From positions 354,717 to 418,716 of the forward strand of contig MKSW01000033.1 in the NCBI GenBank assembly GCA_001897425.1: a stretch of 64,000 nt of DNA. The letters are read 5' to 3'. The DNA comes from Actinobacteria bacterium 69-20. Lineage in GTDB: Bacteria; Actinomycetota; Actinomycetes; Mycobacteriales; Nakamurellaceae. The position numbers and the translations under genes are program-made. The notes beneath the pieces are model-generated. The model ran no database searches. It was given only the letters and a program-made list of their open reading frames with translations, and was not told where the DNA came from. The first letter of the stretch is position 1. The number at the start of each line of letters is the position of its first letter. Positions 1-64,000 of this stretch are shown piece by piece.

Positions 1-1661
1 CAGGGTTCGGCGATCACCTCGGCGGTCGGGCCTTGCTCCACGATCCGGCCGCCGTACATGACGATCACCCGGTGGCATAGCTCGCCCACCACCGAAACGT
101 CGTGCGAGATCAACACAACGGCCGTGCCATGCTCGGCATTCAGCGTCCGGAGCAGATCGATGATCTGCGCTTGCACGGTGACATCGAGCGCGGTGGTCGG
201 CTCGTCGGCGATCAGCAGGGTGGGGTCGCCCATCAGCCCCATGGCGATCATGACGCGCTGGCGCATGCCGCCGGACAGCTCGTGCGGGAACTGGTCGAGG
301 CGACGTTCAGCGGCCGTGATGCGCATGTCGGTGAGCGCCACGATCGCGCGCTCGGAAGCCTCGGCCCGCGAGAGGCCCCCGTGCACCTCGAGTTTCTCGG
401 TCAGCTGACGCCGCAACCGCAGCGCGGGGTTGAGCGAGGTCATGGGGTCCTGGAACACCATGGCGAGGTCGGTGCCGAGCAGCCTGCGCAACCGGTCGGG
501 CCGGACGGTCGCCACATCGGTGCCGGCGATCTCCCGCCGGCGCACCTCGACACGACCGGGATACGGCACCAGGCCGGCGGCAGCCAACGCGGTCAGCGAC
601 TTGCCGGACCCGGACTCCCCGACGATGCCGACCATCTCGCCCGCGCCGACGGTGATGCTGACCCCCTGCACCGGCGTCACCGGAGCGCCATCCGGGCCGG
701 GGAACGTCACGGTCAGGTCCTCCAGCCGCAGCGCGACGGCTGGACCGTCGGCCCGCGGGGCCGGGGCCGCGGGCAGGCCGCGCCCGGGCAGCAGGGAACG
801 GCCCATCCGCCGCACCGCGCGGGCCGAGACCGACCCGGAGCGGGAGTCGAAGCCGTGGGCCAGGGACTCGCCGAGCAGGTTGAATGCCAGCCCCGTCAGC
901 ACGATCGCGGCGCCGGCGCCGAGCGCGATGGAGGGCGTGGTGTAGATGTCCTTCAGCCCCTCGCCGAGGACCCGCCCCCAGTCGTACGCCGGCGGCTGCA
1001 CGCCGAGACCCAGGTAGCTCAGCGCGGACAGCGCGATCAGCGAGTCGCTCGCCGCCATGGTCACCGTGATCAGCAGCGGCTCGGCGATGTTCGGCAGCAC
1101 GTACCGGCGGAGAAGCGCCCAGCGGCGCACCCCCAGCACGCGCGCCGCGGCGACATAGTCCGATCCGGCGACCGCGGTGCCCAAAGTCTGTGCCAGACGG
1201 GCGAACCCGGGAGCCATCGCCAGCCCGATGGCCAGCACGGCACCCAGCGCCCCGGCACCGATCACCGTGCTGATGACCAGGGCGGTGACGATGCCGGGAA
1301 ACGCCAGCCCGATCGCGATGCCACGGCCGGCCAACCGGCGCCCCCGGGGCGGTAGTAGCCCGGCCACCGCCCCGAGCGGGAAGCCGATCAGGGACCCGAG
1401 CAGCACGGCGGCCAGCGCGAGCAACAGCGAGATACGTGCGCTGGCAAGGATCCTGGCGAGCACGTCGCGGCCGAGGGTGTCGGTGCCGAGCAGGTGGCTG
1501 GCGGAGATCCCCTGGCGTGCCTCGACGACGTTCATCGCCATCGCGCGGTCCTGCCAGACCCACGGACCGATGATCGCCACCACCACCACGATCGCCAGCA
1601 CCACCAGACCGAACACGGTCCCGGGGGCCCGCAGCATGGAGCGCACGCGACGGGAGGCCAT
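1..1661 (-). CDS. Peptide ABC transporter, DppC-type permease fused to DppD-type ATPase (3' end truncated by window)
   Basis: Not in ORF track (no stop in window). Reverse translation from ATG at 1661: MASRRVRSMLRAPGTVFGLVVLAIVVVVVAIIGPWVW... permease, then without a stop ...LRLEDLTVTFPGPDG...GIVGESGSGKSLTALA...LSGGMRQRVMIAMGL...LLIADEPTTALDVTVQAQI (Walker A, signature, Walker B). Frame checked codon by codon across the junction (~880-720). Confidence 0.9.
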   Translation of the reverse strand, partial: MASRRVRSMLRAPGTVFGLVVLAIVVVVAIIGPWVWQDRAMAMNVVEARQGISASHLLGTDTLGRDVLARILASARISLLLALAAVLLGSLIGFPLGAVAGLLPPRGRRLAGRGIAIGLAFPGIVTALVISTVIGAGALGAVLAIGLAMAPGFARLAQTLGTAVAGSDYVAAARVLGVRRWALLRRYVLPNIAEPLLITVTMAASDSLIALSALSYLGLGVQPPAYDWGRVLGEGLKDIYTTPSIALGAGAAIVLTGLAFNLLGESLAHGFDSRSGSVSARAVRRMGRSLLPGRGLPAAPAPRADGPAVALRLEDLTVTFPGPDGAPVTPVQGVSITVGAGEMVGIVGESGSGKSLTALAAAGLVPYPGRVEVRRREIAGTDVATVRPDRLRRLLGTDLAMVFQDPMTSLNPALRLRRQLTEKLEVHGGLSRAEASERAIVALTDMRITAAERRLDQFPHELSGGMRQRVMIAMGLMGDPTLLIADEPTTALDVTVQAQIIDLLRTLNAEHGTAVVLISHDVSVVGELCHRVIVMYGGRIVEQGPTAEVIAEP

Positions 1662-1664
1662 TGA

Positions 1665-2651
1665 TCAATCCTCCTTGAGCGTCGAGCGTGGATCGACGGC
1701 CGCGATGATGAGGTCGACGGCGGCGTTGACGATCAGTACGGCGGCACCCAGGATCAGGATGATGGTTTGCGCGACTGGGAAGTCATTGCCGGTGACCGCG
1801 AGCACCACTTGCGTTCCGATACCGGGCCAGTTGAAGACGTTCTCGATGATGACGGCGCCGCCCAGCAGACCGGGCAGCAGCATCCCGCCGATCGTCAACG
1901 TGGCGGTCAGCAGGTTCGGCAGGGTGTGGCGCAGGTAGAGCAGGCGGCCCGGCAGTTGCTTGGAGTGCGCGGTGCGCAGGTAGTCCTCGCCGAGCACCAC
2001 TGCGGTCTGCGAGCGGACGATGCGGGACAGGCCCGCGATGGGCGCGACCGCCAGCGCGATGGTCGGCATCAGGTAGGAGGTCCATCCGGCCCGGCCGCTC
2101 ACCGGGAGCCAGGGGTTGGCGACCGCCAGGAAGTAGACGAGTCCGACCGCCAGCAGGAACCCGGGGATGGAGGCGAACAACCCCGTGACCGCGGTGAACG
2201 CGGTGTGCAGACCGCGGTGGCGGCCGCGGGCCGTCGCCACTCCCACCGCCATGCCCAGCGGGACCGCGATCACCATCACCGCGAGGAACGCGACGGCCGC
2301 CAGCGAGCCCGATGCGGCCAGCCCGGAGGTCACCACGGTGGACACCGGGATACGGGTGCGCAGCGAGATGCCGAGGTCACCGGTGAAGAGGCCGGTCACG
2401 TATCGCAGGAACTGCTCCCCGAGCGGCAGGTTCAGCCCCAGCGCCGCCTTGATCCTTTCGACGTCCTGCGGTTTGGCGTTCAGCCCGACGACGTTGCGCA
2501 CCGGATCACCCGGAATGAGGTGCACCATCAGGAAGGTCGCCACCAGGAGCACGGCCAAGCCCACCACCAGCCCGCCCAGTCGGCGGGCGGCGAAGCGCAT
2601 CCAGGGATGCGCCCGCGCCGCCCGCCGACCGGTCAGGGTGACAACCGCCAT
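1665..2651 (-). CDS. Peptide ABC transporter permease (DppB-like)
   Basis: ORF 328 aa; multi-TM; MVHLIPGDPVRNVVG typical of DppB/OppB N-terminus; adjacent to DppCD fusion. Confidence 0.9.
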   Translation of the reverse strand: MAVVTLTGRRAARAHPWMRFAARRLGGLVVGLAVLLVATFLMVHLIPGDPVRNVVGLNAKPQDVERIKAALGLNLPLGEQFLRYVTGLFTGDLGISLRTRIPVSTVVTSGLAASGSLAAVAFLAVMVIAVPLGMAVGVATARGRHRGLHTAFTAVTGLFASIPGFLLAVGLVYFLAVANPWLPVSGRAGWTSYLMPTIALAVAPIAGLSRIVRSQTAVVLGEDYLRTAHSKQLPGRLLYLRHTLPNLLTATLTIGGMLLPGLLGGAVIIENVFNWPGIGTQVVLAVTGNDFPVAQTIILILGAAVLIVNAAVDLIIAAVDPRSTLKED

Positions 2652-2654
2652 GGC

Positions 2655-4397
2655 TCAGCCGGTTGTCCGCAGCGACATCGGCATGACGCCCCCGTCCCAC
2701 AGCGCAGTGAAGTCCACGTTGTGAGCGAACCACTGGCTCTGCGGAACGTACAGCGGGAACAGGTCCATTGCGCCGAACGACGCCTGCTCGGCCTGCACCC
2801 ACAGGTCGCACCCCTGCTGGCCGGGAGTGGTCTGGGCCTTGGTGGCGAGTTCGGCGTAGGTCTTGTTGTTGGACCCGAGGTTCAGCCCGTTCGGCGGCTG
2901 CGGACCCATCAGGATCTGGGTCCATGTGGCCTGCAAGTTAGTAGCGATGTGGATCAGACTGACATCCCAGTTGCCGCCCTTGAAAAGCCGCTCGGTGGTG
3001 GTGTTGTTGTCCAAGGCGACCAACTGTGCGTCGATGCCCAACTGCGTCGACCACACCTGCTGCAGGTACTCCCACAGCGGCTTGCTGGCGTCATTGGCCA
3101 TCAGGATGAGGCTGAGCTTCTTGCCGTTCTTCTCCCGGATTCCGCCGGCACCGACGGTCCACCCGTCGTCGTCGAGCAGCTTCTTCGCGGCTTCGATGTC
3201 GTACGTCGGCACCGACCCAGCGGCGGCGGAATCGTCACAGACGATCGGCTTCTGGTTGACCAGCGTGTTGGTCACCTCCCCGAGCCCACCGGTCATCACC
3301 TGCACCAGGTCCTTCCGGTTGGTCGCCTTCGCCAGTGCCTCGCGCACCGCCGTGTCGCCGTCGAGCAGGCGACCCTTGAGCTGGTTGAACACCATGAACG
3401 TGGCGGTCGAGGTCACTGGGGTGGATTTGGTGACGCTGGGATCCTTGGCGAGCCTGGCGGCCTCGGTACCGGCCACCGGCAGGAGGTTCAACTCCCCGCG
3501 GGTGAACATGTTGACGGCGGTCGAGTCGTCCTTGACCACCTTCCAGACGACCTCCGAGGGGAAGCCGTCGACCGCGCTGCTCGCTCCGCCGGGGCCCCAG
3601 TGATATCCCTTGCGCGCCTTGAGCTTGTACTCGACGTCGGGAGTCGCGGACTCCACCACGAACGGGCCGGTACCGTCGCTGCCCGTGGTGAGCGACGACG
3701 GGTTCTTCAGGCCGCCCGGGCAGACGATTCCGATGCCCGCGATGCCGCTGATCAGATCGCCGTAGGGCTGGGACAGCGTGATGGACACGGTTCTGGTCGC
3801 ATCGTCGGCGGTGACGGTGTAGTCCGTCGTGCTCATGTAGGACACGATCCAGGTGGCATGCGTGTTCGGGTTCTTCAGGTAGTCGTAGTTCGCCTTCACG
3901 TCGCTGGCGGTGATCACGTGGCCGTCACCGCAGGTCACATCGTCCCGGAGGGTGAAGGTGGCGCTGTTCGGCGTCACGTCCCACTTCTCCGCGATGCCGC
4001 TGACCACCTTGCCGTCCTTGTCGATGTTGACCAGCGGGTCGTACAGGAAGGTGTCGATGACCTGACCTCCGACGGTGGACAGCGCGGGATCCAACGTGCC
4101 CGCATCGGTGGTCAGGCGGGTCACGACGGTTCCGCCCGGCGTGACCGATCCGCTTCCCTCCGATGACGCAGAGGTGCTCGGGCTCGTGTCGGACGATCCG
4201 GTCGCCGCTGTGGACGAGCTGTCGGACGAGCTGCTCTGTCCGCCCGGATCGGATGCGCCGGACGTTGGCGAGGTCGAGCCCGAGGAACTGCAGGATGCCA
4301 TTGCAAGGCAGATCACGCTTGCTGCGGCGACCAGGATCACGTGCCGTCTCATGTGTCTCATGTGTGGGGCCTCCCGGACGGGTGCGGTGGTAGACAA
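2655..4397 (-). CDS. Peptide ABC transporter substrate-binding lipoprotein (family 5)
   Basis: ORF 580 aa; lipobox CLAMASC; SBP_bac_5-like sequence (GTVVTRLTTDAGTLDPALSTVGGQVIDTFLYDPLV); actual start may be 4361 or 4352. Confidence 0.88.
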   Translation of the reverse strand: MSTTAPVREAPHMRHMRRHVILVAAASVICLAMASCSSSGSTSPTSGASDPGGQSSSSDSSSTAATGSSDTSPSTSASSEGSGSVTPGGTVVTRLTTDAGTLDPALSTVGGQVIDTFLYDPLVNIDKDGKVVSGIAEKWDVTPNSATFTLRDDVTCGDGHVITASDVKANYDYLKNPNTHATWIVSYMSTTDYTVTADDATRTVSITLSQPYGDLISGIAGIGIVCPGGLKNPSSLTTGSDGTGPFVVESATPDVEYKLKARKGYHWGPGGASSAVDGFPSEVVWKVVKDDSTAVNMFTRGELNLLPVAGTEAARLAKDPSVTKSTPVTSTATFMVFNQLKGRLLDGDTAVREALAKATNRKDLVQVMTGGLGEVTNTLVNQKPIVCDDSAAAGSVPTYDIEAAKKLLDDDGWTVGAGGIREKNGKKLSLILMANDASKPLWEYLQQVWSTQLGIDAQLVALDNNTTTERLFKGGNWDVSLIHIATNLQATWTQILMGPQPPNGLNLGSNNKTYAELATKAQTTPGQQGCDLWVQAEQASFGAMDLFPLYVPQSQWFAHNVDFTALWDGGVMPMSLRTTG

Positions 4398-4477
4398 CCG
4401 TACGGTAGGGGTGCGCGTCGAACCGGGGCATCGTCGGCAAACACCACGACCGGCCGCGCCACTGGTCGCGCGCGACC

Positions 4478-5455
4478 ATGCGCGGGGTTCGGTCGAGCGG
4501 CCACACTGCTACCGTGACTTCCCTCGATGCCTCCCCTACCACGGGCGCTGCTACGGCGGATGACGCCGCCCCGGACCTGGCCACCGCGATCGCGGCAGCC
4601 TCCGCCGATGCCGGCGCCGACGTGTTCGCGCACGCCATCGATATCGACTCCGGCGCGGGCGTCGGTGTCCGCGCGGACGATCCGGTGGTGACGGCATCGG
4701 TGTTCAAGGTGCCCGTGCTCACCGAGTACGTCCGCCAGGTCAGCGCCGGCGACTTGGATCCCGCCAGCCGGGTGCTCATCCGGTCCGGCAGCGCGACCAT
4801 GGGGCCGACCGGCCTGAGCGTGTTCTCCGACGACGCGGACTGGTCGTTGCGCGACGTCGCCACCTCGATGATCACCGTGAGCGACAACGCGGCCACCGAC
4901 ATCGTCACCGGCATGGTCGGTGTCGATCGCGTGAACGCCACCATGGCCGAGCTGGGCCTCCCGGGCACGGTGCTGATCGGCGACTGCCGGGTGCTGTTCG
5001 ACAGTATGGCCGACGACTACGGCGTCACGGACCCCGATCTGGTCGATGAGTTGATGTCGGCCGATCCTGCCCGGATCGCATCGCTCTCGGTGTGCACCCC
5101 GACGCTGACCAACCGCTCCACGCCGCGAGAGTGCGCCCGGCTGCTGCAACTGCTGTGGACCGATCGGGCCGCCGACCCGGCGGGCTGCGCCGAGGCCCGG
5201 CGGATCCTGGGACTGCAGGTCTGGCCGCACCGGCTATCGTCCGGTTTCCCCACCGACGACGTGCGGATCTCCGGCAAGACCGGCACCATCGGCATCGTGC
5301 GCAACGAGATCGGGGTCGTCGAGTTCCCCGACGGACACCGGTACGCGGTCGCGGTCTTCACCCGCAGCCATCGCTTCGGGTACCGGCAGCCGAAGGTCGA
5401 TGCACTGATCGGCACGGTCGCCGCTGCGCTGGTGGGCCGGCTGGCCCGGTCGTAG
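4478..5455 (+). CDS. Class A beta-lactamase-fold serine hydrolase
   Basis: SxxK (ASVFK), SDN (VSDNAATD), KTG (SGKTGTIG) motifs in order; start uncertain. Confidence 0.8.
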   Translation: MRGVRSSGHTATVTSLDASPTTGAATADDAAPDLATAIAAASADAGADVFAHAIDIDSGAGVGVRADDPVVTASVFKVPVLTEYVRQVSAGDLDPASRVLIRSGSATMGPTGLSVFSDDADWSLRDVATSMITVSDNAATDIVTGMVGVDRVNATMAELGLPGTVLIGDCRVLFDSMADDYGVTDPDLVDELMSADPARIASLSVCTPTLTNRSTPRECARLLQLLWTDRAADPAGCAEARRILGLQVWPHRLSSGFPTDDVRISGKTGTIGIVRNEIGVVEFPDGHRYAVAVFTRSHRFGYRQPKVDALIGTVAAALVGRLARS

Positions 5456-5462
5456 GACCGGC

Positions 5463-7067
5463 ATGGACTGCGACCTCATCTTGCGGGGCGGAACGGTGGT
5501 GGACGGCACCGGTTCCGCGCCGCGCCCGGCCGACGTGGCCATCACCGCAGGGACGGTCACGGCGATCGCCGCCCCCGGTTCGCTGGACGGCGCCCGTGCG
5601 AGCACGGAGCTGGACGTGACCGGCCGGGCCGTCGCCCCGGGCTTCATCGACGCGCACGCACACAGCGACCTGGCCATGTTCCTGCCGGAGCGGTGGCGCG
5701 ATATCGCCGTGGCACCGTTGCTGCAGGGGGTGACCACCGAGGTGTGCGGCAACTGCGGCGAGAGCCCCTTCCCGCGCACCCCCCGGTTCGCCGACCAGTT
5801 CGACGAGTACATCAGGGTCGGGTTCCAGACCGGGCTCGGCGGCTTCGACTCGCTGGACGCCTACGCCACGCACCTCGCCGAGGCCGCGATGCCCACCAAC
5901 CAGGCGCCTCTGCTCGGGCACGGGGCGCTGCGGAGTGCGGCCATGGGTTTCGCCGACCGCGCACCTGACGCCGACGAGCTGGCGTTGATGGAACGCCTTG
6001 CCGCCGAGGCGTTCGAACAGGGCGCTTTCGGCTTCTCGACAGGTCTGATGTACGTCCCAGGGGTGTATGCAGGCACCGACGAGATCGCCCACATCGCCGC
6101 TGTGGCGGGACGTTTCGGCGCTCCGTACGTGTCCCACATGCGTGACGAGGCAGACCGCGTCGACCGCTCCATCGAAGAGGCGCTACGCATCGGAGTGGCG
6201 GCTCGGACGGGGGTGCACATCTCCCACCACAAGGTGGCCGGTCGACCCAACTGGGGACGCAGCAGCCAGACGCTGGCCATGCTGGACTCGGCCCGTGCCG
6301 GTGGCCAGGACGTCACTGTGGACGTGTACCCGTACACCGCCGGCAGCACCGGCCTGCACTCGCTGCTGCCGCCGTGGGTGGGTGCCGGCGGCCTGGCCAC
6401 CCTGCTCGCCCGGGTGTCGGACCGCTCCGTACGGGACCGGATCCCCACGGACTACGACACCGGCCTGCCCGGCTGGCAGGACCTTGCCAGCGCCGCAGGA
6501 TGGGATCGGGTGGTCATCGCCGGATCGCCCTCGGACCCCCAGGTCGAGGGCCTGTCCATCGCCGAGATCGCCGCAGCCACCGGGCGTGGCCCGGTGGACG
6601 TGGTGTGCGACACGGTGGTCGCGGACGCCGCGGGCACCGTCGTGGTACTGCACATGATGGCCGAGGACGATGTGCAGGCCATCCGGGGCTGGCAGGCCGC
6701 GATGGTCGGCTCGGACGGCGTGCCGCTTCCCGGCAAGCCGCACCCACGGATCGCCGGCACCTTCGCTCGCGCGCTGCGCGCACCGGTCGGCGCCGCTCCA
6801 TGGCAGGACGTCGCCGACCGGGTGCATCGGATGACGGGCATGCCGGCGCGGCGTTATCGCATCCCCGGTGGCCGCGGACACCTATCCGTCGGCTCGGTCG
6901 CCGATGTCGTAGTGTTCGATCCCGCCACGGTCGCCGACCGCGCCACCTATCCGGATCCGCTGCGCTCACCGGTCGGGATCGACCATGTGCTGGTCGCCGG
7001 GGTGCACTCGGTGGCGGACGGCAGGCTCACCGGCCGCTGCGGCGGGCGGGTGCTGCGCGCTCGGTGA
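5463..7067 (+). CDS. N-acyl-D-amino-acid deacylase / D-aminoacylase family amidohydrolase
   Basis: DLILRGGTVVDGTGSAPRPADVAI...VAPGFIDAHAHSDL...GHGALR...GFSTGLMYVPGVYAGTDEI; 534 aa. Confidence 0.9.
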   Translation: MDCDLILRGGTVVDGTGSAPRPADVAITAGTVTAIAAPGSLDGARASTELDVTGRAVAPGFIDAHAHSDLAMFLPERWRDIAVAPLLQGVTTEVCGNCGESPFPRTPRFADQFDEYIRVGFQTGLGGFDSLDAYATHLAEAAMPTNQAPLLGHGALRSAAMGFADRAPDADELALMERLAAEAFEQGAFGFSTGLMYVPGVYAGTDEIAHIAAVAGRFGAPYVSHMRDEADRVDRSIEEALRIGVAARTGVHISHHKVAGRPNWGRSSQTLAMLDSARAGGQDVTVDVYPYTAGSTGLHSLLPPWVGAGGLATLLARVSDRSVRDRIPTDYDTGLPGWQDLASAAGWDRVVIAGSPSDPQVEGLSIAEIAAATGRGPVDVVCDTVVADAAGTVVVLHMMAEDDVQAIRGWQAAMVGSDGVPLPGKPHPRIAGTFARALRAPVGAAPWQDVADRVHRMTGMPARRYRIPGGRGHLSVGSVADVVVFDPATVADRATYPDPLRSPVGIDHVLVAGVHSVADGRLTGRCGGRVLRAR

Positions 7068-7107
7068 CGGCGCCCGTCATCCTCGGACCGACCTCGATGG
7101 GAGTGCC

Positions 7108-8682
7108 ATGTCCAGGGAATACCTGCTGACCCCGCTGGCCGATCAGCTCGATGCGCTGTTCGGCCAGTACACCGCCGCGAACCAGGCGCGCGGTCTGGTC
7201 TACGGGCTCATCGGGCCGTCCGGGCTGGTGCACAGCGCGGGATTCGGCGAGGCGGACGACGCCGGAGCGACGCCGGACCTCGACACCGTGTTTCCCATCG
7301 CGTCGATGACGAAAAGCTTCGTGGCCTGCGCCGCACTGCTGGCCAGGGATCGGGGCCTCGTCAACCTGGACGCGCCCATCACCGACTTCGTCGACAGCTT
7401 CTCCGCTCGCGACACGTTCGACGATCCGTGCGAGGCGCCGACCCTCCGGATGCTGCTGTCCATGTCCGGCGGGCTGACCGAGGACAACTCGTGGGTGGAT
7501 CCGTTCATCGGCACCGGGGTGGACGAGCTGCTGGCCACGGTGTCGAACGGTCTGTACTACAGCAACCTGCCGGGAACGGCGTACGAATACTCGAATCTCG
7601 GATACACACTGGCCGGACTGGCGATCGGCCGGGCCGCGGGGCGACGCATCGAGGACTGGGTGCGCGACGAGCTGCTGGAACCGCTCGGGTTGCATGCCAC
7701 GCGGTTCGACAACGACCCCGCTATGACATCGGGCGTCCGTCGCGCCACCGGATATTCGCTGGACGGGGACGGACGGTGGGTCGGCTACCCACCCGCGACC
7801 TCCGACGCGTTCGCCGCAGCAGGCGGCATCTGCAGCACCGTACGCGATCTCGCCACCTGGGTGACCTGGCTGGGCTCGGCGTTCCGGCCACCGACGCAGC
7901 CCGACAACCCGGTGGTGCGCCGGGCATCGCGACGCGAGATGCAGCGGTTGCACCAGTTGTACCTGCCGGCGCTGGCCACGCGGCCTGACGGCGGCGTCAA
8001 GATATCGGTCGGCGGCTACGGTCTGGGGCTGGGGATCGCCGAGGACCTGCGCCGCGGCACCATCGTCTCGCACAGCGGCGGGTTGCCGGGGTTCGTGCTG
8101 AACATGGTGTGGCACCCCGACTCCGGGCACGGCATCGTGGTGCTGACCAACAGCCACCGCGGCAACCCGGTGGCGTTGTCCGAGGAGGCCCTGTTCCGGG
8201 TGCTGGACAGGCAGCAGACCCCCGCCAGGACGATCCGGCTCTGGCCGGCCACCCGGGATCTCCAGCGGCAGGCCGAGTCTCTCATCCGCTCTTGGGACGA
8301 TCAGTTGGCGGCGCAGATCCTCGCGCCGAATATCGACTTCGACCGTCCGCTGGCCGAGCGGCGTGCCGACATCCAGCGGCTGATCGAGCAGGTCGGGCCG
8401 CTGTGCGCGCCACCTAGCGATGCCGACCCGGTGCCCGACATCGTCTCGGCGACCAGCTCGGCCGACGTCACCTGGGCGATTCCCGCTGCGCGGGGCGAGC
8501 TGATCTGCATGATCCACCTGACACCTGCGGCACCGCCGCAGATCCAGGAGCTGGAGGTCACCTGCGCGCCGTACGGAACGCCGCGCAGCGCTCGCCCCAC
8601 CGACATCTCTCCGCGCCGCAGCGCCTTCGGCCCGGGCTCGATGTCGTCGCTGCCCAACACCGGCGTCGAATGGTCGCGCTGA
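7108..8682 (+). CDS. Class C beta-lactamase-fold serine hydrolase
   Basis: In-frame ATG at 7108 (MSREYLLTPLADQLDALF); SMTK and YSN motifs (FPIASMTKSFVAC; YEYSNLGY). Confidence 0.85.
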   Translation: MSREYLLTPLADQLDALFGQYTAANQARGLVYGLIGPSGLVHSAGFGEADDAGATPDLDTVFPIASMTKSFVACAALLARDRGLVNLDAPITDFVDSFSARDTFDDPCEAPTLRMLLSMSGGLTEDNSWVDPFIGTGVDELLATVSNGLYYSNLPGTAYEYSNLGYTLAGLAIGRAAGRRIEDWVRDELLEPLGLHATRFDNDPAMTSGVRRATGYSLDGDGRWVGYPPATSDAFAAAGGICSTVRDLATWVTWLGSAFRPPTQPDNPVVRRASRREMQRLHQLYLPALATRPDGGVKISVGGYGLGLGIAEDLRRGTIVSHSGGLPGFVLNMVWHPDSGHGIVVLTNSHRGNPVALSEEALFRVLDRQQTPARTIRLWPATRDLQRQAESLIRSWDDQLAAQILAPNIDFDRPLAERRADIQRLIEQVGPLCAPPSDADPVPDIVSATSSADVTWAIPAARGELICMIHLTPAAPPQIQELEVTCAPYGTPRSARPTDISPRRSAFGPGSMSSLPNTGVEWSR

Positions 8683-8697
8683 CTGGACGGCAGCGCC

Positions 8698-10326
8698 CTA
8701 TCCGGAGGCACGCAGCAGCAACCAGAGCACCAGACGCTCGTCCGGATCGTCCAGATTGAGCCCGAAGATCTCTGTCATCCTGCGCATCCGGTGTCGAAAC
8801 GTGTTCTGGTGCAGGAATATTCGGCTCGACGCGGTGGGCACGTCACCGAAACAGTCCAGGTATGCGCGCAGGGTGTCCAGATAGCCGGTTCCCTTGTCCG
8901 CGTCGTGCGCGCACATCCGGTCCAGCACCTCGAGGGACAGCCGCGGGTCGCCGGCGATGATGTCCTGTAGATGCAGCAGGATGGTCCTGCTGCGGACGTC
9001 CGCGATGGTCGCAACAGCCGGCCCGTCGACACGCTCGGCCAACACCTGCAAGACCCGGTCGGCATCCGCCCGGGAGTGCGCGACCGCGGCGAGATCGCCG
9101 ACCGTGCCGCCGATCCCGGCTCGCAGGCGCACCCGCAGCGACTCGAAGGCCCGAGTGAGCACGCGACCGACCAGCGCCGGCAGCACCGCGCGATCGGCGC
9201 CCCGACCGGTGGGCAGCAACGCGTAGATGGTCCCGCCCAGCGTCAGGCAGGCGGCCATCCGGTGCTGGCTCTCGCAGAACACCGTCACGAGGTCGGCCGT
9301 GCGGGCCAACAACGTGCCATCCGCATCATCGGCGGAGCCGTCGATCTGGAAGCCGACCACCGTCACATCGTGGCTGTCGACCGTCGGCAGCACCTCGACG
9401 GCCGGTCCCGGACGGCCCAGCAGTACCGCACGAAGCGCCTCGCCGCGCGCAGCACGCTCCAGATCCGCAGTGGTGCGCAGCCGCAAGATGTGCAAGGAGG
9501 CCAGCCGCGCCGCGTCAGCCAGCGCACGCTCCGCGTCTGGGGGAAACCCGTCGTTCCCCTCGATGGCCCAGATCGACCCGATGGGTTCGTCGCCGGCCCG
9601 GATCGCGGCAGCCAACCGCGGCCGGATCCCTGGAACCTCGACCCGCTGCACGGACTTGCTACGCCGAACCTGGTCGTAGAGGTCCGCCAGCCGGAACTCT
9701 GCCGGTACCCGTCGCCCCAGGATGCCGGCCTGCCGCGCGTCATCGATGGGCTGACCCGGCACGTTGGAATAGGCGAGCACGTGCTGGTGCGGGTCCTCGA
9801 TCGCGATGGCGCCACCCACCATGGCTGCAACGGCGTTGGCCAGCGCGAACAGGTCCCCGGTGACGACAGCGGACAGCGGCTCCCGGCGGGCGCCCCGATC
9901 GCCCGCCACGGTGGCGGACAGCAGGAGGTGCAGATGCGGCCACGGCACCGCGTCGTCCACCAGCAGCAGTGCAATACGCCCCGATTCGGCAGCTCTGACG
10001 GCTGGCGCAAGGTCGTCGCCGTACGCCTTGACCACGACCGCGGCCACCTCGGCGGCCGCAGCCTGCCGGATCGCGGAGGCGGTGACGGGATCGGCGGGCC
10101 GGCAGCCGACCGCAAGCAGCAGCGTTCTTGGCCCGGGCGCAACCCCTTCGGCGATGTCCAGCAGGACGGGCTCGCCGGCAACCACATCGGGCCCGCGAGG
10201 CAGGCAGAGTGCCTGCAGCACCGGCGGGCCCACCGCGGCCAGCACCGACTGGAGCGTGTTCGCCCCGGCGGTCGGCACGGCACTCGGCACGGCACTCGAC
10301 ACGGCGGTGGGCACGGCGGTGGTCAC
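8698..10326 (-). CDS. PucR family transcriptional regulator
   Basis: C-terminal HTH FLHQNTFRHRMRRMTEIFGLNLDDPDERLVLWLLLR; N-terminal PucR-like sensory region. Confidence 0.85.
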   Translation of the reverse strand: MTTAVPTAVSSAVPSAVPTAGANTLQSVLAAVGPPVLQALCLPRGPDVVAGEPVLLDIAEGVAPGPRTLLLAVGCRPADPVTASAIRQAAAAEVAAVVVKAYGDDLAPAVRAAESGRIALLLVDDAVPWPHLHLLLSATVAGDRGARREPLSAVVTGDLFALANAVAAMVGGAIAIEDPHQHVLAYSNVPGQPIDDARQAGILGRRVPAEFRLADLYDQVRRSKSVQRVEVPGIRPRLAAAIRAGDEPIGSIWAIEGNDGFPPDAERALADAARLASLHILRLRTTADLERAARGEALRAVLLGRPGPAVEVLPTVDSHDVTVVGFQIDGSADDADGTLLARTADLVTVFCESQHRMAACLTLGGTIYALLPTGRGADRAVLPALVGRVLTRAFESLRVRLRAGIGGTVGDLAAVAHSRADADRVLQVLAERVDGPAVATIADVRSRTILLHLQDIIAGDPRLSLEVLDRMCAHDADKGTGYLDTLRAYLDCFGDVPTASSRIFLHQNTFRHRMRRMTEIFGLNLDDPDERLVLWLLLRASG

Positions 10327-10381
10327 CCTGGTAAGCCAATCACAGTCGCGCTGCCGCTGGGCGGCTTCGTATCGGCGCCGA

Positions 10382-11497
10382 TCACGGCCACCGAATCGGC
10401 ACGGTCTCGCGATGCACCGTCACGGCCGCCAGCGCGTCCTCGTCGACCTCGACGCCGAGGCCCGGCCCGGTCGGCACGGCGATGTGCCCATCCGAGAGTA
10501 CGAACGGTTCGGTGATGATGTCGCGGGAGTAGAACCGATCGGACGCCGAGGTATCGCCAGGCAAAGTGAATCCGGGTAGCGCGGCCAGCGCCATGTTCGC
10601 GGCGCGGCCGATACCCGTCTCCAACATGCCTCCGCACCATACCGGCACCCCACTGGCCGCGCACACGTCGTGGACCTGCCGGGCCTGCAGATAGCCCCCC
10701 ACCCGTCCCGCCTTGATGTTCACCACGCCGGTGGCCCCGAGGCGGATGGCGTCGGCCGCGCTCTTGGCCGAGGTGATCGACTCATCCAGGCACACCGGTG
10801 TTCGTAGTTGGCGCGCCAGTTCCGCATGCTGCGTCAGGTCTTCCTCCTCCAGCGGCTGTTCGATCAACAGCAGGTCGAACTCATCCAACCGGGCCAGGTG
10901 CCGGGCATCGGCGAGGCGATAGGCGGTGTTCGCATCCACCTGCAGCGGGATGTCGCCGAAGCGTTCCCGCACCGCGCGGACCGGCTCGATGTCCCATCCC
11001 GGCTTGATCTTCAGCTTGATGCGCACGTAGCCGGCGTCCAGGTAGCCGGCCACCACGTCGAGTAACTCCGCGACGGACGGCTGGATGCCGACGCTCACCC
11101 CCGACGGGATCGTGGCGTGCACGGCGCCCAAGTAGTCGGCCAGCGACATTCCGACGCACCGCAGCTGCGCATCCAGCACTGCCAGTTCCAGCGCCGCCTT
11201 CGCCATCCGATGGCCCTTGAAAGGCTCCAATACCGCAGCGACCTTCGACGCGGTGAGCGACTCGATGCCGGCCAGCGCCGGCACCAGGAACCGGCGGATC
11301 GTGGTGGCCGCCGCTTCGCTGAACTCCGGGGAGTACACGGGGCTGGGCAGCGTGACGCACTCGCCCCATCCCGGCTGCCCGTCGAGTTCCATCCGGACAA
11401 GCAGCACATCCCGCTCGGCCTGCACGCCGAACGATGTTTCGAAAGGCGTCACCAGCGGCATCCGCACCTGCACCAGCTCGGCGGCGGTGAGTTTCAT
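10382..11497 (-). CDS. Enolase-superfamily dipeptide epimerase / N-acylamino-acid racemase (MenC-like)
   Basis: MKLTAAELVQVRMPLVTPFETSFGVQAERDVLLVRM...IKLKIKPGWD...QVDANTAYRLADA...LIEQPLEEEDL...CLDESI; start moved from ORF start to ATG at 11497. Confidence 0.87.
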   Translation of the reverse strand: MKLTAAELVQVRMPLVTPFETSFGVQAERDVLLVRMELDGQPGWGECVTLPSPVYSPEFSEAAATTIRRFLVPALAGIESLTASKVAAVLEPFKGHRMAKAALELAVLDAQLRCVGMSLADYLGAVHATIPSGVSVGIQPSVAELLDVVAGYLDAGYVRIKLKIKPGWDIEPVRAVRERFGDIPLQVDANTAYRLADARHLARLDEFDLLLIEQPLEEEDLTQHAELARQLRTPVCLDESITSAKSAADAIRLGATGVVNIKAGRVGGYLQARQVHDVCAASGVPVWCGGMLETGIGRAANMALAALPGFTLPGDTSASDRFYSRDIITEPFVLSDGHIAVPTGPGLGVEVDEDALAAVTVHRETVPIRWP

Positions 11498-12450
11498 GAC
11501 GATTCCCTCCTGGTCAGGTAAGCGCTGTGCGGATCCAGCCCGACGATCCGGTGCCCGTCGGCAAGCACGCCGGCAAGGGCCTCCCGGAGCGCCGCGCGCC
11601 ACTGGCGGGCGAGCGCCGGATCGGTGCGTCGCAGTGCCTCCACGTCAACGGGCAATTGCAGTAGCCGTTCATGGCCGGTGCCGGACTGCAGCTCCGGCTG
11701 CTCGTCCTGCCGCGCGCACAAGACAGTGACCGCGTCGGCTGCGGCGGTGACGGCCGCGCCGGGAACAGGTTTACGCAGGTCCCACTCGACCAGCAGCCGG
11801 TCGCTGTGGTCACCGGCGTTGATGTGGTCCGTCATTTCGCCGTAGAAGTCGGGCAGGTACGCGGCGACCGTGGCGCCGAGCTTCACCAGGTTGAAGTGCG
11901 CGTTACGCCGGATCAACGGGTCAAAGGTCCAGGCAATGACGGCGATCCCGCGTCGCAACGCCCAGGCCCGCTGGTGCAGCTTGAGCACGTACCCGATGGC
12001 GCGGCCCTGATGCGACGGCAGCACCCCGGCGATGTGCGAGTGCAGTGCGCCATGGTCGGTGTGAAAGCCGGTTGCGGCACCCACCATCCGGTCACCCTCG
12101 AAGGCGGCGGCAACGTAATTGCCGGTGTAGTCGAACGCGCGCAGCATCGCCGGCGGAAGCGGAGCACCGGCGGGGTGCTCCCAGATCTGTTGCAGCACCT
12201 CGGCTGCCTGCTGATGCCCGGCCGGGTCATCGATCGTTCGCACCTGTACGCCGCTGCGCGCAGCAGCGCGTTCGGCATCCCCCTCTGCCCGGGCGAGCCT
12301 CTCCGCGGTGACAGCGGCCGCGGAGTCGGCAAGACCGGTCTCCTCGCTCCGCGCTCGCTCATGGGCTACGGTGTCGCTCACAGAGCCCAGCGTGCTGAAG
12401 GGCACCGGATCGACGCATCGTCGCGGCAACCGATCATTGTCCGGGTGCAT
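11494..12450 (-). CDS. GNAT-like N-acetyltransferase linked to MenC-like gene
   Basis: Overlaps MenC-like start; GVLPSHQGRAIGYVLKLHQRAWAL acetyl-CoA binding-like segment; true start probably internal. Confidence 0.65.
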   Translation of the reverse strand: MHPDNDRLPRRCVDPVPFSTLGSVSDTVAHERARSEETGLADSAAAVTAERLARAEGDAERAAARSGVQVRTIDDPAGHQQAAEVLQQIWEHPAGAPLPPAMLRAFDYTGNYVAAAFEGDRMVGAATGFHTDHGALHSHIAGVLPSHQGRAIGYVLKLHQRAWALRRGIAVIAWTFDPLIRRNAHFNLVKLGATVAAYLPDFYGEMTDHINAGDHSDRLLVEWDLRKPVPGAAVTAAADAVTVLCARQDEQPELQSGTGHERLLQLPVDVEALRRTDPALARQWRAALREALAGVLADGHRIVGLDPHSAYLTRRESS

Positions 12451-12462
12451 GGTTCTGGGCCA

Positions 12463-13587
12463 CTATCGCGGCGACCGCACGGCGTCCACCAGCGCCGCCA
12501 CCAGAGCAGCCCGGTCGGCCATGGCGGCGACGCTGGCCCATTCCCCTTCGGCGTGCGCGTGATCACCGACCGCGCCGAGCCCGTCGAGGGTAGGCGTGCC
12601 GACGCCCGCCGTGAAGTTGCCGTCCGACGCACCGCCGACCGCCGCATCACGCAGCGGAGGCAGGCCCATCCCCTCGGCGAGTGATCTGGCGAGCGCGAAC
12701 AGGCCGGCCGATGCCGCGCCATCCAGCGGGGGCCGGTTGATCTCGCCGGTGAGATCCAGGCGTGCGCCCGGCAGCGCCGGCAGCAGGCCGCGCATCGCCT
12801 CGTCCACGCGCCGCTGTTCGGCCGGGTCACCCGCTCGCACGTCGACGGAGATCTCCGCCAGGTCCGGGATGGTGTTCATCGTCCGCCCGCTATGCAGCAC
12901 GGTGGGGGTGACGGTGGTGCCCACGGCGGAGGCGCCGAGGGCGTCGATGGCGAGCACCTGATGGGCGGCCTCGATAGTCGCGTTGATGCCGGCCTCGGGC
13001 TCGAGACCGGCATGAGATGCCTTGCCGTGCACCTGCATCCGGTACATAGAGATTCCCTTGCGCGCGGTCTTGAGCGCGCCGGCGGCGCTGGCCTCCAGAA
13101 CCAGGGCGGCCCGCGCGCCGGTGGCCTCGGCCTCGATGAGGGCGCGGGAGGTCGGCGAGCCGATCTCCTCGTCCGCGGTCACCAGGACCGTGACGCCCGT
13201 CAGGTCGTCCAGCGCGGCCAGCGCGTGGAACAGCTGCGCCAGGCCCGCCTTCATGTCGAACACGCCCGGTCCGGTCGCCCGATCCCCGTCGACCGAGAAC
13301 GGCCAACGATCCAGGGTCCCCATCGGCCACACGGTGTCGCAGTGGCCGACCAGCAGCACCTGCGTGGGACCGCCGCCGCGCCACAGCAGGTGCCGACGGC
13401 CCTGGATCTCATGGACCAGGGGCGTGATGCCGATCAGTTCCTGCCCGAGATCGCCGACGAGTTCGGCGCAGGCCGCCACTGCGCCGAGATCATTCGACGG
13501 CGACTCGCAGGAGACCAGCGTCGCCACGTCGTCCAGGATCTGCTGCCGCCGGGCCCGGAGCCACGGCAGCAGGGTCGCATGGTTCAC
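12463..13587 (-). CDS. M20 family metallopeptidase (carboxypeptidase G2-like)
   Basis: LLVGHCDTVWPMGTL...GPGVFDMKAGLAQLFHAL...TADEEIGSPTSRALIE. Confidence 0.9.
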   Translation of the reverse strand: MNHATLLPWLRARRQQILDDVATLVSCESPSNDLGAVAACAELVGDLGQELIGITPLVHEIQGRRHLLWRGGGPTQVLLVGHCDTVWPMGTLDRWPFSVDGDRATGPGVFDMKAGLAQLFHALAALDDLTGVTVLVTADEEIGSPTSRALIEAEATGARAALVLEASAAGALKTARKGISMYRMQVHGKASHAGLEPEAGINATIEAAHQVLAIDALGASAVGTTVTPTVLHSGRTMNTIPDLAEISVDVRAGDPAEQRRVDEAMRGLLPALPGARLDLTGEINRPPLDGAASAGLFALARSLAEGMGLPPLRDAAVGGASDGNFTAGVGTPTLDGLGAVGDHAHAEGEWASVAAMADRAALVAALVDAVRSPR

Positions 13588-15008
13588 GCCGTGCTCCGCG
13601 CGAACACCCGGCCGCCGACCCGCAGGTACCGCGCCGCCTCGTCGGACCCGGGCGCCGGCGCGGGGAACATCACCGCCGGGTGGGTGCCGCGCAGCGGAAC
13701 GGCAGCCACCAGCATGACCGCGTCGGTCGATTGCGAGTGCGGCACCAGGTCGAATGTCTCCGACAAGCCCGGGTCCCCGGTGGACTCATCGGCCTCGGCC
13801 GTGACCGTGGCGGCGACCCGACCGTCCGCGACCCGCACCTCGACCGCCTTTCCATAGTGGAGATACGTTCCGGCCAGCCGGTCGACGTCGACGGCGGGCG
13901 GGTCCGCCGGCGGGCACACCTGTTCGGGCACGGGCGCACCCGCGAGTCCGGCGAACAACGGAGCGGCGAACGCCTCGAACAGCCGGCCGCCGTCCGGCCC
14001 GTTGGTGAGCAGCACCGCGACGCTGCCGGTGGGCGGATGCACCCGCAGGAACGAGAACTGGCCGTCCGTCCCGCCGTCGTGCCCGAGGACGGTCTGGTCG
14101 CCCCAGCGGTAGCGGATCCAGCTCGCGCCGATGCCCTCGATCGCTCCGAAATCCGGAACGGCAACCTGGAGCCGCTGCATCTCGTCCACCGCCGCCTGCG
14201 AGAGCAGCCGGGTGCCATCCGGAGCGAGGCCGCCGGACATGTGCAGTCGCGCGAAGGAGACCAGGCCCGCCGGATCGGTGAATGGGGTGGATCCGGCCGG
14301 CCCGGCGGAATAGGGCATCGCCCAGCGCGGCGCCGGGACCGCCGGAGCACCGTCGGGTCCGGGGACGTGCCCGATGGCCACGCGGTGCAGGATGGCCTGA
14401 TCGGCGAGCGTGCCACCGGGGATGCCGAGCGGATGCAGGAGCCGCTCGGACAGGATGCTGTCGAAGTCCGCCCCCCGCATGGTCTGCAGCAGCACCCCCA
14501 GGACTGCGAATCCGGGGTTGCAGTACGAGAAGAACTCCCCGGGGCGATGCAGCATGTCGATCCCGGCCAGGGACGCGACGTATCGGTCCACCGCATCCGC
14601 GCCGCGGCCGAAGTCGCCGAAGTAGTCCCCCTGGATCCCGCTGGTGTGGGTGAGCAGGTGGCGCACGGTGATCGCAGCGCTCGCCGCCTCGTCACCGACG
14701 TCGAAGGCGCCGAGGTAGGTCCGGACCGGCTCATCCAGCGCGACGAGGCCGTCATCGACCAGTTGCATCACCAACGTCGCTGTGAACAGCTTGGTGATCG
14801 AACCGATCTGGAACCAGCTGTCGGCGGTGACGGGGTATTGCGTGGCGCAGCTCAGCACCCCCGCGGCACCGGTGACCAGTTCGTCGCCACGAGCCAGCGC
14901 GAACGCCGCGCCCGGCACGTCGAACCGGTCCAGCAGCGCGGCGAGCCGATCCGCCAGCTCCGATGCTCGACTCTGCAGCGGCGGGCCGGCCTCTTCGAAG
15001 GTGCTCAT
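13584..15008 (-). CDS. Class C beta-lactamase-fold serine hydrolase
   Basis: MSTFEEAGPPLQSRASELADRLAALLDRFDVPGAAFALARGDELV...QIGSITKLFTATL...YCNPGF; ATG at 15008. Confidence 0.87.
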   Translation of the reverse strand: MSTFEEAGPPLQSRASELADRLAALLDRFDVPGAAFALARGDELVTGAAGVLSCATQYPVTADSWFQIGSITKLFTATLVMQLVDDGLVALDEPVRTYLGAFDVGDEAASAAITVRHLLTHTSGIQGDYFGDFGRGADAVDRYVASLAGIDMLHRPGEFFSYCNPGFAVLGVLLQTMRGADFDSILSERLLHPLGIPGGTLADQAILHRVAIGHVPGPDGAPAVPAPRWAMPYSAGPAGSTPFTDPAGLVSFARLHMSGGLAPDGTRLLSQAAVDEMQRLQVAVPDFGAIEGIGASWIRYRWGDQTVLGHDGGTDGQFSFLRVHPPTGSVAVLLTNGPDGGRLFEAFAAPLFAGLAGAPVPEQVCPPADPPAVDVDRLAGTYLHYGKAVEVRVADGRVAATVTAEADESTGDPGLSETFDLVPHSQSTDAVMLVAAVPLRGTHPAVMFPAPAPGSDEAARYLRVGGRVFARSTA

Positions 15009-15125
15009 GGAGTGGCACGTTAATCCGGCCGGGTCGGCGCGGCATGGTCGCTGGGCACGATCTGCTGCGCCGGGATTGTGGCCGTAGCACACCCGCCTGC
15101 CACCGGCGCACGCGCATGGGCGGAC

Positions 15126-15520
15126 CTACACGCGGTGGAGCGGCCCCAGGTTCGCGCGCAGCCCGACGTTTGCCAGCTGGTAGGCCACGACGAGCAGGCC
15201 GACCACCTCATCCGGATCGGCAAGGTCGCGCTCGATGGTGCGCGACCCGGTTCGCCGCACCCCTGGGATCGCCTCGGCCAGTTCGGCAGCGGTGACGGTC
15301 GGCATGTCTATGGCGAGGTGCAGCCGCTCGGGAATCGCCACCGGTCGCACGGCACCGGCCTGCCGCACCGCCTGGGCGGCACCGTCCCGCTGATCGCGGC
15401 GTTGGTCTCTGCCGTCATCAACTGCTGGGCCCGGGGATAGCCGTGGCCGCCGCGCACGACCTGGTCCATGATCGCGATGCCCGCGATGCCTTCCATGTCC
15501 ACCGAGATGTAGACCTGCAC
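15126..15520 (-). pseudogene. Decayed M55 D-aminopeptidase (DppA-type), internally deleted and frameshifted
   Basis: N-terminal MQVYISVDMEGIAGIAIMDQVVRGGHGYPRAQQLMTAETNAAIS in one frame, C-terminal PERLHLAIDMPTVTAAELAEAIPGVRRTGSRTIERDLADPDEVVGLLVVAYQLANVGL in another; about 120-150 central residues absent. Confidence 0.75.
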
Positions 15521-15559
15521 GCGAAACTCCTTCTCTCACATGCCGAACGGCGTCTCGGG

Positions 15560-16972
15560 CTAGCGAGCGGAAGCGACCGGCCCCGCGCCGGGCGCGGCCA
15601 TCCGGTGCCCCAGTCGCAGCCCCCAGCGCAGTGCGTCCACCCGGCCGGCACCGTCGCGCAGGAAAATGCCGGCCGGCTCGGCGGGATCGTCGTCGGTGGC
15701 GAGCACGTCGTCCCCGACGAAGCGCGCCCGCAGCCGTGGCCCGTCCAGCACCGGTTCTGCCGGGTAACGCGTCCGCACCGTGAGCCCGTCATTGGCGCGT
15801 CGCACTTCCACGTACGCGTCGCCGGTTCCGTAATCGCCGGTCAGTTGGTCGATGTCGGCCGGCGGCGCCGTTTCGGGCAGGGGCGCGACGACAGTGCCAA
15901 GCACGTGGTGCATCGCCCAGTCGAGCACCAGTCGGCCGAGCTGCTCCCCGGGCCGGGCGTTGGTCAGGGTGGTGACGGCGAACTCCTCGTCGGGCACCAT
16001 GGCGAAGGCCGATAGGTGCTGGTAAGACACATTGCCGCCGTGGGCCACCAGCAGGTATCCGGCGCGCTCCCGCAGGAACCAGTTGATGCCGACGTCCATC
16101 GCCGGGTTCATGCTGCTTCGCGGCCGGCGCATCATCTCGCGGGTCGAGGTGTCGATCGGGGCTTCGATCGCGGCGGAGCCGTCGCCGCCGGCACACTCCC
16201 CGGTGAGGTGGAACCTGGCGTAGGCAAGCTGGTCGCGCACCGAGGACACGATGCCGCCGGTCGGAGTGAAGCAGCGCGGCATCGGCCAGTCGGGCACCGG
16301 GACCTGCGCGCCGTTCTTCGCCCTGTGGCCGACGGCATGCCGGCGGTTGGCGACCTCGGCCGGGAACAGGAAGGTGTTCATGAGGCCCAGCGGTTCGAGA
16401 ACCCTGCTGCGCAGCAGGTTTTCGTAACCGTCATCGGCGACGGTCTCGACGAGGCGGGCGGCCACCACCAGCGAGACGTTGTTATAGGAGGCGCGGTCGC
16501 CCGGCGCCGTGTGCTGCGGCACTCCCGGCAGCTGCTCCGCGACCGCGCGGGCCAGGGCGTCGTCTCCGGGGCCGGTGTCGAAGAATACGTCACCGACCCA
16601 GCCGGCGGTGTGGGTGAACAGGTCGGCGACTCGGACAGCGGCGCGTTGGTCGTGCAGTTCCGCCGGGCAGGTGAGTATCCCGGGCAGGTACTCGTGCACC
16701 GGGCGGTCCAGATCGAGCAGGCTGCGCTGCACCAGCGATATGGCCAACGTGGCGGTGAACGTCTTCGAGGTCGACCCGATCATGAAGAGCGTGTCCGGGT
16801 CGATCGGCAGCGGATCGGCCCGGCTGGTGACGCCCGTGGTCGCGACGGTGTCCACGCCGCCGTGGGTGATGCCGACGGCCGCGCCCGGCACGCCGAGTTC
16901 CGCCGCGGCGCCATCGAGGAACTGCTGAAGGTCGCGCTGCAGGGCGGTGGCGGCGCTCGCGGGGGTGGACAT
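15560..16972 (-). CDS. Class C beta-lactamase-fold serine hydrolase
   Basis: MSTPASAATALQRDLQQFLDGAAAELGVPGAAVGITHGG...MIGSTSKTFTATL...SYNNVSL; ATG at 16972. Confidence 0.87.
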   Translation of the reverse strand: MSTPASAATALQRDLQQFLDGAAAELGVPGAAVGITHGGVDTVATTGVTSRADPLPIDPDTLFMIGSTSKTFTATLAISLVQRSLLDLDRPVHEYLPGILTCPAELHDQRAAVRVADLFTHTAGWVGDVFFDTGPGDDALARAVAEQLPGVPQHTAPGDRASYNNVSLVVAARLVETVADDGYENLLRSRVLEPLGLMNTFLFPAEVANRRHAVGHRAKNGAQVPVPDWPMPRCFTPTGGIVSSVRDQLAYARFHLTGECAGGDGSAAIEAPIDTSTREMMRRPRSSMNPAMDVGINWFLRERAGYLLVAHGGNVSYQHLSAFAMVPDEEFAVTTLTNARPGEQLGRLVLDWAMHHVLGTVVAPLPETAPPADIDQLTGDYGTGDAYVEVRRANDGLTVRTRYPAEPVLDGPRLRARFVGDDVLATDDDPAEPAGIFLRDGAGRVDALRWGLRLGHRMAAPGAGPVASAR

Positions 16973-17152
16973 GGCGGTGACGCTAGCCGTCGACCGGCGG
17001 CCGACCATGGTGCCGAGGCACGAATCTTCCCGCGGTACATGTGCCGGGCCCACCATCCGGAACGGTGGAGCCCTCCGGATGATCAACTGCCGGGTATGAC
17101 GGGCCATGCCCTTCCTCGGGGATGCCCTTCCTGCGGCGGGTGCGCCTCCGGG

Positions 17153-19519
17153 TCAGTGGAACCGGCGGAGGCGGAGCGAGTTCGTCACCACGAACACGGA
17201 GCTGAAGGCCATGGCGGCGCCGGCGAGCAGCGGGTTGGCGAGGCCGAGCGCGGCGAGCGGGATCGCGGCGACGTTGTAGGCGAACGCCCAGAACAGGTTT
17301 CCCTTGATGGTGCGCAGTGTGCGGCGCGAGAGCCGGATCGCGTCACCCGCGGCCGCGAGGTCGCCGCGGATCAGGGTGAGGTCGCTGGCGGCCATCGCCA
17401 CGTCCGTGCCGGTGCCCATCGCGAGGCCCAGGTCGGCGGCGGCCAGCGCTGGCGCGTCGTTGACGCCGTCGCCGACCATGGCCACGACGGCGCCGCGGTC
17501 CTGCAGCCTTTTCACCGCCCGCACCTTGTCCTCGGGGAGGACCTCGGCGATGACGTCGTCCGCCCCGATGCCCACCTGCGATGCGACAGCCGTGGCGACG
17601 GTGCGGTTGTCGCCGGTCAGCAGCAGGGGCTTGAGGCCCAGCCGACGCAGTTCGGCGATGGCCGCGGCCGAGGTCGGCTTGACGGTGTCGGCGACGGCGA
17701 ACAGTGCCCTGATCGCCCCGCCCCAGCCGGCGGCGACCACCGTCGCGCCGCCCTTCTCGGCGGCCCGGCCGGCCTTCGCGAGCGCCGGGTCGAGCGCCAG
17801 GCCGCGCTCAGCGAGCATGGCCAGCCGACCGACCGTGACGACCCTCCGGTCCACAACGCCCTCGACACCGTGACCGGCCGTGGCCGAGAACTGCGTCATG
17901 GGCGGTAGTTCGGCGACGGACGCGCCCAGTTCTTCGACGGCGCCGCGCACGATCGCCTGCGCGATGGGATGTTCGCTGCCGTTCTCCACGGCGGCGGCCG
18001 ACCGCAGGACGTCGGCACGGTCCGCTCCGGGCGCGAGCAGCACGTCGGTGAGCGTCATGCGCCCGGTAGTCACCGTGCCTGTCTTGTCCAGCAAGATCGT
18101 GTCGACTTTCCTGGTGGATTCGAGGATCTCGGGGCCACGAATCAGGATGCCGAGCTGCGCGCCGCGCCCGGTGCCGACCAGCAGGGCGGTCGGCGTGGCG
18201 AGCCCGAGCGCGCACGGGCAGGCGATGATGAGCACCGCGACGGCGGCGGTGAACGACGGCTGCACACCCGAGCCGATGAGCAGATGCACGGCCAACGTCC
18301 CCAGCGACAGCAGGATGACGATCGGCACGAAGACGGCCGAGATGCGGTCGGCCAGCCGCTGCACCGGCGCCTTGCCGGACTGGGCGTCGCGTACCAGCCG
18401 GGCCATGTGCGCGAGTTGGGTGTTCGCGCCGACTCGGGTCGCGCGGACCGTGAGCAGCCCGCCGGCGTTCACCGTGCCGCCGACCACGCGGTCCCCGCGG
18501 CCCACCTCCACCGGCACGGACTCGCCGGTGATCATGGACGTGTCGACGGCCGAGGCGCCGCCTTCGATCTCGCCGTCCGTCGCGATCTTCTCGCCGGGGC
18601 GCACCAGGAAGACCTCCCCGACGGCGAGCGCGCCGATGGGCACGGTCTGTTCGGCGCCGCCCCGCAGCACCGTCACTTCCTTGGCGCCGATCTCGGCGAG
18701 CGCCCGAAGTGCTTCTCCGGAGCGGCGTTTCGCCCGCGCCTCGAAGTAGCGGCCGGCGAGCAGGAACAGCGTCACCCCCGCGGCGACCTCCAGGTACACC
18801 TCGGGAGTGCCGCCCGGGGCCGGCAACCAGGCGAACGCCATGCGCATGCCCGGCTCGCCGGCGCCGCCGAGGAAGAGCGCATACAGCGACCAGAGGAACG
18901 CGGCCGACACGCCGACCGAGATGAGCGTGTCCATGGTCGCCGCGCCGTGCTTCAGGTTGACGAGCGTCGCCCGGTGGAACGGCCACGCGGCCCACGTCAC
19001 CACCGGGGCGGCGAGGGTGAGCGCCAACCACTGCCAGTAGGTGAACTGGATCGCCGGGATCATCGACAGCACGATCACCGGGATGCCGAGCGCCGCGGCG
19101 CCGATCAGCCGGGTGCGCAGCGCGGTGAGTTCGCGGGATTCGCCCGCGGGTGCCTGCTGCGCGGCCCGATCGGCCTCGCGATTGACCCCGCCCTGCGCCT
19201 TACCATGGACGAGACCCGTTGCCGCGGAACGTGTATCCGTCAGAACGTCGTCATCGGCGGCACCCCCGACGCCGCCGGCCGCCTCGCCCGGAAACAGCGG
19301 GGCGGACGGCGTCGCGGTGTAGCCGGTGGCCGCCACCGTCGCGATCACGTCGTCGACCGTGAGCGACTCGGGCAGCGACACCCGCGCCTGCTCGGTCGCG
19401 TAGTTCACGGTCGCCTGCACGCCGTCCAGCCGGTTGAGTTTGCGTTCGACGCGGGCGGCACAGGATGCGCACGTCATACCGCCGATATCGAGTTCGACGG
19501 TGCGGGTGGCGGTGCTCAC
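17153..19519 (-). CDS. copA: Copper-translocating P1B-type ATPase
   Basis: [45 protein letters not shown] locus; [13 protein letters not shown] start at 19519 ([14 protein letters not shown]). Confidence 0.93.
19243..19255 (-). repeat. TATGACG-NN-GTTC motif, 1 mismatch, in-frame in copA linker
   Basis: GAACGTCGTCATC. Confidence 0.6.
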
Positions 19520-19575
19520 GATCGGTCCTTCTCTCGGTGGGCGCGGCCCGCGACGGTGCGCGGCCCGGGCGCGGC

Positions 19576-19788
19576 TTACACCAGCTCGTAGCCGGCTTCC
19601 TCGACGGCGGCCTGTACCGCAGACCGCTCCAGCTCGGTGTCGCTGGTGACCTGCACGGTCGATTCCCCGCCGGACACCAGGAAAACGTCGACCTTGCTGA
19701 CGCCGTCCAGTGCGCTGAGCTCCTCGGTGACCGAGTTGACGCAGTGCTGGCATGTCATTCCGGTGACGCTGTACGTGTTCTGGGCCAT
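19576..19788 (-). CDS. copZ: Heavy-metal-associated (copper chaperone) protein
   Basis: [30 protein letters not shown]. Confidence 0.92.
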
Positions 19789-19837
19789 GGGGGCCGTCCT
19801 TTCGGTCGAAAGTGGTTCGCTGTTCGGGCTTGTCGAG

Positions 19838-19850
19838 TATGACGATGTTC
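19838..19850 (+). repeat. TATGACG-NN-GTTC motif, csoR-copZ spacer
   Basis: GAG-TATGACGATGTTC-GCG. Confidence 0.85.
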
Positions 19851-19870
19851 GCGTCCGCGCGGTGCGGGGG

Positions 19871-20233
19871 CTAGCTGCGCACCAGCCGGGCCACGGCCGC
19901 CGAGGCTTCCTGCACCTTGAGCACGGCCTCCTGCCCGCCGTGTTCGGCGGCGTGCAGCACGCAATGGTTCAGGTGCTCGTCCAGGAGTTCCAGCGAGAAC
20001 GACTTGAGCGCACTGGTCGCCGCGGACACCTGCGTGAGAATGTCTATGCAGTACTGGTCCTCGTCGATCATCCGTTGCAGCCCGCGGATCTGGCCCTCGA
20101 TGCGCCGCAGACGCTTGAGGTGCTCGTCCTTGCGGGCGGTGTAACCGTGCGGTGGCGCCGGCTTTGGTAGTTCCTGTGTCGCCAGTGCCTTTGCCGACGG
20201 CGCCTCCGGTCGACTTGTCGTCATCCTCGTCAC
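19871..20233 (-). CDS. csoR: CsoR-type copper-sensing transcriptional repressor
   Basis: HLKRLRRIEGQIRGLQRMIDEDQYCIDILTQVSAATSALKSFSLELLDEHLNHCV. Confidence 0.93.
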   Translation of the reverse strand: MTRMTTSRPEAPSAKALATQELPKPAPPHGYTARKDEHLKRLRRIEGQIRGLQRMIDEDQYCIDILTQVSAATSALKSFSLELLDEHLNHCVLHAAEHGGQEAVLKVQEASAAVARLVRS

Positions 20234-20254
20234 CTGCCGTCCTCGATCTCCGCG

Positions 20255-20285
20255 ACCGATACTATACCCCCCTACGGTACCTAGG
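20255..20285. promoter_or_regulatory. Candidate CsoR operator/promoter upstream of csoR-copZ-copA
   Basis: GATACTATACCCCCCTACGGTACC immediately upstream of csoR; C/G-tract flanked by TA, as in CsoR-type operators. Confidence 0.4.
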
Positions 20286-20287
20286 AA

Positions 20288-20326
20288 GGTAAGTTACGCC
20301 GGTTCGGGTGTGACGCTGGTCGCTGA
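20288..20326 (+). repeat. Direct repeat copy 1 (39 bp)
   Basis: ggtaagttacgccggttcgggtgtgacgctggtcgctga; 4 mismatches to copy at 20450. Confidence 0.85.
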
Positions 20327-20362
20327 GACCCGCTCGCCCACGCCTGGTCGCTGGTGTCGAGT

Positions 20363-20408
20363 GGGAGTCCTGCAGAGAATATGGCGCCCGAAACTCTGCA
20401 GGACTCCC
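20363..20408. repeat. Perfect 15-bp inverted repeat (hairpin, 16-nt loop)
   Basis: GGGAGTCCTGCAGAG-aatatggcgcccgaaa-CTCTGCAGGACTCCC. Confidence 0.9.
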
Positions 20409-20449
20409 CGTCGACGCGAAAACCGGGCATCGGGACGCGAGGCAGAACG

Positions 20450-20488
20450 GGTAGGTGACGCCGGGTCGGGTGTGACGCTGGCCGCTGA
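20450..20488 (+). repeat. Direct repeat copy 2 (39 bp)
   Basis: ggtaggtgacgccgggtcgggtgtgacgctggccgctga. Confidence 0.85.
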
Positions 20489-20510
20489 ACGGTCAGCCGG
20501 TCGACCGCCA

Positions 20511-21275
20511 TCACGCGGCGACGAGGACGTCGATGCCCGCCGCGCGCAGCGCCGCCAGCTGCCGGGCATCCGTGCCCGCGTCGGTGACGAGCGTCGAGAT
20601 GTGCTCCGGCGCAACGGTTTGCACCAGGGCGTCGACGCCGATCTTGGTGTGGTCGGCGAGCACCACTACCTCGGGCGCGGCGGCCGCGAGGGCGCGATCC
20701 ATGCTCGCCACCCCCGGGTGCGGCGTGGACAGCCCGCGCTCGACGGTGAGCCCGTTGCCCGAGAGGAACGCGCGGTCCGCGCGGATGGCCGCCAGGGAGC
20801 TCTCGGCGGCCGCGCCGATCAGCGAGAACGTCGCCCCGCGCAGGTGGCCACCCGTCATGGTCACCTCGACGTCCGGCGCCGCAGCCAGCACCTCGGCCAC
20901 CAGGACCGAATTCGTCACCACGGTCAGGTCGCGTCGGGTCGCGATGGCGCGGGCCAGCAGCTGCGTCGTGCTGCCGGCGCCGATCACCACGCTGTCGCCG
21001 TCGCGGATGAGGCCGGCCGCCCGCTGCGCGATGGCGGCCTTCTCGGCCGCCGCGACCGATGTCTTGGCGGAGTAGCTCGGCTCCGGCACCTCGGACGTGG
21101 GCGCCAACGCACCACCCCTACTGCGCACGATCAGCCCGTCCCGCTCGAGGCCCTGCAGATCACGCCGCACAGTGACCTCGGACGCGTCGGTCAATCGGCA
21201 CAGGTCGCGCAGCGATGCGGCGCCGGTCCGCAGCACGGCATCGAGCAGCACGCGGCGGCGCTCGGCGGGGAACAT
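20511..21275 (-). CDS. DeoR family transcriptional regulator
   Basis: MFPAERRRVLLDAVLRTGAASLRDLCRLTDASEVTVRRDLQGLERDGLIVRSRGGAL. Confidence 0.9.
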   Translation of the reverse strand: MFPAERRRVLLDAVLRTGAASLRDLCRLTDASEVTVRRDLQGLERDGLIVRSRGGALAPTSEVPEPSYSAKTSVAAAEKAAIAQRAAGLIRDGDSVVIGAGSTTQLLARAIATRRDLTVVTNSVLVAEVLAAAPDVEVTMTGGHLRGATFSLIGAAAESSLAAIRADRAFLSGNGLTVERGLSTPHPGVASMDRALAAAAPEVVVLADHTKIGVDALVQTVAPEHISTLVTDAGTDARQLAALRAAGIDVLVAA

Positions 21276-21283
21276 GGCAGTAT

Positions 21284-21327
21284 CGTAACTGATCGAATAT
21301 GATCGATACATATCGAATTCGATCGAA
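21284..21327. promoter_or_regulatory. Candidate operator region between deoR-like gene and galT
   Basis: GATCGAATATGATCGATACATATCGAATTCGATC; AT-rich nested ATCGAAT/ATTCGAT half-sites in the divergent spacer. Confidence 0.45.
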
Positions 21328-21373
21328 CAACGACGCCTTGTCAGAAGCACGAGGGCACGCGAGAGGAGCGCCG

Positions 21374-22471
21374 ATGGCCGCGCACACGGTCTACCGCACC
21401 CCGATACACCTGGCCGACGGGCGGGAGCTCATCTACTTCGACGAATCGCCGGGCATCGACCGGTCCGCCCCCGACTCGCGTGATCTTCCGACGGTCGAGC
21501 ACCACTCGCAGGTCCGGTACGACGCGCTGGCTGGGGAGTGGGTCGCGATCGCGGGCCACCGGCAGACCCGCACCTACCTGCCGCCCGCGAACCTGTGCCC
21601 GCTGTGCCCGTCGACGCCCGAGAACGCTTCGGAGATACCGGCTTCCGGCTACGACGTGGTGGTGTTCGAGAACCGCTTCCCGTCCTTCGCCGGCGCCGGT
21701 CCGGCTGCCGGGCCCGCGGGGGATCCGGCCGATCTCACCGCGGCGCGGCGCGGCAACGGCCGTTGCGAGGTGGTGTGCTTCACCTCCGACCACCACGCCA
21801 CCATGTCGCAGCTCCCAGACGCGAGAATCCGCACGGTACTGGACGTCTGGACCGATCGCACGCGGGCACTCGGGCAACACGAGGGCGTGGAGCAGGTGTT
21901 CTGCTTCGAGAATCGCGGCATCGAGATCGGCGTCACCCTCGACCACCCACACGGGCAGATCTACGGCTATCCGTTCGTCACACCGGTCACCACGCGCATG
22001 CTGGAGCAGGTCGCCGCGCACCGAGAAGCCCACGGCAGCAACCTGTTCGCGGACCTCCTCGCCCGCGAGATCGGCGGCCCGCGGCAGGTCGCGGCGAACG
22101 AGCACTGGGTGGCCTTCGTCCCGTTCGCCGCCCGGTGGCCGATCGAGGTCCACGTCTACCCGCGCCGACAAGTGCCCGATCTGCCCGCCCTCTCCGATGA
22201 CGAGCGCGACGCCTTCGTGCCGATCTACCGTGAGGCGCTGCTGCGCATGGAGGGCCTGATCCCCGAGCCGCTGCCGCTGATCACCGCATGGCACCAGGCG
22301 CCGGTGCGCACCGGGCGTGAGGATTGGTGGATGCACCTACGTCTCACATCGATCCGCCGTGCCCCCGGGAAGATCAAGTATCTGGCCGGCTCCGAGTCCG
22401 CGATGGGCGCCTTCATCAACGACACCACCCCGGAATCCGTCGCTGCCAGCCTGCGGGAGGTGGCGCTGTGA
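21374..22471 (+). CDS. galT: Galactose-1-phosphate uridylyltransferase
   Basis: FENRFPSF...VVCFTSDHHATMSQL...FENRGIEIGVTLDHPHGQIYGYPF; ATG at 21374. Confidence 0.95.
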   Translation: MAAHTVYRTPIHLADGRELIYFDESPGIDRSAPDSRDLPTVEHHSQVRYDALAGEWVAIAGHRQTRTYLPPANLCPLCPSTPENASEIPASGYDVVVFENRFPSFAGAGPAAGPAGDPADLTAARRGNGRCEVVCFTSDHHATMSQLPDARIRTVLDVWTDRTRALGQHEGVEQVFCFENRGIEIGVTLDHPHGQIYGYPFVTPVTTRMLEQVAAHREAHGSNLFADLLAREIGGPRQVAANEHWVAFVPFAARWPIEVHVYPRRQVPDLPALSDDERDAFVPIYREALLRMEGLIPEPLPLITAWHQAPVRTGREDWWMHLRLTSIRRAPGKIKYLAGSESAMGAFINDTTPESVAASLREVAL

Positions 22472-23496
22472 ACACCGAAAGAACCGAGTATGACGCCGTT
22501 CTCGCCGATCCCGCCGGCGTGGCACCACGGGAACCGATGCGCGTGCTGGTCGCCGGCGGTGCCGGGTACATCGGCTCCGTGGTCACTCGGCTGCTCATCG
22601 CCGAGGGGCACCACGTCACCGTGCTCGATGACCTGTCCACCGGGCACGCCGACGCGGTACCCTCGGGCGTAGAGCTGGTGCGGGCGGACATCGCCGACGC
22701 CGGAACGATTCTCGCCCGCGGAGGCTTCGACGGGGTGTTGCATTTCGCGGCGAAGTCCCTGGTCGGTGAGTCGGTGTCGGACCCTGCGAAGTACTGGCGG
22801 ACGAACGTTTGCGGCACCCGCGCCCTGCTGGACGCGGTCGCCGAGTTCTCCGTGCCGCGCCTCGTGTTCTCCTCGACGGCGGCGGTCTACGGCGAGCCGG
22901 ATGCGATCCCGATCACCGAGGACGCACCCACCCGACCCACGAATCCCTATGGGGCGTCGAAACTGTCGGTCGACATGATGCTCGCGGGCGAGTGCGCCGC
23001 GACCGGCCTCGGCGCGGTGAGCCTGCGCTACTTCAACGTGGCCGGGGCGGCCTGGGGCGCGGGTGAGCGGCACGGCACCGAGACACACCTGATCCCGCTG
23101 GCCCTGGACGCGGCCGCCGGGCGCCGCGGCCCGTTGACGATCTTCGGGGAGGACTGGCCCACCCCGGACGGCACCCCGATCCGCGACTACATCCACGTCG
23201 CAGACCTCGCCCGGGCGCATGTCCTGGCGCTCGGCGCGGCGACCGCCGGCCGACACCTGATCTGCAATCTCGGTTCGGGGCAAGGGTTCTCGGTGCGTCA
23301 GGTACTTGACGCCGTCACGAACGTCACCGGCCTGGACGTCCCGCAGCAGGTCGGCCCGCGCCGCGCCGGCGACCCGGCTCGGCTAATCGCCTCCCACGAA
23401 AGGGCGCGCGCGGAACTGGGCTGGGCGCCGCAGCAGGGCTTGGCGGACATGGTCCGCGATGCCTGGGATTTCGCCGCAAACCTGGCGAATCGATGA
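22468..23496 (+). CDS. galE: UDP-glucose 4-epimerase
   Basis: MRVLVAGGAGYIGSVVTRLLIAEGHHVTVLDDLSTGH; Y-x3-K (YGASK). GTG at 22468 overlaps galT stop; alternative ATG at 22537. Confidence 0.93.
   Translation: MNTERTEYDAVLADPAGVAPREPMRVLVAGGAGYIGSVVTRLLIAEGHHVTVLDDLSTGHADAVPSGVELVRADIADAGTILARGGFDGVLHFAAKSLVGESVSDPAKYWRTNVCGTRALLDAVAEFSVPRLVFSSTAAVYGEPDAIPITEDAPTRPTNPYGASKLSVDMMLAGECAATGLGAVSLRYFNVAGAAWGAGERHGTETHLIPLALDAAAGRRGPLTIFGEDWPTPDGTPIRDYIHVADLARAHVLALGAATAGRHLICNLGSGQGFSVRQVLDAVTNVTGLDVPQQVGPRRAGDPARLIASHERARAELGWAPQQGLADMVRDAWDFAANLANR
22489..22501 (+). repeat. TATGACG-NN-GTTC motif at galT-galE junction
   Basis: GAG-TATGACGCCGTTC-TCG. Confidence 0.8.
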
Positions 23497-23542
23497 GAAC
23501 CAACCCCGCTTCCCCGGGCGACCCGGATATGACGAGGTCCCG

Positions 23543-24700
23543 ATGAGCGCCACCGAGACCTTCCGCGCCCGCTTCGGGGCGGACCCCGCCGGGGTCTGGT
23601 CCGCGCCGGGGCGGGTGAACCTGATCGGCGAGCACACCGACTACACCGGCGGTCTGGTGCTGCCGTTCGCGATCGCCGCCCGCGCGCAGGCGGCGATCGG
23701 CCCGAACGGCTCCGGTATCTTCCGAGTGACCTCGGCGCAACGCGGGAACGACGTCATATCCGTTGCGGCGCAGGACATCCGGCCGGGCGCACCGGCCGCG
23801 AAGGGGTGGCCGGCGTACCCGCTGGGCGTCGTCTGGGCCCTGGCCGACCGCGGCATCGACGTGCCACCGCTCGACATCGCCCTGGACTCCGCCGTCCCCG
23901 CGGGCGCCGGGCTCTCCTCGTCGGCAGCGGTGGAATGCGCTGTCGCACTGGCGATCTCGGACCAGCTCGGCTCCGGATTCGACCGGCCCACGCTCGCGCG
24001 GATCGCGCAGCACGCCGAGAACGATTTCGTCGGGGTGCCGTGCGGCCTGATGGACCAAATGGCCTCGGCGGCGAGCACCGAAGGACACGCGCTCTTCTTC
24101 GACATCGGCGCGGGCACGACCGAGCACATCCCGTTCGACACGGCTGCCGCGGGACTGCGCATGCTGGTGATCGATACCCGCGCCCACCATTCGCTGGCCG
24201 ACGGCGAGTATGCGAAGCGGCGCGCGGACTGTGAGTTCGCCGCCGAGCAACTCGGTGTCGAGCTGCTGTCGCAGGTGCCGTTCGCGGGGCTCGACGAAGC
24301 CCTGGGACAGCTCAACGGCCCGCGCGCTGCCGTGCTGCGGCGCCGCGTGCGGCACGTGATTACCGAGAACGAGCGGGTGCGCGAGACCGTGGCGCTCCTG
24401 CGCGCGGAGCGCATCGCCGCGGTCGGCCCGTTGCTGTCGGCGTCGCACGCCTCGCTCCGGGACGATTACGAGGTGTCTTGCGCGGAACTGGATCTCGCAG
24501 CGGAAACCGCGGAGCAGGCTGGCGCTCTCGGCGCCCGGATGGTCGGCGGCGGCTTCGGCGGGTCGGTGATCGCACTGACCTCATCAGACCGGGCGGGTGC
24601 GGTCGAGAGCAGCGTCATGGGCGCCTTTTCGCGCGCCGGATACCCGCGGCCGGTCGTCCGCAGCGTGACCCCCGCGGCCGGCGCCCGCCACGACGCCTGA
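23543..24700 (+). CDS. galK: Galactokinase
   Basis: APGRVNLIGEHTDYTGGLVLPFAI; VPAGAGLSSSAAVECAVA; MVGGGFGGSVIAL. Confidence 0.95.
   Translation: MSATETFRARFGADPAGVWSAPGRVNLIGEHTDYTGGLVLPFAIAARAQAAIGPNGSGIFRVTSAQRGNDVISVAAQDIRPGAPAAKGWPAYPLGVVWALADRGIDVPPLDIALDSAVPAGAGLSSSAAVECAVALAISDQLGSGFDRPTLARIAQHAENDFVGVPCGLMDQMASAASTEGHALFFDIGAGTTEHIPFDTAAAGLRMLVIDTRAHHSLADGEYAKRRADCEFAAEQLGVELLSQVPFAGLDEALGQLNGPRAAVLRRRVRHVITENERVRETVALLRAERIAAVGPLLSASHASLRDDYEVSCAELDLAAETAEQAGALGARMVGGGFGGSVIALTSSDRAGAVESSVMGAFSRAGYPRPVVRSVTPAAGARHDA
23746..23758 (-). repeat. TATGACG-NN-GTTC motif inside galK
   Basis: GAACGACGTCATA encoding NDVI. Confidence 0.75.
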
Positions 24701-24752
24701 GCCCACCCCGTTCGCGGGACGCGGTCACACGGCCCGCGGCCGCGCGGCGAGC

Positions 24753-24771
24753 AGCTGGGTGACCCCCAGCT
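24753..24771. terminator. Candidate hairpin between convergent galK and ABC permease
   Basis: AGCTGGG-tgacc-CCCAGCT, 7-bp stem. Confidence 0.45.
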
Positions 24772-24784
24772 ACTTCACCCGCAA

Positions 24785-25699
24785 TTACTTGACCGACCCG
24801 GACATCAACCCGCCGATGAAGTACTTGCCCAGGATGATGTACACCGCCAGCGTGGGCAGCGACGCGAGCAGCGCGCCCGCCATATTCGAGGCGTAGTCCG
24901 GGTTCTGGCCGGACGCCAGCGAGTTCAGCACGAACGTCACCGGCCCGTTGTTCGCGTTCGTCAGGAACAGCGCGAACAGGAAGTCGTTCCACGCCGAGGT
25001 GAACTGCCAGATCAGCGTCACCACGAAGCCGGGGATCGAGATGGGCAGCACGATCGACCGGTAGGTGCGCCACATGCCCGCGCCGTCGACCTTGCCGGCC
25101 TCCAGGATCTCGTTGGGAACCGTTGTCGCGTAATAGTTCCGGAAGATCAGCGTGCAGATCGGGATGCCGTAGATCACGTGCACCACGATCAGGGTGCCGA
25201 TGCCCTTCGGCAGGCCGAGATCGTTTGCCTTCAGCATGATCTCCTGCAGCGGGATGATCACCGCCTGGTACGGGATGAACATGCCGAACAGGAACAGCGT
25301 GAAGACGATGTTCGCGCCCGGGAAGCGCCACTTCGCGAACACGAAGCCGTTCAGGGACCCCAGCATCGAGGACACGGTCGCGGCCACCACCGCCATCACG
25401 ACGGTCCGCAGCAGCGGCCCCGACAGTTGATCCCAGGCCTTGGCCCAGCCGCTGAGCGACCAGTGCTCCGGCAGGCTCCACGCGGTGGTGGGCCGGATGT
25501 CGCCCGCTGTCTTGAAGCTGGTCACCACCATCACGTACAGCGGGATCAGGATCAGGATCACGAAGGCCAACAAGAGGGCAAACCGCACCGTGCGGGCGGT
25601 GACGGTGCGCCCCGTCAGTTGCTTGCGGACCTTCGTCGGACGCTGGGCCGGTGCAGGGACCGGGACCGGCGCCGTGAACTCGCTCGCGGTTGCCGTCAT
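24785..25699 (-). CDS. Carbohydrate ABC transporter permease (MalG-like)
   Basis: EAGKVDGAGMWRTYRSIVLPISIPGFVVTLIWQF (EAA-loop); ATG at 25699. Confidence 0.92.
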   Translation of the reverse strand: MTATASEFTAPVPVPAPAQRPTKVRKQLTGRTVTARTVRFALLLAFVILILIPLYVMVVTSFKTAGDIRPTTAWSLPEHWSLSGWAKAWDQLSGPLLRTVVMAVVAATVSSMLGSLNGFVFAKWRFPGANIVFTLFLFGMFIPYQAVIIPLQEIMLKANDLGLPKGIGTLIVVHVIYGIPICTLIFRNYYATTVPNEILEAGKVDGAGMWRTYRSIVLPISIPGFVVTLIWQFTSAWNDFLFALFLTNANNGPVTFVLNSLASGQNPDYASNMAGALLASLPTLAVYIILGKYFIGGLMSGSVK

Positions 25700-26670
25700 G
25701 ATCCCTGACTCTTCTCGACGTGGTTCGTGTAGATGAGGTATGGCACTACGACCACCGCCACGATGAGCAGCAGGATCGTCGCGTTCGCCGCGGCGTTCGC
25801 CGGATCGGACTTCGAGAACAGTTGCGTCCACATGTATGTCGCCGGCACCGCGGCGGCGTAGCTGTTCGCCCCGGCGATCGAGTAGATGAGGTCGAACATC
25901 TTCATCGACATGTGCCCGATGATGATCAGCGCCGACAGCGCGATCGGCGAGAGCTGCGGGAAGAGCACGTGCCGGTAGACCTGGAACTCGCTGGCCCCGT
26001 CCATCCGGGCGGCCTCGCGCTGATCCGTCGGGATGCCTCGGAAACCGGCCAGGAACAGGGCCATCACATAGCCGGAGAGCTGCCAGATCGCCGGGATCGC
26101 CATGGCGGCCATATTGAACGCCGCCGTCGACGACCACCACGAGTTCTGCAGGAACCCGAGGCCGAGGTGCTGGAAGAGCTGGTTCAGGCCGATCGCCTGG
26201 TCCCCGGTCCGATTGGACAGCAACCACTTCCACACCACACCGGCGGCGACGAAGGAGACCGCCATCGGGAACAGGTACACCGAACGGAAGATGCCTTCGC
26301 CCTTGACGCCCTTCTCCAGCAGCAACGCCCACAGCAGGCCGAAGAACATCGTGCCGCCGAGGAACACCACCGTGAGCACCAGCAGGTTCCACAGTGTGTG
26401 CTGGTAGTACGACTCCCCGAACAGCGACACGTAGTTGTCGAGCCCGACGAAGTGGACGTCCGCGTTCGGGTTGAAGTTGTGCTTGTCCGTCATCGACGTG
26501 GCCGCGTTCTTGTAGAGCAACCAGTAGACGAAGACCGCGATCAGCACCATCGAGGGTGCGACCATCGCGAGGCCGGGGCCCCAGGAACGCCAGCGACCGC
26601 GCGGGTGGCGCGGAGCGGGGGTACCGCTGCGCGAACGGGCCGCGGCACGGGACTCGGTGATCGCCGTCAT
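25696..26670 (-). CDS. Carbohydrate ABC transporter permease (MalF-like)
   Basis: EAARMDGASEFQVYRHVLFPQLSPIALSALIII; overlaps the MalG-like start. Confidence 0.92.
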   Translation of the reverse strand: MTAITESRAAARSRSGTPAPRHPRGRWRSWGPGLAMVAPSMVLIAVFVYWLLYKNAATSMTDKHNFNPNADVHFVGLDNYVSLFGESYYQHTLWNLLVLTVVFLGGTMFFGLLWALLLEKGVKGEGIFRSVYLFPMAVSFVAAGVVWKWLLSNRTGDQAIGLNQLFQHLGLGFLQNSWWSSTAAFNMAAMAIPAIWQLSGYVMALFLAGFRGIPTDQREAARMDGASEFQVYRHVLFPQLSPIALSALIIIGHMSMKMFDLIYSIAGANSYAAAVPATYMWTQLFSKSDPANAAANATILLLIVAVVVVPYLIYTNHVEKSQGS

Positions 26671-26808
26671 AGCCGTTCCTTGCTCCTTCAGGGCTGCTTC
26701 ACATTCACAGCTGCGTCATGGCTGCGTCATGACGATGGGGCCGATTCCATCACGGAACCGGCCCCATCGCCGAACTACGTCATCGCGAGATGCGGTGCTG
26801 GGTGGCGG

Positions 26809-28140
26809 CTACTTGATGTTGCTCTTGGCGGCCGTCACCAGCGCCGCCTGCAGCGCGGCCACGTCCTTGGAGCCGTAGAACTGCGAGACGGCCTGCGAGA
26901 TCTCCGTGCCCCAGCCGAGATTCACCGCGGCACCGTGTGCGATCGAGGAGACGATCTTGTCCTTCTGGAACTCGCCCATCGCCCACTGCTGGTACGGCGG
27001 GAAGTCGTCCGGCTTGATGTCGGTGCGCGCCGGGATGGAGCCCTTGGCCAGGTTGAAGTCGTGCTGGCCCTGATCGGAACCGATCAGTCGCAGCCAGTCC
27101 TTGGCACCTTCGGCGTTCGGGGCGCCCTTGGGCAGGGTGAAGGAGTCCGCGAGGAAGTCGTAGACGCCGTCCTGGCCGGGGACCGCCCAGTAGCTGTAGT
27201 CGGTGCCGTCCTTCTGGCCCTTGGACGCGAACTCGGCCACGGCCCAGTCGCCCATCACGTTGTAGGCGGCCTTGCCGTCGATGACGGCGTCGGTCGCACC
27301 CGGCCAATCGTCGCCGTCGGCGGCGGTATTGGCGTACGTCAGCAGCGTCTTGTAGTCGTTCAGACCCTTGGTGACATCGGCGGAGGCCCAGTCGGTCTTG
27401 CCGTCGAACAGGCCGTTGTAGCCGTCGACGCCGAGGTCGGAGATCAGTACGGTCTCCAGCAGCTCGACCTGGGTCCACGTGCCGGCGACGGACAGCGGCG
27501 TGGAAATGCCGGCAGCCTTGAGCTTGTCCATGTCGGCGATCCAGGCGGCGATGTCCTTCGGCGCCGCCTTCGGGTCGAGACCCGCCTTGGTGAGCACCTT
27601 GTTGTTCACCCACACCACGTTCGCGCGGTGGATGTTCGACGGTACCGAGTAGATGTGGCCGCCGACGGTGAGGCGCGCGAGCAGGTCGGCCGGGAAGACG
27701 TTGTCCCAGCCCTCGGCCTTGTACAGGTCGTCCACCGGCAGGATCTGGCCGTTGTTGATGTAGTCGGTGAGCTCGGCGCCCGCGTGACCCTGGAAGGAGT
27801 CCGGCGGGTTGCCCGCCTGCAGGTCGGCGGCGAGCTTCGCCTTGGCGTTGGAGCCGGCGCCACCGGCGACGGCCAGGTTCACGAACTTGTCGTTGGGGAA
27901 CTTCTCGCCGAAGAGCTTGACGAGCGCGTCCAGGCCCTTCTTCTCGGAGCCGTCCGCCCACCAGGTGAAGACACCGACGTTTCCGCCGGCGCCGCCGGCC
28001 TTGGCGGTCTCGCTGGAGCCGCCCGAGCTGGAGGAACTCTGGTTGGTGCTCGACTGGTTCGCACCTCCCGTCGATGAGCCGCACGCTGCGGCCACCATGC
28101 CGACCACCGCCAACGAGGCGATGACGATTGTTCTGCGCAT
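26809..28140 (-). CDS. Carbohydrate ABC transporter substrate-binding lipoprotein
   Basis: MRRTIVIASLAVVGMVAAACGSS lipobox; SBP_bac_1-like; start placed at 28140. Confidence 0.9.
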   Translation of the reverse strand: MRRTIVIASLAVVGMVAAACGSSTGGANQSSTNQSSSSSGGSSETAKAGGAGGNVGVFTWWADGSEKKGLDALVKLFGEKFPNDKFVNLAVAGGAGSNAKAKLAADLQAGNPPDSFQGHAGAELTDYINNGQILPVDDLYKAEGWDNVFPADLLARLTVGGHIYSVPSNIHRANVVWVNNKVLTKAGLDPKAAPKDIAAWIADMDKLKAAGISTPLSVAGTWTQVELLETVLISDLGVDGYNGLFDGKTDWASADVTKGLNDYKTLLTYANTAADGDDWPGATDAVIDGKAAYNVMGDWAVAEFASKGQKDGTDYSYWAVPGQDGVYDFLADSFTLPKGAPNAEGAKDWLRLIGSDQGQHDFNLAKGSIPARTDIKPDDFPPYQQWAMGEFQKDKIVSSIAHGAAVNLGWGTEISQAVSQFYGSKDVAALQAALVTAAKSNIK

Positions 28141-28274
28141 GAACGCGTCCTTTCCGTGGGCAGACCACGAGTCATTGATCCGCGACATCTCACGGCGAGC
28201 AACCGGTGCCCGCCACCGGCTGATGCTATCCCCCTATGATGCTCATTCATAGGCAGAACTCAGGTCATTACTGC

Positions 28275-28404
28275 ATTGTTATAATCAATGATTAGACAAA
28301 ATGTCGTTTAATGGGCTAGCGACCTGGGCTCGGGACGCGGCGCGGTGATCGAGTAAGGTCAAGCCACCGCCCGTAAATGTCAAGAATATGGTCAAGACAC
28401 CGCC
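28275..28404. promoter_or_regulatory. Divergent promoter/operator region between sugar ABC operon and ROK gene
   Basis: TAATCAATGATTA palindrome (28282-28294); direct repeat GGTCAAG(C/A)CACCGCC at 28357-28371 and 28390-28404. Confidence 0.5.
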
Positions 28405-28407
28405 GAA

Positions 28408-28420
28408 TATGACGAAGTTC
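28408..28420 (+). repeat. TATGACG-NN-GTTC motif upstream of ROK gene
   Basis: TATGACGAAGTTC. Confidence 0.8.
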
Positions 28421-28467
28421 GTGACCACGCGATCACGATCCGCCACACCCCATCGGGAGGTGACCTG

Positions 28468-29655
28468 GTGACCGATGCCGATCGGGGCACCCGGCCGTCG
28501 CGCCTTCGTGAGCTCAGTCGATCTCTCGTGCTCACCGAGCTCGCGCGGTCCGGTGCGTTGAGCCAGGCCGATCTGGTGCGATCGACCGGCCTGTCCCGGG
28601 CCACCGTCGCCTCGATCGTCACGGACCTGCGCGCCGAGGGGCGCCTGGCTGCGCGGGTAGGAGCCGAGCCCGCCCGGCGCGGTCGGCCCCCGGCGCTGCT
28701 GCAACTGCAGGCCGGGCCGGACACGGTGATCGGCGTCGACTTCGGACACACGCACCTGACCGTCGCGGTCGCCGACCTGGACGGTCGGATCCAGGCCGAG
28801 CGGCACGAGCCGATGGATGTGCATCACGCGGCCGAGCGGTCGCTGGACCGAGCAGCCGAGGTGATCGCAGACCTCCTCGCCGAGATGGATCCGGCCGTGC
28901 CGCCCGTGATGGTCGGCGTCGGCGTTCCGGGACCCATCGAGCTGGACCCGTCGCACCCCAACGGGACCTTCCCGGGACGGGTGTGCGCGGGCACCGTGCT
29001 GCCCAGTTGGACGGGGTTCGACCCCGCCGCAGAGATGGCCAAACGCACGGGGCTGCGGGTGATCGCGGAGAACGACGCGAACCTCGGGGCGCTCGGCGAG
29101 CATCGGTTCGGTGCGGGCCGCGGCGTCGACAACGTGGTCTACGTCAAGGTTTCCAGCGGGATCGGGACCGGGCTGATCCTCGGCGGGGGGCTCTACCGCG
29201 GCTCGCGGGGTGCGGCCGGAGAGATCGGCCACGTGCAGGTCCGCGAGGACGGCGCGCTGTGCCGGTGCGGTTCGCGCGGCTGTTTGGAGACCGTGGCATC
29301 CGCCGACGCGGCGCTCGCGCTGCTGACCCCCGCACACGGGCGGCCGATGACGGCCGAGGACCTGTTCGCGCTCGAGGCCGCTCACGACCCGGGAGTCTTG
29401 CGCCTGCTCACGGACATGGGTACGGCCATCGGTCGCGTCATCGCGGTGGTGGTCGCGAACCTCGACCCGAACATGGTGATCGTCGGGGGGTCCATGGCAC
29501 GGGATGCGTTGGTGGACAGTGTCGGCGTCGCAATCCGCCGGTTCAACCAGCCGTACGTCGCGACCGATATGACGCTCGCCCGTGCGGCGCTCGACGAGCG
29601 ATCGAGCCTGATGGGCGCGATCGCGCTGGCCATCGAGGCCGTGGCGACGGCGTAG
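28468..29655 (+). CDS. ROK family transcriptional regulator
   Basis: N-terminal wHTH (LSQADLVRSTGLSRATVASIVTDLRAEGRL), GVDFGHTHLTVAV, CRCGSRGCLETV zinc motif. Confidence 0.93.
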   Translation: MTDADRGTRPSRLRELSRSLVLTELARSGALSQADLVRSTGLSRATVASIVTDLRAEGRLAARVGAEPARRGRPPALLQLQAGPDTVIGVDFGHTHLTVAVADLDGRIQAERHEPMDVHHAAERSLDRAAEVIADLLAEMDPAVPPVMVGVGVPGPIELDPSHPNGTFPGRVCAGTVLPSWTGFDPAAEMAKRTGLRVIAENDANLGALGEHRFGAGRGVDNVVYVKVSSGIGTGLILGGGLYRGSRGAAGEIGHVQVREDGALCRCGSRGCLETVASADAALALLTPAHGRPMTAEDLFALEAAHDPGVLRLLTDMGTAIGRVIAVVVANLDPNMVIVGGSMARDALVDSVGVAIRRFNQPYVATDMTLARAALDERSSLMGAIALAIEAVATA

Positions 29656-29674
29656 CCCGTGCTCCCTTGGCCTC

Positions 29675-29714
29675 GTGTGTTCCACGCGGCGGTTCGGCGC
29701 CGCCTGGCACACAC
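29675..29714. terminator. Bidirectional hairpin between convergent ROK and deoC
   Basis: GTGTGTtCCAcGCGGCG-gttcgg-CGCCGCcTGGcACACAC. Confidence 0.7.
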
Positions 29715-29758
29715 AAGGCGGGAAACGGGAGGCGAGACGCGGGCAGCGAGGCGGGCGG

Positions 29759-30487
29759 TCAGTACGCGTCCAGCGAGTCGCCCGCCGTTCGGGTGCCGGT
29801 CACGATCGCCACACCCGCGGAGGTGCCGATGAGATCGGCACCGGCGTCCAGGAGTTCGTGAACCTGCCGCAGGGTACGGATCCCACCGGAGGCCTTGACG
29901 CCGACCGAATCCGGGACGCGCTTGCGCAGGTAGGAGATCTGGGCCACGTCGGCGATTCCGACGGCGCCGCGCGAGGCGTTCTTGACGAACGCGGCACCCG
30001 CCGCCACGGCCGCGTCCACCACGAAATCCCGCTGCGGGGCGGTGAGCAGCGGCAGCTCCAGCATGAACTTCACCGGCACCGGCCGCGCCGCCTCCACCAC
30101 CGCGACGAGGTCCGCGGAGAACTCCGTGCGGCGACCGGACAGCGCCAGGCCGATGTGCACGGTGGCATCGATCTCCGCGACCCCGGCAGCCACCAGCGCA
30201 GCCGCGCCCGCGACGCGTTCGGCGGTGGTCGCCGATCCGTACGGGAAGTCCAGGATCGCGCCAAGGACGATGCCCGCAGAGCCGTTGCGACGAAGCAGTT
30301 CTCGGGCGAAGCCCACCCAGCAGCCCGGGACGGTGATGGCATTGAACCCGATCCGCTGCGCGTCGGCGACGTGTTTCTCGACCTGCGCGGCGGTGATCGC
30401 CTGTCCGATGAGCGTGTTCTGGATCCGGTCGGCCACCTTGAAGCCGGCGCTCGCCGCTGCATCACCCGACGCCACATCGTCCACCAT
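29759..30487 (-). CDS. deoC: Deoxyribose-phosphate aldolase
   Basis: FKVADRIQNTLIGQAITAAQVEKHVADA...VGVKASGGIRTLRQVHELLDAGADLIGTSAGVAI. Confidence 0.9.
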   Translation of the reverse strand: MVDDVASGDAAASAGFKVADRIQNTLIGQAITAAQVEKHVADAQRIGFNAITVPGCWVGFARELLRRNGSAGIVLGAILDFPYGSATTAERVAGAAALVAAGVAEIDATVHIGLALSGRRTEFSADLVAVVEAARPVPVKFMLELPLLTAPQRDFVVDAAVAAGAAFVKNASRGAVGIADVAQISYLRKRVPDSVGVKASGGIRTLRQVHELLDAGADLIGTSAGVAIVTGTRTAGDSLDAY

Positions 30488-30588
30488 GCTGGCAGTCTCG
30501 GGCCTTCGGCGACCCGCCGCCACTCGACGGCCCGGGCTCCCGCCACCAACCACCCCGGCCCGCACGCCAGGGCCTACTGTGTCGGGTC

Positions 30589-31713
30589 ATGCGCATCTTG
30601 TCAATCCAGTCGTCGGTGGCATACGGATACGCGGGGAACAGCGCCGCGACGTTCCCGCTCCAGCGGCTCGGTCACGAGGTGTGGGCCGTGAACACGGTGC
30701 ACTTCTCCAACCACACCGGATACGGCTCGTTCCGCGGGATCGTGTTCGAGCCCGCCGTCGTGGCGGACGTCATCCGCGGGATCGCGGACCGCGGCGTGCT
30801 CGGGTCGGCCGATGTGGTGCTCACCGGCTACCAGGGCTCGCCCGGCGTCGCCGACGTGGTGCTCGACGCGGTCGCGCGGGTGAAGGCGGCGAACCCGCGG
30901 GCCGTGTACTGCTGCGACCCGGTGATGGGCGATCTCGGGAAGGGCATGTTCGTGCTGCCGGAGCTGCCCGAGCTGATCCGCACCCGCGTCGTCCCGGCGG
31001 CGGATGTGGTGACCCCCAACGCTTTCGAGCTCGCCTACCTGGCCGGGACCGGCGGGGATCCGGAAGTCGCGGTGCCGGCCGATGTGCGGACTGTCGAGGG
31101 GGTGCTGGCCGCCGTCGATCGAGTGCGTGCCATGGGGCCGCGGACGGTGCTCGTGACCTCCCTCGACGACGCCTGGACCATCGCGCCGGTGCCCGGCGGC
31201 AGCCACGGTGCGGGCGACACCGGCGAGTTCTTCGGACTGACCGCCGGCGGCGGACGATCCGCGCACGCTGAGGATCCCGATTCGGCCGGGAATGACGGAG
31301 ATGACGATGTTCTCGGCAGCGCCCGCACCCGAGCCTCTACCCAAACCCTCACCCCAGCCACCACCCGCACTGCCGACGCGCACGGCACGATCGGCATGAT
31401 CGCGGTCGACGATTCCGGCGCGTACCAGGTCCGCACCCCGCGCCTGCCCCTGCTGGCCAACGGCGCCGGCGACGTGACGGCGGCGCTGTTCGTCGCGCAC
31501 CTGCTCGAGGACGGGATCGAGCGGGCGCTGGCGGCCACGGCATCGTCCGTGTACGGAATTCTCGCCGAAACCATCCGGCGGGCCACGTCCGAACAGCGGG
31601 CGCGCGGAGGCAAGCCGGGCGCGGCCGGCACGGACGTGGAGATCGCGTTGGTCGAGGCGCAGGAGGCGATCGCCCACCCGCGATGCGAGTTCGAGGTGAC
31701 GCGGCTGCGGTAG
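30589..31713 (+). CDS. pdxY: Pyridoxal kinase (PdxY-like) with a long in-frame insertion
   Basis: [69 protein letters not shown]; low-complexity insert around aa 200-265. Confidence 0.92.
31300..31312 (+). repeat. TATGACG-NN-GTTC motif, 1 mismatch, in pdxY insertion
   Basis: GATGACGATGTTC encoding DDDV. Confidence 0.7.
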
Positions 31714-31947
31714 TCCCGCCGGGATCAGCCGCCGAGATCCGGCGTCCAGTTCCCGAATCGCGCCCGTACCCGCAGGTCGAGTTCATCCTGGTCGCGTCCG
31801 GACGTCATTTCCGATCGGCACGGTCATCCGCCATACTGGTCCAGTGGGTACGGCCGCCACCCTGGCCGTCCGGTGACATCACGACGATGTGCCGCCCCCG
31901 GGACGGACGTCCCGCGCGGGGCGTGAACCACAGAAGGCCATTTCCCC

Positions 31948-33303
31948 ATGCACGACGGCAGTCCCGCGCCGACGCCTGCGCCCGACACGAACACTCGCCA
32001 CCCCGACCCGCGGCCGTCATCCTCCGCGCGGCCGGCGGAGCCGGCGAACGACGTCATATCCGGTTCGTTGTGGCGCCTACCCGCGATGCGCCTGTTGGCC
32101 CTGTACACGCTCGCCGGATTCACCGGATTCTTCGCGACCATCGCCGCCCTGCCGGCGTGGGTCGCGGCCACCGGCGTTTCCGACACGTTGGCCGGCTTTG
32201 TGACGACAACGCTTCTGGTGGCAACGGTTTCGACGCAAAGTATCGTTCCTCGTCTGGTCGCCCGCGCGGGTATGACGGCGACCCTCGCGGTCGGCCTGGC
32301 AGCCCTGGGCGCACCGTCACTTCTGCTGCTGATCGACGGCGGCTATTGGTGGGTGCTGGCGATCTGTGCCCTGCGCGGGATCGGATTCGGGGCGATGACG
32401 GTGCTCGGCGCGATGCTCACCGCCCGGATCGTGCCGGCTGCGCGGCGCGGCGAGGCGATCGGCATCTACGGACTCGCGATCGCGGTGCCGAACCTGCTCG
32501 CGGTGCCGGGCGGGGTGGCGCTGGTCTCCGCCGGCCACTTCTGGGCGGTGGCGCTGCTGGGTGCCGCGCCGCTGCTCGGCCTGCCGACCGTACGTGCGTT
32601 GGCCCGCGCGGCGCGGGCCCGGGCCGACCGGCCAGCCCGCAGCCCATCGCCCGATACGGCACCCGCAGCCGCGCGTGCCTCGCGTCGCGCAGCGCGTCGG
32701 GCCGCGCTCGGTCCGGCGGTCGTGCTGATGGTGGTCACCTTGACCAGCGGCGGCTTCCTGACGTACCTGCCGATCGTCCGTCCGGACGGCGCGCTCGCCA
32801 CTCTGGCATTGCTGACCTGGGGCGGGACCGGCGCGCTCACCCGCTGGCGCGCCGGCGTGATCGCCGACAGGTCGGGCTTAAGAATATTGCTGCCTTCCGC
32901 ATCGGTCCTGAGCATCGTCGGCATCTGCGTGGTAGCCGGCGGACTGCTGTTGGGCGGTCCCGCCGACGCTGCCGCCGACACTGTCGCGAGCTGGCTGACA
33001 ATCCTGGTGGGCTCGGCGATCCTGGGCATGGGATTCGGCGGGACGCAGAACCTGACCCTGCTCGCCGCATTCATGCAGGCCCGGCAGCGGGAGACGGCCA
33101 CCGTGAGTTCGGTGTGGAACATCGGCTTCGACACCGGCACCGCCATCGGCTCCGGCCTGGTCGGCGTGATGGTCCTGGCCATGACGATTCCGGCCGCGCT
33201 CGCGCTCACCTCGGTGCTGATCGTGGCGAGCCTGCCGCTCGCGGTGCGCGGCGCCCGGCCGCCGCTGCCGGAGCCAAAGCCGGGACCAAAGCCGGAGCGG
33301 TAG
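31948..33303 (+). CDS. MFS transporter
   Basis: 12-TM pattern; long hydrophilic N-terminus MHDGSPAPTPAPDTNTRHPDPRPSSS; LLALYTLAGFTGFFATIAALPAWV. Confidence 0.85.
   Translation: MHDGSPAPTPAPDTNTRHPDPRPSSSARPAEPANDVISGSLWRLPAMRLLALYTLAGFTGFFATIAALPAWVAATGVSDTLAGFVTTTLLVATVSTQSIVPRLVARAGMTATLAVGLAALGAPSLLLLIDGGYWWVLAICALRGIGFGAMTVLGAMLTARIVPAARRGEAIGIYGLAIAVPNLLAVPGGVALVSAGHFWAVALLGAAPLLGLPTVRALARAARARADRPARSPSPDTAPAAARASRRAARRAALGPAVVLMVVTLTSGGFLTYLPIVRPDGALATLALLTWGGTGALTRWRAGVIADRSGLRILLPSASVLSIVGICVVAGGLLLGGPADAAADTVASWLTILVGSAILGMGFGGTQNLTLLAAFMQARQRETATVSSVWNIGFDTGTAIGSGLVGVMVLAMTIPAALALTSVLIVASLPLAVRGARPPLPEPKPGPKPER
32046..32058 (-). repeat. TATGACG-NN-GTTC motif in N-terminal tail of MFS gene
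   Basis: GAACGACGTCATA encoding NDVI. Confidence 0.75.
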
Positions 33304-33390
33304 CCACGGCGGTCACCGCGGCCCGGCCGGTGTCACGGCACGACGTTCACAGCACAGCGTTCGCGGCATCGCGGCCCGCTGGGAGCAACG

Positions 33391-35562
33391 TCAGCCGAGG
33401 GAGCGGCGCAGGAATTCGACCTGGGCCAGCAACAAATTCTCGGCGACCACCTCGTCCGACGCCATGTGCGTCATGCCGGTGAGCGGTAGCACCTGGTGCG
33501 GCTTGCCCGCGGCGAGCAGCGCGGCCGACAGCCGCAGCGTGTGCGCCACGACGACGTTGTCGTCCGCAAGGCCGTGGATGAGCATCAGCGGCCGGGTGAG
33601 CGCCGGCGCCCGGTCGATGAGCGAGTTGCGCCGGTAGACGTCCGGTTGGTCGGCCGGGTCGCCGAGATACCGCTCCGTGTAACAGGTGTCGTAGAGCGCC
33701 CAGTCGGTGACCGGCGCACCGGCGACCGCGGCGTGGAACACGTCCGGCCGGTCCAGCACGGCCAGCGCTGAAAGATAGCCGCCGTAGGACCAGCCCATGA
33801 TGCCGACCCGGGCCGTGTCAATATCGTCCGGATATCGCTCCGCGACCCCGGCGAGCGCGTCCACCTGGTCGGCCAGGGTGACGGAGGCGAAGTCGTTCCG
33901 GATCTCCCGTTCCCAGGCGGGGCCGCGCGCCGGGGTGCCGCGTCCGTCCGCCACGATCACCGCGAAGCCCTGGTCCGCCAGCCACTGTGCCTGCAGGAAC
34001 AGGCGACCGCTGGCGCGCACCTGCTGCGCATGGGGCCCGCCGTACGGAGCCATGATCACCGGCAGCCGGGCCGAGCCGGGTCGGTGCCCGCGCGGCAGGA
34101 CGAGCGCCGCCCGGAGATCCCGTTCGCCCACCGTGAGCATCGTGACGCGCGGAGTGAACGGGGCCGGTTCGGCCAGGCTGCGCAGTTCGCCCACCGGAGT
34201 TCCGTGTGACGAAACGGTGATCGTCGTGGCGGCGTCATCCAACCGCGAGCCGGCGATGACGACCGTCTCACCACCGATCGCGCCGCTGTGCACCCCGGGG
34301 CCCGAGGACAGTTCCCGCACCGTGCCGTCATACCCGATCAGGACGAGCTGTTGTTCCACGGGGTCGGCGGAAACCGTTGCCAGCACGCCAGAATCGACGA
34401 CGTCCAGCACCGCGAGCAGCTGGAGCCCGGGTGGGCTGATCGCTGCGCCGTCGATGGTCAGGCGGCGCGTCGACACCCCCGCCTCGCCGTCGGTGATGTC
34501 GCTCAGCAGCCGGCCGTCGGGCGCGAGCGCCGGAAGCCCGGGCACCAGATCGATCCACGCGGAATCGGTTCGCTGGTCGACGATCTCGCACGCCCGGCCC
34601 GGCTCGCCCTGCGCCGCCACGTCACGCTCCGCTGGCACGGCGGCCGCGCCCGGCAGGTGCGGCCGCAGGATCTGGGCGCGCCGCTGGTCCCGGCTGAGCA
34701 CCTGCAGCACCGCGCCGACGTCCGACCAAGAAACCCGCGCGAGGTAGGGGAAACCGTCCATATCCCAAGGGATCTGGTGCCGCGCCCCGTCGAGCGTCAC
34801 GTGCCAGAGGGTGACGTCGGCATTCGCGGTACCGGCGGCCGGATAGCGCTGCGGCGCGGGCTGCCGATCGGGGTGCGCGGGGTCGGCGATGTACCAGACC
34901 TGGACGGGGGCCTCGTCGTACCGCTCGACCAGGAGCGAGGCGCCGTCCGGCGCCCACCAGAATCCGCGGGCGCGGTCCATCTCCTCCGCCGCCACGAACT
35001 CGGCCTGACCCCACACCACCGTGCCGGAATCCGATTCGACCAGGGCGCGGTCGCCGGCGCCGTCGACGCCGATCACCCGCAGCGCCCCGCTCGACGCGTA
35101 GGCGATCCGCCGCCCCGTCGGGTCGATGCGCGGGTCGATCACGGCGCCTTGTGTTGGCAGGCAATGGGTTTCGCCGGTCTTAACCCGGCACGCCCACAGC
35201 GATCCGGACAGCGCGAACACCGCGACCGTCCCGGCCGGGTCTGCCGAGTAGGCCACGATCCCAGCCGCCGACTCCCGCGCCCGCTCGCGCCTGGCCCGCT
35301 CGGCCGCCGAGAGCTCTTCCCCCGCATCGCCTGTCAGCTTGCGCGGGTCGACCAGCAGGCGCTCCGTGCCCGCCTCGACGTCGAACGCCCACAGGCAGCC
35401 GGTGCGGTCGACGCCCGAAACGCTCCGGACGAACAGCACCGTCGCCCCGTCGGACGTGACGGTGATGTTCCGCGGCACCCCCAGCGTGAAGCGTTGCGTC
35501 CGCGCGAACAGCCTCGGAAACGAGTCGCGTGTCGCGCCGTCATCGACGAAAGTCGGATTCAC
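33391..35562 (-). CDS. S9 family prolyl oligopeptidase / dipeptidyl peptidase IV-like
   Basis: GIMGWSYGGYLSALAVL (GxSxGG), AGAPVTDWALYDTCYTERYLG, LIHGLADDNVV, H near C-terminus. Confidence 0.93.
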   Translation of the reverse strand: MNPTFVDDGATRDSFPRLFARTQRFTLGVPRNITVTSDGATVLFVRSVSGVDRTGCLWAFDVEAGTERLLVDPRKLTGDAGEELSAAERARRERARESAAGIVAYSADPAGTVAVFALSGSLWACRVKTGETHCLPTQGAVIDPRIDPTGRRIAYASSGALRVIGVDGAGDRALVESDSGTVVWGQAEFVAAEEMDRARGFWWAPDGASLLVERYDEAPVQVWYIADPAHPDRQPAPQRYPAAGTANADVTLWHVTLDGARHQIPWDMDGFPYLARVSWSDVGAVLQVLSRDQRRAQILRPHLPGAAAVPAERDVAAQGEPGRACEIVDQRTDSAWIDLVPGLPALAPDGRLLSDITDGEAGVSTRRLTIDGAAISPPGLQLLAVLDVVDSGVLATVSADPVEQQLVLIGYDGTVRELSSGPGVHSGAIGGETVVIAGSRLDDAATTITVSSHGTPVGELRSLAEPAPFTPRVTMLTVGERDLRAALVLPRGHRPGSARLPVIMAPYGGPHAQQVRASGRLFLQAQWLADQGFAVIVADGRGTPARGPAWEREIRNDFASVTLADQVDALAGVAERYPDDIDTARVGIMGWSYGGYLSALAVLDRPDVFHAAVAGAPVTDWALYDTCYTERYLGDPADQPDVYRRNSLIDRAPALTRPLMLIHGLADDNVVVAHTLRLSAALLAAGKPHQVLPLTGMTHMASDEVVAENLLLAQVEFLRRSLG

Positions 35563-35638
35563 CGGCCCATCCTCGCATGTCGACCCGCAGCGCCCAGTGC
35601 CGCGCCCGAGCCCGACGACCGGGACGGCGCGCGGGCGC

Positions 35639-35651
35639 GAACAGCGTCATA
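35639..35651 (-). repeat. TATGACG-NN-GTTC motif overlapping thioesterase stop codon
   Basis: GAACAGCGTCATA; the gene's TGA stop lies within TATGACG. Confidence 0.8.
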
Positions 35652-36072
35652 CCGTCGGCCTGATATACGACAGCGTGGAGTGCGCCACCAGGTCGCCGTT
35701 CGCGTCGAACACCTCGGCCTGGCCGAACGCGATGCGCCGTCCGAGTTTCAGAAGCCTTGCGGTGCCGGTGATGTCGCCGCTCGTGCCGCGCAGGAACGAG
35801 GTCTTCATCTCGATCGTGACGGCCATCGGCTCGGAGCCGACTCGCGTCATGATCGCGAGCCACATCGCGAGATCGGCGACCACCTCGTAACTGGCGCCGT
35901 GCAGCACGCCGCCGGGCCGCAGCAGGTGCGGGGCGGACGCGAGGGCCACGGTCGCCGTGCCGTCACCGACGTCGACGACGGTCAGGCCCCACCATCGGCA
36001 GAAGGGCTGGCTCGACACCAGGCCCCGCGCCTCGTCCAGGGTGAAGGTCGCGGTATCGGTATCGTCGTCCAT
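35647..36072 (-). CDS. PaaI-type hotdog thioesterase
   Basis: RPGGVLHGASYEVVADLAMWLAIMTRVG...; ATG at 36072. Confidence 0.82.
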   Translation of the reverse strand: MDDDTDTATFTLDEARGLVSSQPFCRWWGLTVVDVGDGTATVALASAPHLLRPGGVLHGASYEVVADLAMWLAIMTRVGSEPMAVTIEMKTSFLRGTSGDITGTARLLKLGRRIAFGQAEVFDANGDLVAHSTLSYIRPTV

Positions 36073-36205
36073 TCCTCCACCCTGCCCCACGACCCACTGC
36101 ACCGCACGCTGCGCCGCCCGTCCGCCCGCCAGGACCGCCAGACCGTCTGAGCGCGGGCGTGTCCGTGGCCGCGCACTCAGGGCAGGCGCAGGCCGGGCCA
36201 TCGTG

Positions 36206-37174
36206 TCAGCGCGTCCGATCCCACCAATCCAGCACGCGGGCACCCATCAGCGTCAACCAACGTGACGGTTGCCCCTCGACGGCGTCGACATCGAACCAGG
36301 TCCGCCCGGCGAGCGGCGCACCCTGCCACCACGTCCCGTCGGCCCGGCGGGCGGCGCGAACCAGCGCGACCGCATCGGCCAGCCGCGGATCCGGCGGCGT
36401 GCCGTCCACGAGCGACGCCTCTCGGAAGTGGTCGAGTGCGGCAAGGGCGTTGTACCGCCACCGGTTGGGGTAGACGAACTCCGTCACGAAGTCGCCGACC
36501 ATCTCTCCTGTCGAGGCGCGGTAGAGCAGGCGCCGCGCCAACAGGTACTCCTCGCCGGACTGCCGCGCCGCGCGCACGCTCCCATCGCCGGTGATCGCCT
36601 CGTACGCGAGCAGCCCGCGCACGGCGTTCAGCGTCGAATGGAACGACGACCGCGTCGACCGGCCCTCCTCCGCCTCACAGTTCCAGCCTCCATCGGCCAG
36701 GCGATGCGCGGGGAACCATGCCGCCAGCCCCGAGATGTCAGCGCCAAGCCACGCGCCGCTCGCGAGGGTGAACGAGTTGATGCAGACGTCGACCTCGCCG
36801 CTCCAGTACGGGCGATCCTCGTACTCCCACCGGCTGTTCACCGCGAGCTTGTCGGCGGTGCCGGCAAGGACCGCCGCGTCCAGCCCCCACTCGCGCAGGT
36901 CCTTGAGCGCCCACGTGGTCGCGACCCACGGCTGGCCCGGCTCCTCGGCCTCGGCGCTGCCGAAGTATCCCGCAGGGAAGTAGGCACCGCCCGCCCACTG
37001 CCCGTCCGGATCCTGCCGCGCCAGCAGTGCCGCGCCGAACCCCTCCGTCGCCACCAGCGCCCTGGTCGCCTGCCATACCTGCGGCGCGGCGCCGTCCAGG
37101 TCCCGCTCGACCTGCCAGCGCACCGCAGGATCGGCGTCGCGCAGCCAGTCGCGCCATCCGCTATCGATAGGCAT
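36206..37174 (-). CDS. Hypothetical protein, squalene-cyclase/prenyltransferase-like alpha-toroid
   Basis: QDPDGQWAGGAYFP...LADGGWNCEAEEGRSTRSSFHSTLNAVRGLLAYE; QW-like repeats. Confidence 0.6.
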   Translation of the reverse strand: MPIDSGWRDWLRDADPAVRWQVERDLDGAAPQVWQATRALVATEGFGAALLARQDPDGQWAGGAYFPAGYFGSAEAEEPGQPWVATTWALKDLREWGLDAAVLAGTADKLAVNSRWEYEDRPYWSGEVDVCINSFTLASGAWLGADISGLAAWFPAHRLADGGWNCEAEEGRSTRSSFHSTLNAVRGLLAYEAITGDGSVRAARQSGEEYLLARRLLYRASTGEMVGDFVTEFVYPNRWRYNALAALDHFREASLVDGTPPDPRLADAVALVRAARRADGTWWQGAPLAGRTWFDVDAVEGQPSRWLTLMGARVLDWWDRTR

Positions 37175-37407
37175 CCCCACACGGTACCCACGACCCCCGA
37201 CGCCGAACATGCTCATCGGGCGCGACGAGCCAGCACCGACTCAGCGGCAAGATAGCGGTCCGGACAAGCAAATGCGCCGGATGCGCCCGACGCGCCGGAC
37301 ATGCAGAAAGCGCCACAACGGCGCAGCCGCGAACTGCGTAAGGTCCTCCCAGACGATCGGAACCGGCGCCGGCTCCCCGGACAACCCAGACCGAAGGGGT
37401 GGGGCAG

Positions 37408-38223
37408 ATGAGTGCTGCAGATGGTCGTGCGAGCCTCTTCAAGGCGTACTCGTCTGGAGAGAGACCTCAGTTCCGAGCCGTCACTTCCGATGGCAACGGC
37501 GAGCTTTGGATGCTCGGCAAGGTCGCCTTCATCATCGCGCTCGTCCCCAGCGACTGCTCAGCGGAGCTGGCACTGGCGCTTCGAACAAGTCGCGAGACGG
37601 TGCTGACGGGCAAGTGCCCGACCTGTGGGGCGGTCCCGTCGTTTGACACCGACCATGGCGAGCGGTCGGTCGCTGACGTGCCCGTGATGGACGCAGTGTT
37701 TCAGCACCGCTTCACCTGCCCGGCAAGGCGTGAATCGGTCGAAGCTCTCGCTGCGGAATACCGCGAGCAACGCAGTGGCCGTACTGAAGCTGACAGGTTC
37801 GAGAGAGCTCAAGTCGCGACACGCGCGTCACAAAGGCAGATCAAGGCGGTCGCGGTTCCAGTGGACCCGGACGTCGCCCCCGACGTGGCACACCGCCTGC
37901 TCGGCAGGCTGCTGGCTCCGTCGGGTGGCCGGGTGCAGCGCTGTGAACACTTGGTGGCCGACCGGTATCAAACATGGAATGCACTCATCGCCGAAGGGGT
38001 TTGGCGGTGCGACCAGTGCGCTGCGTCCTTCGCGGACACGGTCAAGGCCGCCGGTCTGTACATGGGCGCTACTGAAGAGTTCACGTGTGACCTGTGCCGT
38101 CGGTACAGCCCGAGATCGCTGTCGCCTCTGGTGGTGCGGCAGGACATTTTCGTCATGACTGGGGCAGTATGTAAGAAATGCTTTGACAGATACGCGGATG
38201 ATCGGGCGGAGGATGCGCAATGA
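37408..38223 (+). CDS. Hypothetical CxxC-rich (zinc-ribbon-like) protein translationally coupled to vapBC
   Basis: Four CxxC pairs (CPTC, CDQC, CDLC, CKKC); stop overlaps ATG of downstream VapB-like ORF (ATGA). Confidence 0.75.
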   Translation: MSAADGRASLFKAYSSGERPQFRAVTSDGNGELWMLGKVAFIIALVPSDCSAELALALRTSRETVLTGKCPTCGAVPSFDTDHGERSVADVPVMDAVFQHRFTCPARRESVEALAAEYREQRSGRTEADRFERAQVATRASQRQIKAVAVPVDPDVAPDVAHRLLGRLLAPSGGRVQRCEHLVADRYQTWNALIAEGVWRCDQCAASFADTVKAAGLYMGATEEFTCDLCRRYSPRSLSPLVVRQDIFVMTGAVCKKCFDRYADDRAEDAQ

Positions 38224-38453
38224 AGACCGACACTCCCAGCGCCGGCACGGCTACCGTGACGGATCTTGACGCGGCGGTCTTGGCCGACGCGCAGCGCATG
38301 CTCGAGTCCTCGTCGCCGACCGACACGGTGAATCAGGCGCTACGTGAAGCGGTTCGGCGTCGACTCGCAACCGAGTACATCGACTACCTCCGCGGTCGCA
38401 GCGACGTTGACCTCGATGTGCGGGAGCGTGCGTGGCAGCGGTCAAGTACCTGA
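38220..38453 (+). CDS. VapB-like antitoxin
   Basis: DTVNQALREAVRRRLATEYIDYLRG; overlaps downstream PIN toxin. Confidence 0.82.
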   Translation: MKTDTPSAGTATVTDLDAAVLADAQRMLESSSPTDTVNQALREAVRRRLATEYIDYLRGRSDVDLDVRERAWQRSST

Positions 38454-38896
38454 TCGATACCAGCGCGATGACGCGCGTGGCAACATCCGACGCCGTTGCA
38501 AACAGGATTGAGCCGCTTCTCGAGGCCGGTCACGCCTGGACGTGCGCGATCTTGAACCTCGAAGCGCTGTTTTCGGCGACATCGCCGCAGGATTATGTGA
38601 AAATTTCCCGGTTTCGCAACGGCACGATGCTCCCCGCTGACACCGACGAGTGGTGTATGGATCGTGCGCAAGAAGTGCAAGCGCTCCTGGCGGAGCGCGC
38701 AGAGTGGCGGTCTGTTTCGGTCCCGGATTTGATCGTCGCGGCAGTGGCCGAGCGGCACGGATTGACGGTGCTGCATTACGACCATGACTATGACTTCGTT
38801 GCAGCCGTGACCGGTCAACCCGTCGAGTGGGTCGTCCCGAAGGGCACCGCCGACAGAACGCTGTCGACCGGTGGCACGACGGGTCCGCACCCTTGA
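38432..38896 (+). CDS. VapC-like PIN-domain toxin
   Basis: KYLIDTSAMTRVA...PDLIVAAVAERHGLTVLHYDHDYDFVAAVTGQ. Confidence 0.9.
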   Translation: MAAVKYLIDTSAMTRVATSDAVANRIEPLLEAGHAWTCAILNLEALFSATSPQDYVKISRFRNGTMLPADTDEWCMDRAQEVQALLAERAEWRSVSVPDLIVAAVAERHGLTVLHYDHDYDFVAAVTGQPVEWVVPKGTADRTLSTGGTTGPHP

Positions 38897-38987
38897 TGAA
38901 TCTGCCGGCTCGGCAAGCAGCGTCGTTCGGCGAAACGATCGGCGCTTGCCAACTCCCTGTCTAGGGAATAGACCTCCCGCGCTGACA

Positions 38988-39025
38988 CAGAACCCGCACA
39001 GAACCGGAGCAGAACCCGCACAGAA
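38988..39025 (+). repeat. Short tandem direct repeat, 22-bp period
   Basis: CAGAACCCGCACAGAA at 38988-39003 and again at 39010-39025. Confidence 0.8.
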
Positions 39026-39082
39026 GACGGCGCCGGTCGGAGCCACCCGGCCCGGCCGACGCCGCCTGCTACTTCAGGGTTG

Positions 39083-39547
39083 TCAGTGCCGTGACATCTC
39101 ACTGCGCGACATCCCCATGTGTGGCATCGTCAGCACCGCGGCACCGAGCACCACGATCACCGCGCCCGCGATGATGTTGCTGATCATGATGCCTGCGTCG
39201 ACCGTGGTCCCGACCATCACCCATTGCGCGATGATGACCCACACCCCGAGGATCGGCAGCACCCAACTCATCCCGTGCGCCCGCGAGTACGCGGACCCGA
39301 GATCCAGCGCCAGCAGTGTCGCCGTCAGGCCCACAACCAGGTTCGAAACGGTGAGCGACGTATTGCCGGTATGGAATCCGATGATCCACGGAGAGACGGC
39401 AGTGTAGAGGCCCGCCAGCATGGCCAGACCTTCCACGGTGCGCGCCTGGGTGGTTTCGGAAACACGATCGAGTCGATCCCGGAGTTCAGCCATGTCCGGG
39501 TGCTCCGACATCGGGAGCCGACTCTGAACTGTCCCCTCAGTAGTCAT
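39083..39547 (-). CDS. SPW repeat membrane protein
   Basis: YTAVSPWIIGF...LTVSNLVVGLTATLLALD...; ATG at 39547. Confidence 0.75.
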   Translation of the reverse strand: MTTEGTVQSRLPMSEHPDMAELRDRLDRVSETTQARTVEGLAMLAGLYTAVSPWIIGFHTGNTSLTVSNLVVGLTATLLALDLGSAYSRAHGMSWVLPILGVWVIIAQWVMVGTTVDAGIMISNIIAGAVIVVLGAAVLTMPHMGMSRSEMSRH

Positions 39548-39613
39548 AGCGACCACCTCCTGGTAGAGAGAAGACAACCTCAAACTACGCCGAATTTTGC
39601 CGCGACGATCGGG

Positions 39614-39626
39614 CATGACGCTGTTC
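39614..39626 (+). repeat. TATGACG-NN-GTTC motif, 1 mismatch, intergenic
   Basis: CATGACGCTGTTC. Confidence 0.65.
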
Positions 39627-39783
39627 TCGGGCCGGGCCGCACCCGGCCCATCGCACGATGCGGCGAGGGGGTTCCCGGGCGCCCGGACACCCCCGATGGG
39701 CCGGTCGGTGGGGCGGCGGATCGAAGTATCGTTCGGTCGATCTAGACCGTCTAGACTGGTCCTTAAAACAGGAGGCCCGACCG

Positions 39784-40044
39784 ATGACGAGATGGCAGGT
39801 GCAGACCGCGAAGCAGCGGCTCAGTGAACTGCTGCGCGCGGCGCACGAGGCCGGCCCGCAGGTCGTCACCCGACACGGCGAAGATGTCGCAGTGGTCATG
39901 GACATCGCGGACTTCCGGGCGCTCACCGTCGAGGTCCCCGACTTCAAGGACTTCCTCCGCTCGGCCCCGATCGACGGCTTGGACGTTCGCCGCGACCGCA
40001 CACCGGCACCCGTCATGGAGTTCGCCGCGGAGCTCGCGGACTGA
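39784..40044 (+). CDS. Phd/YefM-family antitoxin
   Basis: MTRWQVQTAKQRLSELLRAAHEAGPQVVTRHGEDVAVVMDIADFRAL. Confidence 0.9.
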   Translation: MTRWQVQTAKQRLSELLRAAHEAGPQVVTRHGEDVAVVMDIADFRALTVEVPDFKDFLRSAPIDGLDVRRDRTPAPVMEFAAELAD

Positions 40045-40454
40045 TGGGCTACCTCATCGACACCAACGTGGTGTCCGAGCTGCGTCGCCCACGCCCCCAC
40101 CCCGGCGTCGCCAGGTGGTTCGCGGCGGCCCCCTCCGATGAGTTGCACTTAAGCGTGCTCACCGTCGGCGAGATCCGCCAGGGCATCGAGCGGCTGCGGC
40201 CGCGCGACGCGCCCCGTGCCGACGACATCGAACGATGGCTCGACGACTTGCATCGACAATTCGCCGATCGCGTGATCGCCATCGACCGAGCGATCGCGGA
40301 GAAGTGGGGCACGCTCAATGCGCTGCGCCCGCTGCCGGTGGTGGACGGACTGTTGGCAGCCACCGCCGCGGTCCGCGGTTGGACGCTGGTCACGCGCAAC
40401 ACGAAGGATGTCGACGGCCTCGGCATCGACCTGCTCAATCCGTTCGAAGGCTGA
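40044..40454 (+). CDS. VapC/FitB-like PIN-domain toxin
   Basis: MGYLIDTNVVSELRRPRPHPGVARWFAAAP...LSVLTVGEIRQGI...VDGLLAATAAVRGWTLVTRNTKD. Confidence 0.92.
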   Translation: MGYLIDTNVVSELRRPRPHPGVARWFAAAPSDELHLSVLTVGEIRQGIERLRPRDAPRADDIERWLDDLHRQFADRVIAIDRAIAEKWGTLNALRPLPVVDGLLAATAAVRGWTLVTRNTKDVDGLGIDLLNPFEG

Positions 40455-40523
40455 CTCCGCCGGACGCCGGGCCGCGAGAATCCGCCGAGTCGACGCGGCA
40501 CCCGTGGGCGGGGATGGCACCGC

Positions 40524-41108
40524 TCAGTCGGGGAGCGGCACGCGGAAGGTCCGGAGGGTGAGGGCGAGCAGGTCGTAGTAGCCGACGAGGATGACGAGGT
40601 CCACGACCGCGCGCGTTCCGAGAAGGTCCTCGAGTTGCTCGAAGGTGTTCTGACTGAGGTCGCGATCGAGTAGGAGCTCCCGGACGGCCCCATGCACGAG
40701 AGCATCGTCATACTCGAAAAAACCGGCGTCCTGGCGGGCGATGGCTTCGAGCATGTCGTCGGTGAGCCCGGCCGCGGCGGCAGGCCCCGCGTGCGCCCAC
40801 CACTCGAATTCGCTGCGCCGCTCGGCGGCGACGGTGAGGACGGCGAGTTCGCGGACGCGGCCGGAAAGCGCGCTGCCGTAACGGATTCCGGCGCCGAGCC
40901 GTTGCAGAGCGTCGCCGACGGCGGGGCTCGCCTGCACCATGGCGTTGAACGGGCCGAGCAGCCGACCGTCAATATCGACCAGCGCCGTCGGGCCGTCATG
41001 GGCGGTTCGCGGGCCGGCGACGATCGCGTCGTACACCCGGCGCGCCTCGTGGCCGAGGTCGTCGGGCGCCGGCCAAGGCAGCCGCCCGGTGCGCACGCCA
41101 TCGCTCAT
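40524..41108 (-). CDS. Carboxymuconolactone decarboxylase family protein
   Basis: RVRELAVLTVAAERRSEFEWWAHAGPAAAAGL; ATG at 41108. Confidence 0.83.
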   Translation of the reverse strand: MSDGVRTGRLPWPAPDDLGHEARRVYDAIVAGPRTAHDGPTALVDIDGRLLGPFNAMVQASPAVGDALQRLGAGIRYGSALSGRVRELAVLTVAAERRSEFEWWAHAGPAAAAGLTDDMLEAIARQDAGFFEYDDALVHGAVRELLLDRDLSQNTFEQLEDLLGTRAVVDLVILVGYYDLLALTLRTFRVPLPD

Positions 41109-41254
41109 GGCACCGAGTCTGCCGCACGGGGTGCGCGGACCTCCACGCCGTCTCGCCGGCATCGACGGGCCATCGCGCTGAGCGGACGCGAACGCGCCGA
41201 TCACACGCCTCATGCGTATATTCGATTAGCGCGAATCCGGATATACTCGGGCTC

Positions 41255-41461
41255 ATGTCAAAGACGCTGATCGATGTCGACGACCACGCCCTCGCTGCGG
41301 CCGCCGAGGCACTCCACACCGCGACCAAGAAGGACACGGTCAATGCGGCATTGCGCGAGGCAGCCGCCCTCGCCGCCCGCCGCCGCGATCTTCACCGGCT
41401 GATCTCGGCTGGGTTGGCCGACCTGACGGACCAGGACGTCATGCGGCAAGCATGGCGGTAG
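41255..41461 (+). CDS. VapB antitoxin
   Basis: MSKTLIDVDDHALAAAAEALHTATKKDTVNAALREAA. Confidence 0.9.
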   Translation: MSKTLIDVDDHALAAAAEALHTATKKDTVNAALREAAALAARRRDLHRLISAGLADLTDQDVMRQAWR

Positions 41462-41877
41462 TAGCGACGCACCTGGCCGATACCAGCGCACTGGCGCGGC
41501 TCCGCCACCCGACGGTTGCCGCCGCGCTGACCCCGCTGATCGAGGCCGGGCTCGTCGCAACCTGCGCAGTCATCGACCTCGAACTGGCCTGGGCAACCCG
41601 GACCGGCGCCGAATTCGACCAGCTACGCGCAGATCGTGACACCGGCTACGAATGGCTCCCCACCAACGACGGCGACTGGCGCCGCGCACTTGATGTGCAG
41701 TCGACGCTGTGGCACACCGGCCGCGTGCGCGCGGTCGGTTTCCCCGACCTATTGATCGCCGCGGTAGCCGAGCGCGAGCAACTGACGCTCCTGCACTACG
41801 ACAGCGACTTCGACATGATCACTCACGTGACCGGGCAAGCAGCGCATTGGATCGTCCCGCGCGGCTCCGTCCCGTAG
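41452..41877 (+). CDS. VapC PIN-domain toxin
   Basis: THLADTSALARLRHP...PDLLIAAVAEREQLTLLHYDSDFDMI; overlaps vapB. Confidence 0.92.
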   Translation: MAVVATHLADTSALARLRHPTVAAALTPLIEAGLVATCAVIDLELAWATRTGAEFDQLRADRDTGYEWLPTNDGDWRRALDVQSTLWHTGRVRAVGFPDLLIAAVAEREQLTLLHYDSDFDMITHVTGQAAHWIVPRGSVP

Positions 41878-41964
41878 CAGGATGGCCTGTAGCGACGGCC
41901 TGGCAAGCACATCGCACTGAGCGAGCCGTTACCCCGCTCAGCAGGATGACGAGGAGGAGCACCG

Positions 41965-42129
41965 ATGACGAGCGAACCCACCCAGGGTCTCCTCGACAAG
42001 CTCGCCGCGGAAGCGGAGCATGCCGAACGGACCCGCGACGCCGCACTCGACTACCAGCAGCGTCCCCGCGACAACTCCGGCGTCGTGACGGGCCATGCCG
42101 ACAGCAAAGCCGGTTCTGCGGACCGGTAG
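41965..42129 (+). CDS. Small hypothetical ORF (54 aa), below ORF-track cutoff
   Basis: MTSEPTQGLLDKLAAEAEHAERTRDAALDYQQRPRDNSGVVTGHADSKAGSADR, preceded by GAGGAGGAG-like ribosome-binding site. Confidence 0.5.
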   Translation: MTSEPTQGLLDKLAAEAEHAERTRDAALDYQQRPRDNSGVVTGHADSKAGSADR

Positions 42130-42310
42130 GGCCGAAGGTCCGCGGTCCGGTGTGATGAGAAGCATCGGCATGCCATCGTTACGGAAAGGGACGTTTCGCC
42201 TAGCGTAGAGGGCGATTGTGCTGCCCAGGCGGACGGAAGGGTGATCGGCGCTGACGACGAGTGATCAGGCCCCAGATCGACCGGCGGGGGCACGTGCCGG
42301 ACAAGTCCGG

Positions 42311-43486
42311 GTGGGGGTGCTTCGGGAATCGACGGACGGCGAACGCCGTGTTGCACTCGTCCCGGAAGTGATCGGGAAGCTTGCGGCGTCCGGGATGTCG
42401 GTGCTCGTCGAGCACGACGCCGGGGCCGGCGCGGCGATCTCCGATGACGCGTTCGTCGCGGCAGGCGCCGCGATCAAGGCAGCCGCTGACGTCTACGCCG
42501 AGGCCGACATCCTGCTCCGCGTCGGGCCGCCGACGACGGCCGAATCGGCGGGCCTACGCCGCGGCCAGGTGCTCGTCGGCCTGCTCCGGCCCTGGGAGCG
42601 CCTGGACGCGGTTCGCGCCTGGGCCACGAGCGGCGTCACCTCCGTCGCGCTGGATTACCTGCCGCGCACGCTGTCTCGCGCGCAGACGATCGACGCGCTG
42701 ACCTCCCAGGCGTCCGTCGCCGGCTACCGCGCCGCGATCCGTGCGGCCGATGTGTACGGCGGCTACTTCCCGATGCTGATGACGGCCGCGGGCACGGTGC
42801 GGCCGGCCGAGGTGCTGGTGCTGGGCGCGGGTGTCGCCGGGCTGCAGGCGATCGCCACGGCCCGCCGGCTCGGCGCCTCCGTCTCCGGGTACGACGTCCG
42901 CCCGGCGGCCCGGTCCGAAGTCGCCTCCCTGGGCGCGAAGTTCGTCGACCTGCCGGGTGTCGTCTCGACGTCCGGCTCCGACGGGTACGCGCGGGAGCTC
43001 ACCGCAGAGGAGCGCGCCGCGCAGCTCGCTGCGCTCGACAAGCACATCGCCCGTTCGAATGTCGTGATCACGACCGCGCAGGTGCCGGGCCGCAAGCCGC
43101 CGTTGCTGGTGACCGCGCAGGCCGTGAGCGAGATGAAGCCGGGCTCGGTGGTGCTGGACATGGCGGCGAGTTCCTACGGCGGGAATGTCGAGGTGTCGAA
43201 GCCCGATGCGACGGTGGTCGTCGATCCGGGTGTGACGGTGATCGGGGCCGGGGCGTTGGCGTCCGACATGGCCCCGGCAGCCTCCCAGGCGTACGCGCGC
43301 AACCTCGCCGCACTGCTGGCGCTGATCGTGAAGGACGGTGCGGTGGTGATAGATCCGGCCGACAAGGTGGTCGGCGCCATGCTCGCCACGCACGACGGGG
43401 CGGTGGTCCATCCGGGCCTGTCCGAGGCCGCCTCGGCCGCGCCGGCCGCGCAGTCTGCACCGTCGCCGGAACGGAGCGCGCCATGA
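42311..43486 (+). CDS. pntA: NAD(P) transhydrogenase alpha subunit part 1
   Basis: VGVLRESTDGERRVALVPEVIGKLAASGMSVLVEHDAGAGAAISD; VLGAGVAGLQAIATARRLGASVSGYDVR; start may be a little upstream. Confidence 0.93.
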   Translation: MGVLRESTDGERRVALVPEVIGKLAASGMSVLVEHDAGAGAAISDDAFVAAGAAIKAAADVYAEADILLRVGPPTTAESAGLRRGQVLVGLLRPWERLDAVRAWATSGVTSVALDYLPRTLSRAQTIDALTSQASVAGYRAAIRAADVYGGYFPMLMTAAGTVRPAEVLVLGAGVAGLQAIATARRLGASVSGYDVRPAARSEVASLGAKFVDLPGVVSTSGSDGYARELTAEERAAQLAALDKHIARSNVVITTAQVPGRKPPLLVTAQAVSEMKPGSVVLDMAASSYGGNVEVSKPDATVVVDPGVTVIGAGALASDMAPAASQAYARNLAALLALIVKDGAVVIDPADKVVGAMLATHDGAVVHPGLSEAASAAPAAQSAPSPERSAP

Positions 43487-43890
43487 GCATGGAACTGTTC
43501 TTCGACATCACCACGTTCGTGCTGGCGCTGCTGGTCGGATTCGAGGTGATCTCGAAGGTCCCGGCGACGCTGCACACGCCGCTGATGTCCGCGGCGAACG
43601 CGATCCACGGCGTCGTGTTCATCGGGGCACTGATCATCACGGCCGCGGCGCGCGGACCGTTCGGGTACACGATCGCCTTCATCGCGATGGTGCTGGCCGG
43701 GATGAACGTGGTCGGCGGCTATGCGGTCACCGACCGCATGTTGGAGATGTTCAAGGCGAAACCCGCGCCCAAACCGGCGGCGGAGGCTGTGCCGAGTTCG
43801 GCGCTGCCGAATGCTGAAGCGGCGAACCTCGTCATACCCGAAACCACAGCCGACGGAACCGGCAGCCGGACGAACGGGGGTGCGGCATGA
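43483..43890 (+). CDS. NAD(P) transhydrogenase alpha subunit part 2
   Basis: VLALLVGFEVISKVPATLHTPLMSAANAIHGVVFIGAL...VVGGYAVTDRMLEMFK. Confidence 0.93.
   Translation: MSMELFFDITTFVLALLVGFEVISKVPATLHTPLMSAANAIHGVVFIGALIITAAARGPFGYTIAFIAMVLAGMNVVGGYAVTDRMLEMFKAKPAPKPAAEAVPSSALPNAEAANLVIPETTADGTGSRTNGGAA
43824..43836 (-). repeat. TATGACG-NN-GTTC motif in C-terminal tail of transhydrogenase alpha-2
   Basis: GAACCTCGTCATA encoding NLVI. Confidence 0.75.
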
Positions 43891-45293
43891 GCGCGACCGA
43901 GACCGTCGTGCGGCTCGTCTTCCTCGGCGCCGCAGCGTGTTTCGTGATCGGCCTGCACCTGATGAACTCGCCGCGATCGGCGCGGCACGGCAGCGTCGTG
44001 TCGATGGTCGGCATGATCTGCGCGGGCGTCGCGGCGGTGGTGCTGATCGCCGTGCAGGGGGCGATCACGCCGGTCGGTTGGATCGTCGCGATCGCCGGGC
44101 TGGCGGTGGGCGGCGGCTTCGGCCTGTACATCGCGCGGACCGTGAAGATGACGGCGATCCCGCAGCTGGTGTCGCTGTTCAACGCGGTGGGCGGCGGTGC
44201 GGCGGCGCTGCTCGCGGTGCACGATCTGACCCTCGGTGTGCAGGTCGGCGGCACGGTCGCGATCACCGCGGGCCTGGACATCATCATCGGCGGGGTCACG
44301 TTCTCGGGCTCGCTGATCGCGGCCGGCAAGCTGCAGGGCATCGTCACCGGGTCACCCGTGAAGATCCCGGCGGGGAAGCTGGTGAACGGTGTGCTCGCGG
44401 CGGCGTTCGTGGGCGGCGTGGTGTGGCTGGTCGTGGATTCCACCAGTCCGGGCGCGCTGATCCTGACCTGCGCGGCGGCGCTGGTGTTCGGCGTGACGAT
44501 GGTGCTGCCGATCGGCGGCGCGGACATGCCGGTGGTGATCTCGCTGCTGAACGCGTTCACCGGGCTGGCGGTGGCCATGGCCGGCTTCGTGCTGGACACG
44601 ACGGTGCTGATCATCGCGGGGGCGCTGGTCGGGGCAGCGGGCACGATCCTCACCGTGCTGATGGCCGACGCGATGAACCGGTCGATCCTGTCGATCATCG
44701 TCGGCGGGTTCGGCACCGGCGACTCGGCTTCGACGGTCGGCGGCCCCGGCGGCGATGTGTCCGTGCGGCAGGTGTCCGCCGATGATGTGGCGATCCAGTT
44801 GGCTTACGCGCAGCGGGTTCTCGTGGTTCCGGGGTACGGGCTGGCGGCGGCGCAGGCGCAGCATGAGCTGGCCGAACTGGGCAAGGTGCTGGGCGAGCAC
44901 GGGGTGGACGTGGGCTACGCGATCCACCCGGTGGCCGGCCGGATGCCCGGGCACATGAACGTGCTGCTCGCCGAGGCGAACGTGCCCTACACGCAGCTCA
45001 AGGAGATGGACGAGGCGAATCCGCTCTTCCCGCAGACCGATGTGGCGCTGGTGGTCGGCGCGAATGACGTGACGAACCCCGCGGCCCGGCGACCGGGCAA
45101 CCCGGTCTCCGGCATGCCGATCCTGGACGTGGACAAGGCCAAGTCGGTGGTCGTGATCAAGCGGTCCATGGGCAAGGGCTACGCCGGGCTGGACAACGAG
45201 CTGTACGTCGATCCCAAGACGGGCATGTTCTTCTCGGACGCGAAGGCGGGTCTGGCGGAGATCACCGCGGCGATCAAGACGCTGGTGGCGTAG
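43887..45293 (+). CDS. pntB: NAD(P) transhydrogenase beta subunit
   Basis: YAIHPVAGRMPGHMNVLLAEANVPYTQLKEMDEANPLFPQTDVALVVGANDVTNPAAR. Confidence 0.95.
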   Translation: MSATETVVRLVFLGAAACFVIGLHLMNSPRSARHGSVVSMVGMICAGVAAVVLIAVQGAITPVGWIVAIAGLAVGGGFGLYIARTVKMTAIPQLVSLFNAVGGGAAALLAVHDLTLGVQVGGTVAITAGLDIIIGGVTFSGSLIAAGKLQGIVTGSPVKIPAGKLVNGVLAAAFVGGVVWLVVDSTSPGALILTCAAALVFGVTMVLPIGGADMPVVISLLNAFTGLAVAMAGFVLDTTVLIIAGALVGAAGTILTVLMADAMNRSILSIIVGGFGTGDSASTVGGPGGDVSVRQVSADDVAIQLAYAQRVLVVPGYGLAAAQAQHELAELGKVLGEHGVDVGYAIHPVAGRMPGHMNVLLAEANVPYTQLKEMDEANPLFPQTDVALVVGANDVTNPAARRPGNPVSGMPILDVDKAKSVVVIKRSMGKGYAGLDNELYVDPKTGMFFSDAKAGLAEITAAIKTLVA

Positions 45294-45436
45294 CGGCTTC
45301 GACGCCGGTTCTTGCTGGCTGCGTCGGCGAGACGCCCACGTTTCGGATACCCTGGGGGGTGTCCGCCCAACGGAATACCGCACCATCGGTGAACGTTGAG
45401 CCGGGTACGAGCATCGACAAGCGCAAGGAGACCTAC

Positions 45437-45805
45437 GTGGCCACCGTCGAACTGACCAACACCAACTTCCAGGACACCGTTCAGAAAAACGGCACCGTGC
45501 TGGTGGACTTCTGGGCGTCCTGGTGCCCGCCGTGCCGCATGTTCGCGCCGGTCTACGAGGCCGCCTCCGAGAAGCACGACGACCTGGTGTTCGGGTCCGT
45601 CAACACCGAGGAGCAGCAGGAGCTCGCGGCCGGGTTCGGCATCAGTTCCATCCCGACGCTGATGGTCTTCCGCGACAACATCCTGATCTACCAGCAGGCT
45701 GGGGCGCTTCCGGAGAAGTCGCTCGAGACGCTGATCGGCAAGGTCCGGGAGCTCGACATGGACAAGGTCCGAGCCGAGGTCGCCAAGCAGGAGGCCCACG
45801 CCTGA
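45437..45805 (+). CDS. Thioredoxin
   Basis: VATVELTNTNFQDTV...LVDFWASWCPPCRMFAPVYE...; GTG start at 45437 after AAGGAG. Confidence 0.88.
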   Translation: MATVELTNTNFQDTVQKNGTVLVDFWASWCPPCRMFAPVYEAASEKHDDLVFGSVNTEEQQELAAGFGISSIPTLMVFRDNILIYQQAGALPEKSLETLIGKVRELDMDKVRAEVAKQEAHA

Positions 45806-45937
45806 CGGTGCCCGCCGCCCGGGTTGCGGTGGGGTGCCTCCCGTTTGCGCGGGTGTCAACGGGTATGACGCTGTTCGCGCCGTCACCGGCGCGGGGCGAT
45901 CCTCGCACCGAGGTGCAGGCCGATGGCGACCGCCGAG
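45798..45937 (+). repeat. Dispersed repeat C copy 1 (~140 bp)
   Basis: ACGCCTGACGGTGCCCGC...GGGGTGCCTCCCGTTTGCGCGGGTGTC.ACGG.TATGACG.TGTTCGCGCCGTCACCGGCG...CCGATGGCGACCGC. Confidence 0.9.
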
Positions 45938-45970
45938 GCTGCCTCGTTGCCGACCGGTCGGTTCGGCTGG

Positions 45971-46522
45971 CTACTCGATGATGCGGATGATCTCCGCGGC
46001 CGCCGCGACGAACGCGGGATGGTCGACCGTGAGCGTGACGACATCGGTGACGTGCAGTGCGGCGCTGTCCCACAGGCCGACGCTGCCCCAGTCGGGGTTG
46101 TAGTAGGACCACCAGCGCACCCCGGCATACTGGCCACCCTCGAAGAGTTCACGCGCCCAGGCCTGGGTCACCTCCCTGTCGCGGGTGACGACACGTGGCG
46201 GACGTAGGCCGAGGCTGGCGAGTCTGTCGGCGTCGTCCAGGTCGCAGACCGCAGCGTGGCCGCCGAGGTCGTACGCGACGAGAGCACGGACGCTCCCGGG
46301 CAGGGCAGGGCTTCCCCGCAGCAGGCCCGCGTTCCACCGCGGTGCCCAGCCGAACGCTTCCGCGACGGCGCACTGCGGGCTGTCGCCGAGGTAGAGAACG
46401 TCATAGGCGCCGGGATTGTCGACGCGGTTCGCGCCGGTAGAGGTCGGCACGAACATCGGGTGTCCGGGCTCACCGTCGGTTGCAGCGGGTAGGTAAGGCA
46501 GTACCCGGTAATACGTCGTCAT
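45971..46522 (-). CDS. RES-domain toxin
   Basis: RVLPYLPA...TGANRVDNPGAYDVLYLGDSPQCAVAEAFG; paired with DUF2384-type antitoxin. Confidence 0.85.
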   Translation of the reverse strand: MTTYYRVLPYLPAATDGEPGHPMFVPTSTGANRVDNPGAYDVLYLGDSPQCAVAEAFGWAPRWNAGLLRGSPALPGSVRALVAYDLGGHAAVCDLDDADRLASLGLRPPRVVTRDREVTQAWARELFEGGQYAGVRWWSYYNPDWGSVGLWDSAALHVTDVVTLTVDHPAFVAAAAEIIRIIE

Positions 46523-46525
46523 CGC

Positions 46526-46975
46526 TCAGGCGAATGCGCCCACGGTCAGGGCGTCGATGGCGGGCAGGATCGCCGCCGCCCCGCGCAATTGAAGTACGTC
46601 GATCGGCCGGGCACCGCCCAGGTGCGGGTTCGGGCCGGTCAGCCATAGTCCTGCCTGGTCCGGGTATAACTCCAGCAGCAGCCGGTCCAGCACATGGTCC
46701 AAGTCCGAGATCCGCTTTCGGTTCTCCGGGGACAGCCGTTCCTGGCCCGAACGCCACCGAGACGGCTGACTCCGGGAGACCCCGAGCAGGTCGGCCACCA
46801 CATTGTTGCCGAGCGCCTCGATCACCCGGGAGACCGGACCCGCCGCGGCGTAGCCCGCCTCGGCGGCGGATGAGACCCTGATACTGGCCAGCGTGGCCGC
46901 GCGGCGCCGAGCACCTCGACCCCGCACGGCCGAGCCGCGACCGGCGCTCACCACATCGATGGCCTTGCCCGTCAT
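46526..46975 (-). CDS. MbcA/ParS/Xre-type antitoxin
   Basis: VIEALGNNVVADLLGVSRSQPSRWRSGQERLSPENRKRISDLDHVLDRLLLEL...LWLTGPNPHLGGARPIDVLQ. Confidence 0.85.
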   Translation of the reverse strand: MTGKAIDVVSAGRGSAVRGRGARRRAATLASIRVSSAAEAGYAAAGPVSRVIEALGNNVVADLLGVSRSQPSRWRSGQERLSPENRKRISDLDHVLDRLLLELYPDQAGLWLTGPNPHLGGARPIDVLQLRGAAAILPAIDALTVGAFA

Positions 46976-47214
46976 ATCGGTCCGCCTCCTCCCGCCCGCA
47001 AGCCATCCCCGAGTGCCCAACACTACTTGTTGGGCACTGCCGATTCAAGGGGCTCGCTGCCCCGCCGGGTTGCGGATCGTCCTTCGGGCGTGCCGGCGGA
47101 GCTGCCAAGGCCGCGCAGGCGGGTTGCACCGCGCCGCGACTACCGGTTGCCTCGACGCCGTGACAGTCCGATACTCATTCCTTGCCCCAGTCGAACAACG
47201 GAGGGGTCAGGCGA

Positions 47215-49248
47215 ATGAATCGGACTGTATCGATCGCCACCAAGTCACTCGTCGCGGCTGCGGCCGTGATCCTCATGCTTCCGCTGACCGTGGCCGCCGA
47301 GCCGGACAGCGGCGGCGTCGGCGCGATAGGGAGCGAGAGCGCTGCTCCCGTGGCTGTTTTCGCGCCGTGCGCCGCGGGCACCCCGCCGGGCGCCGAATGC
47401 GGCACCGTGTCCGTTCCGCTGGATCGGGTGAAACCGGACGGCACACACCTCAAGATTGCGTTTCAGTTCTATCGGGCGACTGACACGAAACGCCCCGCGG
47501 TGAGCACCATCGTGCCGTCCAGCGGCGGGCCGGGCCTGTCGAACATCGACGTCGCCGCCCTGTGGCTCGACATTCTCAAGCCGCTGCGGCCGACGTTCAA
47601 CGTGCTGCTCATCGACCATCGCGGCATCGGCGCATCCGACGCGATCGACTGCCCGGCACTGCAACATGTGCAAGGCAATCAGTTGGACGCGGCGAGGGCG
47701 TGCGGCCAATCGTTGGGCGCCGCGTCCGACCGATACGGATCCGGGGATGTCGCCGATGACGTCGACGCGGTCCGTGCAGCACTGAACCTGCCGAAGATCG
47801 ACTACTACGGAGTGTCCTACGGGGCGGTCGACGTGCGCGCATACGCGTACCGGCACGCCGACCATCTGCGCGCGGCTGTGCTCGACTCGCCGTACGACTC
47901 GAAAGACGCCGCGTTCGTCCGGACCCTTCCCGGGGCGATGATCCGCATCGCGGCCAGCGTGTGCCTCCGGTCGACAGCGTGCGCTTCCGCGTTCCCCAGG
48001 CCGGAAAAGGTCCTGGACGATCTGGTGCGGCAGCTGGGCCGCCACCCGGTCAGTGGCGTCGGGTACGACGCGGACGGCAACCCGCACAAGGTCACGCTCG
48101 ACCAGGCCGCGGTGCTCGCCATCCTGTACAACAACTACTTCGCCGACCCGGCCTTCTTGAGCCAGGGCGAGATCTTCGCGGCCGCGGCGGCTTTCAACCG
48201 GGGGGACCGGACAGCGCTGCTCCGGCTTGCCGCAGAAAGCCCTGTGCCGACCGACTTCGGGCCGGCCGACGGATTAACATCGGTCGGCGCGGACTATGCG
48301 GTGTTCTGCGCCGACTCGCAGTTCCCGTGGAACAAGAACGCGCCCGAGGCGGTCCGAGAGGCCCAATACCGGGCGGAGCTCGCGCACCTACCCGCGAAAG
48401 CGACCGCGCCGTTCGCGCCGTCCATGTGGGCAGGGTTCATCGCAAGCCAGCCCACACTGCTGATCCCGGGCGCCGACGCGTGCGTGCCGTGGCCCGCACC
48501 GCAGCGGCCCGAGCCGCCGTTCCCGCCCGATGAGCCTTTCCCGTCAACCGTTCCCGCACTACTGCTCGGCGGCGGCCTGGACTACCTGGACATCAACTCG
48601 GAACGATCGCTGATGCCGCTGTTCCGCGGCGACGCGTTCGTCACTGTGCAAAACGCCGGGCATGTCACCAGCTATTGGAACGACTGCGCACGGTCCATCA
48701 TCACCCGGTTCTTCGCGACGCTACGCCCCGGAGACACCCGCTGCGCCGCCAACACTCAAGGCCAGATGGCCAACCCGTTCGGAGCGGCGACAGGCAGGGT
48801 ACAGCTGCAGGGCGTGGCCGCGTTCCCGGCGACCGCGGCACGCGCACCGACACCCAGAGCCATGCCCGGGAGCCGGGGGAGCGTTCTCGACCGGAAAATC
48901 GCGGGCGTGGCCGAATCCGCCGTGCTCGACGCGGTGTATCACAGCGCGCGCATGACCGGCACGACCGGCCGCGGCCTGCACGGCGGAACGTACCGGGTGA
49001 GCCATGCGGCCGGCGCGACAACGTTCACGCTGCAGGGCGTGAGGTTCACCGAAGACGTCGCCGTGTCCGGCGATGTTCGCCTCGACAGTGCGAACCGGCT
49101 CACCGCGGCACTGACCGTCGTCGGTCCGCGCGGCACCCGGGGACGATTCGAGGTACATGCCACGCTGTGGGAGCCGGACCGGCCGTGGGCGACCGTGACC
49201 GGGTCCGTCGCCGGACGAACGATCCGGGTTACCGCACCAGCCCGCTGA
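47215..49248 (+). CDS. Secreted alpha/beta hydrolase (SlpE/tripeptidyl aminopeptidase-like)
   Basis: Signal peptide MNRTVSIATKSLVAAAAVILMLPLTVAAEP; GGPGLSNID; YYGVSYGAVDVRAYAYRH (GxSxG); C-terminal TAP-like region. Confidence 0.85.
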   Translation: MNRTVSIATKSLVAAAAVILMLPLTVAAEPDSGGVGAIGSESAAPVAVFAPCAAGTPPGAECGTVSVPLDRVKPDGTHLKIAFQFYRATDTKRPAVSTIVPSSGGPGLSNIDVAALWLDILKPLRPTFNVLLIDHRGIGASDAIDCPALQHVQGNQLDAARACGQSLGAASDRYGSGDVADDVDAVRAALNLPKIDYYGVSYGAVDVRAYAYRHADHLRAAVLDSPYDSKDAAFVRTLPGAMIRIAASVCLRSTACASAFPRPEKVLDDLVRQLGRHPVSGVGYDADGNPHKVTLDQAAVLAILYNNYFADPAFLSQGEIFAAAAAFNRGDRTALLRLAAESPVPTDFGPADGLTSVGADYAVFCADSQFPWNKNAPEAVREAQYRAELAHLPAKATAPFAPSMWAGFIASQPTLLIPGADACVPWPAPQRPEPPFPPDEPFPSTVPALLLGGGLDYLDINSERSLMPLFRGDAFVTVQNAGHVTSYWNDCARSIITRFFATLRPGDTRCAANTQGQMANPFGAATGRVQLQGVAAFPATAARAPTPRAMPGSRGSVLDRKIAGVAESAVLDAVYHSARMTGTTGRGLHGGTYRVSHAAGATTFTLQGVRFTEDVAVSGDVRLDSANRLTAALTVVGPRGTRGRFEVHATLWEPDRPWATVTGSVAGRTIRVTAPAR

Positions 49249-49293
49249 CCGGGTGAGCCGAGCGTACGGCCCGAGCGAGATGTCCCCGGCTGT

Positions 49294-49433
49294 ACGCCTG
49301 ACGGTGCCCGCTACTCCGGTTGCGTTGGGGTGCCTCCCGTTTGCGCGGGTGTCGACGGATATGACGATGTTCGCGCCGTCACCGGCGGCGGGCGATCTTC
49401 GCGCCGAGAAGCACGCCGATGGCGACCGCTGCG
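49294..49433 (+). repeat. Dispersed repeat C copy 2 (~140 bp), overlapping 3' end of coxG-like gene
   Basis: See 45798-45937. Confidence 0.9.
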
Positions 49434-50071
49434 GCGCCGACGAGTACGAACGGGATCGCGCTGAGCAGTCCGGCGGGCCCGGCCGCGGCGGCCGCCGGGG
49501 CGAGGGTGGCGCCGAAGGGCACCCCCGCAGCGCCCGCGGCGGCACCTGCGGCTGCGGGTTCATACGCGGCACCGGCCGGGGCGGCCGCGGGAGCAGCAAC
49601 CGGCGTGGGCGCCACCCCGCCGACCGGCTTCCTGCCCGTCATCACGTCATCGATGGCCGAGAAGAACAGCCCCGCCGTCTTCTTCGCCACGGACGACAGC
49701 ACCCGCTGCCCGACGCCGCCCGCCGGCCCGCCCACGGTCGCGGTGGCGTCGTAGGACAGTTGTGTGGTCCCGTCGCCCTGGTCGGTGAGCGTCACGCCGA
49801 CCGTCGTATCGATCGTCCCGGGGCCGCCGGCGCCGGCCGCGCGCATGGTGAGCTGCGTCGGCGCCGTCATGTCGTACAGCTTCACCTCGCCCGCGTACGT
49901 GCCGCGGATCGCCGCGACGCCCATCGATACGGTGAGCGCGAAGTGGTTGTCCCCCAAGGGCTTCAGCTCCTGGCAGCCCGGGATCACACCGGCCAGCACG
50001 GCCGGGTCGGTGATGGCCGCCCACACCTTGTCCGGCGCGGCGTGCAGCACCGAGGTCCCTGCGATCTTCAT
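49379..50071 (-). CDS. CoxG-like SRPBCC carbon monoxide dehydrogenase subunit G family
   Basis: MKIAGTSVLHAAPDKVWAAITDPAVLAGVIPGCQELKPLGDNHFALTV; Pro/Ala linker and C-terminal TM AIGVLLGAKIARRR. Confidence 0.9.
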   Translation of the reverse strand: MKIAGTSVLHAAPDKVWAAITDPAVLAGVIPGCQELKPLGDNHFALTVSMGVAAIRGTYAGEVKLYDMTAPTQLTMRAAGAGGPGTIDTTVGVTLTDQGDGTTQLSYDATATVGGPAGGVGQRVLSSVAKKTAGLFFSAIDDVMTGRKPVGGVAPTPVAAPAAAPAGAAYEPAAAGAAAGAAGVPFGATLAPAAAAAGPAGLLSAIPFVLVGAAAVAIGVLLGAKIARRR

Positions 50072-50118
50072 GGACGGTCCTTTCGATCAACGCTCGCGTT
50101 CGGGTCGGGCAATATCGC

Positions 50119-52620
50119 CTATGACGATGTATCCGCGCTTTTCTTCGTTCGGGTCGCCGCGCCCCGGCGGGCACGTGTCGCGGCCGACGGGCTCGCCGCG
50201 TACCGCTCCACATGCGGCAACTCCCCGGCGGCGAAGCGCTCGTGCAACCGGTAGAGGTCGTTCGGCGAGATCGGCATCGAGTCGACCGGGAAGCCGACCG
50301 CATCCTCGATCGCCGAGGCGATGAGCGCCGATACCGGGATCACCCCGGCCTCGCCGGCGCCCTTGACCCCGATCGGGTTGAGCGGCGAGGGCGTCTCCTG
50401 GTGCCCGAGCTCCAACTGGCCGAGCTCCTTCTGCGGGATCTCCGTGACGTACGGCATCAGGAAGTCCATGAACGACGCGTTCTGCAACTGGCCGTCCTCG
50501 TCATACTCCATCTTCTCGTACAGCGCGCCGCCGATGCCCTGCGCGACGCCGCCGTGCACCTGCCCGGCCACGATCATCGGGTTCACGAGCCGGCCGCAGT
50601 CGTGCACCACGTAGTACTTGTCGATGTGGATGTCGAACGTCTCCGGATCGATCTCCACGACCGCGGCGTGCATTCCGGAGGCGAACGTGGACCGGGGCGG
50701 CGAGTAGTAGTCCTTGCCCTCCAGGCCAGGCTCGTCATCCTCGGCGACCGGCGGCTTGTCGAAGTCGTCCACGCCCTGGAACTGGGTCGCGGCCTGGGCG
50801 GCCTTGTCGAACGCGTAGCGGAGCGGGTTGGAGAGCACCGCCACCGTGCCGAGGTCGATCTTGGTGTCTGGCGCGCCCTTCATCTGCACCACGCCGTCGA
50901 CGATCTCCAGGTCGTTCTCGTTGCATTCCAGCGCGTTCGCGGCGACCCGCAGTGCCTTGGCCTTCGCCGCGCGCGCTGCGAGGGCGACCGCGGAGCCCGA
51001 CATCACGGCAGTGCGGGAGGCGAAAGTCCCTACGGCGTAACCGAACCGGCGGGTATCGCCGGTCACCACACGGATCTTCTCGAACGGAACCCCCAGCTCG
51101 TCTGCGGTGATCTGCGCCAGCATCGTCTGGTGCCCCTGGCCTTGCGACGTGAGACCCGTTGCCACATCGACGGTTCCGTCCGTCTGGATGTGCACATGGG
51201 CGCCCTCGTACGGCCCCACGCCGGTGCCCTCGACGTAGCAGGCCATGCCGACGCCGAGCAGCTTCCCCCGCGACGCGGCGTCCGCGCGACGCTCGCCCAT
51301 CGAGTCCCAGCCGATCATGTCCTTGAGCATGGTGAGCTGGTGCGGGTAGTTGCCGGAGTCGTAGATCAGCGGCCGGCCATCCTGGAAGATCAGGCCCTGG
51401 TCGTACGGAAACTCGTCGGGCTGGATGAAGTTCGCCGCCCGCACCTCGGCCCGATCACGACCCAAGGCCTGCGCGATCTTGTCCATGGTGCGTTCCATCA
51501 CGAACACGCCCTGCGGCCGGCCGGCGCCGCGATACGGCGTCACCTGCACGGTGTTCGTGTACATCGAGTAGAAGTCCACCCGGTAGGCCCCCGGCTTGTA
51601 CGGGCCGAGCAGCTGCGTCGAGGTGATGATCGGGTTGATGATGCCGTACGGGGTGAAGGCGCCGTTGTCGTGGTAGAAGAGCACGTCCAGCGCGGTCACC
51701 ACGCCGTTGTCGTCGAAGCCGACACGGACATGATGATCCTGCCCGCGCTCGTGCGACGCGGAGATGAAGTGCTCGCGGCGGTCCTCCGCCCACTTCACCG
51801 GTTGTCCCAGCCGGATGGCCGCGAACGGCACCATGATCTCCTCGGGCCACGGGTGGGCGATCTTCACGCCGAACCCGCCGCCCACGTCCGGCGCGATCAC
51901 TTCCACCTTCAGCAAAGGGATCTCGAGTTTCGCGGCGATCGCGGCGCGCACCGACGTCGAGGCCTGCGTGGAGGAGTACACGCGCAGCGAGGAGTCGTCC
52001 GCATCCCACTTCGCGTAGACGCCTTTCCCTTCCAGCGGCGTGGACGCCGATCGCTCGACGTGCAGATCGAACTCCAGGGTGTGCGTCGCCTTCGCGAAGC
52101 CCGCGTCGAGATCACCGACCGTTTGCAGCAGGTGCGCGGAGATGTTGTCCGGAACGTCGTCGTGGGCATGGCGCTCGGCCGCCCGCGCCATGTCCAGGCT
52201 CGCGACCGCGGGCAGCACCTCGTAGTCGACGACGATCCGCTCAGCGGCATCCTCCGCGAGATAACGGTTCTCGGCCACCACCATCGCCACGGCCTGCCCC
52301 ACGTGGTGCACCCGGTCCTTCGCGAGCGCGTACGGCGTGCGCGGCGCGGTAAGCGCAGGATGCGGGATCAGCACCGGCAACGGCTCGGCGACGGGGCCTG
52401 CGAGGTCCTCGTACAGGTAGATCGCGCGCACGCCCTCCACGTCCAGCGCGTCCGCGATGTCGATCGACCGGATCCGCGCATTCGCGTGCGGGGAGCGCAG
52501 GAAGGCCGCCTCGAGCACCGGCTGCCCGGCGCCGATGTCGTCGAGGTAGTGCCCTTGGCCGGTGGTGAGCCGGATGTCCTCGGTCCGGCGGATCGGTTCG
52601 CCGAAGTACCGCTGCCCCAT
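50119..52620 (-). CDS. Molybdenum hydroxylase large subunit (xanthine/CO dehydrogenase-like, CoxL form II type)
   Basis: GDVGGGFG-like GGGFGVKI, PYRGAGRPQGVFVMERTMD active-site loop, GVKGAGEAGVIPV. Confidence 0.9.
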   Translation of the reverse strand: MGQRYFGEPIRRTEDIRLTTGQGHYLDDIGAGQPVLEAAFLRSPHANARIRSIDIADALDVEGVRAIYLYEDLAGPVAEPLPVLIPHPALTAPRTPYALAKDRVHHVGQAVAMVVAENRYLAEDAAERIVVDYEVLPAVASLDMARAAERHAHDDVPDNISAHLLQTVGDLDAGFAKATHTLEFDLHVERSASTPLEGKGVYAKWDADDSSLRVYSSTQASTSVRAAIAAKLEIPLLKVEVIAPDVGGGFGVKIAHPWPEEIMVPFAAIRLGQPVKWAEDRREHFISASHERGQDHHVRVGFDDNGVVTALDVLFYHDNGAFTPYGIINPIITSTQLLGPYKPGAYRVDFYSMYTNTVQVTPYRGAGRPQGVFVMERTMDKIAQALGRDRAEVRAANFIQPDEFPYDQGLIFQDGRPLIYDSGNYPHQLTMLKDMIGWDSMGERRADAASRGKLLGVGMACYVEGTGVGPYEGAHVHIQTDGTVDVATGLTSQGQGHQTMLAQITADELGVPFEKIRVVTGDTRRFGYAVGTFASRTAVMSGSAVALAARAAKAKALRVAANALECNENDLEIVDGVVQMKGAPDTKIDLGTVAVLSNPLRYAFDKAAQAATQFQGVDDFDKPPVAEDDEPGLEGKDYYSPPRSTFASGMHAAVVEIDPETFDIHIDKYYVVHDCGRLVNPMIVAGQVHGGVAQGIGGALYEKMEYDEDGQLQNASFMDFLMPYVTEIPQKELGQLELGHQETPSPLNPIGVKGAGEAGVIPVSALIASAIEDAVGFPVDSMPISPNDLYRLHERFAAGELPHVERYAASPSAATRARRGAATRTKKSADTSS

Positions 52621-53208
52621 CTACGCGTCACCCTTTGCGTGCTCGTCGGCGGTGAACCCCTCGTCCGGGAGCGGCGCGTCCGGGTTCTCCATCAGCTCGG
52701 CCGCGCGCAGCACCGCCTCGACGATGTTCTGATACCCGGTGCAGCGACACAGGTTTCCGGAGATCATGTCAACGGCCTGCTGCGCCGTCGGGTGCGGGTT
52801 CTCGGCGAGACCCGCGGTGATGGTCGTCAGCATGCCGGGCGTGCAGAACCCGCACTGCAGCGCGTGGCAGTCGCGGAACGCCTGCTGCACCGGGGAGACC
52901 TTGGTGGTGCCGTCCGGCTGTAACTGACCCAGACCCTCGATCGTGGTGATGGAATGCCCGCTCACCGTCGCCGCGAACAGCAGGCAGGAGCGCACCGGCA
53001 GGCCGTCGAGCAGCACCGTGCACGCGCCGCAGACCCCGTGCTCGCAGCCGACATGCGTTCCCGTCAAAGCCAAGTCGTGCCGCAGGAAGTCCGCCAGCGT
53101 CCGCCGCACGTCGACCTCGGCCGACCGATGCACCCCGTTCACCGTCAACTCGACGACGCGCCGCGTCTCGCCCGGCACGGCCGTCCCCGGCGTTACCGAC
53201 GTCGTCAT
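52621..53208 (-). CDS. 2Fe-2S subunit of molybdenum hydroxylase (CoxS-like)
   Basis: GTHVGCEHGVCGACTVLLDG...QCGFCTPGMLTT...NLCRCTGYQNIVEAV. Confidence 0.94.
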   Translation of the reverse strand: MTTSVTPGTAVPGETRRVVELTVNGVHRSAEVDVRRTLADFLRHDLALTGTHVGCEHGVCGACTVLLDGLPVRSCLLFAATVSGHSITTIEGLGQLQPDGTTKVSPVQQAFRDCHALQCGFCTPGMLTTITAGLAENPHPTAQQAVDMISGNLCRCTGYQNIVEAVLRAAELMENPDAPLPDEGFTADEHAKGDA

Positions 53209-54086
53209 GCCGCTTGCTCCTCTCGAACCCTCGCCAGCGCCTCGCGGATCGCGCGAACGGCGAGGATCCCGGTGATGTGCCGCCGGTAGTCGGCCGAGGC
53301 ATGGATATCGTCCTGCGGGTCGATCGCGGCCCGCACCACGGCCATGACGCTGTCCTCGCCCGCGGCCCACGCGTCGGAAAGGTCCAGCACCAAAGGAGTT
53401 TCGGACACCGATAGGAACCCGCAGCTCACGCTGATGGTCGGCGCCCCTTCGTCCCTGGACGGTCCGGGTATGACGACCGCGCCCACGCCGGACAGCGCGT
53501 AATCTCCGTGTCGGCGCGCCATCTCGACGAACGCCGTCCCGGCGCCCGCCGGAGCCGCGGGGAAGAAGGCGGACAGTGCCAGCTCGTCGGCGGCCAGCGA
53601 GGACTCCAGCGGCCCGACGAAGAACTCGGCCGCCGGGATCTCCCGCTCGCCGCGCACCGAGACCGCAGTGACAGAGCCGCCGGTGAGGACGAGCACCGCC
53701 GTCATCTCGCCGGACGGATCGGCGTGCGCGAGCGAGCCGACGGTGGTGCCGCGGTTGCGAATGGTCGCGTGCGCGACCAGGTTCAGCGCCTGGCTGAGCA
53801 GCGGCTGCACCCGGTTCGCCTCCGCGTGCCGCAGCAGCTCCGCGTGCCGCACCAGCGCACCGACCCGAACGCCCGCGCTCGACACGTCGATGGCGTCCAG
53901 CCCGGCGACACCGTTGATGTCGACCAGGTGCCCTGGCTCGGCGAGCCGCATCGCGAGGACGGGCACCAGGGACTGGCCGCCCGCCAGCACCTTCGCGTGC
54001 TGCCCCTCGGCTTCCAACGCCGCGAGCGTCGCCACGGCCTGCGCCACGGTATGCGGCGCATACATGCGGAAGGGAGCAGGTTTCAT
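53205..54086 (-). CDS. FAD-binding subunit of molybdenum hydroxylase (CoxM-like)
   Basis: MKPAPFRMYAPHTVAQAVATLAAL...AKVLAGGQSLVPVLAMRL...ATIRNRGTTVGSLAHADPSGE. Confidence 0.93.
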   Translation of the reverse strand: MKPAPFRMYAPHTVAQAVATLAALEAEGQHAKVLAGGQSLVPVLAMRLAEPGHLVDINGVAGLDAIDVSSAGVRVGALVRHAELLRHAEANRVQPLLSQALNLVAHATIRNRGTTVGSLAHADPSGEMTAVLVLTGGSVTAVSVRGEREIPAAEFFVGPLESSLAADELALSAFFPAAPAGAGTAFVEMARRHGDYALSGVGAVVIPGPSRDEGAPTISVSCGFLSVSETPLVLDLSDAWAAGEDSVMAVVRAAIDPQDDIHASADYRRHITGILAVRAIREALARVREEQAA

Positions 54087-54320
54087 GGTTTGATCCTGCC
54101 TCAGTCCCACGCCTTGCGTGACGGACGTAACCTGCCAGCCCGGTCCGGGTTCCGTGGTGAATGGTGCCAGTTACCGGCACCGGGGTACGGCCGGTCGCGG
54201 GAATGGCTGCGGGGCCAGACCTCTCGCTGCGAGAGGCCCGGCCCCGCCGGTACTGCCTGACGAATCACCATGCCGGCGGGGAACCCGCCGCACATAGCGT
54301 CATAGTCGGTTGTTGATTGC

Positions 54321-55796
54321 TTACTTCAGATCGGGCTCCACATCCTGACCGCGATTCGACGGGATCTGGCCGGAGGAGTCGTACACGTCGCCGGCATTGA
54401 TCCCGGCACCGCCCGCGTACGCCTTACCCCGGGCCTGCTCCTCTTTGCGCAGGTGCGGCGCGATCCAGCGGCACAGGTGGTAGAGGACGACGAGCACGAT
54501 CGTGCCGAGCGCGATGCCCGAGATCTCGAAGTCCTTGGTGAAGATGATCGCCACGTTGCCGACGCCGATGATGATGCCGGCGGACAGCGGAACCAGGTTC
54601 TGCGGGGCACCGAAGTTGACGCCCGACTCGACCCAGATCTTCGCGCCGAGTAGGCCGATCATGCCGTACAGAATCACCGTGATACCGCCCAACACCCCCG
54701 GCGGAACCGACGAGACCGCCGCGCCGAACTTCGGCGAGAAGCCGAACAAGATCGCCACGATCGCGGCCACGTAGTACGCCGCCGTCGAGTACACCTTGGT
54801 GGCCGCCATGACGCCGATGTTCTCCGCGTAGGTGGTGGTCGGCGAGGCACCGATGAAGCCGGCGATCGTGGTGGCGACGCCGTCACCGATGAAGCCGCGG
54901 CCCAGGTACGGGTCGAGGTTCTCGCCCGTCATCTCGGAAACGGCCTTGACGTGGCCGGTGTTCTCCGCGATCAGCGCGATGACGCCCGGGACGACCAGCA
55001 GGATGGCGGTCGCCGAGAACGTCGGCAGGTGCGGGCCGGTCAGCACGCCGGACTGGGTGGTGATGTCGGTCGGGAAACCGAACCAGTGCGCGCTGGAAAC
55101 GGACGAGAAGTCCAGCCGCCACACCTTGCTGACGGTGCCGTCGGCCGCGGTCTCGCTGATCTTCCCGAAGACACTGTCGAACAGCCAGGAGATGAGCACG
55201 CCGAAGATCAGGCCCAGGAAGATCGCGATACGCGACCAGAAACCCTTCACGGCCACGGCGAAGACCGTCACGAAGATCATGACGAGGACGGCCGTCCACT
55301 GGTCCTTCGGCCAGTAGGCGCTCGCCACCACCGGGGCCAGGTTGAAGCCGATGAGCATGACGACGCCACCGGTGACGGCCGGCGGCAGCACCTTGGCGAC
55401 TATCCCGCCGCCGGCGAAGTGCACGATCACGCCGACGATCGCCAGCAGCACACCCGCGGCCAGGAAGCCGCCGGTGACTTCGGCGCTGTCGCCGCCCTGC
55501 GCCCGGATCGCGGTGACGGCGCCGACCAGCGAGGCCGAAGTGCCCAGGTAGGACGGGATCTTCCCGTTCACGATGAGCAGGAACATGATCGTGGCGAAGC
55601 CCGACATCATGACGGCGTATTGCGGGTTCAGGCCCATGATGATGGGGAACACGAAGGTCGCCCCGAACATGGCGAATACGTGCTGTGCGCCGAGGCCGAT
55701 GGTGCGCGGCCAGCTCAGCCGTTCACCAGGCGCGACGACTTCCCCTTCCGGGATGGCGCGACCATCCCCTTTGAGCTTCCAACCGAAAGCTGACAT
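54321..55796 (-). CDS. NCS2 family uracil/xanthine permease
   Basis: AQHVFAMFGATFVFPIIMGL...NTGHVKAVSEMTGENLDPYLGRGFIGDGVATTIAGFIGASPTTTYAENIGVMAATKVYS. Confidence 0.94.
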   Translation of the reverse strand: MSAFGWKLKGDGRAIPEGEVVAPGERLSWPRTIGLGAQHVFAMFGATFVFPIIMGLNPQYAVMMSGFATIMFLLIVNGKIPSYLGTSASLVGAVTAIRAQGGDSAEVTGGFLAAGVLLAIVGVIVHFAGGGIVAKVLPPAVTGGVVMLIGFNLAPVVASAYWPKDQWTAVLVMIFVTVFAVAVKGFWSRIAIFLGLIFGVLISWLFDSVFGKISETAADGTVSKVWRLDFSSVSSAHWFGFPTDITTQSGVLTGPHLPTFSATAILLVVPGVIALIAENTGHVKAVSEMTGENLDPYLGRGFIGDGVATTIAGFIGASPTTTYAENIGVMAATKVYSTAAYYVAAIVAILFGFSPKFGAAVSSVPPGVLGGITVILYGMIGLLGAKIWVESGVNFGAPQNLVPLSAGIIIGVGNVAIIFTKDFEISGIALGTIVLVVLYHLCRWIAPHLRKEEQARGKAYAGGAGINAGDVYDSSGQIPSNRGQDVEPDLK

Positions 55797-56042
55797 GTAG
55801 ATCCTCCGACCCGAGGTCTTCGGTCGGCCGCGTGATTGCTGCCGCCCGCGTCGGCGGCACGGGCGCCACCGATCTTCACACGGACCGTATGCCGCACGTC
55901 ACAGGAAACTCGTTGTGTGCACCTGCCAGTGTCACGCCTCGGTATTGGTGGAGAGTGACCTATCGCACGGTGTCGGGTGCCTGACATCGGCGCAACCTTC
56001 GGTGCCGCTGCGCGTCCGCGGCGGGTCTCCTCGCGGATGACG

Positions 56043-56480
56043 TCACACGAGCTCCACGTCGCAAGGCAGGCTCGGTGCGGCGCCGAGTCGGCTGTCTGCC
56101 GTGATCAGCGGGATCTGCAGTGCGACAGCGAGTGCGACGTACAGCGCGTCGTAGAACGTCAGGTTGTGGCGCAAAGCCCATGCGGCTTCGGAGAGAGCAC
56201 GGCCGTGCGCGTACCGACGGTCGATCAGCACCCGTGCCGCACGAAGAGCGTCGATCGCCTCGACCGACGCGAGCAAGCCGACACGTTCGTGTCGGCGCAA
56301 GACGTTGCCGACCTCCGCGTCGATCAGATGCGGAGCGTGCGTGCGGATCTGCGACATCCGGGACCTCAGCGCCGCCGCGTCGGCGCTTTTCCCGCCGACG
56401 GCGAACGCCAGCGCCGAGGCATCGATCACCCGATCGGTCGGGTCCGGAGGTCGGCCCTCGCTGCCCGAGGCGTGCGTCAC
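56043..56480 (-). CDS. VapC PIN-domain toxin
   Basis: VIDASALAFAVGG...APHLIDAEVGNVLRRHERVG...YDALYVALAVALQIPLITADSRLG. Confidence 0.9.
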   Translation of the reverse strand: MTHASGSEGRPPDPTDRVIDASALAFAVGGKSADAAALRSRMSQIRTHAPHLIDAEVGNVLRRHERVGLLASVEAIDALRAARVLIDRRYAHGRALSEAAWALRHNLTFYDALYVALAVALQIPLITADSRLGAAPSLPCDVELV

Positions 56481-56713
56481 CGGCGGTCTGCGACGAGAGC
56501 GGCGAGTACGGATTCGCGGGTCGCACCGGGCGTGGACACTGCGGCGAGCCGCTCCTCCAGGGCCGCGAGAGCTTCCCGGGCGGTCGGCGTGCTGGCCATG
56601 TCGATCACCTGCTCCCGCATATACGACTGGATGGATCGTCCCTCGGCGCGCGCGCGGCGGCGAATGACCTCGTACGCCTCTTCGGGCAGGTCACGGATCT
56701 GAATCGTCGCCAT
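56477..56713 (-). CDS. VapB/FitA-like ribbon-helix-helix antitoxin
   Basis: MATIQIRDLPEEAYEVIRRRARAEGRSIQSYMREQVID. Confidence 0.9.
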   Translation of the reverse strand: MATIQIRDLPEEAYEVIRRRARAEGRSIQSYMREQVIDMASTPTAREALAALEERLAAVSTPGATRESVLAALVADRR

Positions 56714-56786
56714 GGGGTGATGGTAGCGCTATTTCAGCGCTGTAGCGCGATTGCTCGACGGACGGTCCCGCGCAGGTCGGCACGCC

Positions 56787-57100
56787 GGGTATGACGATGT
56801 TCGGTGGCCGCGGTCGTGCTGCGTCGTTCTGCGTCGCGCTGGCCGGTGGGGCGGGCGCGTGTTGACCGTCACTGTCCTTGTCAACCGAATTGTCGCTGCC
56901 TGTGCCGATGACCGAGCGAGTTCGGTCGCCGCGGCGGAGCCGACCGGCAGTGCACATCGGCGCGTCGACGGGTCCTAAACTCACGAATCTGACGCCGGGG
57001 GGTCCGGCGGAATCAACTACTCGCGGTAACTGACTCTGCTCAGTTCCGTCGGCGGTGCGCAGTGCCCGTGGGCGGATCGGCTTGTGGCGATCAGAACGAC
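56787..57100 (+). repeat. Dispersed repeat B copy 1 (~310 bp)
   Basis: Begins at TATGACGATGTTC; shares GACCGTCACTGTCCTTGTCAACCGAAT..., CCGGCAGTGCACATCGGCGCG, GGAATCAACTACTCGC, CTGACTCTGCTCAG, CCGTCGGCGGTGCGCAGTGCCC with 61521-61826. Confidence 0.92.
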
Positions 57101-57114
57101 GACGGCGGAGCTTC

Positions 57115-57609
57115 TCAGTCGTGCGCGGTGGTCGCTTCCGTTGCGGCCCGGAAGCGCTCCAGGTATAGCGGCCAGCCGTTGCCGGTGTCCAAGGTTGTGA
57201 ATCCTTGCCAGCCGTCACCGTGCCGGTCGAGGTGCCTGTGTTCGAGCATGACGCGTGTGCGCTCGGGTGTTTCGGGGACGAACCGTATCTCGACTTCGCT
57301 GGTGTGGGTCGGGTCGGGTTCGATGGTCCATCGCGGACTGATATCCCAGCTGATCAAGAGCCGATGTGGCGGCTCGAAGGCGAGGACTCTTGCCCATGTG
57401 CAGACGCTGCCGTCAATACCCACGTCGTAGATGGTGCCGCCGACGCGAGGTTCGAGCACGGTCCGTTCGATCGGGACGGCGAGCAGATTGTGGTCCTTCG
57501 GTTTTATGTCGTCGAACCGTTCGGTGAACACGCGGAATGCGTGCCCGACGGGCACGTCCACGGTGATCTCGGTGTTGAGGCTGGTCTTTTCTTGCGATGT
57601 GGTGCTCAT
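57115..57609 (-). CDS. SRPBCC/AHSA1 family protein
   Basis: MSTTSQEKTSLNTEITVDVPVGHAFRVFTERFDDIKP...HRLLISWDISPRW. Confidence 0.87.
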   Translation of the reverse strand: MSTTSQEKTSLNTEITVDVPVGHAFRVFTERFDDIKPKDHNLLAVPIERTVLEPRVGGTIYDVGIDGSVCTWARVLAFEPPHRLLISWDISPRWTIEPDPTHTSEVEIRFVPETPERTRVMLEHRHLDRHGDGWQGFTTLDTGNGWPLYLERFRAATEATTAHD

Positions 57610-57953
57610 GGTGACGTTCCTTCCGATGCTTGGGTGGTCGCCTGGTAGCTCTGCTCGGCCAGGGTCTTGAGAGTGGTCAACGTCTGGGTCCAGTAGGTCT
57701 CGAGCTCCTGGCGAAGCTGGTTTAGACCGTCGGGGCGGGGTTGATACAGCTGTTCCCGGCCCCGCCGTCGGACGTCGACCAGTTCGGCCTGGAGCAGCAC
57801 GCGTAGATGCTGCGACACCGCCGGGCGACTCACCGGCAGCTGGCGTGCGATCTCGGTCACCGAACACGGGCCGGACGCGACGTGACTGAAGACGCGACGC
57901 CGAGTCTCGCTTGCCAACGCCGTCCAAGGGTCCACGGCAGTGAAAACTTCCAT
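57606..57953 (-). CDS. ArsR family transcriptional regulator
   Basis: MEVFTAVDPWTALASETRRRVFSHVASGPCSVTEIARQLPVSRPAVSQHLRVLLQAELVDVRRRGREQLYQ; start overlaps downstream SRPBCC gene. Confidence 0.92.
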   Translation of the reverse strand: MEVFTAVDPWTALASETRRRVFSHVASGPCSVTEIARQLPVSRPAVSQHLRVLLQAELVDVRRRGREQLYQPRPDGLNQLRQELETYWTQTLTTLKTLAEQSYQATTQASEGTSP

Positions 57954-58355
57954 AACGCGTAAGGTAACACTTACGTGTTTTGGAAGCAAGGGGGCTACTC
58001 TCCACTGCCAGAGCACCGGCGCTTACCGGGGGCCCGGTAGCCGAACGCGCAGCTCGACCACCTCGACACCCTGACCACCGGCAACAACCTCGCCAACTGG
58101 CAAAGGACGACCAAGGCACAGGTCGCCGCGCGAGACCGCGTATTCCGCAACTCCAACGATGAGCGGCGACCACCGCCAGGACGAATCAGACAGCCGGCAA
58201 GATCGGACGAGGCCGACTTCAACCCGCAAGTGGATCGCCCACTGGCCAAGCGCCGACCGACCGGACGAGGCCGGGCGTCGGAGGTGAAGGCCAGGTCGTG
58301 GCCGAGCCAGCCGGAATGCCTGCGTCATGGATACCGAGGCGAGAGAGCGGCGGAC

Positions 58356-58916
58356 TCAGCTGCCTCGTTGGCGTGCGAGTCCGCGCCCCGGGGGTGTGAG
58401 AGACGTTGCGACGATGAGGTTGTCGACCGCCGTACGTTGCCCCGAGATGCGGATGTTCGGGAGTTGTTCGGCGTCGACTCCGCCGACCATCCAGGCCTTC
58501 CAGTCGAGCGTGGTGGCCGACACCTCGGCATCAACTGGTGCCGGCTCCATCGATTTGTCGATGCGCGTTCTCTGCCGCGATATCCGTGCCAGGTAGGAGG
58601 CGGGGTCGCCATCGCCACGCCTGGAGTCGGTCAGATGCAGGGCGACGCGTTGTCCAGCCGTGACACCGGGCACCCGGCGTGCGTGCGCGCGCATCGCCAG
58701 CACGAGCGAGTCGGGGCTCATATCCGCGTCGCGCGGCAATGTCGGGGAGGCGGCTGCCCACAGCGACAATGCGGCATTGACGGCCTCGAGCCTGTATCCC
58801 CACTCGGTGAGTTCATAGACCTCGGGTCGCCCCGGCACAGCCAGTCGTCGCCGGCACACAATTCCGTGCGATTCCAGGTGCTGAAGGCGCTGTGTGAGAG
58901 CGGCGGGTCCGTCGCT
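58356..58916 (-). pseudogene. 5'-truncated HxlR-type winged-helix regulator
   Basis: Reading frame opens directly after the TAG stop of the upstream lipoprotein gene: SDGPAALTQRLQHLESHGIVCRRRLAVPGRPEVYELTEWGYRLEAVNAALSLWA...; N-terminal half of the HTH missing. Confidence 0.65.
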
Positions 58917-59450
58917 CTAACCCGTGACTCGTGGGGGAGTGGAGTCGTCGGCGCTGCCGGGCGACCACCGCACCGCATCGTCGCACATGACTGTGCCGGA
59001 AGCCGGCCTGGCCGCGCAGGCGGCGTCGACGAGCTCGCGTTGCCCGATCGGTTCGTCGAGTTCCACGGTGTACGGAACCTGCTCGTTGCCTTGGCAGCTC
59101 TGGTCGCCCACGATCGGCTCGAGGTGTACGGCGATGGCAATCTGTTCATCCTGGTAGTCCACGTCGGCCCCGACGATCTTGCCGGTCTTGCCGCTGGCGC
59201 AGTCGACGCGCTGAACCTGCACGTGCACCGCCCGGTCGGCAGGCTTCACCGCGGCGGGATCGGCAACATCCCAGGTGGCTTGGGTGCCGTAGGGCTTCTC
59301 CGGTTGATTCGCTTCTGAATCGTCGCCCGCGGCCGCCCAGTTGGGGACGCCGCAAGACGCGAGAACCAGCACGGCAATCAGCGCACTAGCAAAGCTTCCG
59401 ACGCGGTTTCGACGCGGAGCTTTCCGCGGCGTGCGGTCGGTGGATCGCAT
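58917..59450 (-). CDS. Hypothetical lipoprotein
   Basis: SFASALIAVLVLASCGVPNWAAAG lipobox; DUF4352-like/secreted. Confidence 0.6.
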   Translation of the reverse strand: MRSTDRTPRKAPRRNRVGSFASALIAVLVLASCGVPNWAAAGDDSEANQPEKPYGTQATWDVADPAAVKPADRAVHVQVQRVDCASGKTGKIVGADVDYQDEQIAIAVHLEPIVGDQSCQGNEQVPYTVELDEPIGQRELVDAACAARPASGTVMCDDAVRWSPGSADDSTPPRVTG

Positions 59451-59528
59451 ACATCTCTCCTCGCCCGCGCGGCTGACAGCCCATCATCATAATTTTGTCA
59501 CCGCGTGCATGGGCAGAGGATAGGTGCC

Positions 59529-59798
59529 ATGACGAGTCATCGGGATCGCGCGGTCGCCATCGCCGAGCAGATCGCGTTAGACGCCGCCATGGCACACCTG
59601 CACGTCGAGATCGAAGTGCAGGACACCATTCACGACTGCGCGCTGATCAACGTCTCGTTCGGTGGCGACGGCTTCCTCGTCGAGGTCAGCGCCCGCACCG
59701 ACGACGTACACGTCCTGGACCCGTCAGACGTCGACATGTCCGTAACAGACCTGTCCCGCTATGTGATCACACGCGCCTCCATCGCGGGCCAGCCGTAG
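59529..59798 (+). CDS. Hypothetical protein
   Basis: MTSHRDRAVAIAEQIALDAAMAHLHVEIEVQDTIHDCALINVSFGGDGFLVEV; in-frame ATG at 59529. Confidence 0.5.
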   Translation: MTSHRDRAVAIAEQIALDAAMAHLHVEIEVQDTIHDCALINVSFGGDGFLVEVSARTDDVHVLDPSDVDMSVTDLSRYVITRASIAGQP

Positions 59799-59915
59799 GG
59801 TCTCGGCGGGTCTGCCCCGCTCCTGTCGCCGGTGCGGCTCGCCTGATCGATTCGACCGCCACGTAACGAGTCACCATCGCAGCACGCTCGTCTACATTTC
59901 GTCTACTATGACGTC

Positions 59916-60149
59916 ATGGCTACCGACACAACAACAGTCCGCGTCCGGCGACCGGACTCCGAGCGCCTTCAATCGCTTGCCAAGGACCGGCAGGCCACGG
60001 TGATCGACGTGGTGCATGAGGCCATCGACGCACTGGAGCGGCGCGAGTTCCTACGCGGGCTCGATGGTGATTACCAGCGCCTGCGCGATGACCCCGAGCG
60101 TTGGCAGCAGTACTTGGCCGAACGCGCCGAGTGGGACACCCTGGCTTGA
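59916..60149 (+). CDS. MazE-like antitoxin
   Basis: MATDTTTVRVRRPDSERLQSLAKDRQATVIDVVHEAIDALERREFLRGLDGDYQRLRDDPERWQQYLAERAEWD. Confidence 0.85.
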   Translation: MATDTTTVRVRRPDSERLQSLAKDRQATVIDVVHEAIDALERREFLRGLDGDYQRLRDDPERWQQYLAERAEWDTLA

Positions 60150-60481
60150 CCTGGCGCGGGGAGGTCTACCACGTCGACCTCGGCAGACCGATCGGCCACG
60201 AACCGGCGTTCCGCCGGCCAGCGGTTGTCGTATCCGTCGACGTCCTGAACAACGGTGCGGGCGGGTTGGTGATCGTCGTTCCGGTCACCACCACCGGGTA
60301 CGGGCTTCGCAGCCATGTCGAGCTGGAGCCGGAGCACAGCGGGCTCGACCACACCTCGTACGCCCGCTGCGATCAGCTGCGGGTCGTCTCGACCGAACGC
60401 ATGACGACCCGGCAAGGGATGATCGCGCCGGGCACGATGCGACTGATCGATCAAGCCCTGCGGTTCGTCCTCGATCTCTGA
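60146..60481 (+). CDS. MazF/PemK-like toxin
   Basis: TTG start overlaps antitoxin TGA; LTWRGEVYHVDLGRPIGHEPAFRRPAVVVSVDVLNN...VVPVTTTGYG...CDQLRVVSTERM. Confidence 0.9.
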   Translation: MTWRGEVYHVDLGRPIGHEPAFRRPAVVVSVDVLNNGAGGLVIVVPVTTTGYGLRSHVELEPEHSGLDHTSYARCDQLRVVSTERMTTRQGMIAPGTMRLIDQALRFVLDL

Positions 60482-60527
60482 CCGGCCACCTGTTCGCGGC
60501 GCGGCCACGGAGTCTAACCGCAGAGTA

Positions 60528-60752
60528 ACGCACGGTAATCGCGCTGGAAAATGCCCACGCGACCAACCGCAGCCGAGAAGTACTCGTCGCGAGCCAGTGC
60601 GGCAGCGTCAACGCGCCGACCGGCTCGGGACCGTATCGGGTCGGGACCATCGAGTATGACGATGTTCCGTGGCCGGACCGTTCGAGAACCCCTGCCCGCC
60701 GGGGCGGGCCCGGCACGAAACGTCGTCATACTCGGGGAGACCCGCGCGGACG
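60528..60752 (+). repeat. Dispersed repeat A copy 1 (~225 bp)
   Basis: ACGCACGGTAATCGCGCTGGAAAATGCCCACGYGACC...GTGCGGCAGCGTCAACGCGCCGACCGGCTC...CATCGAGTATGACGATGTTCCG...CGTCGTCATACT.GGGGAGACCCGCGCGG shared with 63146-63372. Confidence 0.95.
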
Positions 60753-60761
60753 CGGGCAGAG

Positions 60762-61199
60762 CTATCCGGCGACTCGGAGGGGATCGGACCAGCGCAGGTT
60801 CGGGAAGCGGGCGAAACCGCTGTCGTGGGATTGCAACTCCAAGCCGTGGCCGAGGGCGAGCGCGGCGAGGTGCACGTCCGGGACGTCGTCCGACTTCAGG
60901 CCGGGCGTCGTGAGCAGGTGCTCGACGAGCGCGGCGTGGTCGGGCGTGGCCGTCGGCACCCAAGCCACCGGGGAGGACAACCACTGCTGAACCTGCTGCC
61001 AGGCCTGCGGCATCGTCACGGCATCACGAAACATTCGGACGTTCGTCGCCAACCGTACGAAAGACATCGTGACTTCCCAAGGCAGTCCGACGCGATGCGG
61101 CCCGCCGAGAACCCCCTCGAACCACGAGAGGGCGGCTTCGTGCTCGCTCGCGCGGCTATCAAACGCGTAGACGAGAAGGTTGGTGTCGACGAGGATCAT
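60762..61199 (-). CDS. VapC PIN-domain toxin
   Basis: MILVDTNLLVYAFDSRASEHEAALSWFEGVL...VPDVHLAALALGHGLELQSHDSGFARFPNLRWSDPL. Confidence 0.92.
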   Translation of the reverse strand: MILVDTNLLVYAFDSRASEHEAALSWFEGVLGGPHRVGLPWEVTMSFVRLATNVRMFRDAVTMPQAWQQVQQWLSSPVAWVPTATPDHAALVEHLLTTPGLKSDDVPDVHLAALALGHGLELQSHDSGFARFPNLRWSDPLRVAG

Positions 61200-61459
61200 G
61201 AGCGCGGCGGGTGAGCGAGATGGGCGTACTTCTCCTCGTCGAGCATCGCGATCACGGCGCTCACATCGGCGATGTCCACCCTCGCACCGAGGGGGCGCGG
61301 GTGCGTGTAGACGACCTTCGCATCACCCGCCGGCGACGCCGGGTGCAGGCCCGCGCGCAGCGTCTCGTTGAGCACGGCCTTGAAGCTGCGCCGCTCCGCA
61401 CGCTGGCGCGCGACGAGCTCGGCTGCCACATCATCGTCCAAGGTCACGGTGGTTCGCAT
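61196..61459 (-). CDS. VapB-like ribbon-helix-helix antitoxin
   Basis: MRTTVTLDDDVAAELVARQRAERRSFKAVLNETLRAGL. Confidence 0.9.
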   Translation of the reverse strand: MRTTVTLDDDVAAELVARQRAERRSFKAVLNETLRAGLHPASPAGDAKVVYTHPRPLGARVDIADVSAVIAMLDEEKYAHLAHPPRS

Positions 61460-61520
61460 GCGTCACATCATATCGTTGATGCGTTGATGCGTGATGGGAA
61501 TCGTCGAGAGCGGGATTTTC

Positions 61521-61826
61521 GAGTATGACGATGTTCCGCGGTGGGCCTAGTCTGCGAAGCCCTGGCCGGCAGGGGCGGGCGCGTACTGACCGTCACTGTC
61601 CTTGTCAACCGAATCGTCGTCGTCTGTGACGATGACCGAGCGAGTTCCGTTGCCACGGTGGGGTCGACCGGCAGTGCACATCGGCGCGCCGGCGGGTTCT
61701 AAACTCGCCAATCTGACGCCGGAGAGCAGCCGGAATCAACTACTCGCAGTGACTGACTCTGCTCAGCTCCGTCGGCGGTGCGCAGTGCCCATGGGCGGAT
61801 CCTTCAGCGATGTCGCGGTCAGAACG
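61521..61826 (+). repeat. Dispersed repeat B copy 2 (~305 bp)
   Basis: See copy at 56787-57100; also shares ~60-bp core with repeat A copy 2. Confidence 0.92.
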
Positions 61827-62283
61827 GTGACATCTGGTCCAGGATCTTCTCGGCGATGCCGAGAATGTCTTTCACCCTCGGGATGTCGTCTTCGACGTCC
61901 TCGGTCGTAAGCTCCGGTGCATCCGCCGGCGGGTACTCCGCGTCGCGTCGGTGGCGCCGCATGCGGTCGAACGGCCGCAGCTGCTGACCCATCGGCGGAT
62001 CAAGCTGCGCGCGGACTGCGTGGTAGGCCGCCAGGTGGCCGCCAGCGGTGGTCGGCCGGAGGCCCTGGTTCTCCAGGATCGACCACAGCGCTTTGCGGGC
62101 GGCGTCGTAGAGCAGCGCATAGGCACCCTCGGGGTCGGCGTCTGCTGTCCGTATGGCGCTGACCAAGTGCCGTCGCGCCTGAGCCAACACGCGATCGGCG
62201 TGCTCGCGGCTGGCCGGGACCCGCTGCAGATGCTTGTCTGCGAGCAGCTTTTCGATCTCTGCGCGGCCCTGGTCCCACCTCAT
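61819..62283 (-). CDS. HEPN-domain protein (SAV_6107-like) of HEPN-MNT TA module
   Basis: MRWDQGRAEIEKLLADKHLQRVPASREHADRVLAQARRHLVSA...DAARKALWSILENQGLRPTTAGGH...FDRMRRHRRDAEYP; adjacent MNT gene. Confidence 0.8.
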   Translation of the reverse strand: MRWDQGRAEIEKLLADKHLQRVPASREHADRVLAQARRHLVSAIRTADADPEGAYALLYDAARKALWSILENQGLRPTTAGGHLAAYHAVRAQLDPPMGQQLRPFDRMRRHRRDAEYPPADAPELTTEDVEDDIPRVKDILGIAEKILDQMSPF

Positions 62284-62885
62284 CGACCCACCTCGGTATC
62301 GGTGACGGCCAGCTCGATCAACGGGCGCGACCGGATCGACGACAGGAACGCGTCGGCGTTCGGCGGCTGCTCCCACACGCTCGCACGCACGCGTCGGATG
62401 TTCACCTCGCGGCCGCCGAGACGGCGTTCGGCACGCTGGGCGGCAAGGTCAAGATCGTCAGGGTCGGCATCGCCGACGACCAGTACGTCGACGTCGTTCG
62501 GCGGCGGGCCTGCTTCGCCGCTGTAGCGAGCAGCCCAAGATCCATACAAGAACGCCTTCCCGATCCCCGGAACCTTCCGCAACTCCTCGGTCAGGACCGG
62601 CATCGGCCCGTAGGTCACCACGAGCAGGTCGGTCAACGGCCGACTCAGCAGCGAATCGGTCACGGCCCGCACCAGGCGGTTGTTACCTTGGCGCCGATCG
62701 GCCAGGATCCGCGCGACGACCAGACGGTCTACTTCCTGCTGCGTCGCCTTCACCGACGCGCCGATGCGACGGGCAGCCTCGGTGACGGTGTACTCCTGCT
62801 CTGGGTTCAGGTAGGTCAGGGCGAGGAGGTTGCCCTGGACCTGGGAGCGCAGCAACGGCAGCAACGCCGGCGGTTCAGCTCTCAT
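62280..62885 (-). CDS. MNT-type nucleotidyltransferase antitoxin with N-terminal wHTH
   Basis: AFLYGSWAARYSGEAGPPPNDVDVLVVG (GSx..DxD); ATGA overlap with HEPN gene. Confidence 0.87.
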   Translation of the reverse strand: MRAEPPALLPLLRSQVQGNLLALTYLNPEQEYTVTEAARRIGASVKATQQEVDRLVVARILADRRQGNNRLVRAVTDSLLSRPLTDLLVVTYGPMPVLTEELRKVPGIGKAFLYGSWAARYSGEAGPPPNDVDVLVVGDADPDDLDLAAQRAERRLGGREVNIRRVRASVWEQPPNADAFLSSIRSRPLIELAVTDTEVGR

Positions 62886-63145
62886 AAGACTTCCATCTTC
62901 CTATACCTCATAGGTGAATTGCAAGGCGATGGTGCCAGGTGGCTCGGCTGACTTGGCCGCAAGCGAACTCGCTACGGGACGTCGAGGGTCCGGGCGAGGT
63001 TGGGTCCGCACAAGTGGATCTCCATCACCGTATGGACCGCCCGCTGCTCGTCGCCGGGACACGGGCGTCCTGCGGTACCGCGGTGTCCGGTGCAGCAAAG
63101 CCGTCGGGCGCGTCGCCGGACGTACCCCTGAGCGGCCGCAGATCT

Positions 63146-63372
63146 ACGCACGGTAATCGCGCTGGAAAATGCCCACGTGACCGACCGCAGCCGAGAGGTA
63201 CTCGCCGCGAGCCGGTGCGGCAGCGTCAACGCGCCGACCGGCTCAGGACCGCATCGGGTCGGGTCCATCGAGTATGACGATGTTCCGGGGTGGGCCTCGT
63301 CCGCAAAGCCCCGGCCGGCGGGGCGGGCGCGGCGCGGAACGTCGTCATACTGGGGAGACCCGCGCGGGCGCG
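63146..63372 (+). repeat. Dispersed repeat A copy 2 (~225 bp)
   Basis: Same orientation as 60528-60752; contains inverted TATGACG...CGTCATA pair at 63273 and 63337. Confidence 0.95.
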
Positions 63373-63446
63373 CGCCGTCGCGCCGACGAGTGCCGCTCTC
63401 GGCCCATTGGCGACGAGCCGCGGGAGAACGGACGAACGAAGGCCGT

Positions 63447-64000
63447 ATGACGGATACAGACGTGCCAGGCAACTACGGCCCGAACGGCCGCATCCTGGAC
63501 GGCCCCGGCCCGCGCAGCATCATCCTGGACTGCGACCCCGGCCACGACGACGCGTTCGCGATCATGCTGGCGCGCGGTAGCCCCGGCATCGACCTCAGGG
63601 CGATCACCACGGTCGCCGGCAACCAGACGCTGGAGAAGGTGACCCGGAACGCGCGGGCGGTCGCGACGATCTGCGGCATCACCGGCGTGCCGATCGCGGC
63701 CGGCGCGGCGGCACCGCTGGTCCGCCCGCTGCGGGTCGCGGCCGACATCCACGGCGCCTCGGGCATGGACGGGCCGGCGCTCCCCGCTCCTACGGTTCCG
63801 CTCGACCCGCGGCACGGCGTGGACGTCATCGTCGAGACGGTGCGGTCGCAGCCGGCCGGCAGCATCACCCTGGTGCCGACCGGGCCGCTCACCAATATCG
63901 CGCTGGCGGCCCGGCTCGCACCCGACATCGTGGGCCGCGTGCGGGAAGTCGTGCTGATGGGCGGCGGCTACGGCGGCGGGAACGTGACGGCCGCGGCCGA
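63447..64000 (+). CDS. Nucleoside hydrolase (inosine-uridine preferring), truncated by window end
   Basis: Not in ORF track. MTDTDVPGNYGPNGRILDGPGPRSIILDCDPGHDDAFAIMLARGSPGIDLRAITTVAGNQTLEKVTRNA...TLVPTGPLTNIALAARL...VLMGGGY. Confidence 0.93.
   Translation, partial: MTDTDVPGNYGPNGRILDGPGPRSIILDCDPGHDDAFAIMLARGSPGIDLRAITTVAGNQTLEKVTRNARAVATICGITGVPIAAGAAAPLVRPLRVAADIHGASGMDGPALPAPTVPLDPRHGVDVIVETVRSQPAGSITLVPTGPLTNIALAARLAPDIVGRVREVVLMGGGYGGGNVTAAA

Follow-up and report, generated by a model that had tools for sequence, protein, structure and literature searches.

A 17-bp word numerous in two sister genomes of Nakamurella builds part of a repeat upstream of two vapB genes and may function like a DNA uptake sequence

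INTRODUCTION

DNA uptake signals are known from two proteobacterial families that are unrelated to each other. To our knowledge, no such system is known outside Neisseriaceae and Pasteurellaceae, and one in Actinomycetota would be the first. The uptake sequences of these families (DUS and USS) are numerous and unbiased in orientation; within the core genome they are commonest at permissive positions, they tend to pair in inverted orientation at gene ends, and they come in dialects that differ between lineages (PMC2397512, PMC3630211, PMC1852404, PMC2346458).

Here, we describe a 17-bp word of the genus Nakamurella, which was reached through a repeat next to toxin-antitoxin (TA) genes. Like the Neisseriaceae DUS, the word is short and asymmetric, with an invariant centre and hundreds to thousands of copies; it occurs on both strands and more often between genes, occupies permissive positions within conserved regions, forms inverted pairs near gene ends, represents a lineage-specific dialect and is accompanied by type IV pilus genes (PMC2397512, PMC3630211, PMC1852404). 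Different from the DUS, it belongs to Actinomycetota, is unrelated in sequence, longer (about 17 bp) and rarer as a perfect copy (216 in 4.5 Mb). The receptor of the DUS is the minor pilin ComP; that of the Nakamurella word is putative. Like the Pasteurellaceae USS, the word is long and degenerate outside a fixed centre, and its coding copies lie toward gene termini (PMC2346458); it differs from the USS in sequence and phylum and carries no AT-rich flanking tracts.

MATERIALS AND METHODS

The window is the whole stretch of 64,000 nucleotides that was analysed; it corresponds to C33:354717-418716 of a 4.48-Mb draft genome. The genome was assigned to Nakamurella because motif coordinates in its sister (G003) are identical to those in the metagenome-assembled genome Nakamurella sp. 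HJP_bin23, and both were treated as one genus. The motif-bearing clade consists of two genomes, one of them a metagenome assembly. Genes were called with our own codon-usage script, and the placement and spacing statistics of the word were drawn from 1.65 Mb of the own genome. An iterated position matrix for the motif was dropped, as it drifted toward codon bias.

RESULTS

The repeat is a composite of a hairpin arm and a noncoding core

The sequence-only reading had pointed to a noncoding repeat of two copies, B1 and B2, each lying just upstream of a minus-strand vapB gene, with VapB proteins of different types. The similarity is real: B1 (56786-57078) and B2 (61520-61801) are 84% identical across 294 aligned columns (E about 1e-86). 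Their placement is confirmed as well, B1 lying 74 bp from the antitoxin start at 56713 and B2 62 bp from that at 61459. The two antitoxins are indeed unlike, the first being a FitA-like RHH protein and the second without Pfam match; the toxin of each pair has a PIN domain.

With B2 as the query, the whole own genome gave four long matches, together with a tail of short matches limited to the first 20-85 bases of B2. The parts of B differ in distribution. The opening ~65-75 bp recurs as arms of S hairpins, which consist of two inverted copies of the motif CGRGTATGACGMTGTTC, and as a motif throughout the genome; further copies of the last ~215 bp lack the opening part. The start of B, TATGACGATGTTC, is part of the genome's most over-represented word. 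B is a composite of two unlike elements, an S-hairpin arm and a noncoding core (Table 1), and we place high confidence in this anatomy and distribution.

Table 1. Features of the B repeats, their surroundings and the other core copies (window positions unless a contig is named)
Feature	Position	Strand	Remarks
First VapBC pair, PIN toxin	56043..56480	-	
First VapBC antitoxin, FitA-like RHH	56477..56713	-	sister orthologue without core
Degenerate S-hairpin left arm of B1	56786..56860	+	alignment with S1, S2 and sister S
Motif copy GGGTATGACGATGTTC opening B1	56787..56802	+	consensus CGRGTATGACGMTGTTC
Core copy B1, noncoding, about 215 bp	56862..57079	+	nhmmer C33:411578-411795, E 9.7e-70; alignment
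A1 repeat, right-hand flank of unit 1	60518..60650	+	runs into S1
S1, complete hairpin of two inverted motif copies	60651..60734	.	DNA fold z -5.06
Second VapBC pair, PIN toxin	60762..61199	-	
Second VapBC antitoxin, no Pfam match	61196..61459	-	orthologue in sister
S-hairpin left arm of B2	61519..61583	+	91% identical to S2 left arm; sister counterpart is an arm of one intact hairpin
Perfect motif copy opening B2	61521..61536	+	
Core copy B2	61587..61801	+	C33:416303-416517, E 2.1e-68; ends 18 bp from HEPN gene stop
HEPN-domain gene of the putatively acquired block	61819..62283	-	Pfam HEPN E 1.1e-4, above cut-off; missing from sister locus
Nucleotidyltransferase (MNT-like) gene of the putatively acquired block	62280..62885	-	NTP_transf_2 E 0.005, below cut-off; missing from sister locus
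A2 repeat, right-hand flank of unit 2	63136..63268	+	runs into S2
S2, complete hairpin	63268..63352	.	DNA fold z -5.76; continuous with sister C94:9477 onward
Core copy without opening part	C13:64004-64220		
Core copy without opening part	C13:65432-65627		
Core copy without opening part	C33:63640-63827		profile match E 2.8e-28
Core copy without opening part	C1:76240-76381		profile match E 2.6e-14

The core is confined to one genome and lies at gene 3' ends

A profile search of 17 Nakamurella genomes found six core copies, all in the own genome; the sister and the 15 other species gave no convincing match. The copies lie at separate places and the four best are 78-88% identical to one another, which excludes a single segmental duplication as the source of the B1-B2 similarity. 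Searches of plasmids, phages, viral contigs and GTDB contigs did not find the core, and among 100 relatives it was seen in the own genome, plus one 29-bp chance match. The core was rejected as a gene: there are stops in nearly all frames, and stops and indels exclude a common reading frame. Its fold is no more stable than that of shuffled sequences on either strand (z -0.15 and 0.15), and an Rfam scan gave no family matches. These results do not sustain the proposal of a transcribed structured RNA.

Of the five core copies with readable surroundings, four lie, in reverse orientation, just 3' of a gene stop. The reversed core starts 18 bp past the HEPN stop in B2, 37 bp past the AHSA1 gene in B1 and 39 bp past a RelE-like gene adjoining a Phd/YefM antitoxin; its start coincides with the end of a MerR-like gene at C1 and lies about 270 bp past a DUF7019 gene at C2. 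The C13 copies adjoin RES/Xre and MazEF pairs. All five readable neighbourhoods are rich in TA genes, a proximity that is less surprising given the about 50 PIN genes of this genome.

The sister locus suggests gain of a block at an S hairpin

The sister locus G003:C94:4495-10204 is syntenic with the window. Orthologues of both vapBC pairs, identified from their translations, are present there, and neither pair is preceded by a core. In front of the sister's second vapB stands one intact S hairpin that leads directly into a nucleoside-hydrolase gene; at the matching place, the window has an S-left arm, core, HEPN, MNT, A2 and the complete S2. The sister stretch 9477-9540 matches 61520-61583 as well as 63268-63331. 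The block from 56786 to 60734 is of like build (S-left arm, core, AHSA1 and further genes up to MazEF, A1 and S1), and the sister has different genes in its place. The right-hand regions of the two blocks, 60518-60757 and 63136-63375, are 88% identical, and the A repeat was found just twice in 1.65 Mb. The breaks of synteny between window and sister coincide with S elements.

B2 most likely represents the left border of a HEPN/MNT block that was gained and set into an S hairpin, rather than a vapB regulator. Gain is favoured over loss in the sister because the S hairpin of the sister is single and complete; we hold the acquisition of a cassette at S with moderate confidence on this one comparison, loss in the sister being the alternative. 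A HEPN/MNT cassette with the core as its 3' flank would have been acquired via recombination at the S hairpin, leaving B2 as the left edge of the block and A2-S2 as the right edge; B1 would be the edge of a second block built alike. The earlier suggestion of a mobile element near TA genes receives partial support: B2 borders a HEPN/MNT block without sister counterpart, and five of five readable core copies lie in TA-rich places. A regulatory island shared by the vapB genes is contradicted by the sister, which retains both vapBC pairs without the core, and by the other core copies, which lie at gene 3' ends.

A 17-bp word is numerous in two sisters and nearly absent elsewhere

TATGACG is the most over-represented 7-mer of the genome (210 seen versus 26 expected in 459 kb). 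The consensus around it is CGRGTATGACGMTGTTC, with ATGACG invariant in 92 sites. At up to two mismatches, GAGTATGACGATGTTC gave 466 sites, compared to 2 for a reversed control. The exact 17-mer CGRGTATGACGMTGTTC occurs 216 times (116+100) in the own genome and 155 times (91+64) in the sister; 297 other genomes sampled from the order hold 1 copy (control 0), and the word is essentially absent from the 15 other Nakamurella species. An 18-mer search of 84,980 GTDB species, a set that may leave out the window's own species, returned 63 matching stretches, about two thirds of them in Nakamurella sp. HJP_bin23 and the others scattered singletons. Ten other Nakamurella genomes were screened and, apart from a CRISPR-like array in G007, no word of similar prominence stood out in them. 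Hundreds of copies are a feature of this species and the sister, with almost none elsewhere.

The 270 sites found at up to two mismatches in 1.65 Mb comprise 129 intergenic, 120 coding and 21 edge sites, a split that is approximate since it depends on the gene calls of our script. The density is 520 per Mb between genes versus 85 per Mb in coding sequence, 6 times higher, and the coding share of sites ranges from one third to nearly half. Both strands are used evenly (139 versus 131 in 1.65 Mb); the ratio is near 1:1 in every 50 kb, with no orientation bias. The median distance of a site is 54 bp from gene 3' ends versus 119 bp from 5' ends, and coding sites are skewed toward both gene termini. 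The sites are not evenly spaced; their arrangement is random to slightly clustered (cv 1.11 versus 0.93 for random). A close inverted TATGACG was seen at 5-6 of 56 intergenic sites, and the majority are unpaired.

The word in ksgA, which is common to the sister, encodes TEYDDVLEVGPG; the 15 other Nakamurella show, for example, LRSTDHVLEVGPG at this place, in an alignment of 17 species without gaps. An SDR gene provides a second gapless case of this kind. The sisters are about 92% identical in DNA; most perfect sites are retained between them, and most changes involve no gap (for example, GAGTATGACGATGTTC versus GCGGATGACGTAGCTC). Ten of 12 remote homologue pairs are gapless at the word, with a control gap rate of 0.25. 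The gapless ksgA and sister changes speak for point change or recombination with subsequent retention, and against a mobile insert.

Competence genes are present in the own genome and in motif-free species

The own genome encodes a ComEA-like HHH_3/SLBB protein and ComEC in tandem, together with the type IV pilus genes PilB, PilT, PilC, PilM and N-methyl prepilins; a cluster at C17:70-76 kb holds minor prepilins. All 17 species have ComEC, and PilB occurs in the motif-free G001, G006 and G011. The machinery therefore fails to predict the word, being present in motif-free species as well; it permits an uptake function without proving it.

DISCUSSION

We consider the 17-bp word a candidate for a sequence that functions like a DNA uptake sequence, at a probability of about 0.5, and do not claim membership of the DUS or USS for it. 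As in those systems, the word is over-represented, free of orientation bias, non-insertional in origin and enriched at permissive sites, and the machinery is present; inverted pairs at gene ends exist, complete in S1 and S2, and are few overall. Even spacing along the chromosome is not seen for the word; it is not strictly defining, as USS distributions were described as apparently random (PMC2346458). As proposed here, a minor pilin of the type IV pilus would recognise the word, and DNA bearing it would enter through ComEA/ComEC. Its copies would have accumulated through substitution and biased recombination, and facing copies would secondarily serve as hairpins at gene ends.

High copy number, a conserved centre and placement in both coding and intergenic DNA would also suit a site bound by a chromosome-organising or recombination protein (a nucleoid factor, or a Chi- or KOPS-like site) unrelated to uptake. 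We regard this as unlikely: the even use of strands in each 50-kb stretch is not that of Chi or KOPS as known, and absence from 15 other species of the genus is unexpected for a housekeeping site. Clearly less probable still is insertional spread of the word as a mobile REP- or MITE-like palindrome, with B as a larger member. Like REP/BIME palindromes with their RAYT transposases, the word is a short repeat enriched between genes that forms some hairpins, of which S1 and S2 are good ones (z about -5), and synteny breaks at S elements. Different from REP/BIME, the word is non-palindromic, occurs in genes and arises without insertion. The majority of its copies are single, between one third and almost half of the sites are coding, the ksgA word replaced bases without change of length relative to 15 species and the sister differences are mostly gapless; in the ksgA and sister comparisons, copies did not enter as insertions.

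For B itself, two copies at similar distances from two antitoxin starts could suggest an element of the vapB promoter region or a structured RNA. This is very improbable, since the sister vapB genes have no B, the remaining core copies are not upstream of antitoxins and neither a fold nor an Rfam signal was detected. For the core, a tentative proposal, compatible with the explanation favoured here, is that it travels with TA and other cassettes as their functional 3' element, a terminator, stabiliser or recombination tail. The starts of the reversed core 18-39 bp past the HEPN, AHSA1 and RelE-like stops and at the end of the MerR-like gene are consistent with this role, as is the TA-rich setting of all five copies examined. 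Against it count the lack of a stable fold on either strand, the fact that AHSA1, MerR and DUF7019 are not TA genes and the abundance of PIN genes noted above. Like the attC tail of an integron gene cassette, the core is a noncoding repeat 3' of variable genes, TA genes included (the core in reverse orientation); different from attC, it has no attC-like fold, no R-box by eye and no cassette array.

Returning to the uptake-like reading of the word, a self-recognition uptake signal may have arisen independently in one small Nakamurella clade, and would be at an early stage, with congeners entirely without it; we put this forward tentatively, at slightly less than even odds, from the distribution of the word. 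The literature that was searched describes neither TATGACG repeats nor an actinobacterial uptake sequence, and in it we found no Actinomycetota precedent for such a clade-specific, DUS-like genome watermark.

The B repeat is a useful pointer to a genome-wide word rather than a TA-linked regulatory repeat, and, if blocks were gained at S as proposed, it illustrates the exchange of TA-rich blocks at hairpins formed by the 17-bp word. Should the word not be an uptake signal, it would still be the most over-represented of the genome. As it is present in two sisters and essentially absent from 15 congeners, its origin, its spread and its cost to proteins, of which the altered ksgA segment is an example, are measurable against near outgroups.

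The A repeat and other motif copies

Each of the two blocks is flanked on its right-hand side by the A repeat, which is ∼240 bp in size and carries a complete S hairpin (two inverted copies of the genome-wide motif) at its end. The two copies (60518–60757 and 63136–63375) are 88% identical; no third A repeat was found in the 1.65 Mb of the own genome, G000, that was examined. Nine additional copies of the genome-wide motif, the 17-bp word opening the B repeats, are present in the window; five are intergenic and four are located in coding sequence.

Additional copies of the genome-wide motif (window positions)
Feature	Position
Motif copy	19835–19850
Motif copy	22486–22501
Motif copy	28405–28420
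Motif copy	35639–35654
Motif copy	39611–39626
Motif copy	40700–40715
Motif copy	43824–43839
Motif copy	45861–45876
Motif copy	49357–49372

Repeated words and pilus genes in Nakamurella

Samples of several Nakamurella genomes (G001, G002, G004, G011, G012 and G013) show a moderate, ∼3-fold excess of GGTCAGCG or its reverse complement, possibly reflecting stop-codon context. Words such as ATGTTCCCCG and CACACGCGGGG occur >60 times within 80 kb of the genome of another Nakamurella species (G007:C1:1000001–1080000), a pattern looking like a long CRISPR array.

PilB matches as strong as that of G000 were observed in only 5 of the 17 Nakamurella genomes. G000 possesses a type IV pilus cluster (C17:70000–89999) with several prepilins, one containing putative Ig domains.

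Toxin–antitoxin genes

The 3′ part of the MazF gene (60211–60506) has a second copy on the same contig (G000:C33:520254–520549, 95.6% identity), apparently joined to a different reading frame. One RES/Xre toxin–antitoxin pair is located at 45971–46975, and another adjoins C2, a copy of the noncoding core on contig C13. With about 50 PIN-domain genes, G000 carries a heavy load of VapC-like toxins.

Follow-up and report, generated by a model that had tools for sequence, protein, structure and literature searches.

The toxin-antitoxin (TA) block near the right end of the window analysed here, a stretch of 64,000 nucleotides from the genome of Actinobacteria bacterium 69-20 (hereafter G000), is probably a short array of repeat-bounded cassettes, whose HEPN-MNT unit arrived or was removed when direct copies of a palindrome-bearing repeat recombined. 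In the nearest available relative, Nakamurella sp. HJP_bin23 (hereafter G003; identity over 2.6-3.4 kb links three of its loci to JAFIHI01), the single-repeat state is found at the focal junction and at three other bracketed modules. The repeat carries a 17-bp word that is dispersed through both genomes.

Organization of the focal locus

Between accessory genes on one side and a conserved nucleoside hydrolase gene on the other, the array runs as repeat (A1), vapBC2, repeat (61520), HEPN-MNT and repeat (A2) (Table 1). The modules themselves are predicted to be ordinary type II (vapBC) and HEPN-MNT toxin-antitoxin pairs; the HEPN and MNT genes (61819-62885) are adjacent, belong to known families and match the candidate defence family PDC-M05. 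No known RNA family was matched in the 56-64 kb part of the window. More copies of repeat B lie at C13:64004 and C13:65432 (78%), where they bracket a gene beside a RES-Xre module.

The two copies of repeat A are direct and noncoding, as had been described in an earlier note on this DNA, which placed them at 60528-60752 and 63146-63372. Their ends lie slightly further out (Table 1), and the wording "near-identical" overstated an identity of 88% over 240 bp (92% across the first 155 bp). The same note listed vapC-vapB, repeat B copy 2 and HEPN-MNT between the repeats, and nothing else; all of these are there, and with them a half copy of the repeat core (61520-61585), lying between vapB and B2. 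The BLASTN search of the host genome that it proposed returned full-length repeat A in only two places of the 4.48-Mb genome (E 2e-122 and 4e-81, thus a similarity far beyond chance); the plasmid records searched held no copy.

Each copy of A is composite, consisting of a left part of ~133 bp and a palindrome of ~84 bp. In the genome search the left 133 bp are confined to A1 and A2, which share 91.7% identity there. The palindrome has inverted ends, CGAGTATGACGATGTTC ... GAACGTCGTCATACTCG, with right arms that vary at one or two bases, and these 17-bp ends belong to a dispersed, genome-wide family with the word consensus CGRGTATGACGMYGTTC. The proposed mobilisation of A as a non-autonomous element does not hold for A in its entirety, because its left 133 bp occur only here; any mobility would be that of the palindromic core, which is dispersed.

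Table 1 Features of the focal locus (positions in the window) and repeat-bracketed modules
Feature	Position	Strand	Remarks
vapBC1 module	56043..56713	-	PIN 56043-56480, FitA-like RHH 56477-56713 (Pfam); conserved in G003
Repeat B copy 1, begins with exact 17-mer	56786..57078	+	Upstream of vapB1
mazE-mazF module, directly left of A1	59916..60481	+	Pfam PemK E 5e-24; missing from G003 locus
Repeat A copy 1	60518..60757	+	Left part 60518-60650 (only in A1/A2) and palindromic core 60651-60734
Exact 17-mer site CGAGTATGACGATGTTC	60651..60667	+	A1 palindrome, left arm
Inverted 17-mer, 1 mismatch	60718..60734	-	A1 palindrome, right arm
vapC2, PIN-domain toxin	60762..61199	-	Pfam PIN E 2.5e-7; TIGR00028 E 4e-35; G003 alignment
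vapB2, antitoxin by position and overlap	61196..61459	-	Without Pfam or NCBIfam match
Middle half copy of repeat core, with exact 17-mer	61520..61585	+	Left end of HEPN-MNT unit
Repeat B copy 2 (body)	61584..61802	+	88% to B1 body
HEPN-domain toxin, PADLOC candidate PDC-M05B	61819..62283	-	Pfam HEPN E 1e-4; PADLOC E 4e-11
Winged-helix + MNT nucleotidyltransferase antitoxin, PADLOC candidate PDC-M05A	62280..62885	-	PADLOC E 2e-47
Repeat A copy 2	63136..63375	+	Left part 63136-63268 and palindromic core 63269-63353; right end of HEPN-MNT unit
Exact 17-mer site	63269..63285	+	A2 palindrome, left arm
Inverted 17-mer, 1 mismatch	63337..63353	-	A2 palindrome, right arm
Nucleoside hydrolase gene, conserved right-hand anchor	63447..64000	+	Pfam IU_nuc_hydro E 1e-56; continues beyond window end
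Bracketed mazEF	C1:28133		
Bracketed second HEPN-MNT pair	G000 C1:75132		
Bracketed RES-Xre and mazEF	C13:65767-67745		
Bracketed Phd-PIN and AAA/DUF4143	C22:55703-57898		
Bracketed AAA/DUF4143 and Fic	C33:233125-235822		
Bracketed vapBC	C3:104182		
Bracketed RES-Xre	C33:400687		

Repeat-bracketed modules in two species

The close-relative comparison was made with one genome, G003, a metagenome bin, in which false assembly joins would be less likely at the single-repeat junctions, these being shorter than the word length that the assembler presumably used (k141, as the contig names suggest). Its locus holds, in order, the genes of window 50001-56016, a motif-bearing repeat, vapBC1, an ArsR + SRPBCC module that is ~335 kb distant in G000, half a repeat, which the vapC2 ortholog adjoins in the alignment, vapBC2, one intact repeat and the nucleoside hydrolase gene; HEPN-MNT, repeat B2 and the A-left segment are missing. 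The intact repeat stands in place of the 61520 and 63269 copies of G000. Its left flank agrees with that of the former and its right flank with that of the latter, so that the unit differing between the species is bounded by these inner repeats and not by A-A. A move of the A-A block as one unit is contradicted by vapBC2, which is common to both species at this locus.

The earlier note had read the block as a composite cassette or excisable TA unit, moving either by homologous recombination between its flanking repeats or by mobilisation of A. One repeat without HEPN-MNT in the sister genome, where vapBC is still in place, is the empty site that it had suggested looking for, and three more single-repeat empty sites, described below, point the same way; the A-A ends, and with them a joint vapBC + HEPN-MNT unit, have to give way to a junction at the inner pair 61520/63269. 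The note had also weighed its reading against a repeat A found only here together with a block invariant in relatives, and the block was found to vary. No other congener gave a substantial DNA match to HEPN-MNT, relatives of the MNT protein are patchy across the genus, and in congener G014, taken as an outgroup, synteny at the locus stops at the nucleoside hydrolase gene.

We scanned one sample of G000, 2.0 Mb or ~45% of the genome, for intergenic direct-repeat pairs at most 6 kb apart. This gave 32 mainly intergenic pairs, which often enclose toxin-antitoxin, AAA/DUF4143 or Fic modules (Table 1; bracketed proteins were identified with Pfam for the modules checked and by sequence inspection for the remainder), and the same scan in 400 kb of G014 gave none (Poisson p 0.002 against the G000 rate). 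With genes counted genome-wide by a home-made codon-usage caller, PIN loci were bracketed within 3 kb in 4/30 cases, as compared with 28/1728 other genes (Fisher p 0.0018) and with 12/460 small genes (p 0.012). The bracketing repeats are direct, locus-specific and 40-290 bp long, form arrays with at most three repeats and two modules, and diverge by 7-24% between the copies of one locus. Dispersed palindromes are contained in the focal repeat and in several of the others. No core is shared by the repeats of different loci, most of which have neither the 17-mer nor a consistent inverted repeat, and a common fold was rejected, the bracketing repeats being overall indistinguishable from other intergenic DNA. 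Some of them hold a second palindrome, of 64 bp.

All 32 pairs were compared with the available G003 DNA and the outer flanks of seven bracketed loci were sought there; four loci besides the focal one were decidable, the non-focal empty-site loci having been picked because their modules are bracketed. Three of the four consist in G003 of the left flank, one repeat and the right flank, module-free: the C1 mazEF locus (1725 bp in G000 vs 127 bp in G003, repeat 140 bp), the C13 array of RES-Xre and mazEF (4454 vs 74 bp, repeat 71 bp) and the C33 array of AAA/DUF4143 and Fic (3212 vs 92 bp, repeat 83 bp). In all three alignments the left flank in G003 corresponds to the first G000 copy and the right one to the last. 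At C22 the same repeats are found in both species with different contents, Phd-PIN + AAA/DUF4143 in G000 vs an RHH-type VapBC in G003. Three TA insertions specific to G003 (GNAT/RHH, mazEF and RES-Xre) have no detectable flanking repeats, and the repeats are therefore not required for TA turnover but one route among others.

In the exchange that we propose, a circle or donor segment with B, HEPN-MNT, A-left and the repeat would integrate via one crossover in a resident repeat, which would add the module and a repeat and so leave two repeats; the reverse reaction would remove the module, with one repeat remaining. The RecA type of the recombination, the circles and the direction are what we infer. 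The similarity of the outer A copies would be a by-product, since the incoming unit is proposed to have brought its own copy of the sequence preceding the repeat. A single-copy empty state, a left/right flank chimaera and n modules with n+1 repeats are all expected from direct-repeat recombination. Counting against it is the divergence of repeat copies within a locus, given which a recent single crossover would need an old duplication or a diverged donor.

The dispersed 17-bp word

Exact copies of CGRGTATGACGNNGTTC number 316 in G000 and 253 in G003, with a reversed-pattern control near zero. The exact 17-mer is absent from the 15 other congeners and occurs at most once per other genome of the order searched. 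A 14-bp core, allowing up to two mismatches, has 974 copies in G000 vs 34 for the control, and the words with the strongest over-representation in the sampled G000 DNA come from the 17-mer; a comparable word was sought in 400 kb of congener G014 and none was found, nor any dialect of the motif. In 2.0 Mb there are 162 exact sites, of which 55% fall between genes, as compared with the 11.7% that intergenic DNA makes up (p 3e-40), and convergent intergenic regions are enriched for the word (30% vs 16%, p 3e-5). A GC-rich hairpin follows many copies downstream. A polar motif of the KOPS or Chi kind was rejected, since exact sites are balanced between the strands genome-wide (166/150) and both orientations are mixed along the contigs.

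Between G000 and G003, invariant positions of the word changed in 7/238 cases and flanking positions in 221/1740 (p 7e-7), whereas the three degenerate positions vary freely; the word is constrained between the two species. In trmD it lies within an in-frame insertion of 30-40 residues that both species have and the aligned congeners lack. A parallel is offered by Rickettsia palindromic elements and other MITEs (PMC10969869), as a repeat tolerated in frame within conserved genes; unlike in those elements, what is kept among copies here is the 17-mer and not an element of ~150 bp, and the word is constrained between species. Flank similarity is more frequent among 17-mers at most 6 kb apart than among distant pairs, by a factor of 11 downstream and 39 upstream, and such extended flanks common to nearby copies are a signal of local duplication. 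A palindromic MITE was rejected as the general unit, the 17-mers being mostly solitary and inverted partners only slightly in excess. A REP/RAYT system was likewise rejected, the Y1 transposase PF01797 being unmatched in the genome. Nor is the word a dedicated TA attachment site, because PIN loci are no nearer to it than other small genes are (11/30 vs 10.0 expected, p 0.42).

The literature searched contained no Actinobacteria repeat matching the 17-bp word. Among known kinds of sequence, an uptake-type recognition sequence would fit it best, the systems compared being the DNA uptake sequences of Neisseriaceae (PMC3630211) and the uptake signal sequences of Pasteurellaceae (PMC12616744). Like these, it is a short, non-palindromic, clade-restricted word found on both strands, its copies numbering from hundreds to about a thousand; it is enriched in intergenic DNA and in convergent intergenic regions, at times forms inverted pairs, occurs also within genes, and has a stop codon in one frame. 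Unlike them, it is actinobacterial, 17 bp long, mostly solitary and followed by a GC-rich hairpin. ComEC was found in all 17 congeners and therefore does not discriminate the carriers of the word. It is a tentative and, in our judgement, unlikely suggestion that CGRGTATGACGMYGTTC functions as a clade-specific recognition sequence, resembling a DNA uptake sequence more than any other kind. It would have arisen in a single branch of Nakamurella and would mark the lineage's own DNA for uptake or recombination, thereby aiding the exchange of repeat-bounded TA/defence cassettes between related species via homologous recombination.

Alternative explanations and related systems

It is possible that the arrays are old and that recombination or slippage between repeats removed the modules in G003, with no mobility involved. 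The single copies of G003 resemble left-copy/right-copy chimeras, as left by deletion, and copies within a locus are often diverged as much as the two species, or more, which fits an old duplication. However, HEPN-MNT is patchy in the genus, and the repeats must anyway have originated at an insertion; the C22 modules differ between the same repeats and some TA insertions are unique to G003, so that gain occurs too. We regard as rather improbable a site-specific recombination in which the repeats would be attachment sites of a recombinase, of the integron cassette or Xer/pdif type, and the 17-mer or the palindrome its recognition core. Against a recombinase of this kind speaks the lack of a core common to the loci, most repeats having neither the 17-mer nor a consistent inverted repeat, and the word is no closer to PIN loci than to other small genes; no integrase was seen within the window region. 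What does suggest one is that TA-rich arrays of alternating modules and repeats look like integrons and pdif modules, and that the switch from left copy to right copy at the focal locus falls at or near the 17-mer.

Two further readings turn on the dispersed family itself. With about one 17-mer site per 4 kb, a dense dispersed repeat would often flank any intergenic module on both sides, and nearby sites are not in excess at PIN loci; coincidence is nevertheless very unlikely, given that the similarity reaches well past the 17-mer (240 bp at A, 71-160 bp elsewhere), that it is local, as the flank sharing of pairs within 6 kb indicates, and that four loci differ between the species by exactly one repeat plus the module or modules. 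Slighter still is the chance of a composite transposon or MITE pair, in which the A copies would be mobile ends that brought the block in. The core of A is indeed a palindrome whose inverted ends come from a family of hundreds of sites, but the whole of A is found only twice, the family consists mostly of solitary 17-mers with flank similarity reaching little beyond a short hairpin, and neither PF01797 (Y1/RAYT transposase) in the genome nor a short target duplication was seen.

Several known systems resemble the arrays described here. In chromosomal integron arrays, TA-rich modules alternate with repeats, and so they do here; unlike in integrons, the repeats vary by locus and have no attC-like common core or structure. 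Short Xer recombination sites, similar from one module to the next, delimit the pdif modules of Acinetobacter (PMC12907356, PMC6449649). Here too small accessory modules, often TA, are shuffled among repeated sites, whereas the repeats are 40-290 bp long, locus-specific and in direct orientation. A closer likeness may be insertion with long target duplication, described for restriction-modification genes (Nobusato et al. 2000, Gene 259:99, as cited in PMC3031569 and PMC4978471). As far as those citing accounts describe it, that process likewise concerns a self-serving module between long direct repeats, was proposed on the strength of a two-genome comparison, and would leave a related genome with a single-repeat empty site, such as is seen at the focal, C1, C13 and C33 loci. 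It appears to differ from the present case in that here the modules are TA, AAA/DUF4143 and Fic, the host is actinobacterial, arrays reach three repeats with two modules, the repeat copies are quite diverged and the focal ones contain a dispersed palindrome. The best reading is that the exchange is a variant, with repeat-bounded TA/defence modules, resembling insertion with long target duplication, and that the clade-specific 17-bp word is its most novel part.

How TA and defence modules come to move when no transposase or integrase is involved is largely an open question. With many modules lying between direct repeats, and with a precise single-repeat state in the sister genome at four loci, their gain, loss and exchange become measurable by PCR or long reads. 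A constrained 17-bp word with about a thousand approximate copies, carried by 2/17 congeners, likewise makes an uptake-sequence hypothesis outside Proteobacteria directly testable.

A 17-bp word and a trmD insertion containing it

The 17-bp word CGRGTATGACGMYGTTC, which has about 1000 approximate sites genome-wide, is constrained and clade-specific. In TrmD it lies within an in-frame insertion of 30-40 residues that the genome of the window (G000) shares with its sister species, Nakamurella sp. HJP_bin23 (G003), and that is missing in the remaining congeners aligned. A second dispersed palindrome of ~64 bp, with inverted ends of 16-18 bp (CGCCGAGCGGTGCGAAATT...), flanks genes at several loci.

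Coordinates of the features discussed
Feature	Location
17-bp word	window 60651, 60718, 61520, 63269, 63337, 56786
trmD	L185:19010-19957 (G000 C3)
Second dispersed palindrome	G000 C1:28030, C1:85091, C1:87854, C3:125277, C3:131052, C6:158446, C6:159521
mazF duplication	window 60211-60506; G000 C33:520254-520549
PIN gene	G000 C3:231227-231577
G003-specific insertions	L124:3647-4838, L121:2915-3738, L102:2428-3907
ArsR and SRPBCC pair	G003 L068:7467-8561; G000 C33:78664-79775

Toxin genes in the two sister genomes

Most of mazF is duplicated ~105 kb away at 96% identity, and a PIN gene elsewhere is flanked by a direct repeat of 324 bp (98% identity). The ArsR and SRPBCC gene pair lies between vapBC1 and vapBC2 in G003 and ~335 kb from them in G000. 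Three insertions found only in G003 resemble toxin-antitoxin modules (GNAT/RHH, mazEF and RES-Xre), with no detectable flanking repeats at any of the three. Toxin-antitoxin turnover between G000 and G003 is high.
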